From assembly GCF_000799735.1 (NCBI RefSeq), contig NZ_JUHH01000001.1:2108001-2172000 (forward strand): DNA of 64,000 nt, given 5' to 3'. The stretch is from Methylotenera sp. G11 (GTDB lineage: Bacteria > Pseudomonadota > Gammaproteobacteria > Burkholderiales > Methylophilaceae). The notes below the pieces were generated by a model, which did not search any database, was not told the DNA's origin, and saw nothing but the letters and a program-made list of their open reading frames with translations. The translations under genes were made by a program, and so were the position numbers. Shown here piece by piece: positions 1 to 64,000 of the stretch. Numbering within the stretch: the first letter of the stretch is position 1; each line of letters starts with the position of its first letter.

Positions 1-1039
1 GCTTCGAGATGTATGCCAGCGCGTTTTCATCAAATCTCGGTACGGCCGTCTGCTGGTGTAGGCAGAGTTTATTCAGCATGAGGTCGGCGATCAACGGAAT
101 GTCGGCAGGCCGGTCGCGCAGCGACGGCATTTTGAGCTGGATCACATTGAGGCGGTAATAAAGGTCTTTACGGAACTGGCCGCTATCCATCATCTCGGCA
201 AGATTCTTATGGGTTGCGCTGATAATGCGCACATCGACGCTTTCCTCGGTCGTGCTGCCGACCATGCGCACTTTCTTTTCCTGTATCGCACGCAGTAGTT
301 TGACCTGCATCAGCAATGGCAGGTCTGCGACCTCGTCCAGGAATAAAGTGCCGCCATTCGCAGCCTGGAACATGCCGTCCTTATCCTGGACGGCACCGGT
401 GAACGCGCCCTTCTTGTAGCCGAAGAACTCGCTCTCCATCAGGTTTTCCGGAATGGCGCCGCAGTTCACTGCAATGAACGCATCGTCCGCCCGCGAGCTG
501 TTTTTATGGATCAATTTTGCGGCCAGCTCTTTGCCGCTTCCTGACTCGCCGCTGATGTAAACCGGCGCCTGGCTGCGGGCAAGTTTCTCTATCATCATGC
601 GTACGTGCCTGATCTGCTCGGATTCGCCGATCATTTCAAGCGTGTTGGGGTGGGACTTATCTGTCTGGGCGGTAAGCTTGAGCGCGGATTCCACTACCGG
701 GCGCAACTGCTTAAGTGAGATTGGTTTTGATAAATAATCGAAAGCGCCGGATTTGAGCGCGCATACCGCATTCTCGGCGCTGCCGTGAGCGGTAATGACT
801 GCAACCGGCAAGCCGGCATGGAATGTATTGATGTAATCCAGCAGGTCCAGTCCCGTTCCATCCGGCATCTGCATGTCGGTAATGCATAGTCCGTAAGGAC
901 GTTCGGCGAGCAACGTCCTGGCTTCTTCCACACAGCCGGCGCTGTAGGTCTCAATCCCCATGCGTTCCAGTGTCATGACAAGCAGTTCACGGATATCGGT
1001 TTCATCATCGACGATGAGGCAGGTTGGTTTCTTGGTCAT
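1..1039 (-). CDS. pilR: Sigma-54-dependent response regulator PilR (3' part outside window)
   Basis: NtrC-family activator that, once phosphorylated by PilS, opens sigma-54 promoters of pilin genes. The 346 visible residues run from the start codon at 1039 to the window edge, so the end of the AAA+ domain and the Fis-type DNA-binding domain are missing. The receiver domain covers about residues 1-120, with acidic pocket DDE near 11-13, phospho-acceptor D55 in TDMQMPD and K105. The AAA+ domain has Walker A GESGSGKE near 164-171 and the sigma-54 contact loop GAFTGA near 211-216. It lies 15 bp downstream of pilS on the same strand. The name PilR rather than another NtrC-type regulator rests on the pairing with a PilS-type kinase. 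Confidence 0.9.
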   Translation of the reverse strand, partial: MTKKPTCLIVDDETDIRELLVMTLERMGIETYSAGCVEEARTLLAERPYGLCITDMQMPDGTGLDLLDYINTFHAGLPVAVITAHGSAENAVCALKSGAFDYLSKPISLKQLRPVVESALKLTAQTDKSHPNTLEMIGESEQIRHVRMMIEKLARSQAPVYISGESGSGKELAAKLIHKNSSRADDAFIAVNCGAIPENLMESEFFGYKKGAFTGAVQDKDGMFQAANGGTLFLDEVADLPLLMQVKLLRAIQEKKVRMVGSTTEESVDVRIISATHKNLAEMMDSGQFRKDLYYRLNVIQLKMPSLRDRPADIPLIADLMLNKLCLHQQTAVPRFDENALAYISK

Positions 1040-1054
1040 GCTTGCATATGGCCT

Positions 1055-2701
1055 TTAATTGGTATTTCTTAATTCGAGTATGAATGCACTGCCGCGATCC
1101 AGCGGGTGGAAGTACAACTGCGCATTATTCGCCTCAGCCAGTTCTCGCGAAATGTATAAGCCCAGGCCATTACCTGTCGTTTTTGTCGTGTAAAACGGCT
1201 CAAACAGCTTGTTACGTTCATGTTCGGCAATGCCTGGGCCGTCATCAATGATTTCCAGGTGCAGACCTGTCATGTTGCCGCTAAGGGCGGATTGCAGCGC
1301 GCGCGTACAATTCAGATGCAGGCTGCCGATCTCCTTGCGGCCGTGTTCCCATGCATTCTTACATAAATTCCATAGAATCTGCGCTAAGTGCCGGCGGTCA
1401 AAGGTGATGGTGTATTGGGCCGGGCAGAGCTCAAGCGTGAAGTGGCTGGCCGGAATTTTCTCAATGGCACAGAACTGGGTATGGAAATCTGCAATGAACT
1501 GGTTGAGCGTGATCTTCTCCTGCTGGATGCGGTCACGGCGGTTGAGTTCCAGCACGTCTTTGATGATCTGGTTGATACGCTGGGTATTGTCTTCAATAAT
1601 CTCCAGGATGCGCGTATTGGTTTCGGAGAGGTTTTCCTCTTCCTGCAATAGCTGGTTTGCATGGCTGATCGCACTTAAAGGGTTGCGGATTTCGTGTGCA
1701 ATGCTGGCAGTGAGCCTGCCGAGGGCGGCTAATTTTGTTTGTTGCGCAGCAGATTGGATCTTGCTCCAGTCCTGAATGAAAATAACGGCGCCGAGTTTGC
1801 GGTTCTCGTGGTTGATGGGCTCAATGCGGAGGTTCAGCTCGCGGTTATTGACAGGGATGATCAGATTCTTATGTTCATCGTTTCCGTCAGCCCAGTACAG
1901 CAGCAGATTGGCAATTGCAGGGGCATGCTCCATCAGCGCAAGATCATTGCCGGTACTGCTGCCCAGCGATAGCAGCAGCCTGGCCTGCGCGTTATGGTGG
2001 CGGATATTGAGGTTCTCGTCTACCACCAGCACGCCATCCTGCATCTGCTGCGTAATCAGCTCATTGACCTGTGCCAGGTTTTCAAGGTCGACGCCGCGTG
2101 AGGACGCCAGCGCTTCGCTTAACAGTATCCGCTTTGCCAGGCTGTAAGCCAGCCAGGCCGTGGCAAAACAGCTCAGGCTCAGCATGACTGACTGGGTGTA
2201 GGTGGAAACCGGCAGGTGCCATTGCGCAATCCGGTAGCTTTGCTCCAGCAGCAGGCTGATGGTTGCAATCGCCGCGTAAAATAACGCCAGGCGACCATTG
2301 CTGACCAGGCTGGCTGTTACGATGGTTACGATCAGCAGCAGTCCCAGGCCGCTCTGTGTGCCGCCGGCTGCGTACATCATCATGACAATGAACAGGATGT
2401 CGATGACGATCTGTACCGGGTGAAAAAAGATGACAGCCGAAGATTTTAAGGGCGTGATGACCAGCAGCGAGATGCTGAAGAGCGTATAGGCCAACGCCAG
2501 GCTGAAAAATAATGGGAGGTTGCTGCTGCCATCCGATAAATTCAGCTTGTCGGAAAACACATAAAAAACCACAAAAATGAGGCTTAAAAGAAAGCGGAAG
2601 ATATTGATGACGCGTATGGCGCGTGCCTGCAGGGATAAATCGTTCTGCAGCGCAAAGTTCTTATTGAAGTTAGTGCCGGAGTAAAAGTTGGAAAAACTCA
2701 T
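1055..2701 (-). CDS. pilS: Membrane sensor histidine kinase PilS
   Basis: Sensor kinase partner of PilR. About six hydrophobic segments lie in residues 30-190, the arrangement of PilS, where the membrane domain senses pilin. A PAS-like segment follows (about 205-310), then the dimerisation/H-box with AHEIRNP and phospho-acceptor H336, the N-box LWNLCKNAWEHG, and the G-boxes DDGPGIA and GNGLGLYIS of the HATPase domain. At 548 residues it is normal for the family. Its start overlaps the stop of the upstream 77-residue gene by 4 bp, suggesting translational coupling. No pilus structural genes are adjacent; the only pilin-like gene in the window is at 26043. Confidence 0.92.
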   Translation of the reverse strand: MSFSNFYSGTNFNKNFALQNDLSLQARAIRVINIFRFLLSLIFVVFYVFSDKLNLSDGSSNLPLFFSLALAYTLFSISLLVITPLKSSAVIFFHPVQIVIDILFIVMMMYAAGGTQSGLGLLLIVTIVTASLVSNGRLALFYAAIATISLLLEQSYRIAQWHLPVSTYTQSVMLSLSCFATAWLAYSLAKRILLSEALASSRGVDLENLAQVNELITQQMQDGVLVVDENLNIRHHNAQARLLLSLGSSTGNDLALMEHAPAIANLLLYWADGNDEHKNLIIPVNNRELNLRIEPINHENRKLGAVIFIQDWSKIQSAAQQTKLAALGRLTASIAHEIRNPLSAISHANQLLQEEENLSETNTRILEIIEDNTQRINQIIKDVLELNRRDRIQQEKITLNQFIADFHTQFCAIEKIPASHFTLELCPAQYTITFDRRHLAQILWNLCKNAWEHGRKEIGSLHLNCTRALQSALSGNMTGLHLEIIDDGPGIAEHERNKLFEPFYTTKTTGNGLGLYISRELAEANNAQLYFHPLDRGSAFILELRNTN

Positions 2702-2931
2702 TGATCTTCAATATGCGCTTGAGAGCAGTAGAACTTTCCGTTTACCAGGAATGCTTCAGACCTTGGCAAATGAACATGGCAGGTGGTGCATTGCACCATG
2801 TTCTCTATGGGTTCCTTTTTGCCTTCAGGCTTGTCCGTATGTTCCAGGTGCTTTGCGGCCGGGTTAATCGCGCGTTTTACAATGTAAACGGCCAGCCATA
2901 TTATTAGCCCTAAAAAAATCAGTTTCCACAT
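2698..2931 (-). CDS. Small membrane-anchored zinc-ribbon protein (PP0621 type)
   Basis: A 77-residue protein with one N-terminal hydrophobic helix (about residues 2-19) followed by a charged linker and a compact cysteine/histidine motif, CTTCHVHLP, then a further Cys-plus-His pair (CSQAH), which looks like a small metal-binding treble-clef or ribbon. It resembles the short proteins usually labelled PP0621 family, found upstream of pilS in many betaproteobacteria. No function is established. The 4-bp overlap with pilS suggests co-transcription and perhaps a role connected to pilin sensing, but that is inference. Confidence 0.75.
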   Translation of the reverse strand: MWKLIFLGLIIWLAVYIVKRAINPAAKHLEHTDKPEGKKEPIENMVQCTTCHVHLPRSEAFLVNGKFYCSQAHIEDQ

Positions 2932-2983
2932 AGCATCAGCTCAATTCATGATCAGGTTAAGATTGTAACCAAGCTTAAGCCAG

Positions 2984-3009
2984 GTGCAAATATAAAGTGC
3001 AAATATAAA
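2984..3009. repeat. Perfect 13-bp tandem repeat upstream of the ECF sigma gene
   Basis: GTGCAAATATAAA occurs twice back to back (2984-2996 and 2997-3009), flanked by CAGG on the left and CCTG on the right. It lies in the 216-bp divergent region between the PP0621-type gene and the sigma gene at 3148. It may be a regulator site or a recent slippage duplication. A small inverted repeat, GGTTA-N6-TAACC (2955-2970), lies just upstream. Confidence 0.6.
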
Positions 3010-3147
3010 CCTGATATACTTGATGCCTGTAGCTTTTCCGGGCCGTGCAGCCGTTGGCCGGAACAGGTTCTGATTGAACGGAATATGGGTGGCATGCCAT
3101 CACCAATCAGGCGCTAGAATAAACTCAATGTTAATGACACTTTAGAA

Positions 3148-3741
3148 ATGGCAACCCCAAAAGAACTCTCGGATTTTCTTGCAGCAGCTGAGCGCCGTGC
3201 TTTCAAGCAGACGGCTTATGCTGTGCGCGACGATCATGCCGCACTTGATATCGTGCAGGATGCCATGATGAAGTTGGCCGAAAAGTATGGTGAGCGCCCG
3301 GCAACCGAGTTTCCCATGCTGTTTCAGCGCATATTGCAGAATACCATGCGTGATTTCTGGCGCAGGCAGAAAGTCCGCAATTTATGGACGACCTTGCTTT
3401 CCTCATTCGGCAGTAGCGATGCCGATAACGAAGAGCGTGATCCGCTGGAGACGATAGATGTTGGGGATGATGGGGATGAGCCGTCAGCGCAGTTAGCGCG
3501 CAACCAGACGATAAAATTGATCGAGCGTGCCCTGGAAAAGCTGCCTGCGCGTCAACGGCAGGCTTTTGTGTTGCGTTACTGGGAGGAGATGGATGTGGCT
3601 GAAACGGCTGAAATCATGGGCTGCTCTGACGGTAGCGTGAAGACTCACTGCTCACGGGCGGTTCACGCATTGGCGCTGGAATTAAAAAAACAGGGTTTAG
3701 ATAAGCTGGGCTTATCAAATGCCGTATTCAACAAAAAATAG
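3148..3741 (+). CDS. ECF-type RNA polymerase sigma factor
   Basis: A 197-residue sigma-70-family factor with only regions 2 and 4. Region 2 includes DIVQDAMMKLAEKYG and the -10 recognition stretch near residues 45-75; an acidic linker rich in D/E (about 90-115) separates it from region 4, where LPARQRQAFVLRYWEEM and the helix-turn-helix MDVAETAEIMGCSDGSVKTH are typical of ECF sigma factors. It is followed 21 bp later by a single-TM protein with anti-sigma architecture, then a secreted protein and an RDD membrane protein, all co-directional. In betaproteobacteria this four-gene order recurs and is usually left without a function. The start ATG gives the expected N-terminus. Confidence 0.9.
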   Translation: MATPKELSDFLAAAERRAFKQTAYAVRDDHAALDIVQDAMMKLAEKYGERPATEFPMLFQRILQNTMRDFWRRQKVRNLWTTLLSSFGSSDADNEERDPLETIDVGDDGDEPSAQLARNQTIKLIERALEKLPARQRQAFVLRYWEEMDVAETAEIMGCSDGSVKTHCSRAVHALALELKKQGLDKLGLSNAVFNKK

Positions 3742-3762
3742 CTCGGTATCGAGGAGCATGCA

Positions 3763-4233
3763 ATGAATATGCAGAAAAACAATATGTGGAATGGAAAAAA
3801 TATCAATTCGCTAGACGATAGCATGATTTCTGATCCTGCAATGGAAACGCAGATTGCGCGCGGTATTTCCGATTTGCTGAAAGACCATGCGCAATCCCTG
3901 ACTCCAGAACAGGAGCAGCGGTTGTCGGCTGCGCGGAACGCGGCCGTAGATTATCTGGCCAGGCGACAGGCTCAGCATAGTACCGATCACGGCGTGGACG
4001 GGCACGGCCATGTGCTGCGCTGGTTCGGGCAGCATATCGGGCAGAATTTTGAACAGCACCGAGTGGCATCGGCGGTGTTGCTGCTGTCTGTGATGATGCT
4101 GACTTTTTTCGCAGTACAGCACTTTGGATTCAATAATAATTTAGAAAATAGCGATGCGTTTCTGTTGGCGTCTGATTTGCCACCGGAAGCTTATGCGGAT
4201 AAGGGGTTTGATGCATGGATAGAGTCCAATTAA
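3763..4233 (+). CDS. DUF3619 single-TM protein, candidate anti-sigma factor
   Basis: A 156-residue protein: a soluble N-terminal part (about 1-105, with LLKDHAQSLTPEQEQRL), one hydrophobic helix near 106-122 (VASAVLLLSVMMLTFFAV) and a short acidic C-terminal segment of about 30 residues that would face the periplasm. This fits the family called DUF3619. A cytoplasmic head, one membrane helix and a periplasmic tail directly behind an ECF sigma gene is the layout of anti-sigma factors; I see no ZAS zinc motif, so this role is inferred from position and topology only. Its end overlaps the next gene by 19 bp. Confidence 0.8.
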   Translation: MNMQKNNMWNGKNINSLDDSMISDPAMETQIARGISDLLKDHAQSLTPEQEQRLSAARNAAVDYLARRQAQHSTDHGVDGHGHVLRWFGQHIGQNFEQHRVASAVLLLSVMMLTFFAVQHFGFNNNLENSDAFLLASDLPPEAYADKGFDAWIESN

Positions 4234-4658
4234 TCTTTAAATGGATATTGGCTTCATTTTTTTTACTGGCTGCCTGTGCTGCTAACGCTGATGAGGCTAG
4301 CCCGACATGGGGACAGTTGACTGAGGGGCAGCGCCAGGTTTTAAATCCACTTGCTTCAGAGTGGGATACCCTGCGTCCATGGCAGCGTGAAAAAATGCTG
4401 GATATTGCACGTGACTATCCGAAGATGAGTCCGCAAAAACAGGAGCTGGTGAAAAATCGGCTGACGAACTGGAGCCGGATGACCCCTTATGAACGTGAAA
4501 ATGCCAGAAAAGGGCATCAGCAGTTCAAATCCTTGCCTGAAGGTAAAAAACGCGAACTCCGTCAGAAATGGAATGAATACCAGAACCTGCCGGAATCAGA
4601 ACGCGCCAAGCTGCGCTCTGAATCTCCCGAAGCTTATGGCGATCCAAGCCTGGACTGA
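4215..4658 (+). CDS. Secreted DUF3106 protein
   Basis: A 147-residue protein with a signal peptide (hydrophobic stretch about 8-23, then ACAANADEA), followed by a highly charged helical region with repeated short phrases: LTEGQRQVLNPLASEWDTL, MSPQKQELVKNRLTNW, MTPYERENARKGHQQF, LPEGKKRELRQKWNEY and LPESERAKLR. These are approximately 20-residue helical repeats, each opening with a Ser/Thr/Leu-Pro or similar turn, characteristic of DUF3106. It probably acts in the periplasm. The alternative is a lipoprotein, as AACAA sits near the cleavage site, but the lipobox fit is poor. It overlaps the DUF3619 gene and is likely translationally coupled to it. Confidence 0.8.
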   Translation: MDRVQLIFKWILASFFLLAACAANADEASPTWGQLTEGQRQVLNPLASEWDTLRPWQREKMLDIARDYPKMSPQKQELVKNRLTNWSRMTPYERENARKGHQQFKSLPEGKKRELRQKWNEYQNLPESERAKLRSESPEAYGDPSLD

Positions 4659-4708
4659 TCAAGCTTCACAAGTTATGCCCGTGCATCGTTTAAAGTGATG
4701 GATATCCT

Positions 4709-5137
4709 GTGAATAATCTGAAAACGAATATGGTCGCCCCGAGCCTCATCAAGCTTGGGGCTTGTCTTTTATATGAACTGCTGACGGTGATTGCGATTGT
4801 CTTTGTAAGTGCCGGTTTGTTCCTGTGGGTTGCCGGCGATGCTACCCAGGGCGTCAAGCGGCTGCTGTTGCAGATATTTCTGTGGCTGACCATCGGTGCT
4901 TATTTTGTCCGGTGCTGGCTGCAGAGCGGGCAGACGCTGGCAATGCAGGCCTGGAAGCTGAAACTGGTCACTGATGACAATCAATTGCTGAATTTAAAGT
5001 TTGCGCTACTGAGATACCTGCTGGCGACGTTCAGCTTTGCTTTGTGCGGCCTTGGATTTTTGTGGGCTATTGTCGATCGCCAGCACTTGTTTCTGCACGA
5101 CAGGATTCTGAACAGCAGGATTGCAGTACGCGTCTGA
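4709..5137 (+). CDS. RDD family membrane protein
   Basis: A 142-residue inner-membrane protein with about three to four hydrophobic helices (about 12-40, 52-70, 92-120). The paired Arg/Asp pattern of the RDD family appears as GQTLAMQAWKLKLV in the middle and IVDRQHLFLHDRIL near the end. RDD proteins have been linked to transport and stress, but none of that predicts a substrate here. GTG start; the gene closes the sigma/DUF3619/DUF3106 cluster and converges on lptG with 42 bp between them. Confidence 0.82.
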   Translation: MNNLKTNMVAPSLIKLGACLLYELLTVIAIVFVSAGLFLWVAGDATQGVKRLLLQIFLWLTIGAYFVRCWLQSGQTLAMQAWKLKLVTDDNQLLNLKFALLRYLLATFSFALCGLGFLWAIVDRQHLFLHDRILNSRIAVRV

Positions 5138-5179
5138 GGTTTTCCCGCCTGGGATTGTACCGTAAGTGCCGCTCAGGCC

Positions 5180-6250
5180 TTATCTGCGGTCTACGTAATA
5201 CAGCATTCCCAGCCCTGCCATCAGGAACAGGATCGTGGGCATCACCGCACTGAATAACGGCGCCCAATCATTCAACACGCCCAGATGGATGAATGTACGG
5301 TTGAGTATCTGGTAAAGTACGCCGAGCATGATGCCGATAAATATCTTGGTGCTGGCACCGCTGGCGCGCTGCTGTATAAAACCAAATGGCAATGCGAGCA
5401 TGATCATGACCATACAGGCCAGCGGATAGATCAGTTTCGACCAGAGCGCCATTTCGTAGCGGGTCGTTTTCTGTTTGTTAATCGATAGGTGCTTGATGTA
5501 CGAATACAGGTTCCAGGCCGACATCTTTTCCGGCAGCACAAGTAATACGTTTAACAGCTCCGGGCGTATCAGCGAACGCCAGGTGGCCCGCTCCAGCTGA
5601 TTGACGCGGTTGCTGTCGTGATCAAAATGGGTTTGCGTGACTTCTTTAAGGTTCCATTGGTCATCTATGAATTGCCCGCTCTTGGCATGGCTGTCTGTTT
5701 TGAGTTTAAAGGTATGGTCAAACTCGTAAATATGCACGTCAAGTAGCGTTGAGTCTGGCAGGATCTGTTCTACGTTTACAAAGCTGTTGCCGTCTTTCAC
5801 CCACAGTCCTGATTTGAAATCCTGGACAATCACCGAGTCTGTCGCCTGAATGCGCATGCGCTGTGCCATTTTTTCACTCAAAGGCGTAATCAGTTCACCT
5901 ACCAGGAATGTGATCAAGGTGAAAATTAAGCCGATCTTTAATAAAGAGAGCGCGATGCCGGTGGATGAGATTCCGCTGACTCTGAGTATGATGAGTTCAG
6001 AGTAGCGCGCAAATTGCCCGATGCTGTACATGCACCCGACAAGCACCGCTACCGGCATGATTTCATATATGTGGCCGGGCGCACTCAAGGCCACGAATAA
6101 TATTACTTTACCCAGGCCGTAATTACCGCGACCCAGGCTTTCCAGTTCCTGGATCAAATCAAAGAATGAGAACATGGCGATCAGCGCCAGCATGACCAGG
6201 GTCACGCTGACTGTGATTTCTTTGAGCAGGTAGCGGGTAAGTATATTCAT
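5180..6250 (-). CDS. lptG: LPS export ABC transporter permease LptG
   Basis: Inner-membrane permease that, with LptF and the LptB ATPase, extracts lipopolysaccharide and pushes it across the Lpt bridge. The 356 residues show the family plan: three N-terminal membrane helices (about 10-115, starting MNILTRYLLKEI), a periplasmic beta-jellyroll domain (about 125-260), and three C-terminal helices. The length matches the family. It sits 21 bp downstream of lptF, the usual pairing. lptB is not in the window. Confidence 0.95.
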   Translation of the reverse strand: MNILTRYLLKEITVSVTLVMLALIAMFSFFDLIQELESLGRGNYGLGKVILFVALSAPGHIYEIMPVAVLVGCMYSIGQFARYSELIILRVSGISSTGIALSLLKIGLIFTLITFLVGELITPLSEKMAQRMRIQATDSVIVQDFKSGLWVKDGNSFVNVEQILPDSTLLDVHIYEFDHTFKLKTDSHAKSGQFIDDQWNLKEVTQTHFDHDSNRVNQLERATWRSLIRPELLNVLLVLPEKMSAWNLYSYIKHLSINKQKTTRYEMALWSKLIYPLACMVMIMLALPFGFIQQRASGASTKIFIGIMLGVLYQILNRTFIHLGVLNDWAPLFSAVMPTILFLMAGLGMLYYVDRR

Positions 6251-6271
6251 GGGTGTGTGGATTTTATCAAG

Positions 6272-7396
6272 TTATTGCCTGGCGCGAGTTTTTAGCCACG
6301 AGGTAGAGAAAATGCTTGATAAAAAGCCGGGTAAAATGGGTAATTGAAGTGCGCGGCGATAGAACATATAGACCGTCAGCGTTAAAAATAGCAAGTGTAC
6401 CGGCCACAGCCCGATGATGATATGTACCTTATGCTGCACAACCCATGCATACATGATGCTGAGCAGGTTGTTGTAGATAATGTAGATGACCAGCGCCAGG
6501 ACAAAATTGGCTGAACGCCCTGCTCGCGGGTCAAGCGCGCTTAACGGGATCGCCAGCAGTGATAATACCAATGCTGATATCGGGATAGCGAAACGCCACT
6601 GCAACTCCGCCATATTGGCGACACTTTGAGTTTCAAATAACTCCCGGCTGGATTTTGCCTCGGTGCTTGGCGGTTCCTGCTTCGCTTCCTTCGCTTCAAT
6701 ACGTATCGCATACTTCTCAAACTGGGTAGTGGAGAACTCTGCGGAGCCGCGCGTGCCCTGGTAACGCCTGCCGTTTTCCATGACGACGAAATGATCGTTA
6801 TTCTTCTCTACCATGCGATGCCCTTTTGCGGCAACGATAATCCCCAGTTTCTGATGCTGGATCGATTGCACAAAAATATTCTTGACGACATTGCCAAGCT
6901 CATCAAAGCTTTCTATGAAGAAGACACGCTCACCGTTGTTGGATTCTTTAAAGACACCAGGGCTGATCGAGGCGAGTTCATCACGGCTTTCGAGCTGGGT
7001 ACGGTAGTTCTGCCCTTTGCTGGTTGCCCACGGCATCACGAATAAGCTGAGCAGGGTGATCAATGCAATGACAGGTACAGTAAAATTGAGCACCGGGCGT
7101 ATCCAGCTGGTGATGCTCATGCCGCTGCTGAACCATATCACCATTTCCGAGTCCCGATACCAGCGTGACAGTGTCATCAGTACCGCAAGGAAAAGCGTCA
7201 GGGAAAGTATCATGGGCAGGAACTTGATCATGCTGAAACCAAGCATGGTGGTGATAGCATCGTTGGGCAGGATGCCTTTCGCGGCAAGGCGGATCAGGTT
7301 GCCGGCACGCTGCGCGATAACGATGCCAACCAGTATCAGGAAGGCACCGGCAGCGGTGGAAATGAGTTCTTGCAGTAGGGAGCGCCTAAAAAGCAT
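6272..7396 (-). CDS. lptF: LPS export ABC transporter permease LptF
   Basis: Partner permease of LptG in the LptB2FG complex. The 374-residue sequence begins MLFRRSLLQELISTAAG, has three N-terminal membrane helices, a periplasmic domain around residues 130-255, and three C-terminal helices with the typical PLSALDPRAGRS loop. A basic tail (SWLKTRARQ) ends the protein. It is divergent from pepA, with 178 bp between the start codons, the standard proteobacterial lptFG-pepA arrangement. Confidence 0.95.
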   Translation of the reverse strand: MLFRRSLLQELISTAAGAFLILVGIVIAQRAGNLIRLAAKGILPNDAITTMLGFSMIKFLPMILSLTLFLAVLMTLSRWYRDSEMVIWFSSGMSITSWIRPVLNFTVPVIALITLLSLFVMPWATSKGQNYRTQLESRDELASISPGVFKESNNGERVFFIESFDELGNVVKNIFVQSIQHQKLGIIVAAKGHRMVEKNNDHFVVMENGRRYQGTRGSAEFSTTQFEKYAIRIEAKEAKQEPPSTEAKSSRELFETQSVANMAELQWRFAIPISALVLSLLAIPLSALDPRAGRSANFVLALVIYIIYNNLLSIMYAWVVQHKVHIIIGLWPVHLLFLTLTVYMFYRRALQLPILPGFLSSIFSTSWLKTRARQ

Positions 7397-7510
7397 ACGT
7401 TTTATTTACAACTATGAATTACGTGTAAAACACGAGATAATTTGGTTTATTTTAACTCAACACGGACATTGCCGGCGCGGACATTGTGCTGCGTTAGCGC
7501 TATTAGCGGC

Positions 7511-7538
7511 TTGTCTTTAACTTATTTAAGTTTATAAA
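7511..7538 (+). promoter_or_regulatory. Candidate pepA promoter with palindrome in the spacer
   Basis: TTGTCT (7511-7516) and TATAAA (7533-7538) are 16 bp apart, a fair sigma-70 match about 40 bp before the pepA start. The palindrome AACTTA-TT-TAAGTT (7519-7532) fills the spacer, so a dimeric regulator could act here. The rest of the 178-bp lptF/pepA gap has a short CGTGT-AAA-ACACG inverted repeat (7422-7434) and nothing else I can support. Confidence 0.4.
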
Positions 7539-7574
7539 CAGCATTACTACAAATAAAATTAAGGATCCAACCAG

Positions 7575-9089
7575 ATGGAATTTAGCATAAAAACGGGCAG
7601 TACGGAAAAACAGCATCATAATTGTGTCATCGTCGGTGTGTATGAGTCTCATCAATTATCGGATTCTGCTAAAGCGATTGATGCACTTTCATCCGGCTAT
7701 CTGAGCAATATCATCAAACGCGGTGATATGGACGGCAAATCTGAAAAGACATTGATGCTGCATGATGTTCCCGGCATGCATAGCGACCGCGTATTGCTTG
7801 TGGGACTGGGTAAAGAAGATGGTTTTACCGATAAACAATATGCAAAAGCGGTGCGTGCCTCAGTGAAAGCTTTGGCGGCAAGCGGAGCCAGCGAGGCTGT
7901 CAGCTATCTGGTAGAGCTACCGGTTAAAGCGTTAAGCCTGCGCCGCAAAGTGTCGCTTCTGGCAGAAGTGGCGCTGGATGCCACTTACCGTTTTGATGCT
8001 ATCAAACGCAAAAAAGACGCTGCTGAAGAAAATGACGCCAAAAAAGGTGTTAAAAGGCTGACCATACATATTGCCGATGCCACCCATGTCAAGGAAGCCG
8101 AAGCCGGACTGGCAGATGGCAAGGCGCTTGCCGCGGGCGTAAGCCTGACCAAGGATCTGGGCAACCTGCCGCCAAATGTCTGTACCCCTACTTATCTGGC
8201 AGAGCAGGCATTGGGCTTGGGCAAGACATACGGCCTCAAAGTGGAGGTGCTGGAGCGCGCTGAGCTTGAAACATTAGGCATGGGGTCATTCCTGGGGGTT
8301 GCTAAGGGCAGTGAAGAGCCGCCGAAGCTGATCGTCATGCAGCATCTTAAAGGCAAGCCGGGTCAAAAACCTGTAGTGCTGGTCGGCAAAGGTATTACTT
8401 TTGACACCGGCGGCATCTCACTCAAGCCGGGCGCCGAGATGGATGAAATGAAATACGATATGTGCGGTGCGGCAAGCGTGCTTGGTACATTCCGCACCAT
8501 TGCCGAAATGGGGCTGCCGCTGAATGTGGTTGGCATTATCCCGACTTGCGAGAATATGCCGGATGGCCGTGCAACCAGGCCGGGCGATGTGCTGACCAGC
8601 ATGTCCGGACTGACGATTGAAGTGTTGAATACGGATGCCGAAGGCCGACTGATCCTGTGCGATGCGCTGACCTATGCCGAGCGCTTTGAGCCAAGCGCCG
8701 TGGTGGATATCGCAACGTTGACCGGCGCCTGCGTGATTGCACTGGGCCATCATGCCACCGGCCTGTTCAGTAATAATGATGACCTGGCGCAAGAGCTGCT
8801 GCAGGCGGGCGAAACTGCATTAGACCGTGCCTGGCATATGCCGCTGTGGGATGATTACCAGCCGCAGCTTGATAGCAACTTTGCCGATATGGGCAATATA
8901 GGCGGGCGCGCTGCCGGCAGCATTACCGCAGCCTGTTTCTTATCCAGGTTCACCAAGAAATATGATTGGGCACACCTGGATATCGCAGGTACGGCATGGA
9001 AATCCGGCAAGGAAAAAGGCGGTACCGGCAGGCCGGTGCCATTGCTCACGGAATTTCTAGTGTCCCGTGCAGGCCATGCACAGCGCTGA
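7575..9089 (+). CDS. pepA: Leucyl aminopeptidase PepA (M17 family)
   Basis: Cytosolic hexameric two-metal aminopeptidase that removes N-terminal residues, preferring leucine; in some bacteria it also binds DNA and assists Xer recombination. At 504 residues it is full length. The C-terminal catalytic domain carries the metal ligands in [15 protein letters not shown] (271-285, with K272 and D277) and the M17 signature NTDAEGRL (352-359). The N-terminal domain (1-160) is the more variable PepA N-domain. A DNA-binding role cannot be judged from sequence alone. Divergent from lptF and 9 bp upstream of holC. Confidence 0.97.
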
Positions 9090-9098
9090 TGTAAAGCC

Positions 9099-9518
9099 AT
9101 GACGCGTGTCGAATTTTATTTTAATGTGACAGACAAGCTGGCAAAGGCAACCGAGCTCTGTGAGCGGGCGGTTGCCAAAGGGCGGCAACTTACGGTTTTC
9201 ACGCAGGATGAGTCCATGAGCCGTATCCTGCAGCAGAAATTATGGCAGCATGCGCCAGCCAGCTTCCTGCCCAGCGCATATCCGCAGGATGATGCGAGCG
9301 CCTATGCCCCTGTTATTCTTGATGCGGACGGCAGCCATCTGGTTCAGGACGATATCCTGATCAACCTGAAAACAGTGCGCCCTCCGTTCTTCAGCCGTTT
9401 CAGGTATCTGGTCGAGCTTGTTGGAAATGATGAAGATGATAAAGTGGCAGCAAGGCAGCGATATAAGTTTTATCGTGATCGCGGTTATCAAGTGAAATCG
9501 ACGGATGCAGCAGCTTAG
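9099..9518 (+). CDS. holC: DNA polymerase III chi subunit HolC
   Basis: Clamp-loader accessory protein that links DNA polymerase III to single-strand binding protein. The 139 residues match the family: MTRVEFYFNVTDKLAKATEL at the start, the central TVFTQDESMSRILQQKLW and a C-terminal RYKFYRDRGYQV. It follows pepA by only 9 bp, the widespread pepA-holC pairing. valS, which commonly follows, is replaced here by an uncharacterised gene. Confidence 0.93.
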   Translation: MTRVEFYFNVTDKLAKATELCERAVAKGRQLTVFTQDESMSRILQQKLWQHAPASFLPSAYPQDDASAYAPVILDADGSHLVQDDILINLKTVRPPFFSRFRYLVELVGNDEDDKVAARQRYKFYRDRGYQVKSTDAAA

Positions 9519-9554
9519 GTTTTATATCCAAATATTGAGAATGCGAGTTTAAGT

Positions 9555-10625
9555 ATGCGTGAAGATGACGATATTCCATTGCTGACGGAAGTGCATGCAT
9601 TGCCTGCGCAGGCTCTTGCCAAGGCTTTTAATGTAACGCCGGAACTGGTCGCCGAAATTGCAGAGCAGATCAGGCCGCATGTTGCGGCGGATATTGAAAA
9701 ATCACTCGCGCAGAAACTCAAGCTTGAAATGAAACAGGAGCTGCTTGACCACTTGTTAAGTGAGTCTGTCAATATCCAGAAAGCGAACCAGGCTTATATT
9801 TCCAGCACGCTCAACCAGCAGTATGACCAGCAGGCAGGACAGATCGCCGAGCAGCAGCAGGCCTCCGAGGCGTCGTTAAAGCAGCATATCAGTGATACTT
9901 TGGCCAGTGTGCAGCAGGAAGCCGCCAGCCAGGCACTGATGACGGTGGATAAAGCCAGGGCGGAGCTGGCAACGGATATCCCCCGGTTGATGCATACCAA
10001 TGCCGAGGTTATCAAAGCCGACCTGGAGCACACACTGGGCCAGATGCAGGTGCAGGCCGTGGCTGATGTCAATGAGAAACTGATGCTGGCGTTGCCCGAG
10101 TTGCAGCAGACCCTGACTGAACAGTTGCAGGAAACCTTGGCAGGTTTGCAGAAAACCACAGTGGAGGATGCAACGCAGGGATTACAGGCGCAAGTGAGCC
10201 AGCTGCGCGAAACGATCTTTGCCGACCATAAGGCTAACCTGTCGCAGGAACTCGCCGCAATTTATAAAGCGCTTACGCAGCACACGCAAACCGAGCTCAG
10301 TGTCTACCTGGATGCTTTGCAGGTTCAATCCCAGCAAGCGTTGCAGCAGAAGCTGGGTGATACCTTCCCGGCCTTGTACCAAGGCTTGTCGAATGAACTA
10401 AGCACAACATTGAGGGCTGATTTTACCGCGCTGGCGGAGAGTGCGAAAAAAGACTTTGTTCAGGCCTTGAGTGCCGATTTGCCAGCGGTTGAACAGGCGC
10501 TCAGCAATAAAGTGCATGAAATACTGGATGTGGAGGTACCGCGTATAGAACAGGCGCTGAGCTCTGCAATCAAAGCTGAAATAGAGAAGCTTTTGGAGTC
10601 CGTGCGCCTGGTGTTTTCCAAGTAG
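9555..10625 (+). CDS. Proline-punctuated helical repeat protein, function unknown
   Basis: A 356-residue acidic, Gln/Ala/Leu-rich protein with no signal peptide or membrane helix, predicted by eye to be almost wholly alpha-helical. A motif of the form (D/T/E/A)-(hydrophobic)-P-x-(hydrophobic) followed by an amphipathic helix recurs at about residues 141 (DIPRLMHTNAEVI), 179 (ALPELQQTLTEQL), 270 (TFPALYQGLSNEL), 308 (DLPAVEQALSNKV) and 327 (EVPRIEQALSSAI); several spacings are 19 or 38. The N-terminus DDIPLLTEV resembles a short motif seen in Burkholderiales proteins of unknown function (possibly DUF2486-like, weak). It lies 36 bp after holC and is probably co-transcribed. I do not assign a function. 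Confidence 0.7.
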   Translation: MREDDDIPLLTEVHALPAQALAKAFNVTPELVAEIAEQIRPHVAADIEKSLAQKLKLEMKQELLDHLLSESVNIQKANQAYISSTLNQQYDQQAGQIAEQQQASEASLKQHISDTLASVQQEAASQALMTVDKARAELATDIPRLMHTNAEVIKADLEHTLGQMQVQAVADVNEKLMLALPELQQTLTEQLQETLAGLQKTTVEDATQGLQAQVSQLRETIFADHKANLSQELAAIYKALTQHTQTELSVYLDALQVQSQQALQQKLGDTFPALYQGLSNELSTTLRADFTALAESAKKDFVQALSADLPAVEQALSNKVHEILDVEVPRIEQALSSAIKAEIEKLLESVRLVFSK

Positions 10626-10641
10626 GCTTAAGTAAATTGGC

Positions 10642-11025
10642 TTAAGCGTTATCCGTCAGGGTTTTGTATGCTTCGGCGGATAACAGCTTGTTTTCTATAT
10701 CTGCATCGCCGGATTTGAATTTAAATATCCAGGCCTTGTAAGGGTTGTCGTTGATCTGTTCCGGAGCGTTGATGACATCCTGATTGACTGCGGTGACTTC
10801 GCCATCTACCAGGGCGTGCAGATCCGAGCCTGTCTTGACCGACTCCACCAGGCCGCAAGGCTGCCCGGCGGTGATGGTACTGCCTACAGCTGGCGCGTCA
10901 ACAAAAACAATGTCACCCAGCAAGTCCTGGGCGTAATCGGTGATGCCAGCTTCCCAGATGCCGTCAGCAACGGGTTTTGCCCATAAGTGCTGCGTGCTGT
11001 AGAGAAGAGATTGTGGTGTCTGCAT
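10642..11025 (-). CDS. gcvH: Glycine cleavage system H protein
   Basis: Lipoyl-carrier protein that shuttles the aminomethyl group between the P, T and L proteins of the glycine cleavage system. The 127 residues have the lipoylation hairpin ESVKTGSDLHALVDGEV with modified K64, and the family ending NPYKAWIFKFK. It stands alone: no gcvP, gcvT or lipoyl-ligase gene is in the window. I looked for a glycine riboswitch in the 166 bp upstream and saw none. Its stop faces that of the helical-repeat gene, 16 bp away. Confidence 0.95.
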   Translation of the reverse strand: MQTPQSLLYSTQHLWAKPVADGIWEAGITDYAQDLLGDIVFVDAPAVGSTITAGQPCGLVESVKTGSDLHALVDGEVTAVNQDVINAPEQINDNPYKAWIFKFKSGDADIENKLLSAEAYKTLTDNA

Positions 11026-11191
11026 GATATTTACTCAATAAACGATAGTTGTGGTTTCTGTTAAAATTCTAACGTAAATTGGCAAGCTGGCGATTTTATT
11101 TTTAATAATGGAATAAAATTAATTTTGCGCATGGACAAAGCTAAGGTTTTTATATAGTATTCAAGCGTAACTATCTGAGATACAACATATT

Positions 11192-12181
11192 ATGAATAAT
11201 TTTATACGTAAATTTTTACTTTTGTATGTAAGCACAATGCTTTGCATGACGCCTATGGCCTTGCATGCCGCTGCTAAAAAGACTCAGAAACAAGTTACCA
11301 GCAGCAGCAAGTACAAGACTGTTAAGTACAAATCAGGCAGCCGTAAAATACAGCACCGCCTTCGTGCACAGAAAGCTGTCGCTGTTGACAGCTATGACGG
11401 TACTACGCCTCTGAGGCTGGCATCTGCAAAGGCGCTGGTGATCAATCAGCTAACAGGCGAAACCCTTTACGCAAAAAATACGAATGTACCTACACCCATT
11501 GCATCGGTAACCAAGCTGATGACGGCGATGGTGATGCTGGATGCGCATTTGCCGCTTGATGAGGTAGTTTCAATCGGCGATGAAGACGTGGATTATTTAA
11601 AAGGCACAAGCTCAAGATTAAGTGTCGGTAGCGTGCTTACGCGCGGTGAATTATTGCAGTTGGCGCTGATGGCCTCCGAAAACCGCGCTGCTTCAGCACT
11701 TGGGCGTCATTACCCGGGCGGCAAGCCGGCATTTGTTCAGGCCATGAATGGCAAGGCTCAGTTGCTTGGCATGCAGTCAACACGATTTGTGGATTCAACC
11801 GGTCTGGATAGCAATAACGTTTCAACCGCTGAAGACTTGGTGAAAATGGTGAACGCTGCATACCATTATCCTGAAATCCGCCAGGTCAGCACTTTGCCAT
11901 CACAGGAAGTGACTTTATACGGCAGGCAGGCACCACTTAATTTCGTCAACACCAATGCGCTGGTCCGCGGTGGCAACTGGGTAATCGGTTTGTCTAAAAC
12001 CGGCTTTATCAATGAAGCGGGACGCTGCCTGGTGATGCAGGCTGAAATCTCAGGCCAGCCGACAATAATCGTGCTGCTTGACTCTGTTGGCAAGATGACC
12101 AGAATCGGTGATGCGAACAGGATTCGCAAATGGGTGGAGCGTAATGATGCCAACTCACTTGGTGAACATGTCCATGGCTAG
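11192..12181 (+). CDS. pbpG: D-alanyl-D-alanine endopeptidase (PBP7 type)
   Basis: Periplasmic penicillin-binding protein that cleaves peptidoglycan cross-links. A signal peptide occupies about residues 1-27, followed by a basic, Ser/Lys-rich linker (28-62) that is longer than in the E. coli protein. The S11 peptidase triad motifs are all present: SVTK (105-108), SEN (162-164) and KTG (269-271). At 329 residues there is no room for the long C-terminal domain of carboxypeptidases such as DacA, which supports the endopeptidase call. It ends at a bidirectional terminator shared with topA. Confidence 0.92.
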   Translation: MNNFIRKFLLLYVSTMLCMTPMALHAAAKKTQKQVTSSSKYKTVKYKSGSRKIQHRLRAQKAVAVDSYDGTTPLRLASAKALVINQLTGETLYAKNTNVPTPIASVTKLMTAMVMLDAHLPLDEVVSIGDEDVDYLKGTSSRLSVGSVLTRGELLQLALMASENRAASALGRHYPGGKPAFVQAMNGKAQLLGMQSTRFVDSTGLDSNNVSTAEDLVKMVNAAYHYPEIRQVSTLPSQEVTLYGRQAPLNFVNTNALVRGGNWVIGLSKTGFINEAGRCLVMQAEISGQPTIIVLLDSVGKMTRIGDANRIRKWVERNDANSLGEHVHG

Positions 12182-12260
12182 TGATTTTTGCTTATGACTG
12201 GTTAATAGTGACCGGGTTAATATAAGCAAACCAATATAAGAAAACTGATGTACAGGCAAT

Positions 12261-12287
12261 AAAAAAGCGGCTAAGAGCCGCTTTTTT
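12261..12287. terminator. Bidirectional terminator between pbpG and topA
   Basis: AAAAAAGCGGCT-AAG-AGCCGCTTTTTT is a perfect stem with an A-run on the left and a T-run on the right, so it can end transcription of the two convergent genes from either side. Confidence 0.9.
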
Positions 12288-12326
12288 ATTGCCGTTATTT
12301 TCTTGCGGCAATTAGTTTTGCAGAAA

Positions 12327-14936
12327 TCAGGCTGTCGTTTTCTTGCTGGCTGCTTTTTTGGTGGTTGCCTTCTTCGCAGTGGCTTTTTTAACCGTCGTTT
12401 TTGGGGCGGCTTTTACCGCGGTTGCTTTCGTCGTGCCTGTTTTCTTGGCTGCGGCGCTGTCGGCCTTTCTGGAAGCAGTTTTTTTGGCAGGGGTGCCTTT
12501 AGCCGCTTTTGCACTTAACAGTTCAAGCGCTTCTTCCAGCGTTAATGATTCGGGTTCTACGCTTTTTGGCAGGGTTGCCCGGATTTTGCCATGCTCTACA
12601 TAAGGGCCATAGCGCCCTGCAAAAATTTCAATCTGACCATCTTCTGTCGGGTGGTTGCCTAAGGAGCGCAATGGCGCAGGGCCTGTGTTTGCCTGGGCCA
12701 GCAGGGCGGCGGCTTCTTCCAGGTTGATGGTAAACACGCTCATGCTCTTGGGGATGGACTTGAACTTTGCATCATGATTGACGTAAGGTCCGAACCGCCC
12801 GATATTGGCAACCACTTTTTTGTTGGTGACCGGATGCAGGCCTAAATCACGCGGCAATGACAATAGCATGTTGGCCGTCTCCAGATTGACGTCTGAAAGC
12901 GGAATTTCTTTGGGAATACTGACGCGTTTAGGTTTCTTTTTCTCACCTTCAACGGCCAGGCCTAATTGCAGGTAAGGGCCGTATGGGCCATTCATAAGCA
13001 GGATTTCCTTGCCTGACTCAGTATCGGTGCCGATTGCGACCGGGTCAGTCCCCAAAGAGGCTGCGCCGCTCATGCTGCGTTTGTAGTCACATTTCGGCGT
13101 GTCGTTATAGCCGGTACAGCCGATAAACGTGCCATAGCGACTGAGCTGTTTCTGCAATGGCTTGCCGCATTTCGGGCAGGCCTCGTCAATCAGCTCGTTG
13201 CCTGGGCGGTCTACATCTGCTTTGTTATGGATTTGCTTGTTGAAGTCCTGCCAGAACTCATCCATCAGCGGAATCCAGTCACGCTCGCCCTCTGCAACGC
13301 TATCCAGCGCATTTTCAAGGTTAGCGGTGAAGTCATAATCCACATACTTGGTGAAATGTTCAGTGAGGAACTTATTGACGACGCGGCCTACATCGGTCGG
13401 TGTAAAGCGTTTTTTATCCAGCAGTACGTATTCGCGATCTTGCAGTGTGCTGATGATGGTGGCATAGGTCGAAGGACGGCCGATGCCATATTCTTCAAGT
13501 GCCTTGACCAGGCTCGCTTCAGAGTAGCGTGGCGGAGGTTCGGTGAAGTGCTGGTCGCCATAGATTTTTTCTACAGTGAGCACTTCGCCGGTTTCAAGGT
13601 GCGGTAGTTTGCTTTCGCCCTCTTCTTCCTCGTCATCGGAGCCTTCCATGTATACGGCAATAAAGCCGGGAAACACGAGCGTCTGGCCGGTAGCACGGAA
13701 CAGGTTGGCATCGCTGCCTACGCTCAAGTCGACACTCACCGCGTCGAATTTGGCCGCCGCCATCTGACAGGCGAGGGCGCGTTTCCAGATCATTTCATAT
13801 AATTTGAATTGCTCATCAGTCAGGAACTGCCGCATTTGTGCCGGTGTGCGTGAAATATCTGTCGGGCGGATCGCCTCATGCGCTTCCTGCGCGCTTTTGG
13901 ATTTTGTTTTGTATACTACCGGCGACCTTGGCAGGTAATCTGCATCGAAATTCTTTTTCACATAGTCACGGATCTGCGCAACAGCCTCAGCAGCCAGGCT
14001 GAAAGAATCGGTACGCATATAGGTGATTAAACCGACAGTCCCGCTGCCTACATCTACGCCCTCATACAGCTGCTGTGCGACACGCATGGCACGTGCTGTG
14101 GTGAAGCCGAGCTTACGCACGGCTTCCTGTTGCAGTGTTGATGTCGTGAATGGCGCGGCGGGGCTGCGGCTGCGTTGTTTTTTCTCAACGCGGGATACCG
14201 TAGTTTTTCCGGCGCTCGCAAGTAATAATTTACCGACAATGTCAGCCTGCTGATCATGGTTGATCACGGTGAACTGCTCGACTTTTTCGTTATTCAACTG
14301 CACGAGTTTTGCAGTAAAGCCATGGCTGTGTTTGAGTGCGTCTAAATGGATGGACCAGTATTCCTGCGACTTGAATGCTTCGATCTCAAGCTCGCGTTCT
14401 ACGATCAGGCGCAAAGCCGGGCTTTGTACGCGGCCAGCGGATAAGCCGCGGCGGATCTTTTTCCACAGTAATGGAGACAGGTTGAAGCCAACCAGGTAGT
14501 CCAGCGCACGGCGCGCCTGCTGTGCGTTCACCATGGCCATCGAAATGTCACGCGGTTCGGCAATCGCGTGCTCAACTGCATTCTTGGTGATCTCATGAAA
14601 CACCACACGTTTCATGAGTTTGTTCTTGAGCAGATTTTTGGCGTTAAGTATTTCTGCAATATGCCATGAAATGGCTTCGCCTTCGCGGTCCGGGTCGGTT
14701 GCGAGATAGATGCTGTCGGCTTTTTTGACGGCCTTGGCAATCGCATCCACATGTCTGCTGTTGCGCTCAATGATGTCGTATTTCATGGCGAACTGGTTTT
14801 CGGTATCGACCGCGCCATTTTTAGGAATTAAATCACGGACATGCCCATAAGAGGCGAGCACTTCAAAATCACCGCCCAGGTATTTTTGCAGCGTTTTCGC
14901 TTTTGATGGAGATTCAACAATGAGTAGTTTTGACAT
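12327..14936 (-). CDS. topA: DNA topoisomerase I with lysine-rich tail
   Basis: Type IA topoisomerase that relaxes negative supercoils. The TOPRIM domain has the catalytic glutamate in LLIVESPSK and the metal site DPDREGE (81-87); the active tyrosine is Y306 in GLITYMRTDSF. After the core comes a four-cysteine zinc finger (CPKCGKPL and a second pair), then three glycine-tyrosine C-terminal repeats (GPYGPYLQLG, GRFGPYVNHD, GRYGPYVEHG). The last 60 or so residues are a Lys/Ala/Thr tail with repeated AAKK/ATKK blocks. It converges on pbpG. Confidence 0.97.
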   Translation of the reverse strand: MSKLLIVESPSKAKTLQKYLGGDFEVLASYGHVRDLIPKNGAVDTENQFAMKYDIIERNSRHVDAIAKAVKKADSIYLATDPDREGEAISWHIAEILNAKNLLKNKLMKRVVFHEITKNAVEHAIAEPRDISMAMVNAQQARRALDYLVGFNLSPLLWKKIRRGLSAGRVQSPALRLIVERELEIEAFKSQEYWSIHLDALKHSHGFTAKLVQLNNEKVEQFTVINHDQQADIVGKLLLASAGKTTVSRVEKKQRSRSPAAPFTTSTLQQEAVRKLGFTTARAMRVAQQLYEGVDVGSGTVGLITYMRTDSFSLAAEAVAQIRDYVKKNFDADYLPRSPVVYKTKSKSAQEAHEAIRPTDISRTPAQMRQFLTDEQFKLYEMIWKRALACQMAAAKFDAVSVDLSVGSDANLFRATGQTLVFPGFIAVYMEGSDDEEEEGESKLPHLETGEVLTVEKIYGDQHFTEPPPRYSEASLVKALEEYGIGRPSTYATIISTLQDREYVLLDKKRFTPTDVGRVVNKFLTEHFTKYVDYDFTANLENALDSVAEGERDWIPLMDEFWQDFNKQIHNKADVDRPGNELIDEACPKCGKPLQKQLSRYGTFIGCTGYNDTPKCDYKRSMSGAASLGTDPVAIGTDTESGKEILLMNGPYGPYLQLGLAVEGEKKKPKRVSIPKEIPLSDVNLETANMLLSLPRDLGLHPVTNKKVVANIGRFGPYVNHDAKFKSIPKSMSVFTINLEEAAALLAQANTGPAPLRSLGNHPTEDGQIEIFAGRYGPYVEHGKIRATLPKSVEPESLTLEEALELLSAKAAKGTPAKKTASRKADSAAAKKTGTTKATAVKAAPKTTVKKATAKKATTKKAASKKTTA

Positions 14937-15046
14937 GAATGCCTATTTATAAGGTGTTTGTGAGCCAGCAGTTCGGATAATAGCAAGGGAAATCACTAAA
15001 ATACAACAAGTTAAGCTGTGAGGCATGTAAATTTATTTAGCACACC

Positions 15047-15952
15047 TTACTTGTTGCGTACAAATTCTATCTTGCTGCCTTCTGTGCTGGCAAGGCTGAG
15101 TGCCGCGCCTTCATTGGCGATGTCACCAAATAACGGGTCTTCGTCATCAGCTTTTGCCTGGCTCAGGCCTTTGAAGTCATATAAGCCGGTATCTGCCAGA
15201 TGAGATGGCTCTACATTGGCAATAGCCCTGAAAATATTATTGATACGGCCGGGTTGTTCGCGCTCCCAGCTTTGCAGCATGTCTTTGACTTTCTGGCGCT
15301 GCAGGTTTTCCTGGCTGCCGCATAGGTCGCACGGAATAATCGGGAACTCCATCTGGCGTGCGTAGCTGGCTATATCCTTTTCGCTGCAGTAGGCTAGCGG
15401 GCGGATGACGATGTTCTGCCTGTCATTGGTGGCTAATTTAGGCGGCATGGCTTTTAATTTTGCGCCAAAAAACAGGTTGAGAAACAGCGTCTCTACGATG
15501 TCGTCTCGGTGGTGACCCAATGCAATCTTGTTGGCGCCAAGTTCTTTGGCTGTGGTGTAAATCACGCCGCGGCGCAGCCGTGAGCATAGCGAGCAGGTGG
15601 TTTTGCCTTCCGGGATTTTTTCTTTCACTATCGAGTAGGTGTCCGCTTCGACAATGCGGTAATCAATCCCCAGCTTTTCAAAGTAGGCAGGCAGGATGTC
15701 CGCAGGGAATCCCGGCTGCTTCTGGTCCAGGTTCATCGCAATCAGCTTGAAATTGATGGGAGCGCGTTCTTGCAAGGCCAGCAGTATCATCAGCAAGGCA
15801 TGCGAGTCTTTGCCGCCGCTCATGCAGACAAGAACGGTGTCGCCATCTTCAATCATGTTGTAGTCGCCAATCGCCTTGCCGGTAGCGCTGATCAGGCTAT
15901 TGCGCAACTTGATGAAGTTGTTGGAATGGTTGTCGGGTAAATGTTTAATCAT
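15047..15952 (-). CDS. ttcA: tRNA 2-thiocytidine synthase TtcA
   Basis: Adds sulphur to cytidine 32 of tRNA using ATP and an iron-sulphur cluster. The PP-loop ATP-pyrophosphatase motif SGGKDS is at 45-50, and the two cluster-binding CxxC motifs are at C120/C123 (CSLC) and C208/C211 (CDLC). The 301-residue length is normal. It is the middle gene of a minus-strand run topA - ttcA - pteridine reductase, with about 85-110 bp between genes, so co-transcription is uncertain. Confidence 0.95.
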
Positions 15953-16036
15953 AAATAATGTTGAATCGTATTGTTGCAGTGTGGCTTGGTTTCCAAAGTG
16001 CTGGGTTTTTAAGTCCTGGTAAGTGGACTGGCTTGT

Positions 16037-16786
16037 TTACAGGCTCAACGAGCGCCCGCCATCTACAGCCAGTATGTGGCCGGTAATGTATGGTGCATCG
16101 TAAATCAGGAACTTGACGGCTTTTGCGACATCATCAGGTTCGCCTACGCGTTTAAGCAAGGTCTGGTTAATGACGCGCTGGCGGTATACTTCGTCAAATT
16201 GCGGGTTGCCTTCCGGCCATTGTACAGGCCCTGGGGCGACAGCATTGACCCGCACTTCCGGACTTAATTCCTGCGCCAGCGACTTGGTAAGCGTCACCAG
16301 GCCGGCTTTTGCTACGCTATAAACAATGTAGCCTTTTTTCGGGCGTTCAATATGCATGTCGGTAATGTTGACAATGCAGCCATGATTCTTGCGCAGTTCT
16401 GCCGCTGCCGCCTGCGCCAGGAATATAGGCGCTTTCAGGTTGCTGCCGATCAGGTCCTGCCAGTTGTCTTCGTTGATCTGGCCGATCTCGGTCGGGTAGT
16501 AAGTAGATGCGTTATTAATGAGCGCATCCAGCTTGCCGAAATGTTTGACGGTTTCGTTTACCAGATTCGGCAGCACGGCAATATTCAGCAGGTCGCCTTG
16601 AATGATCGCTACCGAATTCGGGCGCAGCAGGTTCAGCTCTGCCTGTAGGGCACGCGCTTCGACCGCACTGGTGTTGTAGTGAATCATCAGGTATGCGCCG
16701 TGCGCATGCAGTTCCCTGCAGATGGTAGCCCCAACACGCTTCGCGCCGCCGGTAATTAAAACGATTTTGTTTTTAATTGTATTCAC
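16037..16786 (-). CDS. Pteridine reductase (SDR family)
   Basis: NADPH-dependent short-chain reductase expected to reduce pterins or folates. Two features separate it from ordinary SDRs: the cofactor motif TGGAKRVG (12-19), with the arginine of the TGxxxRxG pattern of PTR1/FolM enzymes, and an aspartate in ITDMH (D143) where most SDRs have the catalytic serine. The catalytic pair Y156 and K160 is in YSVAK. The C-terminus ends in DGGRSL, usual for pteridine reductases. It is divergent from the MidA-type methyltransferase gene, an arrangement common in betaproteobacteria. For a tetrahydrofolate-using methylotroph, folate reduction is a relevant function. Confidence 0.85.
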   Translation of the reverse strand: MNTIKNKIVLITGGAKRVGATICRELHAHGAYLMIHYNTSAVEARALQAELNLLRPNSVAIIQGDLLNIAVLPNLVNETVKHFGKLDALINNASTYYPTEIGQINEDNWQDLIGSNLKAPIFLAQAAAAELRKNHGCIVNITDMHIERPKKGYIVYSVAKAGLVTLTKSLAQELSPEVRVNAVAPGPVQWPEGNPQFDEVYRQRVINQTLLKRVGEPDDVAKAVKFLIYDAPYITGHILAVDGGRSLSL

Positions 16787-16825
16787 AGTCTGCTCATTTC
16801 TTTATCTTAAATATTATAATGGCAT

Positions 16826-17977
16826 ATGAGTTCATTACCTATTCCTAATGCTGAAGCGCTGGCGCACAGCCGGCAACTGGCAGCATTAATCCAAAAACAC
16901 ATCGGCCGCAACCAGGGCTGGATGTCATTTGCCGATTTCATGCAAATGGCCTTATACGAACCTCAACTAGGTTATTACAGCGGCGGTGCTAAAAAGTTCG
17001 GTCACGGCGGTGATTTTGTGACGGCACCCGAGATCTCCCCGCTGTTTGCGCAGACACTGGCTAACCAGGCGGCGCAAGTGCTGACAGATGTGCAAGGCAG
17101 CATTCTCGAGCTGGGCGCAGGTACCGGCAGGCTGGCGCTTGATTTATTGCTGGCGCTGCAAGCGCTGAATCAGCTGCCTGAGCGGTATTTCATCATGGAA
17201 GTCAGTGCTCACTTGCGATATGTGCAGCAGGAAACCTTGCAGGCCGCATTGCCGGCCGAGTTAATGCAGCGTGTGGTCTGGCTGGATACTCTGCCGCAGC
17301 ATTTCACTGGCATGATAGTCGGTAATGAAGTGCTGGACGCGGTTCCGGTGCATCTGGTTCATAGCACAGCACAGGGTTTGCATGAGCGGGGAGTGGCTTT
17401 CGAAGGTGACTTCTGCTGGCAGGACCGGTACCTGTCCGCAGGTGATTTATTTGATGCGGCTGACGCGCTGGAGTTGCCGCAGGAATACCTGACCGAGATT
17501 TGTCCAGCCGCCTCGGGTTTGATTGCAAGTCTGGCGCAGGTGCTTGAACGAGGCGTGATTGTAATGCTGGATTATGGCTTCCCGGCGCGCGAATATTATC
17601 ATCCACAACGCAATCTGGGCACCCTGATGTGTCATCATCAGCATTATGCGCATACCGAACCGCTGTTGTACGTCGGGCTGCAGGACATTACGGCGCATGT
17701 CGATTTCACGAGGATTGCGCATGCCGGCGTTAACAATGGCCTGGTGCTTGCCGGTTTTTGCAGCCAGGCGCAGTTCTTGATGAATTGCGGCATTCTGGAT
17801 TTGATGTCGCAGGTGTCGCCGCTTGATATGGCGAATTATGCGCCATTGGCTGCTGCGGCGCAGAAATTGCTGTCTCCCGCCGAGATGGGGGATTTATTCA
17901 AAGTCATTGCGTTCAGCAAGCAGTTCGATGCTCCTTTGCTCGGTTTCTCCGCAGGCGATAAATCGCATACCTTATGA
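16826..17977 (+). CDS. MidA/NDUFAF7-type SAM-dependent methyltransferase
   Basis: A 383-residue protein of the family that includes mitochondrial NDUFAF7, which dimethylates an arginine of a complex I subunit; bacterial members have no proven target. The N-terminal signature YYSGGAKKFGHGGDFVTAPE and the SAM-binding loop ILELGAGTGRLALDLL are clear, as is VGNEVLDAVPVHLV. It diverges from the pteridine reductase, with about 40 bp between start codons, and precedes trmB by 26 bp. Complex I methylation is a possible role but nothing in the window tests it. Confidence 0.85.
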   Translation: MSSLPIPNAEALAHSRQLAALIQKHIGRNQGWMSFADFMQMALYEPQLGYYSGGAKKFGHGGDFVTAPEISPLFAQTLANQAAQVLTDVQGSILELGAGTGRLALDLLLALQALNQLPERYFIMEVSAHLRYVQQETLQAALPAELMQRVVWLDTLPQHFTGMIVGNEVLDAVPVHLVHSTAQGLHERGVAFEGDFCWQDRYLSAGDLFDAADALELPQEYLTEICPAASGLIASLAQVLERGVIVMLDYGFPAREYYHPQRNLGTLMCHHQHYAHTEPLLYVGLQDITAHVDFTRIAHAGVNNGLVLAGFCSQAQFLMNCGILDLMSQVSPLDMANYAPLAAAAQKLLSPAEMGDLFKVIAFSKQFDAPLLGFSAGDKSHTL

Positions 17978-18003
17978 TTAGGCACTAAAGTATAATGCGC
18001 GCT

Positions 18004-18732
18004 ATGAACGAATTGAACCCCACAGAAAACACTCAAATTGAAGCAACTGACGCCAATGACGCCAGTCAGCGCCGTATTCGCAGCTTTGTATTGCGTCAGG
18101 GGCGCTTGACTAAAGGCCAGGCGCGCGCACTGGAAACCGTTTTTCCGAAATTCGGTATCACTTACAAGCCGGAGCTGCTGGATCTGGCTACGCAGTTTGG
18201 CCGCGCCGATAGTAAAAAGATACTGGAAATTGGCTTCGGTATGGGGGAGACCACAGCGAAAATTGCGCAGACTTTGCCAGAGTGTGATTTTCTAGCGGCC
18301 GAGGTGCATACGCCCGGTGTAGGTGCCCTGTTAAAACTGATAGATGAATCAGCGCTTACCAATATCCGCGTGATTCAGCATGATGTGGTTGAAGTGCTGC
18401 AAAACATGCTGCCGGAGGCAAGCCTGGATGGCATTCATATTTTCTTTCCCGATCCCTGGCATAAAAAACGCCATCACAAACGCCGCCTGATTCAAGCCGA
18501 GTTCGTGAAGCTGTTATGCACAAGGCTGAAACCCGGCGCCTATATCCACGTGGCAACTGATTGGCAGGAGTATGCTGAGTGGGTGCTGGAGGTATTGTCA
18601 GCCGAGCCGCAGCTGCAAAATACGGCGAAAGACTATGCGGAAAAACCCGCTTATCGTCCGCTGACCAAGTTTGAGAATCGCGGTATCAAGCTTGGGCATG
18701 GTGTGTGGGATATGGTGTTCATACGCAAATAG
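18004..18732 (+). CDS. trmB: tRNA (guanine-N7)-methyltransferase TrmB
   Basis: Methylates guanine 46 in the tRNA variable loop. Family motifs: [20 protein letters not shown] near the start, the SAM site [14 protein letters not shown], and [16 protein letters not shown] with catalytic and tRNA-binding residues. Two in-frame ATGs exist, at 17995 and 18004; I choose 18004 because a TATAAT (17991-17996) overlaps the first and would place transcription start at or next to the second. Neither start has a convincing Shine-Dalgarno sequence. The protein is 242 residues from 18004. Confidence 0.93.
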
Positions 18733-18798
18733 CCGTTGTTTTAAATCGTTGTGCATGCAAGCCTGTTTGATCTGACCTGAGCCTCCTAGGCGGTTGTC

Positions 18799-18835
18799 TT
18801 GACTTTGCAAATGAGAATCATTATCATTTGCAAAG
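18799..18835 (+). promoter_or_regulatory. Fur box overlapping a sigma-70 promoter
   Basis: A 33-bp palindrome centred on 18819 has perfect 12-bp arms, CTTTGCAAATGA (18803-18814) and TCATTTGCAAAG (18824-18835). The 19 bases at 18807-18825 match the classical Fur consensus at 16 positions. A promoter, TTGACT (18799-18804) and TATCAT (18822-18827) with a 17-bp spacer, is covered by the palindrome, so iron-loaded Fur should block RNA polymerase. The only downstream gene is the 68-residue ORF at 18869. Confidence 0.85.
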
Positions 18836-18868
18836 ACGTAACGAAAGGTTAAGCCAAAGGAAAATGCC

Positions 18869-19075
18869 GTGAACAGAAAACAGGTGATAGGTAAGGCGAT
18901 TTTGCCGAGCAATACGGAGTGCAAGGTAATTTACAGTAACAGCAGCGACCTGGTGGAGGTGCAGCTCGGCGGAACTTCGCTGCGGTTTAATGCGGATAGT
19001 TTTATACTGCTGAACGAATTGTTACGGAAGGCCGCTGCTAAGGTCATCATGCAGACAGCCATTGTGAGTGCCTGA
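18869..19075 (+). CDS. Small Fur-controlled protein of unknown function
   Basis: A 68-residue protein starting at GTG with AAGG eight bases upstream. It has no membrane helix, signal peptide or metal-binding cluster (one cysteine, C18). The middle reads like a short beta-hairpin (CKVIYSNSSDLVEVQLGGTSLRF) broken here as CKVIYSNSSDL and VEVQLGGTSLRF, followed by an amphipathic helix LLNELLRKAAAKVIM. This beta-then-helix outline is loosely like HemP-type hemin-uptake peptides, but the HemP signature is absent. Its stop codon abuts that of engB. The Fur box upstream is the best evidence that it is a real, iron-regulated gene. Confidence 0.7.
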   Translation: MNRKQVIGKAILPSNTECKVIYSNSSDLVEVQLGGTSLRFNADSFILLNELLRKAAAKVIMQTAIVSA

Positions 19076-19708
19076 TTATTCGGCAGGTTCTTCTTCCTGT
19101 TCGGCAAACAGCCATTTGCCGATGACTTTTTCCGCTTCTTCAACCCCTTGCTTTTTCAGGCTTGAAAACAGCTGGATGGTGCATTCACTGTTGTAGTGCT
19201 TGCCCCATGTCTCAATCAATTCCTTACGTACTTTATTTAAAGTCAGGGCAGCCTCGCCTCTGGAGAGTTTGTCTGACTTGGTCAGCAGTACATGCACAGG
19301 TTTGCCACTGGGGCAAAACCAGTCCAGCATCTGCCGGTCCAGCGGTGTAAGCGGGTGGCGGCTATCCATCACCAGCACCAGTCCGCCGAGGCTTGGCCGC
19401 TCGCTGAGGTATCGCGCCAGCACGTTCTGCCAGTGCGCGCGCATGGCTTCAGGTACTTTCGCATAGCCATAGCCCGGCAGGTCCACCAGATGCCTATCGT
19501 TGCCCAGCGTGAAAAAATTGATGAGCTGGGTGCGGCCTGGCTGCTTGCTGACGAAAGCCAGGCGGTTGTGGTTGGCAAGCGTATTGAGGGCACTTGATTT
19601 GCCCGCGTTGGAACGGCCTGCGAACGCAACTTCAATGCCGCTGGCAGGTGGAAGGTCGCGTAAATGATGGGCTGAGATAAAAAATGTAGCGTTTTGAAAC
19701 AAGGGCAT
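19076..19708 (-). CDS. engB: Ribosome biogenesis GTPase EngB (YihA/YsxC)
   Basis: Essential GTPase in large-subunit assembly. The G1 loop [10 protein letters not shown]3 DLPGYG and G4 TKSDK are all present in the 210-residue sequence. The gene is convergent with the Fur-controlled ORF, with no bases between the two stop codons, and divergent from cytochrome c4. This engB - cytochrome c4 - resB - ccsB order is common in betaproteobacteria. Confidence 0.95.
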
Positions 19709-19817
19709 AAAAATCCAATTCTATTAAGCGGGTTCATTCAAGTATCGGAGGGCGCTGATTGGCCAGGATATATGCGGGCTGCACCTGCAATAATCCGAAT
19801 AATTAAATGAATTGCTG

Positions 19818-19844
19818 TTATCGTGAAAAATGCTATCACGAATA
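19818..19844. repeat. Inverted repeat upstream of cytochrome c4
   Basis: TTATCGTGA (19818-19826) and TCACGAATA (19836-19844) form an imperfect inverted repeat with a perfect TCGTGA/TCACGA core. A TAAAAT (19857-19862), a possible -10 box, follows. It may be an operator for the cytochrome gene. The other sequence between engB and the cytochrome shows nothing clear. Confidence 0.35.
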
Positions 19845-19903
19845 GTGGTTTTTAGCTAAAATAGCGCGTTAATTGGTTGAATAATTTAGATTTAGGAGCC
19901 GTA

Positions 19904-20515
19904 ATGCAATTTCGTTATTTAGCGTCGTTAGTATCCAGTCTTATGTTAACAGTGTCAGTTGAAGCGCTTGCGGAAGCTCCTGCGCAGAAAACTGCAGAGC
20001 AGACGGTTAATACCGTATGTGCAGCCTGCCATGGTGCAGACGGCAACAGTGCAATTACTCTCAACCCAAAGTTAGCTTCACAGCACCCGGAATATATTGA
20101 AAAGCAGTTGACCGAGTTCAAGTCCGGCAAACGTGCTAATGCGGTGATGTCCGGTATGGCTGCTGGTTTGAGTGAGCAGGAAATTAAAGACCTTGCGGCT
20201 TATTTTGCCGCTAAAAAACTGAACCTGGGCCAGGCGACTAAAAATGGCGCCGGTTCACTGGGCGAGAAAATCTATCGCGGCGGCGTGGCGGCAACCAGTG
20301 TGCCGGCCTGTGCTTCATGCCATGGCCCTAGCGGTGCCGGTCTCCCTAAACAGTTTCCGCGCTTGGGCGGTCAGCATGCTGACTACACGCTTGCGCAAAT
20401 GAAAGCTTTCCGCAGTGCTGAACGTGCGAATGCGCCAATGATGATGGCCATTGCGGCAAAAATGACAGATGCTGAAATGGCTGCCGTAGCGGATTATATT
20501 CAGGGCCTGCGTTAA
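19904..20515 (+). CDS. Dihaem cytochrome c4
   Basis: Periplasmic electron carrier of 203 residues with a signal peptide (about 1-24, cleavage after ALA) and two haem-binding CxxCH sites (CAACH at 39-43 and CASCH in the second half). The duplicated halves each end with a helix containing LAAYFA or VADYIQGL, the cytochrome c4 plan, with likely methionine axial ligands. An upstream in-frame TTG at 19877 is rejected as start because GGAG sits seven bases before the ATG at 19904 and gives a clean signal peptide. It likely passes electrons from the bc1 complex to terminal oxidase. Confidence 0.93.
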   Translation: MQFRYLASLVSSLMLTVSVEALAEAPAQKTAEQTVNTVCAACHGADGNSAITLNPKLASQHPEYIEKQLTEFKSGKRANAVMSGMAAGLSEQEIKDLAAYFAAKKLNLGQATKNGAGSLGEKIYRGGVAATSVPACASCHGPSGAGLPKQFPRLGGQHADYTLAQMKAFRSAERANAPMMMAIAAKMTDAEMAAVADYIQGLR

Positions 20516-20532
20516 TATCATCTGCTGGACAT

Positions 20533-20561
20533 AAGGGTAGCCTGCGCTACCCTTATTTTTT
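20533..20561 (+). terminator. Terminator after cytochrome c4
   Basis: AAGGGTAGC-CTGC-GCTACCCTT is a perfect 9-bp stem followed by ATTTTTT. It separates the cytochrome gene from resB, whose transcription therefore probably starts within 20562-20717. Confidence 0.88.
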
Positions 20562-20717
20562 GATATTGCAAAGACCTGTGCCGGGTTTGCATATCAGGCT
20601 GGGTTAAATATTAAGTTTTTTCATTGCCAAGTAGCAACTATATCTATTTTGTTGCAGTCTTAAATTTCACAACAAACGTTCAATACGTTAACGTTCATCT
20701 CATTTGAGTGCTGTATT

Positions 20718-22682
20718 TTGAATCCAAAACTATCATTTACTAAAAACTTTTTTGACCTGTTAAGCTCGATGCGTTTTGCAGTGAGCCTTTTGAGTGTTTT
20801 AGGCATTGCTTCCGTCATCGGTACGGTGCTGAAGCAAAATGAACAGTACGAAAATTACATCATCAAGTTTGGCCAGTTCTGGTTCGGGCTGTTTGAAAAA
20901 TTAGGGTTATATGATGTTTATCATAGTGGCTGGTTTCTGCTGATCCTGCTGTTCCTGGTGGTATCCACCAGCTTGTGTATTTACCGCAACACACCATTGA
21001 TGCTTAAAGAATGGCGCACATTCAAAGAGCATGCCACTGAGAAGTCGCTCAACGCTTTCAGCCATCAGGAGACTTACAGCACCCATGCCGCACCTGATGA
21101 ACTGAAGCAGAAGCTGACGCAGTTTCTGGTGGCCAAAGGCTTCCAGTTCAAATTCAGAACACAGGAAGACGGCAGTGAGCTTATAGCCGCCAAGGCAGGT
21201 ACGCATCAGCGCTGGGGCTATATTTTTACCCACGTTGCGATGGTCGTGATCCTGTTTGGCGGCCTGCTGGATGGTAACCTGCCATTCAAGATACAGGAAA
21301 TGCTGGGCTACAAACGTATTGAGACATTGGATATTCCTGAATCGCAAGTGCCTCCCGAGAGCAGACTCAGTATTTTCAACCCTTCGTTCCGTGCCAATAT
21401 GACACTACCGGAAGGCGTGAGCGACAATGTTGCCTTTGTGCGCATACGTGATGGTTACCTGGTGCAGGAGCTGCCATTCAGGGTGGCGCTGAAAGATTTC
21501 AGGATCGAGCATTATGCAACAGGCCAGCCAAAGTCATTCGAGAGTGATCTGGTGATTATTGATCCTGACCTGAAAGAGCCGCTCACTAAAACGATCAGCG
21601 TGAATCATCCACTGATCTACAAAGGTATCGCGATTTATCAGTCTGATTTCCAGGATGGCGGTACCAAGCTAAATTTCAAGGTATGGAATCTATTTACTCC
21701 CGAAACCGGGGCGCAGTCACTGGATGGCGCGATCTTCCAGAGCGGCGTTCTGGGTGCGGGCGACGATGCCCTTAAAGTTGAATTCAATGATTTCCGCAAA
21801 TTCAACATCATCAATCTGTCGCCTGATGGAAAGGGCAAGCCGCATAATGTAGGGCCAAACATCACTTACAAGTTGCGTGATAACCGCGGGCAGGCGAAAG
21901 AGTATGTGAACTATATGCAACCGATGCAGATTGATGGCAAACATTATTTTCTGTCGGGCATGCGCGAAACGGTGCAGGACGAGTTCCGCTACTTAAGGAT
22001 CCCGGTAGATAGTGATCTGAGCCTGGATGGGTTCATGAATTTCAGGGCAACATTGCTGGATGCTGCAAAGTACCCGGAAATCGCACAAAGAATCGCAGTC
22101 AATTCGCTGGATGTGAAAAAAGACCCTGCGGTAAGAAAACAGTTCCAGGACAGTATCGTGCAGCTGCTTTCGATTTTTGCAAAAAGCGGTTATAGCGGTG
22201 TAGCGCAGGTCATAGAAAAAAGCGTGCCGGAGAAAGAGCGTGAAGCGGTCGCCAGGACTTACATCAAGATGATCAGCGTTGCCGCGTTTGAAGCGTATAA
22301 CATGAGCCTGGAAGCAAACAACAAGCCGTTACTGGCAAGCAATGCCGACACGGAGGGCTTGCTGCGCGATAGCTTGAACGCATTCAGCGACATGTTCTTT
22401 TTTGGCACGCCGTATTATCTGCAGCTGGAGCAGTTTGAACATAAGGAGGCCAGCGGCTTGCAGTTGACGAAATCACCTGGCCAGAAGTGGGTGTACCTGG
22501 GTTCTGTGTTGCTGGTGCTGGGGATCTTTGCCATGATGTATATCCGTGAAAGGCGGATCTGGCTGTCAATCAGGCCAGGCAGGCAGCAAGTGCATTTTGC
22601 CATGGCGTCAAACCGCAAGAACCTGGATTTTGAGAAAGAGTTTAATTTGTACCGCGAACAGCTGAGAAGCTTGATCAGCTAG
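20718..22682 (+). CDS. resB: Cytochrome c biogenesis protein ResB
   Basis: Membrane component of the system II (Ccs) haem-attachment machinery. Three hydrophobic segments lie in the first 190 residues and one near the C-terminus (about 590-610), with a large periplasmic domain between, the plan of ResB/Ccs1. At 654 residues it is typical for betaproteobacteria. The start is TTG; no ATG or GTG upstream is in frame. It is followed after 19 bp by ccsB, and together they form the haem lyase that loads cytochromes such as c4 and c1. Confidence 0.93.
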   Translation: MNPKLSFTKNFFDLLSSMRFAVSLLSVLGIASVIGTVLKQNEQYENYIIKFGQFWFGLFEKLGLYDVYHSGWFLLILLFLVVSTSLCIYRNTPLMLKEWRTFKEHATEKSLNAFSHQETYSTHAAPDELKQKLTQFLVAKGFQFKFRTQEDGSELIAAKAGTHQRWGYIFTHVAMVVILFGGLLDGNLPFKIQEMLGYKRIETLDIPESQVPPESRLSIFNPSFRANMTLPEGVSDNVAFVRIRDGYLVQELPFRVALKDFRIEHYATGQPKSFESDLVIIDPDLKEPLTKTISVNHPLIYKGIAIYQSDFQDGGTKLNFKVWNLFTPETGAQSLDGAIFQSGVLGAGDDALKVEFNDFRKFNIINLSPDGKGKPHNVGPNITYKLRDNRGQAKEYVNYMQPMQIDGKHYFLSGMRETVQDEFRYLRIPVDSDLSLDGFMNFRATLLDAAKYPEIAQRIAVNSLDVKKDPAVRKQFQDSIVQLLSIFAKSGYSGVAQVIEKSVPEKEREAVARTYIKMISVAAFEAYNMSLEANNKPLLASNADTEGLLRDSLNAFSDMFFFGTPYYLQLEQFEHKEASGLQLTKSPGQKWVYLGSVLLVLGIFAMMYIRERRIWLSIRPGRQQVHFAMASNRKNLDFEKEFNLYREQLRSLIS

Positions 22683-22701
22683 AAAGTGTTAAGGAATATA
22701 T

Positions 22702-23844
22702 ATGAATAACTCATTGGAATATCAACAAAAAACCTTGCTGCAAAGCCTCGGGTGGCAGGATTGGCTATATGCGATTATTGTGTTCGCAGGCTCTATTTTC
22801 GCCTACACCAAGTACGCGCAGTATATGGATATTTATGAAACCGTATTTCTGTTCGGTGCCGCGGCATTAGCCAGCTATCTGGGCTGGCAGTGGAAGGGGC
22901 TGGGCAAGCTGGTGCTGGCAGTCGGTGTCATCAGCCTGTTCTCAATCAGCCTGTATCAGGGAGACCAGGCCCGGGCCACGCAGGCGTTCCTGCTTAAGTT
23001 CCTGATCTCAAGCCAGTCTGCCATCATGTGGATGAACGTGCTGTTCGTATTGGCGATGGTCGTTTACTGGTTTGCTTTATACAAGCGCAGCGACTTTTCC
23101 GGAAAGTTTGCCTCGGCACTGACTTGGGGGGCCGTGTTATTCGGCTTTGTCGGCTTGATGGTGCGCTGGTATGAGTCATATCTGATTGCGCCTGATGTCG
23201 GCCATATCCCGATCAGCAATCTGTACGAGGTTTTCATTCTGTTCTGCCTGATTACAGCTTTGCTCTACCTGCATTACGAGCAGAAGCTGAATACCCGCCA
23301 GCTGGGCGGGTTCGTGCTGCTGGTGATTAACGCTGCCGTAGGTTTTATCCTTTGGTATACCTTTGACCGCCAGGCACATAATATCCAGCCGCTGGTGCCT
23401 GCATTGCAGAGCTACTGGATGAAAATACACGTGCCGGCCAATTTCGTGGGATATGGCGCGTTCTCACTGGCGGCAATGGTTGCTGCGGCTTATCTGCTGG
23501 CCAGCAAGGGTGTGCTGACGTCGCGCCTGCCTGGTCTGGATATGCTCGATGACCTGATGTATAAATCCATTGCAGTGGGTTTTGCATTCTTTACCATTGC
23601 GACCATTCTGGGTGCAATGTGGGCTGCGGAAGCCTGGGGCGGTTACTGGAGCTGGGATCCGAAAGAAACCTGGGCGCTGATCGTCTGGCTTAACTATGCA
23701 GCCTGGCTGCACTTGCGCATGGTTAAAGGCTTGCGCGGGCCATTGCTGGCATGGTGGGCGCTGATTGGCCTGCTGGTTACGACGTTCGCCTTCCTCGGCG
23801 TGAACATGTTCCTGAGCGGCCTGCATTCTTACGGTACGCTTTAA
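22702..23844 (+). CDS. ccsB: Cytochrome c biogenesis protein CcsB (ResC/CcsA type)
   Basis: Haem-handling membrane protein with the tryptophan-rich motif WGGYWSWDPKETWALIVW, which binds haem on the outer membrane face, and conserved histidines in flanking helices (for example MKIHVPANFVGYG and HLRMVKG). About eight hydrophobic helices span the 380 residues. An AAGGAATATAT sequence precedes the ATG. The presence of system II genes means cytochrome c maturation here need not rely on CcmA-H. Confidence 0.95.
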   Translation: MNNSLEYQQKTLLQSLGWQDWLYAIIVFAGSIFAYTKYAQYMDIYETVFLFGAAALASYLGWQWKGLGKLVLAVGVISLFSISLYQGDQARATQAFLLKFLISSQSAIMWMNVLFVLAMVVYWFALYKRSDFSGKFASALTWGAVLFGFVGLMVRWYESYLIAPDVGHIPISNLYEVFILFCLITALLYLHYEQKLNTRQLGGFVLLVINAAVGFILWYTFDRQAHNIQPLVPALQSYWMKIHVPANFVGYGAFSLAAMVAAAYLLASKGVLTSRLPGLDMLDDLMYKSIAVGFAFFTIATILGAMWAAEAWGGYWSWDPKETWALIVWLNYAAWLHLRMVKGLRGPLLAWWALIGLLVTTFAFLGVNMFLSGLHSYGTL

Positions 23845-23878
23845 AAAATAAAGCCGGTATAAAACTGCTATATGACAC

Positions 23879-23910
23879 ATCAAGGGCGATAAATTTCGCC
23901 CTTGATTCTT
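23879..23910 (+). terminator. Terminator after resB-ccsB
   Basis: ATCAAGGGCGA ... TCGCCCTTGAT forms an 11-bp stem with a 6-base AT-rich loop, followed by TCTTTAT. The remainder of the gap up to the histidine kinase (23911-24056) shows nothing I can name. Confidence 0.8.
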
Positions 23911-24056
23911 TATAGAGGCGAGAACCTGTTATCGATCAGGCATGATCCCGTTGTGTTGCGGTATTCATATGTGAATCGATGAGGTTTGCTTTGCAGCATC
24001 GCTATGATTGAATAAAGATAGCTGAATCAAAGAATGAATCGGTGCATTCTTAAAAG

Positions 24057-25820
24057 TCATTCAGTCACCATCTCTAACCTGAAGCGGACTTCTCCGGCTT
24101 CATTGTCCGTCAAGCTCAATTCATAACCCGCTAGCTTTGCCTGTTGTGCGGCATGGTACAAGCCGACACCCAGGCCGTTTCTGGAACTGATATTGGATAT
24201 GAACAGTTTGTTTGCAATTTCCGGCGGAATTGCAGAGCCCGTGTCGGTAACCTCCAGGCAGAAGTGCCTGGATGGCATCAGGCTGATCGTGATGTTGATG
24301 TGCTGCTCGCGTTTTGCCTTTATCAGTGCGTTCTGCAATAAATTATCCACAACGCTGTCCAGCACATCTGTGTCAATGTCGGTTTTAGGGAAGCTGGCCG
24401 GTGCCTCGAACACAAGCTGGTGATGCGCGTTGATCTGCTTGAAGTTTTCCCACCATACATGCACTTTTTCCTGATTTCTTTTTTCAACGCTGGGCAGTTC
24501 AAGTTTGGTCAGAGTATTGGCCAGGCGGTGGCTTAGCCTTGGCAGCTGAGTTTTGATGAGTTCGATGAGCTTCGCGTCATTGTCTGTGTCCTGATTCTGC
24601 TCAACGGCTGCCGACAGGGTGCCGAGTGACTGCAGGATGTTTTTGATGTCATGCGTCAGGCGCGAGCCTGTTTCATAGAGCGTTTGCATGTAGGTGTTTT
24701 TGCTGATGGTTTCTTCGCGGCATTTACCATCGTAAAATTCTTCTATGATCTGGGTCAGTAACTGAACATGCAGATACATGGCAGGAGTAAATTGCCAGCG
24801 TGAATATAGCGTGATCTGAATGTGCTGGAAATTGTAAGTGGAAACATGGGCGCTGGCATCGCCAGCCTGCTGTTTCTGGGCACCATTCTGCCAGATGACG
24901 CCACTCACCCAGTTCAGTGCAGCCAGCTCATGCATGGCCGCCGTCAGGAACCCGTCGGATGAGGTTTCCCGTACTGCATGGGCAGCAATGTTCTTTATCC
25001 AAAGCTCGAATGGCAACCCTATGCTCAGCAGGTAGCGTGACATCAGCAGCTCAAGGCCGGAGAATGTTTTGCTCGGGTTCCACAGCCAGCTGAGTGCAAT
25101 CAGGGTTGCCGCCAGCCCGAAAACAACAAACACAAGCAGCTTCAGGTAATGGGTCTCCCAGATAACGCCAATAGTGAAACTGCCTAATATCACGATGATC
25201 GTTAATAGGAAAATAAGCAACGTGTAAAAGAAGTCAATGTTGCGGGTCTGTGCGGTAGGCTTGTTCCTGGATGATAGGAACAGGATCGCGAGCGGCAGCA
25301 CAGGCAGGAAATAATCCAGGAGCAATGCGGCGGCGGTCAGGTCGGCGTCTGCATCAATCAGTTTTGGTATGACCCACATCAGCAGAATTGTAAGCAAGTA
25401 GCTTGCGGCCAGAATCTTGGATAAACGACCGTGTTCCGATTCGCTGGATAGAGCGCGGCCGCTGATCAGAGAAAACAGCCCCGCAATCCAGAATGCAGTA
25501 AACCATAGGTTCTTGAACAGCACGGCGGCGCTGCCGGCGATGACGAGAATCGCCAGTGCCTGCTTCCAGCTAAGGCTGCTGTTTTTCTGCAGAATTGGCT
25601 GCCAAAGCAGGAAAAAACCATAATGGCATAAAAGCAGGGCGCTGAAAAAAACATCGTTATTGCCCCACACCAGAAGTGCATGCAGCGATAGAATCGTCAG
25701 CGCCATCAGACGGTCTGCATCATCCAGTGCTGATCGGTAAAATTTGTACAATAGCTGCATAAAATATTCACTCATGGATAAAAGGTACACGGCAAATACC
25801 ATTAAATTCAGTATTAGCAC
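24057..25820 (-). CDS. Orphan membrane sensor histidine kinase
   Basis: A 587-residue kinase with about eight to nine hydrophobic segments over residues 1-247, a cytoplasmic linker, and a kinase core. The H-box LTHDIKNILQSL (histidine near 388) has the HDIKN form rather than the common HEIRNP, reminiscent of PrsK-type kinases. N-box VVDNLLQNALIKAK, G1 DTGSA and G2 NGLGVGLYHAAQQA complete the ATPase domain. No response regulator is adjacent. It is divergent from the orphan prepilin gene, with 222 bp between them, so a shared regulatory region is possible. Ligand and partner are unknown. Confidence 0.85.
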   Translation of the reverse strand: MLILNLMVFAVYLLSMSEYFMQLLYKFYRSALDDADRLMALTILSLHALLVWGNNDVFFSALLLCHYGFFLLWQPILQKNSSLSWKQALAILVIAGSAAVLFKNLWFTAFWIAGLFSLISGRALSSESEHGRLSKILAASYLLTILLMWVIPKLIDADADLTAAALLLDYFLPVLPLAILFLSSRNKPTAQTRNIDFFYTLLIFLLTIIVILGSFTIGVIWETHYLKLLVFVVFGLAATLIALSWLWNPSKTFSGLELLMSRYLLSIGLPFELWIKNIAAHAVRETSSDGFLTAAMHELAALNWVSGVIWQNGAQKQQAGDASAHVSTYNFQHIQITLYSRWQFTPAMYLHVQLLTQIIEEFYDGKCREETISKNTYMQTLYETGSRLTHDIKNILQSLGTLSAAVEQNQDTDNDAKLIELIKTQLPRLSHRLANTLTKLELPSVEKRNQEKVHVWWENFKQINAHHQLVFEAPASFPKTDIDTDVLDSVVDNLLQNALIKAKREQHINITISLMPSRHFCLEVTDTGSAIPPEIANKLFISNISSRNGLGVGLYHAAQQAKLAGYELSLTDNEAGEVRFRLEMVTE

Positions 25821-25883
25821 AAGTAACCTGTTCGAACGGCTCTGTTACTATTCGAACATGCAAGTTTATTTTTTTAACAATAA

Positions 25884-25926
25884 ATTATGCAATGTTTAAT
25901 TATTTCTTATAGAATGCTTGCATAAT
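25884..25926. repeat. Widely spaced inverted repeat upstream of the sigma-54 promoter
   Basis: ATTATGCAA (25884-25892) and TTGCATAAT (25918-25926) are exact reverse complements separated by 25 bp. They lie about 50-95 bp upstream of the predicted start of transcription, where sigma-54 activators bind. They may be activator half-sites; the binding protein is unknown. Confidence 0.5.
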
Positions 25927-25949
25927 CTTGGCAATTGCAATGATATAAG

Positions 25950-25966
25950 TTGGTATATGAATTGCT
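25950..25966 (+). promoter_or_regulatory. Sigma-54 (-24/-12) promoter of the prepilin gene
   Basis: TTGGTA at 25950-25955 and TTGCT at 25962-25966 place the invariant GG (25952-25953) and GC (25964-25965) exactly 10 bases apart, the sigma-54 rule. Transcription would start near 25977, about 66 bases before the prepilin ATG. A sigma-54 activator of pilin genes, PilR, is encoded at the start of this window. Confidence 0.7.
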
Positions 25967-26042
25967 AGACAATAATAACACGATGCAAGCTCAGTGCCTG
26001 ATGACGAGCCTGCTCTATTAGTTACTCAGTTCGGGGATTTTA

Positions 26043-26687
26043 ATGAAAAAAACACAGACGGGCTTCACGTTAATTGAATTGGCAATCGTGCTGGTGATTA
26101 TTGGTTTGCTGCTGGGTGGCGTGTTAAAAGGGCAGGAACTGATTAATAGTGCAAAAGCCAAGAACATTGCTAGTGATTTTAAAAATACTCAGATTTTGAT
26201 CTATGGCTATCAAGATAAGTTTAAAGCGATTCCTGGCGATGATGCTAACGTTGCTAGGCACGTTACTGGTGGAGTGGCAGCCACGACACCTGCGGGTACC
26301 CTTAATAACGCCCAAATTAATGGTGCATGGGATTCTGTTACGAACACAGATGAGTCTTTTTTGTTTTGGCAACATGTACGCTTAGCTGGACTTTCTACAG
26401 GGCCTACAAACTTGGCAGACCCCGCATATTTACCCAGAAACGCTGATAGTGGGCGTATGGGGGTTCAGAGTATTGCTGGGTTTAATACAATTAATAACAT
26501 GACAGGTTCATACGTAGTATGTTCAGAAAATATCGCAGGTAGATTAGTTAGGCAAATTGATATTAATTTAGATGATGGTGATACAGCGGGTGGCTCTCTT
26601 CAAGCTATTGTAGCGGGGAATCCTGCTCCTGTAATAACTGCAAACATTGTCGATGGAACTCCTTATACGGTTTGTATGAGTTTTTAG
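26043..26687 (+). CDS. Orphan type IV prepilin-like protein
   Basis: A 214-residue protein with a class III signal: MKKTQTG followed by FTLIELAIVLVIIGLLLGG, where cleavage occurs after glycine 7 and the mature Phe is methylated; E5 of the mature protein is present. The rest is a globular pilin domain with YQDKFKAIPGDDA, a motif of solitary large pilin-like proteins, and two cysteines (YVVCSE and YTVCMSF) that could form the C-terminal disulphide loop. The coding sequence looks AT-richer than its neighbours and has its own promoter and terminator, so it may be a later arrival. Major pilin, minor pilin or pseudopilin cannot be decided from sequence. Confidence 0.85.
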   Translation: MKKTQTGFTLIELAIVLVIIGLLLGGVLKGQELINSAKAKNIASDFKNTQILIYGYQDKFKAIPGDDANVARHVTGGVAATTPAGTLNNAQINGAWDSVTNTDESFLFWQHVRLAGLSTGPTNLADPAYLPRNADSGRMGVQSIAGFNTINNMTGSYVVCSENIAGRLVRQIDINLDDGDTAGGSLQAIVAGNPAPVITANIVDGTPYTVCMSF

Positions 26688-26700
26688 TTTGATTCTTTAT

Positions 26701-26724
26701 AAGCCCACCTAGGTGGGCTTTTTT
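26701..26724 (+). terminator. Terminator after the prepilin gene
   Basis: AAGCCCACCTAGGTGGGCTT is a perfect 20-bp palindrome running into TTTT. The inner bases form the loop. It isolates the prepilin from the mla operon. Confidence 0.88.
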
Positions 26725-26758
26725 ACCATATCTTCCCGTAACGCCAGCATTTAAAAGC

Positions 26759-26786
26759 TTGCATAGCCGCTAAATTGTTTTAGAAT
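26759..26786 (+). promoter_or_regulatory. Candidate promoter of the mla operon
   Basis: TTGCAT (26759-26764) and TAGAAT (26781-26786), spacer 16 bp, lie about 48 bp before the mlaF start and just after the prepilin terminator. Confidence 0.6.
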
Positions 26787-26833
26787 AGCAGCTTAATAAA
26801 AAGCAAGAAATTTAATCACTTAACAAGCTATCC

Positions 26834-27640
26834 ATGACATCTAATATCGTAGAAATAGATAACCTTTCCTTTGGTTACAAAGGTCGTTTGCTGCATAAGA
26901 ATATCAATATGGTATTTCCGCGCGGCAAAGTTGTGGCAATCATGGGCGGCAGCGGCAGCGGTAAAACCACGTTGCTGCGTTTGATCGGCGGCCAGATCAA
27001 GCCTACGCGCGGTCAGGTGCGCGTGGATGGTGCAGTGGTGCATGAGCAAAGCCGTGAAGGTATTTATAAATTGCGCCGCAAAATGGGCATGCTGTTCCAG
27101 CATGGTGCCTTGTTTACTGATTTAAGTGTGTTCGATAACGTGGCTTTCCCCATGCGCGAACTGACGGATCTGCCCGAATCCATGATCCGGGACCTGGTGT
27201 TGATGAAGTTGAACGCGGTGGGTTTGCGCGGTGCACATCAGCTGAAACCAACTGAGCTTTCAGGCGGCATGGCCAGGCGCGTGGCGCTGGCACGGGCCGT
27301 GGCGCTCGATCCTAACATTATTATGTATGATGAACCCTTTGCCGGGCTGGATCCGATTTCAATGGGGGTGATCTGTGACCTGATCCGTAGCCTGAATGAT
27401 GCATTGGGCGCTACTTCCATTATCGTGTCGCATGATGTTAAGGAAACTTTCCTGATCGCAGATTATGTGTATTTTGTCGCTAACGGTGAAGTGGCGGCTG
27501 AAGGTACTCCGCATGACCTGATGCAATCTACGTTGCCATTTGTGCATCAGTTTGTGCATGGTGAAAAAGATGGTCCGGTGCCATTTCATTATCCGGCAGA
27601 GAATTACCGGTCTGAGTTGCTGAAGCAGCCTGCCTTATAA
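26834..27640 (+). CDS. mlaF: Phospholipid-trafficking ABC ATPase MlaF
   Basis: Cytoplasmic ATPase of the MlaFEDB complex that moves phospholipids between the inner and outer membranes to keep outer-membrane asymmetry. Walker A GGSGSGKTT (38-46), signature LSGGMARR, Walker B IIMYDEPFAGLDP and the switch histidine in IVSHD are present. The 268-residue length is usual. First gene of mlaFEDCB; ATG start. Confidence 0.95.
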   Translation: MTSNIVEIDNLSFGYKGRLLHKNINMVFPRGKVVAIMGGSGSGKTTLLRLIGGQIKPTRGQVRVDGAVVHEQSREGIYKLRRKMGMLFQHGALFTDLSVFDNVAFPMRELTDLPESMIRDLVLMKLNAVGLRGAHQLKPTELSGGMARRVALARAVALDPNIIMYDEPFAGLDPISMGVICDLIRSLNDALGATSIIVSHDVKETFLIADYVYFVANGEVAAEGTPHDLMQSTLPFVHQFVHGEKDGPVPFHYPAENYRSELLKQPAL

Positions 27641-27668
27641 GAATCTAAATTTAATTACAAACGCAAAT

Positions 27669-28472
27669 ATGAAATCAATTTTGTTTAATGGCCCGTCAAA
27701 GCTGCTGCGCGGTATTGGCCGGCGCATGATAGAGCGTATATGGCGTCTGGGTGCCGGTGCGAGGCTGTTTTTCCTTACCATTATTTATTCCGGCGAAAGT
27801 TTCAGGCGTTTCCACCTGACGCTGCGTGAAGTCTATTTCACCGGCGTGATGTCATTGCTGATCATCATCGTGTCGGCTTTTTTTGTCGGTATGGTATTGG
27901 GTCTGCAAGGATATAACACCTTGCAGAAATATGGCTCGTCGGAAGCGATTGGCGTGCTGGTTGCGCTTTCCCTGGTGCGTGAGCTTGGGCCTGTGGTAAC
28001 GGCGCTGTTATTTGCAGGCCGTGCCGGCACTGCCATTACAGCAGAAATCGGGCTGATGAAAACGACCGAGCAGTTATCGGCGATGGAGATGATGGCGGTG
28101 AACCCGATTGCGCGCGTTGTGGCTCCCCGCTTTTGGGCTGGCGTGATTTCCATGCCTATTCTGGCAGCACTTTTTTCAATGGTCGGCGTGTTGGGCGGCT
28201 ACCTGGTGGCTGTGCCTTTAATCGGCGTGGATCAAGGTGCTTTCTGGTCGCAGATGCAGGCAAGTGTGGATGTCAGGGAAGATATTATTAATGGCGTAAT
28301 CAAAAGTGTAGTATTTGGTGTGGCATGCACCATGATTGCCTTGTTTGAGGGTTTTGATGCGCCGCCAACGGCAGAGGGCGTCAGCCATGCGACTACCCGG
28401 ACTGTGGTGATTTCGTCATTGACCGTGCTGGCGTTGGATTTTGTTTTAACGTCTTTCATGATTACCGTTTAA
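27669..28472 (+). CDS. mlaE: Phospholipid-trafficking permease MlaE
   Basis: Integral membrane subunit of the Mla transporter. The 267 residues include an N-terminal interfacial helix region, then about five membrane helices, with the MlaE-family sequences LVRELGPVVTALLFAGRAG and AITAEIGLMKTTEQLSAMEMM. It lies 28 bp after mlaF. Confidence 0.95.
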   Translation: MKSILFNGPSKLLRGIGRRMIERIWRLGAGARLFFLTIIYSGESFRRFHLTLREVYFTGVMSLLIIIVSAFFVGMVLGLQGYNTLQKYGSSEAIGVLVALSLVRELGPVVTALLFAGRAGTAITAEIGLMKTTEQLSAMEMMAVNPIARVVAPRFWAGVISMPILAALFSMVGVLGGYLVAVPLIGVDQGAFWSQMQASVDVREDIINGVIKSVVFGVACTMIALFEGFDAPPTAEGVSHATTRTVVISSLTVLALDFVLTSFMITV

Positions 28473-28519
28473 ACCATATTGTTAAGCAGTGCATAAGAGA
28501 CAGAATGAGGGGATGTTAA

Positions 28520-29077
28520 GTGGATAGAACTACAATAGATTTATGGGTTGGCATTTTTGTGGCGTTAGGTGTCGCGGCTTTGCTGGGGCTTGCCATGAAG
28601 GTCGGTAACCTTACATCAAACAAGATCGGTGATACCTATAGTGTTTCGGCTGCTTTCGAGAACATTGGCGGTTTGAAGCCAAATGCACCCGTGAAAAGCG
28701 CTGGTGTCGTAGTGGGTCGGGTTGCCGATATCAGCTTTGACGCCAAGTCATATGAGGCTGTAGTCACTATCCGCATAGATGAGCGTTACGCGTTTCCAAA
28801 AGATACGTTTGCCAATATCTATACTGCTGGCTTGCTTGGAGAGCAGTATATCGGCCTTGAGGCTGGCGGCGAAGAGGATGTTTTGAAAAATGGTGATAAA
28901 ATCACGCAGACACAGGATGCCGTGGTGCTGGAAAAAATGATCAGCCAGTTCCTGTATAACAAGGCATCGGAAACAGATTCGAAAGCTGATGCAGGTGGCG
29001 CCAAGTCAGATGCGAAAGCTTCCGGCGAGAAGTCAGGCGGGGCCAAGTCAACTGAATTAGGTGATGCGCCGTTTTAA
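28520..29077 (+). CDS. mlaD: MCE-domain lipid-binding protein MlaD
   Basis: Inner-membrane-anchored periplasmic protein that forms the hexameric lipid pore of the Mla complex. One N-terminal helix (about 8-25) is followed by a single MCE domain (about 38-115, with FENIGGLKPNAPVKSAGVVVG). The C-terminal 35 residues are Lys/Ser/Ala-rich and probably disordered. GTG start preceded by AGGGG. The length of 185 residues is usual. Confidence 0.94.
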   Translation: MDRTTIDLWVGIFVALGVAALLGLAMKVGNLTSNKIGDTYSVSAAFENIGGLKPNAPVKSAGVVVGRVADISFDAKSYEAVVTIRIDERYAFPKDTFANIYTAGLLGEQYIGLEAGGEEDVLKNGDKITQTQDAVVLEKMISQFLYNKASETDSKADAGGAKSDAKASGEKSGGAKSTELGDAPF

Positions 29078-29158
29078 TATGAATGCCAGTATACGCGGCT
29101 TGCAATTCTGCCAATGGCTGTTTACCTAATTCAATATTAAGTAATTAAGAGGGTATCA

Positions 29159-29779
29159 ATGAAAACGTTTTTAGGATTATTAACTGGTTTTATTTTGTCA
29201 GCAGGCTTGATGGCCGGTTCTGGCGCAGCTGTAGCCGAGGTTTCTGCGGATGATCTTGTTAAACAAACCGCTGAAGATGTGCTGGCTACCATTAAAAACG
29301 ATAAGGAAATCCAGGCCGGTAACCAGCAGAAGATATTTGCCCTTGCTGAAGAGAAAATTCTGCCTAACTTTGATTTTGACCGTGTATGCCGCATGGTATT
29401 AGGTAAAAACTGGAAGTCGGCAAGCCCTGAGCAGCAGGCTGCTTTCCAGAAAGAATTCCGAAGCCTGTTGCTGCGCACTTACGCGACTGCCCTCGGTAAA
29501 TATAAGAACCAGGTGATTGAGTACAAACCTATGCGTGCCGAACCAGGCGCGAAAAATGTCAGCGTTAAAACCCAGATCTTGCAGCCTGGCGGCCAACCGA
29601 TTACAGTCGATTACAGCCTGGTGAAGGTAGATAGCGGCTGGAAGGTTTATGACATTGTGATTGAAAGTGTCAGCCTTGTTACCAACTACCGCAGCCAGTT
29701 CAGCAATGAAATCCGCACCAATGGCCTGGATAGCCTGAACAAAAAACTTGCAGAGAAGAATAAAGCGGCAGGGGTATGA
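29159..29779 (+). CDS. mlaC: Periplasmic phospholipid carrier MlaC
   Basis: Soluble shuttle that carries a phospholipid between MlaA at the outer membrane and MlaD. Signal peptide about residues 1-26 (ending AAVAEV), then the Tol-Tol-Ttg2 fold with NFDFDRVCRMVLGKNW and the C-terminal YRSQFSNEIRTNGLDSLNKKL. The 206 residues are typical. mlaA, which some betaproteobacteria place between mlaD and mlaC, is not here. Confidence 0.94.
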   Translation: MKTFLGLLTGFILSAGLMAGSGAAVAEVSADDLVKQTAEDVLATIKNDKEIQAGNQQKIFALAEEKILPNFDFDRVCRMVLGKNWKSASPEQQAAFQKEFRSLLLRTYATALGKYKNQVIEYKPMRAEPGAKNVSVKTQILQPGGQPITVDYSLVKVDSGWKVYDIVIESVSLVTNYRSQFSNEIRTNGLDSLNKKLAEKNKAAGV

Positions 29780-30069
29780 CGAGTATCAGATTGCAGGATA
29801 ATCAGTGGTATGTATCCGGTGACATCCTTGTCGATAACGCCAATGCTGTGCTGAATGAAAGTAATGCATTGGAAATCACGGATAATCTGCAGATAGATAT
29901 GTCGGCTGTGAATGATGTGGATACTGCTGCCCTTAGCATACTGATTCAGTGGCAAAAGCGCGCTTTGGCTGCGAATAAATCTGTGATGTTCAATAAACTG
30001 CCTAAGAACTTGATCAGCCTGGCAGCGTTGTACGGCGTGACAGATTTTATACCGTTCAGTGCTGAGTAA
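29776..30069 (+). CDS. mlaB: STAS-domain regulator MlaB
   Basis: Small cytoplasmic STAS protein that binds MlaF and stabilises the transporter. The 97 residues contain LQIDMSAVNDVDTAALSIL, the STAS core, including the S/T-bearing loop. Its ATG overlaps the mlaC stop by 4 bp, implying translational coupling. It is the last gene before a terminator. Confidence 0.9.
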   Translation: MTSIRLQDNQWYVSGDILVDNANAVLNESNALEITDNLQIDMSAVNDVDTAALSILIQWQKRALAANKSVMFNKLPKNLISLAALYGVTDFIPFSAE

Positions 30070-30104
30070 CAGATTAAGTTAGATAGACCGTTTTATTTTT
30101 AATC

Positions 30105-30135
30105 AGGCCAATATTTATTGGCCTATTGTTTTTTT
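30105..30135 (+). terminator. Terminator after mlaB
   Basis: AGGCCAA ... TTGGCCT (7-bp perfect stem) followed by ATTGTTTTTTT. It separates mlaFEDCB from the ABC-2 exporter genes. The following 127 bp hold no clear promoter. Confidence 0.85.
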
Positions 30136-30262
30136 AGAATCTTTACTTTTTAAGTATCCAGGTTAAGTACCCAGGTGTTTTTTTGCCGGTCACCGGATCT
30201 AAAGCAAGTGTATCAAGTCTACCGATCATCCTATTTTTCAATACGTAAGTGAAAGTAAAATT

Positions 30263-31195
30263 TTGAGTCTGCCCGCAATTAAAATCAGTGGAGTCCATAA
30301 GCATTTTGGCGCATTGCATGCGCTGAGAGGGATAGACCTGACAATCGAGCAGGGCGAGTTCTTTGCTTTGCTCGGGCCGAATGGCGCCGGAAAGTCAACC
30401 CTGATCAATATCCTGGCTGGTCTGATTTCGCCAAGCGCCGGTAATATTTCTGTCATGGGTTTCGATGTGCAGAACCAGTATCAGCAGGCACGCCAGTTGC
30501 TGGGGGTGGTGCCGCAGGAGCTTGTATTTGACCCTTTCTTTAATGTGCGTGAGATGCTGCGGTTCCAGGCCGGTTATTTTGGCCGCGGCCGTGAAAATGA
30601 TGCCTGGGTGGATGAAATCCTGGAAGGCCTGGGTCTGACCGATAAAGCCAATACCAATATGCGCAGGCTTTCTGGCGGCATGAAACGCAGGGCGCTCATT
30701 GCGCAGGCGCTTGCGCATAAACCGCCGGTAGTGGTTCTGGATGAGCCTACTGCCGGGGTCGATGTTGAGTTGAGGCAGATGCTGTGGGAGTTCATTAAGA
30801 AATTGAATCGCGAAGGCCACACGATTATCCTGACGACGCACTATCTGGAAGAGGCGGAAACCTTGTGCAATCGGGTCGCGATGATGAAGCAAGGTCAGGT
30901 GGTGGCTCTGGATAGTACAGCCAATTTACTGAATAAGTTTTCAGGAAAGCATCTGCGCCTGACCCTGGGGAATGTATCCCTGCCGGCAGGTGTTGAGCAG
31001 CTGGTGCGTCATGTCGAAAACGGCGTTTATACGTTTGCGCTCGATGACATGGCGCAGATCGAACTGGTGTTGTCTGCCTTGCGTACTTCTGACATTAGAG
31101 TGCTGGATATGCAGTTAAACGAAGCTGACCTGGAAGATGTATTTTTATCGCTGGTCGGTAATCCGGCGCAGAATGCAGCAAGGAGTGCATCTTGA
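30263..31195 (+). CDS. ABC-2 type exporter, ATP-binding subunit
   Basis: ATPase of 310 residues with Walker A GPNGAGKST, signature LSGGMKRR, Walker B VVVLDEPTAGVD and switch TTHYLEEAE, characteristic of the YadG/DrrA-type exporter branch. A C-terminal domain of about 80 residues follows. TTG start. The exporter pair between mlaB and ibaG/murA is a recurring betaproteobacterial arrangement; its substrate is unknown, and the location suggests an envelope-related cargo. Translationally coupled to the permease. Confidence 0.88.
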   Translation: MSLPAIKISGVHKHFGALHALRGIDLTIEQGEFFALLGPNGAGKSTLINILAGLISPSAGNISVMGFDVQNQYQQARQLLGVVPQELVFDPFFNVREMLRFQAGYFGRGRENDAWVDEILEGLGLTDKANTNMRRLSGGMKRRALIAQALAHKPPVVVLDEPTAGVDVELRQMLWEFIKKLNREGHTIILTTHYLEEAETLCNRVAMMKQGQVVALDSTANLLNKFSGKHLRLTLGNVSLPAGVEQLVRHVENGVYTFALDDMAQIELVLSALRTSDIRVLDMQLNEADLEDVFLSLVGNPAQNAARSAS

Positions 31196-31995
31196 TTCAT
31201 CATACGGAAACATGTTCGGGCTCGAAACTGCCTGTTGGTCTCAGGGGCCCCTGGACGCTGTTGAAAAAAGAATTGTTACGGTTCTGGCGGGTAGCGTTTC
31301 AGACAGTGGCTGCGCCGGTCATAACCGCGCTGTTATACCTGCTGATTTTTTCGCACGTGCTGGAAAGCCATGTGCAGGTATACGACGGAGTCCCCTATAC
31401 GGCATTCCTGATCCCGGGGCTGATCATGATGTCTGTATTGCAGAATGCTTTTGCAAACAGTTCCTCCAGCCTGATTCAGTCAAAAGTGATGGGCAATATC
31501 GTATTCGTATTGTTAACACCGCTTACGCATATACAGTTTTTTCTGGCATTCCTGATTGCTGCGATCATTCGCGGTCTGGTTGTAGGTCTTTGCATTTATC
31601 TGGTGGCCATGTGGTTTGTTGACCTGAGCGTGGCGAATTTCTGGTGGATCGCTGCATTTGCGCTGTTGGGGAGTGCCTTGCTTGGTACTTTCGGCATCAT
31701 CGCCGGCATCTGGGCGGACCGCTTCGATCAGATGGCCGCTTTCCAGAATTTCATTATCATGCCGCTTACCTTTTTATCCGGCGTGTTTTACTCTATTCAC
31801 TCGCTGCCGCCGTTCTGGCAGAAGGTGTCGCAGCTGAACCCGTTTTTTTACATGATTGATGGTTTCAGGTATGGTTTCTTCGGTAAAGGCGATGTTTCGC
31901 CAGTCTTCAGTTTATTGGTCGTGGGCGGGGCATTCTTAGTGTTGGCACTGATCACCCTAAAAATGCTAAAATCCGGTTATAAACTAAGATCTTAA
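31192..31995 (+). CDS. ABC-2 type exporter, permease subunit
   Basis: A 267-residue membrane protein with about six hydrophobic helices and the ABC-2 signature region around residues 180-220 (FQNFIIMPLTFLSGVFYSIH). The TTG start overlaps the stop of the ATPase gene by 4 bp (TTGA). Resembles YadH-type permeases. The substrate cannot be told from the sequence. Confidence 0.88.
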   Translation: MIHHTETCSGSKLPVGLRGPWTLLKKELLRFWRVAFQTVAAPVITALLYLLIFSHVLESHVQVYDGVPYTAFLIPGLIMMSVLQNAFANSSSSLIQSKVMGNIVFVLLTPLTHIQFFLAFLIAAIIRGLVVGLCIYLVAMWFVDLSVANFWWIAAFALLGSALLGTFGIIAGIWADRFDQMAAFQNFIIMPLTFLSGVFYSIHSLPPFWQKVSQLNPFFYMIDGFRYGFFGKGDVSPVFSLLVVGGAFLVLALITLKMLKSGYKLRS

Positions 31996-32026
31996 GTTTA
32001 ATTTGGAATTTAAAAGGTAATCGTCA

Positions 32027-32278
32027 GTGTTAAGCGCCCAGCAATTAGAAACATATATTACGCAGAATCTGGTTTGTGACCACATCAAGGTATTGGGTGA
32101 TGATGGTACGCATTTTGAAGCAGTCATCGTCAGTCCGGAGTTTGTGGGTAAATCGATGGTGCAACAGCATCAGCGCGTATATGCTGCGCTAGGCGATAGG
32201 ATGAGGGCGGAAATACATGCGTTATCAATGCGTACGCTGACGCCCGAGGCATGGCAGAAGCTGAATAATAAAAACTAA
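32027..32278 (+). CDS. ibaG: BolA family protein IbaG
   Basis: An 83-residue BolA-like protein that in other bacteria binds a [2Fe-2S] cluster together with a monothiol glutaredoxin and is linked to acid resistance and cell envelope. Central [13 protein letters not shown] and the helix [16 protein letters not shown] match the IbaG/YrbA branch. GTG start. In E. coli, ibaG lies between mlaB and murA; here the exporter pair and grxD are inserted into that order. Confidence 0.88.
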
Positions 32279-32337
32279 TTACGGCGTTTATATTTTTTTA
32301 CAACCGCTGTAACAGGCATGATGAAATAGGAAAGAAA

Positions 32338-32649
32338 ATGGATATACAGGCAGTTATTAAAGAGCAGGTCACAAGCAACCCGGTAGTTCTTTACATGAAG
32401 GGCACACCAAAATTCCCACAATGCGGTTTTTCAAACCTCGCAACACAAATACTTAAAGCCTGTGACACAGATTACCTGGCAGTGGATGTGCTGGCAGACC
32501 AGAATATTCGCGAAGGTATCAAGGTGTATGCAAATTGGCCAACGATCCCGCAGCTTTACATTAAAGGCGAGTTCATCGGTGGCTCCGATATCATGCGTGC
32601 CATGTACGAAAGCGGTGAGCTGCAAACCTTATTGAATGCGGCTAAATAA
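32338..32649 (+). CDS. grxD: Monothiol glutaredoxin GrxD (Grx4)
   Basis: A 103-residue monothiol glutaredoxin with active site CGFS (C29) preceded by the characteristic KGTPKFPQ, and the cis-proline/glutathione region WPTIPQLYIKGEFIGGSDI. Such proteins form [2Fe-2S]-bridged complexes with BolA-type partners, and its location 59 bp after ibaG fits that pairing. Its TAA stop is immediately followed by the TTG start of murA. Confidence 0.94.
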   Translation: MDIQAVIKEQVTSNPVVLYMKGTPKFPQCGFSNLATQILKACDTDYLAVDVLADQNIREGIKVYANWPTIPQLYIKGEFIGGSDIMRAMYESGELQTLLNAAK

Positions 32650-33915
<1,266 letters not shown>

Positions 33916-33932
33916 AGAAAAACAGACATAGA

Positions 33933-34577
33933 ATGATTACGATAGCACTATCAAAAGGCCGTATTTTCGAAGAAACCGTACCCTTGCTGGCTGCGGCAGG
34001 TATCCATGCGGCTGAGGATCCTGAGTCATCACGCAAGCTCATTATCGGCACCAATCGCGAAGATGTTCGCTTGATTATTGTCCGTGCAACCGATGTACCG
34101 ACCTATGTGCAATATGGGGCAGCTGACTTAGGCATAGCCGGTAAGGATGTGCTGGATGAGCATGGTGGGGAAGGTTTGTATCAGCCGATAGACCTGCAGA
34201 TTGCCAAGTGCAGGATGATGGTGGCGGTGCGCGAGGATTTTGATTATTTCGGCTCAATTCGAAGCGGCGCTCGCTTGAAAGTGGTCACCAAATATGTCAA
34301 AACCGCACGCGAGCATTTTGCAGCCAAGGGTATGCATGTTGACCTGATCAAACTGTATGGCTCAATGGAACTGGGTCCCCTGGTTGGTTTGGCGGATGTG
34401 ATCGTAGACCTGGTGAGTACAGGTGGAACCTTGCGTGCCAACAACCTCAAGGCTGTAGAAGAAGTTGGTGAGATCAGTTCGCGTCTGGTTGTGAATCAGG
34501 CCTCGCTCAAGTTGAACAGGGCGAAACTGCAGCCCATTATGGATGCGTTCAAGACAGCCATCTCCGCCGGAAAATAA
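33933..34577 (+). CDS. hisG: ATP phosphoribosyltransferase HisG, short form
   Basis: First enzyme of histidine biosynthesis, joining ATP and PRPP. At 214 residues it is the short form that lacks the C-terminal regulatory domain, and short HisG needs the HisZ subunit for activity and histidine feedback; hisZ is not in the window. Signature regions: [13 protein letters not shown] at the start and [18 protein letters not shown] for the PRPP site. Opens the his gene run. Confidence 0.95.
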
Positions 34578-34600
34578 ATTTAGCTGATAGGTTCAATCGT

Positions 34601-35905
34601 ATGAAAATTAGACGTTTTTCAACTACTGATAGTGATTTCAAGAGCAATTTAAAAGATCTGCTTGCGTTTGAGACGGCGCAGGATGACTCTATTGATGTAG
34701 TGGTGGCAGGTATCCTTAAAGATGTAAAAAACCGTGGTGATGCAGCCGTGCTGGAATACACCAATCGTTTTGATAAAACGGGTGCAACCAGCCTTGCGCA
34801 GCTTGAAATCAGCCAGGCTGAACTTGCGGCCGCTTTGAACAGCCTGCCTGCTGATCAGCGTGCTGCGTTACAGACAGCGGCTGATCGTGTACGCAGCTAC
34901 CATGAAAAACAGCTCATGAGTTCATGGAGCTACACAGAGGCCGATGGCACTTTGCTGGGCCAGCAAGTCACTTCGCTGGATCGCGTAGGATTGTATGTGC
35001 CTGGCGGCAAGGCAGCTTATCCTTCATCGGTGCTGATGAATGCGATTCCTGCCAAAGTAGCCGGTGTGCAGGAATTGATCATGGTAGTGCCGACGCCTAA
35101 CGGCGAGAAGAACCAGTTGGTGCTTGCTGCCGCAGCAGTCTGCGGTGTTGACCGTGTATTCTGCATTGGCGGCGCACAGGCTGTGGGTGCTTTAGCTTAC
35201 GGTACTGAGACGGTGCCGCAGGTGGATAAAATTGTAGGCCCCGGCAATGCTTATGTAGCGGCTGCAAAACGTCGCGTATTTGGCGTGGTGGGTATCGATA
35301 TGGTGGCGGGGCCATCCGAGATTCTGGTTATCTGCGATGGCAAGACCGATCCGGACTGGATTGCGATGGATCTGTTCTCGCAGGCAGAGCATGATGAATT
35401 GGCGCAGTCCATATTATTAAGCCCGGATGCTGCATTCCTGGATAAAGTGACTGCCAGCATTGAAAAGCTGGTGATCAATATGCCGCGCAAGGACATTATC
35501 ACCACTTCGCTTACCAACCGGGGCGCATTGATACAGGTGTGCGACCTGGATGAGGCTGCGGAAATCAGCAACTACATTGCACCGGAGCATTTGGAACTGT
35601 CGCTGGAAGACCCATTGGCGTTCAGTAAAAAAATCAAGCATGCCGGCGCTATTTTTATGGGCCGTGATACCTGCGAGGCTTTGGGTGATTATTGCGCAGG
35701 CCCGAATCACGTATTGCCTACCTCGCGTACGGCCAGGTTCTCGTCACCGCTGGGTGTCTATGATTTCCAGAAACGGTCAAGCCTGATCATGGTGTCTGCG
35801 GAAGGCGCGCAAGTGCTGGGTAAGGTTGCCGCTACTTTAGCTTATGGCGAGGGCTTGCAGGCGCACGCACGTTCCGCAGAGTATCGTCTCAAATCGCGCA
35901 ATTAA
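34601..35905 (+). CDS. hisD: Histidinol dehydrogenase HisD
   Basis: Zinc enzyme that oxidises histidinol to histidine in two NAD-dependent steps. The 434 residues include [38 protein letters not shown], and the metal/catalytic region [10 protein letters not shown] and YIAPEHLEL. Located 23 bp after hisG. A CCGTAC/GTACGG hairpin lies in the 136 bp between hisD and hisC. Confidence 0.96.
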
Positions 35906-35932
35906 CTGTGCCGGCATCGTCTTCGCTTTGCG

Positions 35933-35951
35933 CCGTACTTGAACCGTACGG
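35933..35951 (+). other. Hairpin between hisD and hisC
   Basis: CCGTAC-TTGAACC-GTACGG followed by TCTTTAAAGCTTTACTTTT. The stem is short and the T-run broken, so it is at best a weak terminator or an RNA processing site. Confidence 0.3.
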
Positions 35952-36041
35952 TCTTTAAAGCTTTACTTTTGCCGCCTTGTGCTTCTTTTAATATCGTGTT
36001 TGCGCATGTGCGATATTAAGCAATATGTCAGAGGTTTTAGT

Positions 36042-37100
36042 ATGAGTAAATTCTGGAGTGATATCGTACATAAGTTAACCCCTTATGTGCCTGGCGAGCA
36101 GCCGAAGTTAACCAATCTGGTCAAGCTGAACACAAATGAAAACCCTTATGGCCCTGGCCCTAAGGTCATTGCAGCATTGAAGACAGAAGCTGCAGATACT
36201 CTGCGCCTGTATCCTGACCCCAATTCAGATGCATTGAAGGCAGCGATCGCACATGCTTATGCTTTAAGCCCAAATCAGGTATTTGTAGGTAACGGTTCAG
36301 ATGAAGTTCTGGCGCATGTGTTCCAGGCGTTGCTCAAGCATGATCAGCCATTGTTGTTTCCTGATATTACTTACAGTTTTTATCCGGTCTACTGCGGCCT
36401 TTATGGTATTGACTACCGGACGGTTCCGCTTGCGGAAGATTTTTCGATCAATATTGATGACTATAAACAGCCTAATGGCGGCATTATTTTCCCTAATCCC
36501 AATGCCCCGACCGGTATCCCGCTTGCATTGTCACAGATAGAGCAGTTGCTGCAGCGCAATCCCGGCTCAGTGGTCGTGATCGATGAAGCTTATGTGGATT
36601 TTGGCACGGAATCAGCGGTAGGGCTCATTAGCCGATATCCCAATCTGCTGGTGACGCACACTTTATCAAAAGCACGCTCGCTGGCGGGATTGCGTGTCGG
36701 TTACGCCATGGGTTCGCCAGACCTGATTGAAGCGCTTATTCGCGTGAAGGATAGTTTCAACTCCTATCCGATTGACCGGTTTGCATCTGCCGGTGCCATT
36801 GCTGCATTGCAGGATACTGAATATTTCGAGAAAACCTGCAAGCAGGTCATGGCTACAAGAGAGGCGCTGGTAGATGACCTGGTAAAGCTTGGTTTTCAAG
36901 TGCTACCATCAGGCGCGAATTTCATATTTGCCCGGCATCCGGCATGGGATGGTGCGGAATTGACTGCAAAATTGCGCGAACGCAGCATCATCGTGCGCCA
37001 TTTTAAATCACCAGCCCGTATTTCGCCTTATTTACGCATCACGATAGGTACCGATGCGCAATCTAAATTATTGATCGATGCATTGTCGGGTATTTTATAG
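36042..37100 (+). CDS. hisC: Histidinol-phosphate aminotransferase HisC
   Basis: PLP enzyme transferring an amino group to imidazole-acetol phosphate. From the ATG at 36042, with AGAGG upstream, the protein is 352 residues; an earlier in-frame start at 35979 would add 21 residues with no family counterpart. Landmarks are [12 protein letters not shown], the PLP-phosphate region VGNGSDEVL, and the PLP-lysine in [17 protein letters not shown]. In related genomes hisB normally follows directly; here hps is inserted. Confidence 0.95.
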
Positions 37101-37241
37101 CAGGGTGCGCTGGGCGATAAATCCCAATGCAGGTGCGGCCTGGGCTTCAAGTGGCATGGAAATTGTAAAAAAACCGTTAAAATAAACACGAAAAGTTTGA
37201 ATTTTCTGCGTAACTACGGTTATCATAGCGAAATGTGCGTT

Positions 37242-37257
37242 TTGTGCACAATATAAT
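37242..37257 (+). promoter_or_regulatory. hps promoter: palindrome joined to a perfect -10 box
   Basis: TATAAT (37252-37257) is preceded without a gap by the palindrome TTGTGCACAA (37242-37251). At the correct distance upstream (about 37229-37234) there is no -35 match, so the promoter may need an activator or be controlled through the palindrome. The 5' leader would be about 70 bases and ends in a perfect GGAGGA (37325-37330) before the GTG start. Nothing else is evident in 37101-37241. Confidence 0.55.
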
Positions 37258-37336
37258 AATTAATTTCAATTTCGTATTTTTAACCTAAGTAAATCAATCA
37301 TTAAGTATTGGTTTATTATTCGTTGGAGGATGTATC

Positions 37337-38014
37337 GTGGCACAAACCCAAATGGCATTAGATTCATTAGATTTCGACGCAACAGTTGCCCTGGCAACTA
37401 AAGTTGCTCCACATGTAGACATTTTAGAAATCGGTACTCCATGCATTAAGCATAACGGTATCAAACTGCTGCAAACACTGCGCGCAAAATTCCCGAACAA
37501 CAAAATCCTGGTTGACCTGAAAACAATGGACGCCGGTTACTACGAAGCTGAGCCATTCTTCAAAGCTGGCGCAGATATCGTTACAGTACTGGGTACTTCA
37601 GACATCGGCACAATCAAAGGTGTTATTGATGTTGCAAACAAATACGGTAAAAAAGCACAAGTTGACTTGATCAATGTGGCTGATAAAAAAACACGTACAC
37701 AAGAAGTTGCAAAATTAGGCGCGCACATCATCGGTGTTCACACTGGTTTGGATCAACAGGCTGCTGGCCAGACACCATTTGCTGACTTGGCTTTGGTTGC
37801 AGGCTTGAACCTGGGTGTTGACATTTCAGTTGCCGGTGGCGTTAAAGCTGCTACGGCTGCTCAAGTACGTGACGCTGGTGCAACTATCATTGTTGCCGGT
37901 GCTGCTATCTACGGCGCTGCTGACCCAGCTGCTGCTGCTGCTGAAATCACAGGTATCGCTCATGGCGGTTCAACTGGCGGTTTATTCGGTTTTATTAAAA
38001 AATTATTCAGCTAA
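37337..38014 (+). CDS. hps: 3-hexulose-6-phosphate synthase (RuMP cycle)
   Basis: Condenses formaldehyde with ribulose 5-phosphate to hexulose 6-phosphate, the carbon-assimilating step of RuMP methylotrophs. The 225-residue TIM-barrel protein has MALDSLDFDATVALATKVAP at the substrate strand, the catalytic ILVDLKTMDAGYYE and the phosphate-binding VAGGVKAAT and VAGAAIYGA. After the barrel there is an extra tail: a Gly/Ser linker (GGSTGG) and LFGFIKKLFS. GTG start with a perfect Shine-Dalgarno; codon choice is strongly biased, like tuf, suggesting very high expression. The isomerase partner (hxlB/phi) is not nearby. Confidence 0.96.
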   Translation: MAQTQMALDSLDFDATVALATKVAPHVDILEIGTPCIKHNGIKLLQTLRAKFPNNKILVDLKTMDAGYYEAEPFFKAGADIVTVLGTSDIGTIKGVIDVANKYGKKAQVDLINVADKKTRTQEVAKLGAHIIGVHTGLDQQAAGQTPFADLALVAGLNLGVDISVAGGVKAATAAQVRDAGATIIVAGAAIYGAADPAAAAAEITGIAHGGSTGGLFGFIKKLFS

Positions 38015-38030
38015 TTTTTTAACTGATTGA

Positions 38031-38063
38031 AAAAACCCCAGTCTTAAAAGCTGGGGTTTTTTT
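38031..38063 (+). terminator. Terminator after hps
   Basis: AAAAACCCCAG ... CTGGGGTTTTTTT forms an 11-bp stem with a 9-base loop and a T7 run. With the upstream promoter region it makes hps a self-contained unit inside the his operon. Confidence 0.9.
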
Positions 38064-38151
38064 ATGTCAAATTTCTATTTAGTCAGGTAAATATACGTGA
38101 TCGCCTTGTAATGGGTTAAAATGCCGTTACATAACATTTGATATACATTCT

Positions 38152-38739
38152 ATGCGTACAGCCAAAGTTAACAGAAACACATTAGAAACCCAGATCGCAG
38201 TGAGCATCAATCTTGATGGCACTGGCCTTTCTTCATTTAACACAGGCCTTGGCTTTCTGGATCATATGCTAGACCAGATTGCCCGCCATGGCATGATGGA
38301 TATTGAAGTGAATGCCAAGGGTGATTTGCATATCGATGCGCATCATACAGTTGAAGATATTGGCATCACCTTAGGCCAGGCGTTTGCGCAGGCAGTTGGT
38401 GATAAAAAAGGCATTCGTCGTTATGGCCATGCCTATGTGCCGCTGGATGAAGCGTTATCACGCGTGGTTCTGGACATTTCAGGACGCCCGGGTCTGGAAT
38501 TCGGCTGTACGTTCACACGCGCAGCGATCGGCACGTTTGATGTCGACCTCATACATGAGTTTTTCCAGGGCTTTGTGAACCATGCCAATGTCACTCTGCA
38601 TATCGATAACTTAAAAGGTCACAATGCCCACCATCAGGCAGAGACAATTTTCAAGGCTTTCGGCCGTGCGCTGCGTGTGGCCGTAGAGTTCGATACGCGT
38701 ATGGCGGGTATCATGCCGTCAACGAAAGGCAGTTTGTAA
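38152..38739 (+). CDS. hisB: Imidazoleglycerol-phosphate dehydratase HisB
   Basis: Monofunctional dehydratase of 195 residues; the phosphatase domain fused in enterobacteria is absent. Two manganese-binding His clusters are seen: [13 protein letters not shown] and [18 protein letters not shown]. Begins a second co-directional his run (hisBHAFIE) after the hps terminator, so it needs a promoter within 38064-38151 or read-through. Confidence 0.96.
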
Positions 38740-38802
38740 GGCTCTCGCTGCCGGGGATTCCATCGCCGGTAAAAACAGGTCACAGCAATACCACAAAATA
38801 AC

Positions 38803-39456
38803 ATGAGCAAAATAGATATCGCGGTAGTAGATTATGGCATGGGCAATTTGCGCTCAGTATCAAAGGCGCTTGAGCATGTCGCGCCGGCAAAGCATGTTTT
38901 GGTCACCGGCAATCCTGATGATATTGCGGCAGCAGAGCGTGTTGTCTTTCCCGGACAGGGCGCCATGCCGGATTGCATACGCGAGCTTGATGCGAGAGGC
39001 CTGCGTGATGCGGTCATTGCTGCCACGCAGAACAAGCCTTTTTTAGGTATATGCATTGGCCTTCAAATGCTGTTTGAGCATTCCGAAGAAGGTGATGCAG
39101 CGGGTCTTGGCGTGTTTAAAGGCAGTGTGAAGCGCTTTGCGGCAGAACATATGGTCGACAGCGAGGGTGGTAAACTGAAGGTTCCACACATGGGCTGGAA
39201 CCAGGTATATCAAACCGGCGCTGAACCGCATGCTTTATGGCAGGGCATTCAGGATGCCGCCAGATTCTATTATGTCCATAGTTATTATGTGCAGCCAGAT
39301 GATGACGGTATCATCGCTGGCTATAGCCATTACCCGAACAGGTTTACCTGTGCAATTGCAAAAGATAATCTGTTTGCAGTGCAGTTCCATCCGGAAAAAA
39401 GTGCCGATGCAGGTTTGCAGTTATTGAGCAATTTCGTAAACTGGTCGCCAGACTAA
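38803..39456 (+). CDS. hisH: Imidazole glycerol phosphate synthase, glutaminase subunit HisH
   Basis: Glutamine amidotransferase that feeds ammonia to HisF. The 217 residues have the nucleophile cysteine in GICIGLQMLFE and the catalytic His/Glu in FHPEKSADAG, with YGMGNLRSV at the N-terminus. Pairs with hisF about 800 bp downstream. Confidence 0.95.
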   Translation: MSKIDIAVVDYGMGNLRSVSKALEHVAPAKHVLVTGNPDDIAAAERVVFPGQGAMPDCIRELDARGLRDAVIAATQNKPFLGICIGLQMLFEHSEEGDAAGLGVFKGSVKRFAAEHMVDSEGGKLKVPHMGWNQVYQTGAEPHALWQGIQDAARFYYVHSYYVQPDDDGIIAGYSHYPNRFTCAIAKDNLFAVQFHPEKSADAGLQLLSNFVNWSPD

Positions 39457-39525
39457 GCGGCAGTTTAATGATGGATAGCAGTTACTTTATTAATTACTGA
39501 TTTTTTATTTGATTTATTTTTCACT

Positions 39526-40263
39526 ATGTTAATTATCCCAGCAATTGATCTCAAAGACGGCCAGTGTGTCAGACTTAAACAAGGCTTAATGGAGGAGTCT
39601 ACGGTATTCTCCGAAGATCCGGGTGCGATGGCTCGGCATTGGGTGGATCAAGGCGGTAAACGGCTGCACCTGGTTGATTTGAACGGTGCATTTGCAGGTA
39701 AGCCGGTCAATGAAGGTGCTATCAAATCTATCGTAAGCGCAGTTGGCGGCGATATACCGATTCAGCTGGGTGGTGGCATCCGTGATCTGGAAACCATAGA
39801 GCGTTATCTCGATAATGGTATCGATTATGTGATTATCGGTACGGCAGCTGTTAAAACGCCTGGCTTTCTGCATGAGGCATGCTATGCATTCCCCGGACAG
39901 ATCATGGTCGGACTGGATGCCAAAGATGGCAAGGTGGCAATTGACGGATGGTCTAAGCTGACAGGCCATGACGTGATTGACCTGGCGAAAAAATTTGAAG
40001 ATTATGGCGTCAATTCAATTGTCTATACTGATATTGGCCGTGATGGCATGTTGAGCGGTGTGAATATTGAAGCCACTGTTGCGCTGGCGCAGGCATTGAC
40101 GATTCCTGTCATTGCGTCAGGCGGCGTGACCAACCTGGACGATGTCAGGAAGCTGTGCGCAGTTGCCAGTGAAGGTATTATCGGCACGATTACCGGCCGT
40201 GCAATCTATGAAGGTACGCTGGATTTTTCTGCCGCACAGAAACTTGCGGATGAGTTAAGTTGA
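39526..40263 (+). CDS. hisA: ProFAR isomerase HisA
   Basis: TIM-barrel isomerase of the fourth histidine step. In the 245 residues the catalytic aspartates are in [17 protein letters not shown] and [10 protein letters not shown], and the phosphate sites in IQLGGGIRD and [11 protein letters not shown]. Placed between hisH and hisF as usual. Confidence 0.96.
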
Positions 40264-40276
40264 TGGAGCTTGTCTG

Positions 40277-41044
40277 ATGGGTCTGGCAAAACGCATTATT
40301 CCGTGTCTTGACGTGACGGATGGCCGTGTTGTAAAAGGCGTGAATTTTCTTGAACTGCGCGACGCCGGTGATCCTGTTGAGATTGCCAAGCGCTATGATG
40401 ATCAGGGTGCTGATGAGCTGACATTTCTGGACATTACGGCCAGCTCCGATAACCGTGGCCTGATTCTGCATATTATCGAAGAAGTGGCGAGTCAGGTGTT
40501 TATTCCTCTGACAGTGGGCGGCGGTGTGCGCGAGGTTGAAGATGTGCGCCGCCTGTTGAATGCCGGAGCCGATAAGGTTAGTATTAACACGACAGCAGTG
40601 CTTAACCCGCAGATGGTGAAAGCCGCTGCTGACCGCTTTGGTTCGCAGTGCATCGTTGTGGCGATCGATGCCAAAAAAGTTGAAAATCAACCTTTCGAAT
40701 GGGAAGTATTTACCCATGGTGGCCGTAAGGCAACCGGACTTGATGCCGTTAAATGGGCTGAATACATGGTGAGCCTGGGTGCTGGTGAGCTGCTGGTCAC
40801 CAGTATGGATAGGGACGGTACTAAAATCGGCTTTAACAACCCGCTTAACAGGGCCATCAGTAATGCCGTAGAAGTGCCCCTGATCGCATCAGGAGGTGTA
40901 GGTAATTTGCAGCATCTGGTCGATGGCGTCAAGGAAGGCGGCGCTGATGCCGTGCTGGCTGCCAGCATATTCCACTATGGCGAATATACGGTAAGGGAAG
41001 CGAAAGAATATATGGCCAGGCATGGTATAGAGGTCAGGCTATGA
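40277..41044 (+). CDS. hisF: Imidazole glycerol phosphate synthase, cyclase subunit HisF
   Basis: Cyclase that with HisH makes imidazole glycerol phosphate and AICAR. Catalytic aspartates are in [15 protein letters not shown] and [11 protein letters not shown]; the phosphate sites are [12 protein letters not shown] and [12 protein letters not shown]. 255 residues. Its stop overlaps the hisI start by 4 bp (ATGA). Confidence 0.97.
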
Positions 41045-41427
41045 ATTGGCTGGATGAAATTCACTGGGATGCTGACGGGCTGGTGCCTGTCATTGCACAG
41101 GAGCATGATACGGGCGATGTCGTCATGTTTGCCTGGATGAACCGTGAAGCATTGCAATTAAGCCAGGATACCAGGCAGGCTGTTTACTGGTCACGGTCGC
41201 GCAAACGGCTGTGGCGTAAAGGTGAAGAGTCCGGGCATGTGCAGAAAATACATGAGATCCGCCTTGATTGTGACGAGGACGTGATTCTGCTGAAAATAGA
41301 ACAGGTTGGCGGTATCGCCTGCCATACTGGCCGCCACAGCTGTTTCTTCAAGAAGCTGGAGAATGAAAACTGGCTGGTAGACCAGCCTGTCATCAAGAAC
41401 CCGGAAGATATTTATAAGCATGAGTAA
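41041..41427 (+). CDS. hisI: Phosphoribosyl-AMP cyclohydrolase HisI
   Basis: Opens the adenine ring of phosphoribosyl-AMP. The stand-alone 128-residue form has [18 protein letters not shown] and the zinc/magnesium ligands DCDEDVILL and CHTGRHSCF. Separate from HisE, unlike the enterobacterial fusion, but the two genes overlap by 8 bp. Confidence 0.96.
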
Positions 41428-41752
41428 TTCAATGAATGACGTTCTAGACCGTTTGTCCGATTTGCTGGAGCAGCGCAAGTCTGCCGACCCTGCATCGTCT
41501 TACGTTGCCAAACTCTATGCTAAAGGCATGGACAGCATTCTTAAAAAAATCGGTGAGGAAGCAACCGAAACGGTGATTGCGGCTAAAGGCGGTAATAAAG
41601 AGGAAATTATCTATGAAACTGCCGATTTATGGTTTCATACACTGGTCATGCTTGCAAAAGCGGATTTAAAACCATCGGATGTACTGGCAGAGCTGGCCAG
41701 GCGTGAAGGTTTGTCTGGTATCGATGAGAAAAATGCCAGACCAAAAGGATAG
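41420..41752 (+). CDS. hisE: Phosphoribosyl-ATP pyrophosphatase HisE
   Basis: All-alpha MazG-like pyrophosphatase of the second histidine step; 110 residues with the metal motif [14 protein letters not shown] and [16 protein letters not shown] at 41420 overlaps hisI; a second in-frame ATG at 41432 is also possible and would shorten the protein by four residues. Confidence 0.94.
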
Positions 41753-41762
41753 TGAGGCTGGA

Positions 41763-42101
41763 ATGAGCGCAGACTGTATTTTTTGCAAGATTATCAAGGG
41801 CGATATTCCTTCAAAGAAGGTGTATGAAGATGACGATGTGATCGCCTTTCATGATATACATCCGATCACCAGGGTGCATTTCCTAATCGTGCCCAAGCTG
41901 CATATTGAAAGTTTGCAGACTTGCGAAGCGCAGCATCAGGCATTGCTGGGCAAGATATTGTTACTGGCCCCCAAGCTGGCTGCAGAGCAGGGTTTGAAAG
42001 GGTTTCGTACGATGATCAATACTGGGCGCGAAGGCGGGCAGGAAGTGTTTCATGTGCACGTACACGTATTTGGTGGCGGCGAGTCGCTGCCGAGAATTTA
42101 G
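41763..42101 (+). CDS. HIT-family nucleotide hydrolase (HinT type)
   Basis: A 112-residue histidine-triad protein with CIFCKIIKGDIPSKKVYEDD at the start and the triad HVHVHVFGGG at the end. HinT proteins hydrolyse adenosine phosphoramidates. The ATG at 41763 follows hisE by 10 bp and gives the family N-terminus; an earlier in-frame start inside hisE is rejected. The hisE-hint-tatA order is standard in betaproteobacteria. Confidence 0.93.
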   Translation: MSADCIFCKIIKGDIPSKKVYEDDDVIAFHDIHPITRVHFLIVPKLHIESLQTCEAQHQALLGKILLLAPKLAAEQGLKGFRTMINTGREGGQEVFHVHVHVFGGGESLPRI

Positions 42102-42137
42102 CGGCATCAGTCAGCGGATATTATTAAGGAGAGCATC

Positions 42138-42515
42138 ATGGGATCATTAAGCATTTGGCATTGGTTGATTGTTTTGTTGGTGGTGGTGCTGATATTCGGT
42201 ACAAAGAAGCTGCGCAACCTCGGTGGTGATGTGGGTGGTGCCGTTAAGAGTTTTAAAGATGCGATGGCCGAAGAAAAAAATGGATCCGCTACTTCAGAAG
42301 CTATCACTGACCAGTCAGAAAAAGCGCTGACAATCGAAGCCAATGCCGTTGAAGTTCCGGCTACCAAGGCACCAGCAAAGAAACGCGCCCCGGCTGCAAA
42401 AACCGCTGCTGCCAAGAAGCCTGCTGCTAAAGCCTCAGCGGACAAACCCAAAACACCAGCGAAAAAAGCTTCAGCAGCTAAACCCAAAGCGGCTACGATA
42501 AAAGCTGAGTCTTGA
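42138..42515 (+). CDS. tatA: Twin-arginine translocase TatA with long K/A/P-rich tail
   Basis: Pore-forming subunit of the Tat system. One membrane helix (about 6-22) ends in the invariant FG (LIFGTKKL), then the amphipathic helix [14 protein letters not shown]. The usual protein ends soon after; here it runs to 125 residues with a tail from about residue 75 made of [12 protein letters not shown]-like blocks, similar to histone H1 or to the TopA tail in this window. The tail is probably disordered and strongly basic. First gene of tatABC. Confidence 0.93.
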
Positions 42516-42566
42516 TTTTTCAGGTCAGGACTGTATCTGCTATTTATCCGACTTTAGTTTCTAACC

Positions 42567-42902
42567 GTGTTTGATATTGCCTTTTCTGAATTGGTGGTCA
42601 TCGCAATCGTTGCACTGATTGTGATTGGCCCGGAGAAGTTACCGAAAGTTGCGCGTACGCTGGGGACACTGGCTGGGCGCATGCAGAAATACATGGCGCA
42701 GATTAAAGAAGAGGTAAACCGGGAGGCGCGTTTTGCAGAGCTCCAGAAACTGCAGGATGAGATCCGGAGCGCCGGTAATGCTGCACAGGAAAAGCTGCAA
42801 TCCGAGGCGGGAAAGATTAGCCAGGATTTGCAAATCAGCGAAGCAGAAGGCGCCAAGCCAGCTCTGGACAAACAGCCCAATCCTAACCCAGATAAAGAAT
42901 AG
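42567..42902 (+). CDS. tatB: Twin-arginine translocase TatB
   Basis: Receptor subunit that works with TatC. The 111 residues begin MFDIAFSELVVIAIVALIVI with the typical GPEKLPKVART hinge and a long amphipathic coiled region rich in E/K/Q. GTG start. Ten bases separate it from tatC. Confidence 0.94.
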   Translation: MFDIAFSELVVIAIVALIVIGPEKLPKVARTLGTLAGRMQKYMAQIKEEVNREARFAELQKLQDEIRSAGNAAQEKLQSEAGKISQDLQISEAEGAKPALDKQPNPNPDKE

Positions 42903-42911
42903 TGCTGGCAC

Positions 42912-43652
42912 GTGACTCCTACCGAAAATTTCATATCACATCTAATTGAGTTGCGCAGCCGCTTGCTGCGTATCGTTGTGGGCTTGATCGTTGTTTTTGT
43001 CGCACTGTTTCCATTTGCCAATGATATTTATGCATTGCTGGCAGCGCCTTTGCTGGGCAAGCTGCCGCTGGGCGGGCAGATGATCGCCACCGGCGTCACT
43101 ACCCCATTCTTTGTGCCGATGAAGGTGGCGATGATGGCTGCATTTTTGATTTCGCTGCCGCATACGCTTTACCAGGTCTGGGCATTTGTAGCCCCAGGCC
43201 TTTATGCGCATGAAAAGAGATTCATGGTCCCGATCATTGTTTTCAGCAGTTTTCTGTTTCTGCTGGGCATGTCTTTCGCTTATTTTCTGGTCTTTCCGGT
43301 GGTGTTTGGATTCATTGTAGGTACCGCGCCGGAAGGTGTCGCGGTCATGACCGATATCGGAAACTACCTCGATTTTGTCATGACTTTGTTTTTCGCTTTT
43401 GGGCTGTCTTTTGAGGTACCTATCGCAGTGGTCATGGCTGTCCGTTTCGGCTGGGTGGACATTGCAGCACTTAAAGACGCGCGTGGTTATGTAGTGGTGG
43501 CGGCATTTGTGATCGGCGCAATCTTTACTCCGCCAGACATCATTTCACAGTTCATGCTGGCGGTTCCTATGTGGCTGCTGTATGAGTTAGGCATTTTTGT
43601 TGCCGCATTCACCAGCAAGAAATCCGAGCCGACAATTCAACCGCCGGCTTAA
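42912..43652 (+). CDS. tatC: Twin-arginine translocase TatC
   Basis: Core receptor recognising the twin-arginine signal. The 246 residues have six membrane helices, with the signal-binding cytoplasmic N-terminus (FISHLIELRSRLL) and the first periplasmic loop including VTTPFFVPMKVAMM and LYQVWAFVAPGLYAHEKR. GTG start. It converges on the protease gene with only three bases between the stops. Confidence 0.96.
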   Translation: MTPTENFISHLIELRSRLLRIVVGLIVVFVALFPFANDIYALLAAPLLGKLPLGGQMIATGVTTPFFVPMKVAMMAAFLISLPHTLYQVWAFVAPGLYAHEKRFMVPIIVFSSFLFLLGMSFAYFLVFPVVFGFIVGTAPEGVAVMTDIGNYLDFVMTLFFAFGLSFEVPIAVVMAVRFGWVDIAALKDARGYVVVAAFVIGAIFTPPDIISQFMLAVPMWLLYELGIFVAAFTSKKSEPTIQPPA

Positions 43653-43655
43653 AGG

Positions 43656-44831
43656 CTATTCACTCACAATTTCAGATGGCTTCGGGCGTTTGCCGATAAT
43701 AACCGAAATGTTAATGATCGCCTCGGCACGCGCAATCTGGATAGTGGCTTTTTGATTCGGCTTCAGGGCTGCAATCAAGTTCAGCATGGTGCCGCTGTCA
43801 ATGACAGGTTTACCCTCGATCGCCAATAAAATGTCACCGGCGCGCAGGCCAGCCTTGTCGGCGGGGCTGTTGCGCAGAACACCTGCAATCAGTGCGCCTT
43901 GCGGCCGTTTTAAGCGGAATGATTCTGCAAGTTCCGGCGTAATGTCCTGTGCCTCAATGCCTATCCAGCCGCGGGTTACGTTCCCTTGAGCAATGATTTG
44001 TTCAGTCACCTGCTGTGCCAGTGTTGCCGGTATGGCGAAGCCAATGCCCATGGAGCCGCCGCTGCGTGAATAGATTGCACTATTGATGCCGACCAGGCTA
44101 CCTTCGGTATCGATTAATGCACCGCCAGAATTGCCGGGGTTGATCGAGGCGTCTGTCTGGATGAAGTTTTCATAGATGTTAATTCCAAGGTGCGTGCGGC
44201 CAAGAGCGCTGACGATGCCCTGCGTGACAGTCTGGCCGACACCGAAAGGATTGCCGATAGCCAATACTACATCGCCGACACTCAGCTTGTCCGAACTGGC
44301 AAAAGTGATTGCAGGCAGATTATCGGCATCTACTTTAATCAGTGCGAGATCAGTGTCGGGGTCGGTCCCTACCACTTTTGCAGAGAGCTTGCGGCCGTCT
44401 GACAAAGCCACCTCGATTGCATCCGCTGTTGCAATCACATGGTTATTGGTCAGGATCAAACCTTTTTCACTTACGATCACGCCGGAGCCCAGGCTGTTTT
44501 CCGGTTGCGAAGGGGTTTCCATGTCGTCGAACTGGTCGCCAAAGAAATGCCGAAAAACCGGGTCGTCCAGGAATTTCTCATGCGGGTTGGCAGCGGCTGC
44601 CTTGCTGGTGAAAATATTGACCACAGAAGGCATCGCTTTTTTTGCCGCATGACGGTAAGAGCCTGCCGGAGTGGCCTCCTGTAATTGATCATTCGGCTTT
44701 ACTACCAACGCATGTTCTTTCTGATTTAAAAAATCAGGATTGAAAATGCGCAATACAAACAGCAATGCCATGCACACGGTCGCCGTTTGTGCAAAAATGA
44801 GCCATACTTTTTTATGCAGCTGGTTATTCAT
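43656..44831 (-). CDS. Periplasmic serine protease, DegS/HtrA type
   Basis: A 391-residue protease with one N-terminal membrane anchor (about 9-27), a trypsin-like domain with H131, D161 and S235 (GNSGGAL), and one PDZ domain near 290-375. One PDZ plus an uncleaved anchor is the DegS/AlgW layout; DegP/DegQ have two PDZ domains. DegS-type proteases cut RseA-type anti-sigma factors, and an ECF sigma with a putative single-TM partner is encoded at 3148-4233, though no link is shown. Divergent from the Nif3-like gene. Confidence 0.9.
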   Translation of the reverse strand: MNNQLHKKVWLIFAQTATVCMALLFVLRIFNPDFLNQKEHALVVKPNDQLQEATPAGSYRHAAKKAMPSVVNIFTSKAAAANPHEKFLDDPVFRHFFGDQFDDMETPSQPENSLGSGVIVSEKGLILTNNHVIATADAIEVALSDGRKLSAKVVGTDPDTDLALIKVDADNLPAITFASSDKLSVGDVVLAIGNPFGVGQTVTQGIVSALGRTHLGINIYENFIQTDASINPGNSGGALIDTEGSLVGINSAIYSRSGGSMGIGFAIPATLAQQVTEQIIAQGNVTRGWIGIEAQDITPELAESFRLKRPQGALIAGVLRNSPADKAGLRAGDILLAIEGKPVIDSGTMLNLIAALKPNQKATIQIARAEAIINISVIIGKRPKPSEIVSE

Positions 44832-44917
44832 AAGTTAAATGTAAAGAAAATGAGTAGTTTGGATATCGGGTCGCAGCAATCGGAAATCAATAGCACAGAA
44901 TCTAAAGGTTATAGTTT

Positions 44918-45667
44918 ATGGTAAAAATCAATGAGTTAATACATTATACCCAACAACTCATGCGTGTAGAGCGTTTCAAGGATTACTGTCCTAATGGCTT
45001 GCAGGTTGAAGGACGGCAGGATATTCGCAAAATTGTGTCCGGAGTGACGGCGAGCATGGCGCTGTTGGAAGCGGCCCACAAAGCGAATGCTGATCTGGTG
45101 CTGGTGCATCATGGCTATTTCTGGCGTAACGAAGATGCCAGAATTGTCGGGATAAAACGTAATCGCATCGCCTATCTGTTAAAAAATGATTTAAACCTGA
45201 TGGCATATCACTTGCCTCTGGATGCGCATGCAGAGCTGGGCAATAACGTGCAGCTTGGCAAATTGCTTGGATTGAATGCAGTCGATTACGCAGGTGATGA
45301 AAATCTGGTCGCTTACGCCGACCTTGATATTCCAACAGCGCTAGGAGATTTTGTATCGCGCATTGAAAGCAGCCTGCAGCGTCGTGCCATGGTGGTGGGC
45401 GATAGAAATCGGCTGATACGCAGAGTTGCCTGGTGCACCGGGGCTGCGCAAAGTTATATTGAAGCGGCGGCAGCGCTTGGCGCCGAGGTTTTCATCAGTG
45501 GCGAGATTTCAGAGCAGACCACCCATCTGGCGCTTGAAATGGGCGTGGCCTATGTTTCTGCGGGGCATCATGCAACCGAGCGCTATGGTATCCGGGCGCT
45601 CGGTGAGCACCTTGCGGGCAGGTTTGATTTGGAGCATGAATTTATAGATATTGATAATCCGGTTTAG
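44918..45667 (+). CDS. Nif3-like dinuclear metal-centre protein (YbgI family)
   Basis: A 249-residue member of a widespread family forming hexameric rings with a two-metal site. Likely ligands are in VLVHHGYFWRN and the C-terminal HHATERYG; DCPNGLQVEG is present in altered form as DYCPNGLQVEG near the start. Proposed roles (GTP cyclohydrolase-like, DNA-related) are unsettled. The degS-nif3-petA order is common in betaproteobacteria. Confidence 0.9.
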   Translation: MVKINELIHYTQQLMRVERFKDYCPNGLQVEGRQDIRKIVSGVTASMALLEAAHKANADLVLVHHGYFWRNEDARIVGIKRNRIAYLLKNDLNLMAYHLPLDAHAELGNNVQLGKLLGLNAVDYAGDENLVAYADLDIPTALGDFVSRIESSLQRRAMVVGDRNRLIRRVAWCTGAAQSYIEAAAALGAEVFISGEISEQTTHLALEMGVAYVSAGHHATERYGIRALGEHLAGRFDLEHEFIDIDNPV

Positions 45668-45723
45668 TTGTTTTACTTCAGTCACTTATTAAATAAAGCT
45701 TTAATTGCTTAGTAAAAACATTG

Positions 45724-45729
45724 TATAAT
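45724..45729 (+). promoter_or_regulatory. Candidate -10 box for petABC
   Basis: A perfect TATAAT at 45724-45729, about 150 bp before the petA start. The best -35 neighbours (TTAATT near 45701) are poor, so this is tentative. The 5' leader would be long (about 140 bases), with no hairpin that I can define. Confidence 0.35.
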
Positions 45730-45875
45730 TCGGCGATTAAAAACCGCTCGATTTCAAGCTGTGCCCGCTGTAGGTAATGCTCTTCTAGCCGGCGCTATTT
45801 TAATATATATGATGGCATTGGTCTCAAAAGGACTTGATGCTGAATTCGGTCAATCCTTTCATGCATGAGGAAAAC

Positions 45876-46514
45876 ATGTCAGACAACCAAAGTGACAAGC
45901 AGCAGACTGGCTCGCAAGCTAGCGAGTGTTCTCAAGTAGATTTAGATAAGCGTAACTTCTTAATAGCAACTTCAGCAGTAGGCGCCCTGGGCTGTGCCGC
46001 AGTCGCGGTGCCTTTTGTTAAGAGCATGACGCCAAGTGAGCGTGCGAAAGCCGCTGGTGCGCCGGTAGAAGTTGATATCAGCAAAATTCAGCCGGGTACG
46101 ATGCTGACAGCAGAGTGGCGTGGTCAGCCGGTGTGGGTGATTAACCGGACCGATGAAATGGTCGCAGAGCTGGCGAAGCATGATGATCAGTTGTCTGATC
46201 CTGCGAGTAACGTAACTTCCCAGCAGCCTGAGTATTGTAAAAATGAAGGCCGTTCAATCAAACCTAATGTTGCCGTGGTCGTAGGTATCTGTACGCACCT
46301 GGGCTGTTCCCCGACTGAGAAGATGAAAGCGGGCGGCGATATGGGCGAGAAGTGGACCGGCGGTTTCTTCTGTCCTTGCCACGGTTCCAAGTTCGACTTG
46401 GCGGGCCGTGTGTTTAAAGGCTCTCCAGCGCCAATTAACCTGGTGGTGCCTCCGCACAAATATCTAAGCGATACTGTGTTGCTGATTGGTGTTGATACTG
46501 AAGATAAGGCTTAA
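45876..46514 (+). CDS. petA: Ubiquinol-cytochrome c reductase Rieske subunit
   Basis: Iron-sulphur subunit of the bc1 complex, which takes electrons from ubiquinol. The cluster ligands are in CTHLGCSP and CPCHGSKFD. An N-terminal membrane segment (about 29-46) follows LDKRNFLIATSA, a Tat-type motif with Lys-Arg in place of Arg-Arg. I prefer the ATG at 45876, with GAGG six bases upstream, giving 212 residues; an in-frame start at 45834 would add 14. Next to petB with 2 bp between. Confidence 0.95.
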   Translation: MSDNQSDKQQTGSQASECSQVDLDKRNFLIATSAVGALGCAAVAVPFVKSMTPSERAKAAGAPVEVDISKIQPGTMLTAEWRGQPVWVINRTDEMVAELAKHDDQLSDPASNVTSQQPEYCKNEGRSIKPNVAVVVGICTHLGCSPTEKMKAGGDMGEKWTGGFFCPCHGSKFDLAGRVFKGSPAPINLVVPPHKYLSDTVLLIGVDTEDKA

Positions 46515-46516
46515 TC

Positions 46517-47839
46517 ATGACTAACAAAAATAAATCTCAAGATAAATCCCAGGATAAGTCAAAATTAGCGGGTGTCATGAATGACACTTTGAATTGGGTG
46601 GATGCCCGCTTTCCCTTGACCAGCAATATCAAGGCGCACCTGACCGAATATTATGCACCCAAGAATTTCAATTTCTGGTACTTCTTTGGTTCACTGGCTT
46701 TGCTGGTGCTGGTGCTGCAAATTGTGACAGGTATCTTCCTGACCATGCACTATAAGCCAGATGCTGAACTGGCGTTCGGTTCTGTAGAATATATCATGCG
46801 AGATGTGCCGTGGGGCTGGCTGATCCGTTATATGCACTCGACCGGCGCTTCCATGTTCTTTGTCGTGGTGTATCTGCACATGTTCCGTGGCTTGATTTAC
46901 GGTTCATATCGCAATCCGCGTGAATTGATCTGGCTATTCGGCGTGGCGATTTTCCTGGCGCTGATGGGCGAGGCTTTCTTTGGCTACCTGTTGCCTTGGG
47001 GTCAGATGTCATACTGGGGTGCGCAGGTCATTGTGAACCTGTTCTCTGCAATTCCATTTATTGGTCCTGACGTGTCTCAGTGGCTGCGTGGTGATTATCT
47101 GGTTTCAGATGCTACGTTAAACCGTTTCTTTGCGTTCCATGTGATTGCCTTGCCGTTTGTGCTGGTGGGTTTGGTCGTTGCACACCTGATCGCATTGCAT
47201 GAAGTTGGTTCAAACAACCCGGATGGCGTGGAAATCAAGAAGCTGAAAGATAAAACAACAGGCATTCCGCTGGATGGTATCCCGTTCCATCCATACTACA
47301 CAGTGAAAGATCTTGTAGGTGTGGCAGCATTTCTGATTGTATTCTCAGCGATTATTTTCTTTGCACCGGAAATGGGTGGTTATTTCCTTGAGGCGAATAA
47401 CTTTGTGCCGGCAGATCCGCTTAAAACGCCTGCACACATTGCGCCGGTATGGTATTTCACGCCTTACTACTCAATCCTGCGTGCGGTACCGCCTATCCTG
47501 AATTCGCAATTCCCGGGTGTGGCTGCAATGGGCCTGTCAGTAGTGGCTTTTGCATTCCTGCCTTGGCTCGATAGAAGCCCGGTCAAGTCGATCCGTCATC
47601 GCGGTGCGTTATATAAAGCTTGGTTGGCTGCGTTTGTGGTGAGTTTCCTGGTTTTAGGTTATCTGGGTACCGTGCCTTCAAACGTATGGGGCCAGTTTGG
47701 TGCGTGGATGGGTGGTGCGGATCGCGCTACCGTAGTTGCACGATTCTTTACGGTTGTTTATTTCTTGTTCTTTGCCTTGATGCCTTGGTATACCAAAAAA
47801 GACAAAACTAAACCAGTGCCAGAAAGAGTGACAGGATAA
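46517..47839 (+). CDS. petB: Ubiquinol-cytochrome c reductase cytochrome b
   Basis: Membrane subunit holding two b haems and both quinone sites. The 440 residues include the haem-ligand histidines in YMHSTGASMFF and VYLHMFRGLIYG (first pair), FFAFHVIALPF and HLIALHEVG (second pair), the Qo-site helix GYLLPWGQMSYWGAQV, and the PEW-equivalent region. Full-length eight-helix b type, not split b6/IV. Confidence 0.97.
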   Translation: MTNKNKSQDKSQDKSKLAGVMNDTLNWVDARFPLTSNIKAHLTEYYAPKNFNFWYFFGSLALLVLVLQIVTGIFLTMHYKPDAELAFGSVEYIMRDVPWGWLIRYMHSTGASMFFVVVYLHMFRGLIYGSYRNPRELIWLFGVAIFLALMGEAFFGYLLPWGQMSYWGAQVIVNLFSAIPFIGPDVSQWLRGDYLVSDATLNRFFAFHVIALPFVLVGLVVAHLIALHEVGSNNPDGVEIKKLKDKTTGIPLDGIPFHPYYTVKDLVGVAAFLIVFSAIIFFAPEMGGYFLEANNFVPADPLKTPAHIAPVWYFTPYYSILRAVPPILNSQFPGVAAMGLSVVAFAFLPWLDRSPVKSIRHRGALYKAWLAAFVVSFLVLGYLGTVPSNVWGQFGAWMGGADRATVVARFFTVVYFLFFALMPWYTKKDKTKPVPERVTG

Positions 47840-47844
47840 TAGCC

Positions 47845-48570
47845 ATGAAAATTATAGATAATATGAAAAATATTTTTTCAGCAGTATTGTTAGCGCCATT
47901 GTTTGTTTTATCGCTTACCGCAGCTGCCAATGAAGAGTTGGCGCTGGATAAGGCGCCGGTGGATGCTTCAAACCATGAATCATTGCAGCGTGGTGCGCGT
48001 ACGTTTGTTAACTATTGCCTTAACTGCCATAGCGCGAATTACATGCGCTATAACCGACTGCTTGAAATCGGGCTGACGGAAAAGCAGATCAAGGACAATT
48101 TGCTGCTGGCCGGCGAAAAAGTGGGTGATACCATGAAGGTGGCGATGAACAAGAAGGAGGCTGCAAAGTGGTTAGGCGCTGCGCCGCCTGATCTGTCGGT
48201 TGAAGTGCGTGCTCGCGGTGCGGATTGGGTGTATACCTATATGCGTGGCTTCTACCGTGACAGCTCACGTCCAACTGGATGGAATAATACAGTGTTCGAT
48301 AAAGTGGGTATGCCACATGTGCTCTACGAACTGCAGGGTGAGCAGGAGCTTAACCATGAAACGCATGAGTTGAAATTGGTGAAGCCGGGTCGTCTCTCTG
48401 TTGAGGAGTATGATGTGCTGGTTGGTGATCTGACTAATTTCCTGGCTTACATGTCTGAGCCTGCAAAACAACAACGTAACCAGCTGGGCTGGTTAGTTTT
48501 ACTGTTTTTGAGTGTGTTGTTGGTTCTGACTTACAAACTCAAGAAAGCTTATTGGAAGGATATACACTAA
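47845..48570 (+). CDS. petC: Ubiquinol-cytochrome c reductase cytochrome c1
   Basis: Periplasm-facing haem c subunit that passes electrons to soluble cytochromes. A signal sequence (about 1-29, ending TAAANE), haem site CLNCH with distal methionine probably in KVGMPH, and a C-terminal anchor (about 212-232). 241 residues. Haem attachment here would depend on ResB/CcsB (20718-23844). Confidence 0.95.
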   Translation: MKIIDNMKNIFSAVLLAPLFVLSLTAAANEELALDKAPVDASNHESLQRGARTFVNYCLNCHSANYMRYNRLLEIGLTEKQIKDNLLLAGEKVGDTMKVAMNKKEAAKWLGAAPPDLSVEVRARGADWVYTYMRGFYRDSSRPTGWNNTVFDKVGMPHVLYELQGEQELNHETHELKLVKPGRLSVEEYDVLVGDLTNFLAYMSEPAKQQRNQLGWLVLLFLSVLLVLTYKLKKAYWKDIH

Positions 48571-48572
48571 AT

Positions 48573-49172
48573 ATGATGACTTTATATTCGGGGACGACTG
48601 ATCCCTATAGCCACCGCTGTCGAATTGTTTTATTCGAAAAAGGCATGGATTTCCAGGTGATTGATGTTGACCTGGCAAACAAGCCTGAGGATCTGGCAGT
48701 TATCAATCCCTATAATCAAGTACCGGTTCTTGTTGAGCGCGATCTGGTGCTATCTGAAGCTAATATCATTAATGAGTACATTGATGAGCGCTTTCCGCAT
48801 CCGCAGCTGATGCCGCCTGATCCGGTGATGCGTGCCCGTGCCAGGTTGTTCTTGTATAGTTTTGAGAAAGATCTGTTCAGCCACATTGCAGATATTGAAT
48901 CGGGTGATGAGCAGAAGGCGGATAAGGCGCGTGCGACTATTCGTGACAACCTGACGCAACTGGTACCTATTTTTTCCAAGCAAAACTATTTGCTGGGAGA
49001 TGATTATTCAATGCTGGATGTTGCAGTAACGCCTCTGCTGTGGCGCTTGGGGCACTATGGCATTGAATTGCCAAACCAGGCTGCGCCGATTCTCAAGTAT
49101 GCAGAGCGCCTGTTCTCAAGGCCTTTGTATTCGGATGCGATGACGCCGTCCGAAAAAGCGATGCGTAAGTAA
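48573..49172 (+). CDS. sspA: Stringent starvation protein A, GST fold
   Basis: RNA-polymerase-associated protein with a glutathione-S-transferase fold, known for stationary-phase and acid-stress roles. The 199 residues begin MMTLYSGTTDPYSHRCRIVL (thioredoxin-like half) with NPYNQVPVLVERD and the helical C-half. The ATG at 48573 is preferred; the earlier in-frame TTG lies inside petC. It precedes sspB, the standard pairing. Confidence 0.92.
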   Translation: MMTLYSGTTDPYSHRCRIVLFEKGMDFQVIDVDLANKPEDLAVINPYNQVPVLVERDLVLSEANIINEYIDERFPHPQLMPPDPVMRARARLFLYSFEKDLFSHIADIESGDEQKADKARATIRDNLTQLVPIFSKQNYLLGDDYSMLDVAVTPLLWRLGHYGIELPNQAAPILKYAERLFSRPLYSDAMTPSEKAMRK

Positions 49173-49226
49173 TTACGTGTTTTTCAGTTAATTTGCGGTT
49201 TCTCATTCGATAGTAAGGTTGTTTTA

Positions 49227-49661
49227 ATGGCGCAATTGATTTCTACCAAGCCTTATATGTTGCGTGCCATGCATGAGTGGTGCGTCGACAACAACCTTAC
49301 GCCGCATCTGGTAGTCGCAGTTAATGGCCGTACGCGTGTACCGATGGCTTACGTCAAGGATGGCGAGATTGTATTGAACATCAACTACAGTGCGACCAAA
49401 GATCTGCATATGGATAATGAGTCGGTAGTATTTTCGGCCCGTTTTGGCGGCGTGTCTCAAAATATCTATGTGCCGATGGATGCAGTAAGGGGTATTTTTG
49501 CGCGCGAGAACGGGCAGGGTATGTTTTTTGAGTTGGACGATACCACCGACGCGGAAGCACAGCCCGCTGATGAAGAGCTGGCTTCGGCTGCGGATGTTTC
49601 GCCTGAAGATCGCTCAAAAAACAGAAATAATAAAAAACCCACACTGACAATCGTAAAATAG
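49227..49661 (+). CDS. sspB: ClpXP adaptor SspB
   Basis: Adaptor that delivers SsrA-tagged proteins to ClpXP. The folded domain (about 1-105) has STKPYMLRAMHEWCVDNNL and the substrate-groove region ARFGGVSQNIYVPMDAV; an acidic linker leads to the C-terminal ClpX-binding peptide NKKPTLTIVK. 144 residues. A promoter for the tRNA cluster begins immediately after its stop. Confidence 0.94.
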   Translation: MAQLISTKPYMLRAMHEWCVDNNLTPHLVVAVNGRTRVPMAYVKDGEIVLNINYSATKDLHMDNESVVFSARFGGVSQNIYVPMDAVRGIFARENGQGMFFELDDTTDAEAQPADEELASAADVSPEDRSKNRNNKKPTLTIVK

Positions 49662-49662
49662 C

Positions 49663-49690
49663 TTTGCATTTTTAAAAATCTCAGTATAAT
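49663..49690 (+). promoter_or_regulatory. Promoter of the tRNA-Thr gene
   Basis: TTTGCA (49663-49668) and TATAAT (49685-49690) with a 16-bp spacer, placing transcription start near 49697, about 12 bases before the tRNA. Confidence 0.6.
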
Positions 49691-49708
49691 ACGCAACTCA
49701 AATTTAAC

Positions 49709-49784
49709 GCCGGATTAGCTCAGTTGGTAGAGCAGCGCACTTGTAATGCGAAGGTCGTCAGTTCGATTCCGACATCCGGCACCA
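49709..49784 (+). tRNA. tRNA-Thr (anticodon TGT)
   Basis: 76-base cloverleaf with acceptor GCCGGAT paired to ATCCGGC, discriminator A, encoded CCA, T-loop GTTCGATTC and anticodon TGT at 49742-49744 in loop CTTGTAA. Confidence 0.97.
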
Positions 49785-49810
49785 AATTCTTGACAAATTC
49801 CGTTATGCAT

Positions 49811-49839
49811 TTGACAGCAAGTCAAATTGTCAGCATAAT
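49811..49839 (+). promoter_or_regulatory. Promoter of the tRNA-Tyr gene
   Basis: A perfect TTGACA (49811-49816), 17-bp spacer, and CATAAT (49834-49839), giving a start only a few bases before the mature tRNA at 49854. Independent of the tRNA-Thr promoter. Confidence 0.75.
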
Positions 49840-49853
49840 TTCGGGTTCGGTGA

Positions 49854-49938
49854 GGAGGGGTGGCCGAGTGGTTAAAGGCGACGGACTGTAAATCCGTTCT
49901 CTCAGAGTACGAAGGTTCGAATCCTTCCCCCTCCACCA
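49854..49938 (+). tRNA. tRNA-Tyr (anticodon GTA)
   Basis: 85-base class II tRNA with a long variable arm, acceptor GGAGGGG paired to CCCCTCC, discriminator A, encoded CCA, and anticodon GTA at 49888-49890. Confidence 0.97.
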
Positions 49939-50003
49939 AGTTTGTAATACATGTGTAAGTGTTAGTAATGAGCTTGTAGGCGTTTGTGTTATTTAGACCG
50001 GTC

Positions 50004-50079
50004 GCGGGTGTAGCTCAGCTGGTAGAGCACTTGCCTTCCAAGCAAGATGTCGCGAGTTCGAACCTCGTCGCCCGCTCCA
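50004..50079 (+). tRNA. tRNA-Gly (anticodon TCC)
   Basis: 76 bases; acceptor GCGGGTG paired to CGCCCGC with one G-T pair, discriminator T, encoded CCA, and anticodon TCC at 50037-50039 in a CTTGC/GCAAG stem. Confidence 0.97.
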
Positions 50080-50102
50080 ATGACTGGGTAGATTGGTTTA
50101 GC

Positions 50103-50177
<75 letters not shown>

Positions 50178-50293
50178 TAAAGCTTGAATTCGTGGCGGTG
50201 CATAAAATTTTAAGCGGCCAAGATTAATGTTGGGCGTGGTGGTACTGGTGGTTGAGTTGCTAGTGGTTAACTGATGTTTGGCAGCACTTTGTA

Positions 50294-50343
50294 ATTTGAA
50301 CAACTTGAAATTTGAACAAGTTTTATTAATTCTAATAAAACTT
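50294..50343 (+). promoter_or_regulatory. tuf leader: direct repeats and an 11-bp hairpin
   Basis: ATTTGAACAA occurs at 50294-50303 and 50310-50319, and AAGTTTTATTA-ATTC-TAATAAAACTT (50318-50343) is a perfect 11-bp hairpin just before the tuf ribosome-binding site. The hairpin may affect RNA stability or translation. The preceding 116 bp show no clear promoter; tuf may be co-transcribed with the tRNAs. Confidence 0.55.
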
Positions 50344-50376
50344 ATGGTTAATAAAATATTGTAAAGGACTAATGCA

Positions 50377-51567
50377 ATGGCAAAAGGTAAATTCGAACGG
50401 ACCAAGCCGCACGTAAACGTAGGCACGATTGGCCACGTTGACCACGGTAAAACAACACTGACAGCGGCGATTACCACTGTACTGACCAAGAAATTCGGCG
50501 GCGAAGCAAAAGCTTACGACCAAATTGACGCGGCGCCAGAAGAAAAAGCGCGCGGCATCACCATCAACACAGCACACGTAGAATACGAAACAGCAACCCG
50601 TCACTACGCACACGTTGACTGCCCAGGCCACGCCGACTATGTAAAAAACATGATTACCGGCGCAGCCCAAATGGACGGCGCAATCCTGGTATGTTCAGCA
50701 GCTGACGGCCCAATGCCACAAACACGCGAACACATCCTGCTGGCACGTCAAGTGGGCGTACCATACATCATCGTATACCTGAACAAAGCCGACCTGGTTG
50801 ACGATCCTGAATTGTTGGAACTGGTTGAAATGGAAGTGCGTGACCTGTTAAGCAAATACGACTTCCCAGGCGACGACACCCCAATCATCACCGGCTCAGC
50901 ACGTGCTGCGCTGGAAGGCGACCAATCAGACATCGGCGAACCATCCATCTTCAAACTGGCCGACGCACTCGACAGCTACATCCCGCTGCCAGAACGCGCA
51001 ATCGACGGCACATTCCTGATGCCAGTAGAAGACGTATTCTCAATCTCAGGCCGCGGTACCGTAGTAACCGGTCGTGTAGAACGCGGCATTGTTAAAGTCG
51101 GCGACGAAATTGAAATCGTAGGTATCAAAGACACCCTGAAAACCACCTGTACCGGCGTTGAAATGTTCCGCAAACTGCTGGATCAAGGTCAAGCAGGCGA
51201 CAACGTAGGCGTATTGCTGCGTGGTACCAAACGTGAAGAAGTGGAACGTGGTCAAGTATTGGCAAAAGCTGGCTCTATCAAACCGCACACCAAATTCACG
51301 GCAGAAATCTACGTGCTGGGTAAAGACGAAGGTGGTCGTCACACGCCATTCTTCCAAGGCTACCGTCCACAATTCTACTTCCGTACCACAGACGTAACTG
51401 GCGCAGTTGAATTGCCAGCGGGTACAGAAATGGTTATGCCAGGTGACAACGTATCAATCACAGTGACCCTGATTGCGCCGATCGCGATGGAAGAAGGCTT
51501 GCGCTTCGCTATCCGTGAAGGTGGCCGTACTGTGGGTGCTGGTGTTGTAGCTAAGATTATCGAGTAA
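50377..51567 (+). CDS. tuf: Elongation factor Tu
   Basis: GTPase that delivers aminoacyl-tRNA to the ribosome. The 396 residues have G1 GHVDHGKT, switch [14 protein letters not shown]3 DCPGHADY and G4 NKAD. Codon use is extremely biased (for example near-exclusive GTA/GCA/CCA choices), as expected for the most abundant protein. A kirromycin-sensitive sequence cannot be excluded or shown. The copy lies before tRNA-Trp and secE, the tufB position. Confidence 0.98.
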
Positions 51568-51570
51568 TGA

Positions 51571-51637
51571 TTATCTGGTGCAGTAGCGCCAGATAAGTGG
51601 TAGTAAAAGAGTCGCACTAACAACCCGGTGTGGCTCT
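51571..51637 (+). other. Two hairpins between tuf and tRNA-Trp
   Basis: TTATCTGGTGC-AGTA-GCGCCAGATAA (51571-51596) and AGAGTCGCAC ... GTGTGGCTCT (51608-51637, two mismatches). Neither is followed by a T-run, so they look like RNA processing or mRNA-stabilising stems rather than terminators; tRNA-Trp follows within 21 bases. Confidence 0.5.
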
Positions 51638-51657
51638 TGATAAAGTTGTTTATGTAC

Positions 51658-51733
51658 AGGCCAATAGCTCAATTGGTAGAGTATCGGTCTCCAAAACCGA
51701 GGGTTGGGGGTTCGAGACCCTCTTGGCCTGCCA
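51658..51733 (+). tRNA. tRNA-Trp (anticodon CCA)
   Basis: 76 bases; acceptor AGGCCAA paired to TTGGCCT, discriminator G, encoded CCA, and anticodon CCA at 51691-51693 in a TCGGT/ACCGA stem. Confidence 0.97.
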
Positions 51734-51761
51734 GATTTGCAGTACGGATTTAATCCACTTG

Positions 51762-51793
51762 AATAACTAGAAATTTAAATATTTCTAGTTATT
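51762..51793 (+). other. Perfect 13-bp AT-rich hairpin before secE
   Basis: AATAACTAGAAAT (51762-51774), loop TTAAAT, and ATTTCTAGTTATT (51781-51793). It may end part of the tuf/tRNA transcript or mark an RNase site; only a short T-run follows. Confidence 0.6.
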
Positions 51794-51841
51794 TGCGTTA
51801 TTAAAATCCGGTTAATTATTTGAGTCACTATTAAGTAGATT

Positions 51842-52189
51842 ATGGTCAACAAAATTAAGTTGCTGGTGGCGGTCCTTTTGCTTATCGCTGGTCTTGCAGG
51901 TTTTTACCTGCTTGCTGATAAGCCCACTGTTGTACGCATTTTAGCCGTTCTTGCCGGCTTGGGAGCTTCTATTGCCGTATTGTGGACTACGCCTGTAGGC
52001 CAGCGCTCATTGGGTTTTATCGGTGAGGCGGTAGTTGAGGCGCGTAAAGTCGTATGGCCTACACGAAAAGAGACAATACAAACTACTTTGGTGGTTTTTG
52101 CTTTAGTGGTGGTTATGGCGGCTTTCTTGGCTGTTGTTGATATCGGATTTGCATTTATGGTGCAGAAATTAATGGGACGGGGCGCGTAA
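51842..52189 (+). CDS. secE: Preprotein translocase subunit SecE
   Basis: Clamp subunit of the SecYEG channel. The 115 residues have two extra N-terminal helices (about 4-45), as in E. coli, then the conserved amphipathic [17 protein letters not shown] and the essential C-terminal helix. Its stop and the nusG start share one base (TAATG). Confidence 0.95.
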
Positions 52190-52725
52190 TGAGTATGAAA
52201 TGGTACGCGGTGCAAGCGTTTTCGGGTTTTGAGAAATCTGTGCAAAAAGGTTTGGAAGAGCGCGTTGTGCGTTCTGGTCTGCAAGATCAGTTCGGTCAGA
52301 TATTGGTGCCGATTGAAGAAGTGATTGAAATGAAAAACGGACAGAAGGCGATTTCTGAACGTAAGCTCTATCCGGGTTATGTGCTGGTGCAGATGAATAT
52401 GACTGACGACACGTGGCATCTGGTTAAGAGTACTCCGCGTGTGACGGCGTTCATCGGCGGCAGTGCGCAGAAGCCGACGCCGATCAAAGACAAAGAAGTC
52501 GATATTATCCTTCAGCGTATTGATGACAGTAAAAGTAATCCAACACAGAAACTTACTTTCGAAAAAGGTGAGTCAGTTCGTATTGTTGATGGTCCATTCA
52601 AGGACTTTTCAGGCAACGTCGAGGAAGTTAACTACGAGAAAAGCAAACTGCGTGTTTCAGTGGTTATCTTCGGGCGTTCTACCCCAGTTGAACTTGAGTT
52701 TGCGCAGGTAGAGAAAGAAGTTTAG
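52189..52725 (+). CDS. nusG: Transcription elongation/termination factor NusG
   Basis: Binds RNA polymerase to raise processivity and recruits Rho or the ribosome. The NGN domain begins [20 protein letters not shown] and includes [12 protein letters not shown]; the C-terminal KOW domain has [20 protein letters not shown]. 178 residues, usual length. Confidence 0.96.
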
Positions 52726-52758
52726 TAGGTAGTAGTTTATTAACGGGGAGCTTAGTTA

Positions 52759-52882
52759 GCAAAATGAAAAGTTCTAAGCTAGGCAAGGCGCAAGAGTGAA
52801 AATTGAGCGCGGCATACGATAAGTATGTGAGCGAAAATTTTTATGAATGCAACGCAGCATAGCGACGAAGTTTTAATTTTGT
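52759..52882. repeat. MITE-like imperfect palindrome between nusG and rplK
   Basis: A sequence of about 124 bp folds back on itself around CATAC-GATAA-GTATG (52813-52827, centre 52820). The outer arms align at roughly 60 percent with conserved blocks CAAAAT, AAAA, TTC, GCTA, GC and GCA. An extra perfect pair AGCTTAG/CTAAGCT (52749-52755 and 52774-52780) could form an alternative stem. It resembles dispersed non-coding inverted-repeat elements of proteobacteria. It lies in the transcribed region between two co-directional genes and could act as an RNA fold. No second copy is present in this window. Confidence 0.6.
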
Positions 52883-52913
52883 AGGCGTTTGTACCCATTT
52901 TAGGAGTAATAGC

Positions 52914-53345
52914 ATGGCAAAGAAAGTTATTGGCTATATCAAATTGCAGATTCCTGCAGGTAAAGCTAACCCAAGTCCTCCAGTTGGTCCAGCATTAGGT
53001 CAGCGTGGTTTGAATATTATGGAATTCTGTAAGGCATTTAATGCCGCTACACAAGGTGTAGAACCAGGTCTTCCAATCCCTGTGGTAATTACTGCATTCG
53101 CGGACAAGAGCTTCACATTTGTGATGAAATCTCCTCCGGCAACAGTTTTGATTAAAAAAGCTGCTGGTATTACTAAAGGTTCTCCACGTCCACATACAGA
53201 TAAAGTTGGCAAGATCACACGTGCCCAGGCTGAAGAAATCGTGAAAACAAAACAAGCTGACTTGTCTGCTGCTGATATGGATGCTGCTGTGCGTACTATC
53301 GCAGGTAGTGCTCGCAGCATGGGTATTGAAGTGGAGGGTGTATAA
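52914..53345 (+). CDS. rplK: 50S ribosomal protein L11
   Basis: 143-residue protein of the GTPase-associated centre, with [20 protein letters not shown] and the C-terminal [13 protein letters not shown]. An AGGAGT ribosome-binding site is seven bases before the ATG. Its stop and the rplA ATG are separated by one base. Confidence 0.97.
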
Positions 53346-53346
53346 C

Positions 53347-54033
53347 ATGGCTAAAAGAATCAATGCACTGCGTGCAAAAGTAGACCGTAATAAACTGTAT
53401 CCAGTAACTGAAGGTTTGACTTTGGTTAAGGAAAATGCAACTGCTAAATTTAATGAGTCAGTAGATGCTGTAATCAATTTAGGTATTGATGCACGTAAAT
53501 CAGACCAGTTAGTGCGTGGCGCTCTGGTGTTGCCAAACGGTACAGGCAAAACAACACGCGTTGCTGTGTTCGCTCAAGGTGCACAAGCTGAGGCTGCTAA
53601 AGCTGCAGGCGCTGACATCGTCGGTTTCGAAGATCTGGCGGAGCAAGTTAAAGCCGGCGTGATGGATTTTGATATTGTGATCGCGACTCCAGATGCAATG
53701 CGTATCGTTGGTGCGCTGGGTCAGGTTTTAGGCCCACGTGGTTTGATGCCAAACCCGAAAGTAGGCACTGTAACGCCTGATGCTGCTACCGCAGTTAAAA
53801 ATGCTAAGGCAGGTCAAGTGCAATACCGTACAGACAAAGGTGGTATCGTTCACTGCACAATCGGCCGTGCTTCATTCACGGTTGAACAATTGCAAGGTAA
53901 CCTGGTTGCTTTGGTTGAAGCTTTGAACAAAGCGAAACCAGCTTCAAGCAAAGGTGTTTACCTGAAGAAATTGTCTGTATCCAGCACCATGGGTGCCGGT
54001 GTGCGTGTAGACCAGACAACTCTGGTTGCTTAA
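53347..54033 (+). CDS. rplA: 50S ribosomal protein L1
   Basis: 228-residue L1-stalk protein with [19 protein letters not shown] at the start and [20 protein letters not shown] reject an in-frame start at 53281 that lies within rplK. L1 usually represses its own mRNA by binding near the rplK start; such a site cannot be confirmed by eye here. Confidence 0.97.
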
Positions 54034-54358
54034 GTAAATATTAGGGCAAGGCTGAGCGGCCTTGCCCGTAAAGAACTTTGGGCTCATGTTGTCAATCGGC
54101 ATTGCTTGAATGTGACATGAGGTTATCAAAGACCGTTAGGTATCATTTGATTTAATGTAAGTTTCTTTGATGTGGGTGTAAGGTAGATTGCCTTACCTCT
54201 GCAGAAATAGAACTTTAGCCTACGCAGATGGCGCATCCCTAAACAGGTTAATTCCTATTGAAAGGTCGCCGTAAAAAGTGGTTTTTATGATTTCAGGATC
54301 GTAGAAGCTGATTCTGTTTTAGCAATAAAACAGAGATTTTAACGGAAGGAGAAAGACC
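54034..54358 (+). promoter_or_regulatory. rplA-rplJ spacer with L10-type leader
   Basis: This 325-bp gene-free stretch starts with a perfect 9-bp hairpin, GGGCAAGGC ... GCCTTGCCC (54044-54067), not followed by a T-run. A second fold, AGGTA-GATTGCCT-TACCT (54182-54199), and several conserved-looking purine-rich loops lie in 54180-54290, where the L10 leader, the L10(L7/L12)4 binding site that controls rplJL, is expected. The strong AGGAGA before rplJ (about 54346-54351) closes the region. The individual leader helices are not assigned here. Confidence 0.55.
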
Positions 54359-54850
54359 TTGAGTCTAAATCTTACAGAGAAAAAAGCAGTAGTTGCTGAA
54401 GTTGGTGCGCAAGTTGCACAAGCGCAAGCGATTGTTCTGGCTGAGTATCGTGGCATCGGCGTGGCTGACATGACCGTATTGCGCGCGGAAGCTCGTAAAT
54501 CTGGTGTGTACTTGCGTGTGTTGAAAAACACTTTGGTACGTCGTGCAGTTGAAGGCACACCATTTGCAGCTTTAGCTGACGCTATGGTGGGTCCACTGGT
54601 GTTCGGTATTTCAGCAGATGCAGTTTCAGCTGCAAAGGTTATCAATAACTTTGCAAAAACTAACGATAAGATTGTTATCAAAGCTGGTGCAATGCCAAAT
54701 CAAGTCATGGATGCCGCTGGCGTTCAGGCTCTGGCATCTACATTAAGCCGCGAAGAGTTGTTAGGCAAATTGGCAGGTACGCTCAACGAAGTGCCAACCA
54801 AGTTCGCACGTGCTATCGCAGCAATCCGCGATGCCAAAGAAGCAGCGTAA
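54359..54850 (+). CDS. rplJ: 50S ribosomal protein L10
   Basis: 163-residue base of the L7/L12 stalk. TTG start ([15 protein letters not shown]) with a strong AGGAGA upstream; the N-terminus matches betaproteobacterial L10. Landmarks are [24 protein letters not shown] near the middle in pieces ([23 protein letters not shown]) and the C-terminal L7/L12-binding helix. Likely autoregulated through the leader. Confidence 0.96.
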
Positions 54851-54901
54851 TTCGACAAGATAACATCCAGGCAACATTAATTAATTTTAGGGAATATTCA
54901 A

Positions 54902-55273
54902 ATGGCAATTTCAAATGCAGATATTTTAGACGCAGTTGGCTCAATGTCAGTGTTAGAGTTAACAGCATTCATTAAAGAAATCGAAGAAAAGTTCGGCGTT
55001 TCAGCAGCAGCTGTTGCTGTAGCTTCTTCAGCAGGTGCAGCTCCAGCAGCGGCAGCTGAGCAATCAGAATTCAACGTTGTATTGACAGCAGCTGGCGAAA
55101 GCAAAGTTAACGTTATTAAAGCAGTTCGCGAATTGACAGGCTTAGGCTTGAAAGAAGCGAAAGACTTAGTTGACGGCGCTCCAAAAGTGATCAAAGAAGG
55201 CGTTTCAAAAGCTGACGCTGATGCAGCACTGAAAAAATTGATCGAAGCTGGCGCAACTGGCGAACTCAAATAA
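54902..55273 (+). CDS. rplL: 50S ribosomal protein L7/L12
   Basis: 123-residue stalk protein: N-terminal dimerisation domain ([19 protein letters not shown]), Ala-rich hinge (about 38-55) and the factor-binding domain with [20 protein letters not shown]. Codon use is strongly biased, in line with its four copies per ribosome. Confidence 0.97.
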
Positions 55274-55295
55274 TACATTGCTAGATGTATGAATT

Positions 55296-55337
55296 AGGCT
55301 GACGGGTAACCGTCAGCCTTCGCCATTTCTGATGGCG
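55296..55337 (+). other. Tandem hairpins between rplL and rpoB (attenuator/processing site)
   Basis: AGGCTGACGG-GTAA-CCGTCAGCCT (55296-55319) is a perfect 10-bp stem capped by a GNRA-type GTAA loop, followed at once by CGCCAT-TTCTG-ATGGCG (55321-55337). In E. coli this gap holds an attenuator and an RNase III site that reduce rpoBC relative to ribosomal genes; the position and structure fit, but no T-run follows. The rest of the 217-bp gap shows no other feature. Confidence 0.65.
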
Positions 55338-55490
55338 TAATTGTGTAACAAATTGTAATGATGTTGTCTGCCTTCAGATGACAGTAACCTTCAGTAGAAT
55401 CTTGACTGAGGTTAGAGGTGAAAATACTTACGTAGTGGATGTAGTGCAAAAAAGTATTTTAATTTCTGCCCTCAAACATTAGGAGATGCA

Positions 55491-58400
55491 ATGAGCTATT
55501 CCTTCACCGAAAAAAAACGCCTTCGTAAAAGTTTCGCCAAGCGCGAAAAAGTACAAGAGATTCCTTATCTGCTAGCAATGCAACTGGAGTCTTACAAGGC
55601 ATTTTTACAAGCGGACATTCCGGCGGATAAGCGCACGGAAGATGGTCTGCAGTCAACATTCAGTTCGGTTTTTCCAATCGTCAGCCATTCTGGCAATGCA
55701 CGTCTGGATTACGTGAGCTATCAACTGGGTGCCGAGCCTTTTGATGTTAAAGAATGTCAGCAGCGCGGCCTGACCTATGCAGCACCTTTGCGTGTAAAAG
55801 TGCGCCTCACTATCATGGATAAAGAGGCATCAAAGCCAACAGTTAAAGAAGTAAAAGAGCAGGAAGTCTACATGGGCGAATTGCCTTTGATGACTGACAA
55901 TGGCTCTTTTGTCATTAACGGTACCGAGCGTGTGATTGTTTCACAGCTGCACCGTAGCCCAGGCGTGTTCTTTGAGCATGACCGTGGTAAAACACACAGT
56001 TCAGGCAAGCTGCTGTTCTCAGCACGCATCATTCCTTACCGTGGTTCATGGCTGGATTTCGAGTTCGACCCTAAGGACTACTTATATTTCCGTATTGACC
56101 GTCGCCGTAAAATGCCGGTCACTATCCTGCTGAAAGCGCTGGGTTATACACCAGAGCAAATCATTTCGACTTTCTACGACTTTGATACGTTCCACATCAG
56201 TAAATCCGGTGTTGAGTTCACAATCGTTCCTGAACGTCTGCGCGGTGAAGTGGCTAAATTTGACATCGTAGGCAAAGACGGCGCAGTGATTGTCGCAAAA
56301 GACAAGCGCATTACGGTAAAACATATCCGTGATATGGAAAAAGCCGGCGTAAATCAAATCGCCGTACCACAGGATTTCATTCTTGGCCGCGCAATCGCCA
56401 ACACCATCATTGACCAGGAAACCGGCGAAGTTGTTGCTAATGCGAACGACGAGATTACAGAATCATTGCTGGAAAAATTAGTTGATGCCAATATCGCTTC
56501 AATTAAAACACTGTACTCAAATGACCTGGATCACGGTGATTATATTTCACAAACTTTGCGTATTGATGAAATTCCAGACCAATACAGCGCGCGCGTTGCG
56601 ATCTACCGCATGATGCGTCCAGGCGAGCCGCCAACAGAAGAGTCTGTTGAAGCGTTGTTCCAAGGCCTGTTCTTCAGTGAAGAGCGTTATGACCTGTCAC
56701 GCGTTGGCCGTATGAAGTTTAACCGTCGTGCGTTCCCTGAAAAAGCGGAAGAGCGTCAATCCGAATGGATCAAGCGTTTCTATGAAGCGGTTGGCGTGCG
56801 CGGTGACACTGGTTCGAACATTCTTTCGAATGAAGATATTCTGGCAGTGATTGCAGTCCTGTTAGAGCTGCGTAACGGCCATGGCGAGATCGATGATATT
56901 GACCACTTGGGTAACCGTCGCATCCGTTCAGTAGGCGAGTTGGCAGAAAACCAATTCCGTACCGGCCTGGTTCGTGTTGAGCGCGCGGTAAAAGAGCGCC
57001 TGTCGCAAGCTGAATCAGATAACCTGATGCCACATGACCTGATCAATGCAAAACCGGTATCAAGTGCGATCCGTGAATTCTTTGGCTCAAGCCAATTGTC
57101 ACAGTTTATGGATCAAACCAACCCATTGTCAGAAATTACCTACAAGCGCCGTATTTCAGCGTTGGGCCCAGGTGGCCTGACTCGTGAACGCGCTGGTTTT
57201 GAGGTGCGTGACGTTCATTCGACCCATTACGGACGCGTATGTCCAATTGAAACGCCTGAGGGTCCAAACATTGGTTTGATCAACTCACTGGCGCTGTATG
57301 CGCGTACCAACGATTATGGTTTCCTTGAGACGCCATACCGCCGTGTTGAGGGCAATAAGGTTTCCGATACGATTGACTACCTCTCTGCGATTGAAGAGAG
57401 CCAGTACATGATCGCACAGGCGAATACGGACCTTGATGCTAAGAACATGATGATTGATGACCTGATCTCATCACGCCATCACAACGAATTTACCATGACG
57501 CAGCCAGAGCGCGTCCAATACATGGACGTGGCGCCTGGCCAGATTGTATCTGTGGCTGCCTCACTGATTCCGTTCCTGGAACACGATGACGCGAACCGTG
57601 CATTGATGGGTGCAAACATGCAGCGTCAGGCTGTACCATGTCTGCGTGCCGAGAAGCCTGTGGTTGGTACTGGTATTGAACGTACCGTAGCAGTTGACTC
57701 AGGTACTGTAGTTACAGCCCGTCGCGGTGGTGTTGTTGATTATGTGGATTCAGCACGTATCGTGATCCGCGTAAACGATGAAGAGGCGAAAGCCGGCGAG
57801 GTTGGTGTTGATATTTACAACCTGACTAAATACACACGTTCCAACCAGAACACGAACATTAACCAGCGACCATTGGTGCAGGTAGGTGACAAGCTGGCTC
57901 GCGGTGACGTGATTGCCGACGGCGCATCAACTGACATGGGTGAATTGGCGCTTGGCCAGAACATGCTGATCGGCTTTATGCCATGGAACGGTTATAACTA
58001 CGAAGACTCCGTGTTGATCTCGGAGCGCGTAGTGGCTGATGACCGCTACACTTCAATCCATATTGAAGAACTGTCTGTGGTGGCCCGTGATACCAAGCTT
58101 GGCGCTGAAGAAATCACACAGGATATTTCTAACCTGAGCGAGCGTATGTTAGCGCGCCTGGATGAAGTGGGTATTATCCACATCGGTGCAGAAGTGGAAG
58201 CCGGAGACGTGCTGGTTGGTAAAGTAACGCCAAAAGGTGAGACACAGCTGACTCCGGAAGAAAAACTGTTGCGTGCTATTTTCGGTGAAAAAGCTTCTGA
58301 CGTTAAAGATACATCTCTGCGCGTACCGTCAGGCATGAGCGGTACCGTGATTGACGTACAAGTGTTTACGCGTGAAGGTATCGAGCGTGACGCACGTGCC

Positions 58401-59663
58401 CAGCAGATTATCGACGACCAATTGGCGCACTATAAGAAGGACCTGGCTGACCAGATGCGTATCGTTGAGGATGACGCATTTGGCCGTATTCGTCGCCTGA
58501 TTGAAGGCAAAGTTGCGACCGGCGGTCCTAACAAGCTGAAAAAAGGTGAGGCATTAACGGCTGAATACCTGGAAAGCGTTGGTCGTTATGACTGGTTTGA
58601 CATTCGTCTTGCAGATGAAGAAACAGCCCGTCAGCTTGAACAGTTGAAAGACAGTCTGTCACAAGCCCGCGTTGAGTTCGATAACCGTTTTGAGGAGAAA
58701 AAACGTAAATTGACACAAGGTGATGAATTGCCGCCAGGCGTTCAGAAAATGGTGAAAGTTTACCTCGCGGTTAAACGTCGCATTCAACCTGGTGACAAGA
58801 TGGCAGGCCGCCACGGTAACAAGGGTGTGATTTCAAAAATCTGCCCGGTCGAAGATATGCCGCACATGGCTGATGGTACGCCTATGGACATCGTGCTGAA
58901 CCCGCTAGGCGTTCCGTCACGTATGAACATCGGTCAGATTCTGGAAGTGCATCTGGGCTGGGCTGCCAAAGGCTTGGGTCTGCGCATTGAAGAAATGCTG
59001 CGTCAGGAAGTGAAAGTGGCCGAGATCCGCAAATTCCTGGAAAAAATCTATAACGACAGTACTGGTACGAAAGAAGATATCAAATCTTTCACTGATGCAG
59101 AGATTCTGGATCTGGCGCAAAACCTGACCAACGGCGTGCCGTTTGCAACGCCGGTATTTGACGGTGCTGCTGAATCCGATATCAGGGAAATGCTTGATCT
59201 GGCGTTCCCGGATGATGACGCGCGTACTAAACAGTTGCAATTCCACGCAGGCAAAACACAGGTTACCTTGTTTGATGGCCGTACCGGCGAGGCATTTGAG
59301 CGTCCGGTCACAGTGGGTTACATGCACTTCCTGAAACTGCATCACTTGGTTGATGACAAGATGCATGCTCGTTCAACAGGTCCTTATTCTCTGGTTACGC
59401 AGCAGCCATTGGGCGGTAAAGCGCAATTCGGCGGCCAGCGTTTCGGTGAGATGGAGGTTTGGGCGCTTGAAGCTTATGGTGCTTCATATACCTTGCAGGA
59501 AATGCTCACAGTTAAGTCAGATGACGTAACCGGGCGTACCAAAGTATATGAAAATATCGTCAAGGGCGAACACAAGATTGATGCAGGTATGCCTGAATCA
59601 TTCAACGTGCTGGTGAAAGAGATCCGTTCACTCGCTATCGACATTGACCTAGACCGAAACTAA
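55491..59663 (+). CDS. rpoB: RNA polymerase beta subunit
   Basis: 1390-residue catalytic subunit. Landmarks: [18 protein letters not shown] at the start, the rifampicin cluster [19 protein letters not shown] with [18 protein letters not shown], and the C-terminal [20 protein letters not shown]. The rifampicin-region residues (including the Ser of SQFMDQ and the RRISALG segment) look wild type, so no resistance mutation is evident. Ends 10 bp before rpoC. Confidence 0.98.
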
Positions 59664-59673
59664 GGAGACAAAT

Positions 59674-62600
59674 ATGAAAGCTCTATTAGACCTATTTAAA
59701 CAGGTAACGCAAGAAGAAGAGTTTGATGCGATCAAGATTGCGTTAGCTTCACCTGAGAAAATCCGTTCATGGTCATATGGCGAAGTGAAAAAGCCAGAAA
59801 CCATTAACTACCGTACTTTCAAGCCTGAGCGTGATGGTTTGTTCTGCGCAAAAATCTTTGGCCCAATCAAAGATTACGAGTGCTTGTGCGGTAAATACAA
59901 ACGCCTGAAACATCGCGGTGTAATCTGCGAAAAATGCGGTGTGGAAGTCACATTGTCAAAAGTACGTCGTGAGCGTATGGGTCACATTGACCTCGCATCA
60001 CCGGTTGCGCACATCTGGTTCCTGAAATCATTACCAAGCCGTTTGGGTATGGTATTGGATATCGCATTACGTGATATCGAACGTGTGTTGTACTTTGAAG
60101 CATTCATCGTGGTTGACCCTGGCATGACGCCACTGACACGCGGTCAGTTGCTGACAGAAGACGACTACCTGGCAAAAGTAGAAGAGTACGGTGATGAATT
60201 TAACGCGGTCATGGGTGCTGAAGCTGTTCGTGAACTGCTGCGTACGATGGACATCGAGCGTGAAATCACTAACTTGCGCCAGGAGCTGGGCGCTACCGGT
60301 TCTGAAGCCAAGATCAAGAAAATTGCTAAACGTTTGAAAGTGTTGGAAGCATTCCAGAAATCCGGCATTAAGCCAGAGTGGATGATTCTTGAAATCCTGC
60401 CGGTATTGCCACCGGAATTGCGTCCATTGGTACCGTTGGATGGCGGCCGTTTTGCAACTTCAGATCTGAACGATCTGTATCGCCGCGTGATCAACCGTAA
60501 CAACCGTCTGAAACGTCTGCTGGAGCTGAAAGCGCCAGAAATCATCGTGCGTAACGAAAAACGCATGCTGCAGGAAGCTGTGGACTCATTGCTGGACAAT
60601 GGCCGTCGCGGTAAGGTAATGACAGGCGCGAACAAGCGTCCGCTCAAATCACTGGCAGACATGATTAAAGGTAAAGGCGGTCGTTTCCGTCAGAACTTGC
60701 TCGGTAAGCGTGTGGACTACTCTGGCCGTTCAGTGATTGTGGTGGGCCCGCAATTGAAACTGCATCAATGCGGTTTGCCTAAGAAAATGGCGTTGGAATT
60801 ATTCAAACCATTCATTTTCCACAAGCTGGAAGTGTTGGGCTTAGCGACTACCATCAAGGCAGCGAAGAAAAAGGTAGAAGAAGAAGGACCAGAAGTATGG
60901 GATATCCTCGAGGACGTGATCCGCGAGCATCCTGTACTGCTGAACCGTGCGCCTACCTTGCACCGTTTGGGTATTCAGGCGTTTGAGCCTATCCTGATCG
61001 AAGGTAAAGCGATCCAGTTGCATCCGTTGGTTTGTGCGGCATTCAACGCCGACTTTGACGGTGACCAGATGGCGGTTCACGTTCCATTGAGCCTTGAGGC
61101 GCAAATGGAAGCACGTACCCTGATGCTTGCATCAAACAACGTGCTGTCACCTGCTAACGGTGAGCCTATCATCGTTCCGTCACAGGATATCGTGTTGGGT
61201 CTGTACTACATGACGCGTGAAAAAGTAAATGCACGCGGCACAGGTATGCGTTTTGCAGACGTGAAAGAGGTTCAGCGTGCGTTTGACCAGAACCTGATTG
61301 ACCTGCATGCAAAAATTACCGTGCGTATCCAGGAGTTTGATGTTGACCTGAATGGCGTGAAGAACGAGAAGATCACACGTTACGAAACTACAGTTGGCCG
61401 TGCGTTGTTGTCACATATACTGCCAGCAGGCTTGCCGTTCAGCACCATTGACAAGGCCCTGAAAAAGAAAGAAATTTCAAGACTGATCAACACCAGCTTC
61501 CGTAAGGTTGGTATCCGTGAAACCGTTATCTTTGCAGATAAGCTGATGTATACCGGTTACTCTTACGCGACTAAAGCGGGTATTTCTATCAGTATTAACG
61601 ATATGCTGGTACCTACAGAAAAAGAGCAGCTGATTGCCGCTGCCGATGCTGAAGTTAAAGAGATTGAAGACCAGTACGTTTCAGGCCTGGTAACCCAGGG
61701 TGAGCGTTACAACAAGGTGGTGGACATCTGGGGTCGTGCCGGTGATAAAGTTGCCGATGCGATGATGAAGCAGTTGCGTGAAGAAGATGTGCTGGATGCT
61801 GATGGCAAGCAGATTAAAGATGCTGCCGGTAAGGTGCTACGCCAGGAATCATTCAACGCTATTTATATGATGGCCGACTCAGGCGCGCGTGGTTCTGCGG
61901 CGCAGGTACGTCAGCTTGCAGGTATGCGTGGCCTGATGGCGAAACCGGATGGCTCTATCATTGAAACACCGATTAAAGCGAACTTCCGTGATGGCCTGAA
62001 CGTGTTGCAATACTTTATTTCAACCCACGGTGCCCGTAAGGGTCTGGCTGACACGGCGTTGAAAACAGCGAACTCAGGTTACCTGACACGTCGTCTGGTT
62101 GATGTGACGCAAGATCTGGTTGTGACCGAGCATGATTGCGGCACTACCGATGGCCTGGTCACTAAAGCGCTGGTCAAAGGCGGTGAAGTGATCGAGCCGT
62201 TGCATGACCGTATCCTGGGCCGTACAGCCGCTTTGGATGTGATCAATCCTGAAACGCAGGAAGTGATCTACCCAGCCGGTACCTTGCTCACGGAAGATGA
62301 AGTTGAGCATCTGGATGCCTTGGGCATTGATGAAGTGAAAGTGCGTACAGCGCTGACTTGTGATACACGTTACGGTATTTGTGCCAAGTGTTATGGCCGT
62401 GATCTGGGTCGTGGCAAGCTGATCAGCCAAGGTGAGTCTGTAGGTGTGATCGCGGCGCAATCTATCGGTGAGCCAGGTACACAGCTGACCATGCGTACAT
62501 TCCACATCGGTGGTGCGGTATCGCGTGCGGCTTCAGTATCTCAGGTTGAAAGTAAATCCAACGGTGTTCTGAACTTCACTTCAACCATGCGTTATGTGAC

Positions 62601-63930
62601 TAACGTACGTAACGAGCAGGTGGTGATTTCACGTAATGGTGAAGTGGTGATTGTGGATGACAATGGCCGTGAGCGTGAGCGTCATAAAGTGCCATACGGT
62701 GCAACATTGCAGATTACTGACGGCAAGACTATCAAAGCCGGTCAGGCAATCGCGACATGGGATCCGCATACGCGTCCGATTATCACCGAGTATGCAGGCT
62801 TCGTTAAATTCGAAAACGTAGAAGAAGGTATCACTGTTGCTAAACAGATCGATGATGTGACTGGTTTGTCATCATTGGTGGTGATTGATCCTAAACAACG
62901 TGCAGGTCAAACCAAAGGTTTGCGTCCGCAAGTTAAATTGCTGGATGGCAATGGTGTCGAGGTCAAGCTTGCAGGTGGTGACCAGCCAGTTAACGTAACA
63001 TTCCAGATCGGTTGTATCATCAACGTGAAAGATGGCCAGGAAGTTGGTGTGGGTGAAGTTCTGGCCCGCGTACCGCAAGAGTCATCTAAAACGCGTGATA
63101 TTACCGGTGGTCTGCCGCGTGTAGCCGAATTGTTCGAAGCGCGTTCACCAAAAGATGCAGGTATGCTTGCTGAAGTGACAGGTACGGTGTCGTTCGGTAA
63201 AGATACCAAAGGTAAGCAGCGTCTGGTAATCACTGATCTGGATGGTATTTCAAGCGAGTACCTGATCCCTAAAGATAAGCATGTGACTGCGCATGACGGT
63301 CAAGTGGTGACTAAGGGTGAAACGATTGTTGACGGCCCGGCTGACCCGCAAGATATTTTACGTTTACAAGGCCGTGAAGCTTTGGCGCGTTACATCATTG
63401 ACGAAGTGCAAGACGTTTACCGTCTGCAAGGCGTTAAGATCAATGACAAGCATATCGAGGTGATTGTGCGTCAGATGCTGCGTCGTGTTCGAGTGACCGA
63501 TGCGGGCGACACAAGCTTTATTCTGGGTGAGCAAGTTGAGCGTGCTGATTTGCTGGCTGAAAATGAACAGGTCATTGCGCAAGACAAGCGTCCTGCACAG
63601 TTTGAATATGTATTGCTTGGTATTACTAAAGCATCATTATCAACAGACTCATTCATCTCAGCTGCGTCATTCCAGGAAACAACACGTGTGTTAACCGAAG
63701 CGGCGATCTTGGGCAAACGTGATGATTTACGTGGTTTGAAAGAAAACGTCATTGTTGGTCGTTTGATTCCGGCTGGTACCGGCCTGGCTTATCACGAAGC
63801 GCGTAAGCGTGCAGCGGTTGCCGGCGGTGTGCCAACTGCAAATGCAGCGGTTGCTTCAGCAGCTGTTGAAGCTGAAGTGGTGACAGAAGAAGTAGTATCG
63901 GAAGTAAGTGGAGAAGTAGACGCAGAATAA
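59674..63930 (+). CDS. rpoC: RNA polymerase beta' subunit
   Basis: 1418-residue subunit carrying the magnesium site [12 protein letters not shown], the N-terminal zinc ligands CLCGKYK and CEKCG, the second zinc site [15 protein letters not shown], and the trigger-loop region [19 protein letters not shown]. The last 35 residues (Ala/Val/Glu-rich) form a variable tail. Ends with a stop at 63928-63930. Confidence 0.98.
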
Positions 63931-63948
63931 AATCAGATAATTAAAGCC

Positions 63949-63977
63949 TTGACAATAAAAGTCAGGCTAAATAGAAT
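63949..63977 (+). promoter_or_regulatory. Near-consensus promoter after rpoC
   Basis: TTGACA (63949-63954), a 17-bp spacer and TAGAAT (63972-63977) match sigma-70 at all but one position. It begins 19 bases after the rpoC stop and points out of the window, where rpsL and the str operon usually follow. AGCCTTGAC/GTCAGGCT (63945-63968), an imperfect inverted repeat, overlaps the -35 and spacer. Confidence 0.8.
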
Positions 63978-64000
63978 GCTGAGTTTTTCAGGATGGTGTT

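Follow-up and report, generated by a model that had tools for sequence, protein, structure and literature searches.

The question and the locus

What do the genes that follow an ECF sigma factor gene in Methylotenera sp. G11 do, and could they control that sigma factor? The question is raised by the window analyzed here, a 64,000-nucleotide stretch of a 2.5 Mb genome, in which an earlier note had described four co-directional genes, two of them overlapping, as a candidate undescribed envelope-stress regulator. Profile matches over the cut-offs confirm the four genes (ECF sigma, DUF3619, DUF3106, and RDD), and DUF3619 and DUF3106 indeed share 19 bases; the gap between the sigma gene and DUF3619 is 21 bases. 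The operon and its neighbors are as follows.

3148-3741, + strand: ECF sigma factor of the NF006550/PRK09047 equivalog family, 197 aa
3763-4233, + strand: DUF3619 protein, predicted anti-sigma factor, 156 aa (PF12279, 97 bits; cut-off 22.2)
4215-4658, + strand: DUF3106 protein, predicted to partner the anti-sigma factor in the periplasm, 147 aa (PF11304, 116.7 bits; cut-off 24.3)
4709-5137, + strand: RDD family membrane protein, fourth gene, GTG start, 142 aa (PF06271, 54.3 bits; cut-off 24.1)
1055-2701, opposite strand to the operon: histidine kinase with a PilS-like membrane domain, upstream neighbor
2698-2931, opposite strand to the operon: PP0621-family protein, upstream neighbor
5180-6250, opposite strand to the operon: lptG, downstream neighbor

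The sigma factor scored 280.2 bits in the profile search with NF006550, against a curated cut-off of 173, and its regions 2 and 4 were both over threshold (Sigma70_r2, PF04542, 26.1 bits against 24; Sigma70_r4_2, PF08281, 67.6 bits against 25.7). Very probably, the four genes form a membrane-anchored switch that keeps a stress-response sigma factor inactive. We also consider it likely that this operon is the betaproteobacterial version of the SigAb-AabA-AabB switch, with DUF3619 inhibiting the sigma factor and DUF3106 assisting.

Conservation of the module

The order and class sampled here are those defined by the genome collection, which we take to be GTDB Burkholderiales and Gammaproteobacteria, with the classical betaproteobacteria included. 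Profile searches of 200 genomes of the order found the sigma factor over its cut-off in 148. DUF3619 was matched in 146 of the genomes (over its cut-off in 145) and DUF3106 in 147, and 173 encode an RDD protein of some kind. The earlier note had named poor co-conservation as a reason to abandon its reading; instead, DUF3619 lay directly downstream on the same strand in 144 of the 148 sigma loci, and DUF3106 lay downstream on the same strand in 144 of 148. The exceptions are few: one locus ends at a contig break (G255), one has neither partner (G146), DUF3619 alone was unrecognized in two (G143 and G237), and DUF3106 alone in two others (G204 and G324). The sigma and DUF3619 genes overlap in 123 of the 143 pairs with a usable DUF3619 start, by exactly 4 bases in 111 of 143, counts for which starts giving −4, −8, or −1 were favored where several were possible. 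An RDD gene was present downstream in 93 of the 116 loci whose downstream sequence reached 2000 bases or more, and RDD is thus a frequent but optional membrane companion, less constant than DUF3619 or DUF3106. The locus set used below comprises 147 of the 148 sigma loci (G255 was omitted), from which three alignments (A1, A2, and A3) of 37, 33, and 31 sequences were selected.

The module extends beyond the order. In 143 genomes drawn evenly from the class, the Pfam DUF3619 model matched just 14, the genome of the window included, and all 13 other matches had the sigma gene upstream and DUF3106 downstream. A class-wide search for the sigma factor at E 1e-40 returned 36 genomes other than our own, 32 of them over the cut-off; DUF3106 lay within 1500 bases downstream of the sigma gene in 31 of these 36 and was absent from that interval in five. 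Four class genomes had DUF3106 without a sigma factor at E 1e-40. Counting our own genome, the sigma factor is therefore present in 37 of 143 class genomes, about a quarter, as against about three quarters of those in the order. Viral contigs scanned with the sigma alignment yielded no relative. Overall, beta- and gammaproteobacteria appear to share a widespread switch of the SigAb type.

A characterized relative in Acinetobacter

The SigAb-AabA-AabB switch was described in 2025 in Acinetobacter baumannii, in a study that states that SigAb "appears unique to Acinetobacter species" (PMC12153292). The study reports that a SigAb reporter became less active when AabA, AabB, or the two together were overexpressed, that AabA needs no more than its cytoplasmic part to inhibit SigAb in Escherichia coli, and that AabB alone also inhibits; the contacts among the three proteins are predictions in that work, in which the modeled AabA-SigAb contact resembles CnrY-CnrH (PMC12153292). 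Copper raised SigAb activity, SigAb was needed for copper resistance, and its mapped promoter is GTCAAC, 16-18 bases, CGTT (PMC12153292).

In the A. baumannii record used here, a tblastn search aligned the sigma factor with that of the window at 38.8% identity over residues 32-191 (E 4e-24). In this locus, three overlapping genes encode, in order, the sigma factor, a protein of 106 residues, and a DUF3106 protein; upstream of the sigma gene, GTCAAC and CGTT are separated by 17 bases that include four Ts. We identify this sigma factor as SigAb because the layout of the locus and the upstream motif agree with those mapped in the published study (PMC12153292). SigAb passes the NF006550 model (236.7 bits against 173), and AabB passes the DUF3106 model (38.1 bits against 24.3). 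A tblastn search of plasmids with the window DUF3106 gave no match, so AabB is recognized by profile and not by pairwise search. For the middle protein, sequence similarity is marginal. AabA had no Pfam DUF3619 match, and it was the best open reading frame of its locus (L196) with three profiles at E values of 0.003-0.012 (Z=100).

A sigma factor tree of 40 rows (20 of the 147 beta sigmas, 13 gamma sigmas, SigAb, and six others) paired SigAb with one gamma member of the module (gamma_L009; 95/96). In this tree the backbone was unresolved, the bootstrap had not settled, SigAb and two outgroups had long branches, and the Streptomyces outgroup was not separated.

The earlier note's "undescribed" regulator is thus of a kind that has been described in Acinetobacter (PMC12153292), while its breadth seems to be unreported in the open-access literature that we searched. 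No paper naming DUF3106, DUF3619, or PRK09047 was found there, and a published ECF classification may list the group.

DUF3619 as a predicted anti-sigma factor

The topology proposed for the two partners, cytoplasm-membrane-periplasm for DUF3619 and secretion for DUF3106, was borne out by a hydrophobic segment in the first and a signal-peptide-like N-terminus in the second. For DUF3619, a 17-residue window exceeded a hydropathy of 1.6 in 132 of 139 relatives. The start at 3763 gives the protein an N-terminal extension of about 25 residues that is missing from most relatives, and the ATG at 3841 is a possible alternative. The C-terminal end, defined by column conservation, is the part that we consider a candidate for contact with DUF3106.

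4153-4230, + strand: codons for DUF3619 residues 131-156, the conserved C-terminal tail that may bind DUF3106

Across 143 relatives, the most constant tail columns are P140 (99%), L135 (97%), D131 (90%), A143 (87%), and D146 (86%); a strict version of the tail motif matches just 68 of 139 relatives. On reading the 13 gamma DUF3619-like proteins, we found that the N-terminal RL..AR..AL stretch and the hydrophobic segment are mostly shared. Their C-termini are mostly EELEFYxWL or similar, compared with DLPxxAYxDxxFxxWL in the beta proteins.

It could be argued that the genes downstream encode envelope proteins that are simply co-transcribed, controlled by the sigma factor without regulating it. 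Two of our own analyses leave room for this explanation by being uninformative. Residue coupling between the sigma factor and DUF3619 over 134 pairs placed 35 of the top 100 couplings, and three of the top 10, in the N-terminal domain, which holds 43 of the 124 columns, and a fold model of the sigma-DUF3619 read-through, based on five alignment rows, had a pLDDT of 32.8 and was unusable. Searches of the two DUF proteins against solved sequences gave no clear match (best E 0.79 and 0.083). However, simple co-transcription sits poorly with a near-constant gene order and a 4-base overlap, and the A. baumannii counterparts have anti-sigma activity (PMC12153292). We consequently regard it as very unlikely. 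The pairing of sigma and anti-sigma factor that had been proposed from the sequence is supported by the same linkage and the same published activity (PMC12153292), and an anti-sigma role for DUF3619 is a well-supported prediction.

Under this preferred reading, DUF3619 would hold the sigma factor inactive at the inner membrane, its N-terminal cytoplasmic helices binding the sigma factor, probably much as CnrY does, a small anti-sigma factor of "class II", in which a short helical N-terminus wraps around sigma regions 2 and 4. The secreted, helical DUF3106 would bind the periplasmic tail of DUF3619 as a co-inhibitor or stabilizer, and some envelope signal (copper in the Acinetobacter relative) would loosen the complex and free the sigma factor. 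Linkage, overlap, topology, and experiments on homologs support the anchoring and blocking of the sigma factor by DUF3619 well, and the binding of DUF3106 to the conserved DUF3619 tail moderately. We infer the mode of binding, the contact with DUF3106, the signal, and the operation of the switch in this organism.

DUF3106 and the nature of the signal

RseB, the periplasmic partner of RseA, has a beta-rich, LolA-like fold. The earlier note had likened DUF3106 to it, and had pointed to a protease elsewhere in the window as one that might cut the anti-sigma factor.

43656-44831, − strand: HtrA-type protease (Do/HtrA model, 431.4 bits; cut-off 416.2)

If the module worked as RseA, RseB, and DegS do, a DegS-like protease would make the first cut in DUF3619 and DUF3106 would protect DUF3619 as RseB does. 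The order of compartments (cytoplasm, membrane, periplasm) matches, the window protease has a single stretch matched by PDZ models, and the authors of the SigAb study also drew the analogy with RpoE (PMC12153292). However, several observations make this pathway unlikely. The predicted structure of DUF3106, a protein probably secreted to judge by the hydrophobic alignment columns of its signal-peptide-like N-terminus, differs from RseB in consisting of helices only (mean pLDDT 80.9); a fold search of the PDB gave nothing at E 0.001 (best E 1.3). PF11304 is the sole Pfam match of the window protein, which thus lacks an RseB/MucB domain; in a model search, the one MucB_RseB match of the genome lay elsewhere, outside the module. 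There, a run reads as rpoE-rseA-rseB-rseC-degP, with RseB assigned by model, the rest by reading the open reading frames, and the degP frame cut by the end of the locus. The one-PDZ part of the protease claim stands, but the DegS-type part does not, as the protein fell below both DegS cut-offs (314.8 against 422.95; 296.4 against 408). Given the separate run, which would be the expected client of such a protease, there is no need to tie the HtrA-type protease of the window to the module, and we retain neither the RseB-like sensor nor the DegS link.

Another explanation is a metal switch of the CnrYXH type, in which DUF3106 would bind copper or another metal directly and relay this to the anti-sigma factor. 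The induction of SigAb by copper, its role in copper resistance, and the CnrY-CnrH-like model of AabA-SigAb speak for it (PMC12153292), and two plasmid ECF sigma factors adjoin annotated periplasmic heavy-metal sensors and copper genes. Against it, the sigma gene comes last, not first, in both of these sensor-bearing plasmid loci. Further, over 138 DUF3106 sequences the only column more than half His, Cys, or Met was M71 (56%, otherwise mostly Leu), with no conserved His or Cys column, and no DUF3619 column exceeded 40% His or Cys. Since DUF3106 is without conserved metal ligands, direct metal sensing by this protein is unlikely, and we think the metal switch as a whole quite improbable. Envelope stress, the signal first proposed for this operon, found no support here; the one studied relative, that of A. 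baumannii, responds to copper (PMC12153292).

Promoters of the sigma gene

GTCAAC-N16-18-CGTT occurs before the sigma gene in six of 13 other gamma loci, where shuffled sequences led us to expect 0.0, and in seven of 14 when A. baumannii is included as a positive control; it was not found before the sigma gene in the remaining seven of the 13. The six sites, each from a different family, agree in reading GTCAACC and GCGTT with 16 bases in between. These matches are strong sequence-based evidence that these gamma sigma factors share promoter specificity and self-activation with SigAb, and the presence of the promoter in six of 13 other gamma loci argues against an Acinetobacter-specific system. 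Beta loci differ: the site lies before the sigma gene in only three of 147 (about 0.2 expected) and is absent before the window operon and in 144 of the 147.

A different element precedes the window operon.

3011-3020, + strand: candidate housekeeping extended −10 element CTGATATACT of the operon, sole copy in the window, putative promoter

All eight upstream regions examined from the window's family contain CTGnTATACT, against an expectation of 0.004, and the 142 other loci lack it upstream of the sigma gene. It resembles a housekeeping-type extended −10, and it was not listed by a consensus scan because its −35 is poor. With this element and no SigAb-type site, the window copy is presumably not self-activated through the known motif. 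The common promoter that had been suggested for positions 3010-3147 would accordingly differ from the SigAb motif, which is absent there.

A GGTCAAG-centered block found in about half of the beta upstream regions was considered as the sigma factor's own promoter and was dropped because it tracks the divergent ilvB/ilvI gene (present in 69 of the 84 loci that have ilvB and in 23 of the 63 that do not). Read on the minus strand, it is TTGACC-N16-18-TAnnnT (64 of 84 with ilvB against 13 of 63 without), and no aligned sigma −10 lay downstream of its 98 sites. On these patterns, we assign this strong block to ilvB, the divergent gene; in the other beta loci, outside the window's family, a promoter for the sigma gene itself was not found.

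Genome-wide counts of the SigAb motif showed no excess, with 21 sites in our own genome against 33 for the reversed pattern. Nine genomes selected because they have the motif before the sigma gene gave summed totals of 46 and 63 in the same comparison. Two of the nine carry a further site no more than 3 kb from the sigma promoter, placed to drive a probably secreted EF-hand protein in one (G060) and a DUF4382 protein with a lipoprotein-like start in the other (G052). In a separate observation, locus L208 carries GTCAACC, a 16-base spacer, and CGTT before a cytochrome c gene of a methanol-dehydrogenase-like cluster; an estimate from base counts predicts about one site of this kind by chance.

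Taken together, we somewhat favor the view that SigAb is one branch of an old second ECF envelope-signaling pathway, built on a minimal anti-sigma factor of the DUF3619 type and a helical DUF3106 co-inhibitor, and not an Acinetobacter invention. About half of the gamma members examined would keep self-activation through GTCAAC/CGTT and nearly all beta members would lack it, the window's family seemingly being under a constant housekeeping promoter. DUF3619 and DUF3106, widespread families of unknown function, thereby gain a testable role, and the GTCAAC/CGTT motif, together with the availability of harmless model hosts, offers a ready handle for finding what the pathway senses. Our counts suggest that an envelope-linked ECF switch other than RpoE is common in this order, and the breadth of the module argues against the published claim that SigAb is unique to Acinetobacter.

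Comparison with known systems

SbrI/SbrR of Pseudomonas aeruginosa may, we presume, be another relative of the module. SbrI-SbrR consists of an ECF sigma factor and its cognate anti-sigma factor and is linked to envelope stress (PMC10418997); a Pseudomonas genome, sought via AlgF, was not among the 274 genomes. The RpoE-RseA-RseB(-RseC)/DegS system shares with the module an ECF sigma factor, a single-pass inner-membrane anti-sigma factor, and a secreted third protein. However, the sigma factor of the module belongs to another family and DUF3106 is all-alpha in the model. In the CnrH-CnrY-CnrX system of Cupriavidus metallidurans, the third protein is periplasmic, as is predicted for that of the module, but DUF3106 is without conserved metal ligands. 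The two systems also have in common a small anti-sigma factor with a short two-helix cytoplasmic part (PMC7406223, PMC12153292).

The window operon differs from the SigAb operon in several respects. Its predicted anti-sigma factor has 156 aa (about 130 when counted from the inner start), compared with 106 for AabA, and the two are just marginally similar in sequence; an RDD gene follows, and the SigAb-type promoter is absent. In both, however, the sigma factor is of the NF006550 family, the gene order is the same with overlaps or near-overlaps, the middle gene encodes a small protein with one membrane helix, and the third gene encodes a DUF3106 protein.

SigAb-type promoter sites and neighboring genes

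Among the 21 matches to the SigAb-type promoter motif in the Methylotenera sp. G11 genome, one falls within the sigma gene itself, where it probably occurs by chance.

3148-3741, + strand: ECF sigma factor gene
3551-3577 (locus L212; G000:C1:2111551-2111577): motif match inside that gene

A match composed of GTCAACC, a 16-base spacer, and CGTT (L208 1501-1526; G000:C1:1472971-1472996) is located 70 bases upstream of a cytochrome c gene belonging to a methanol-dehydrogenase-like cluster; by our estimate, about one site of this type would be expected by chance in this genome. In two of nine genomes selected for having such a site at the sigma gene, a second SigAb-type promoter close to the operon faces another gene, encoding an EF-hand protein in G060 (L239 1593-2216) and a DUF4382 protein in G052 (L232 3-1421). 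Both count as candidate targets. Of the 84 beta loci with a divergent ilvB (L018-L194), 64 have a conserved block resembling a divergent promoter (TTGACC-N16-18-TAnnnT, minus strand) in the stretch that separates the sigma gene from ilvB/ilvI.

Copy number and relation to known systems

Three genomes of the class sample carry the sigma/DUF3106 pair twice.

Places of the two copies
G009: contigs C31 and C105
G075: contigs C85 and C86
G080: contig C1, two places

The window's genome also contains a run of genes read as rpoE-rseA-rseB-rseC-degP (L224; G000:C1 1103930-1107451), in which RseB alone was checked by model, while rpoE, rseA, rseC, and degP were assigned by reading only. In the plasmid collection, L223 (NZ_CP104448.1) and two further Acinetobacter records matched by tblastn measure 3.7-4.1 Mb and look like entire chromosomes under a plasmid label. 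Residues 159 and 168 of the sigma factor, in its DNA-recognition region, are cysteines invariant across 31 aligned beta members, whereas SigAb of Acinetobacter baumannii keeps only the first.
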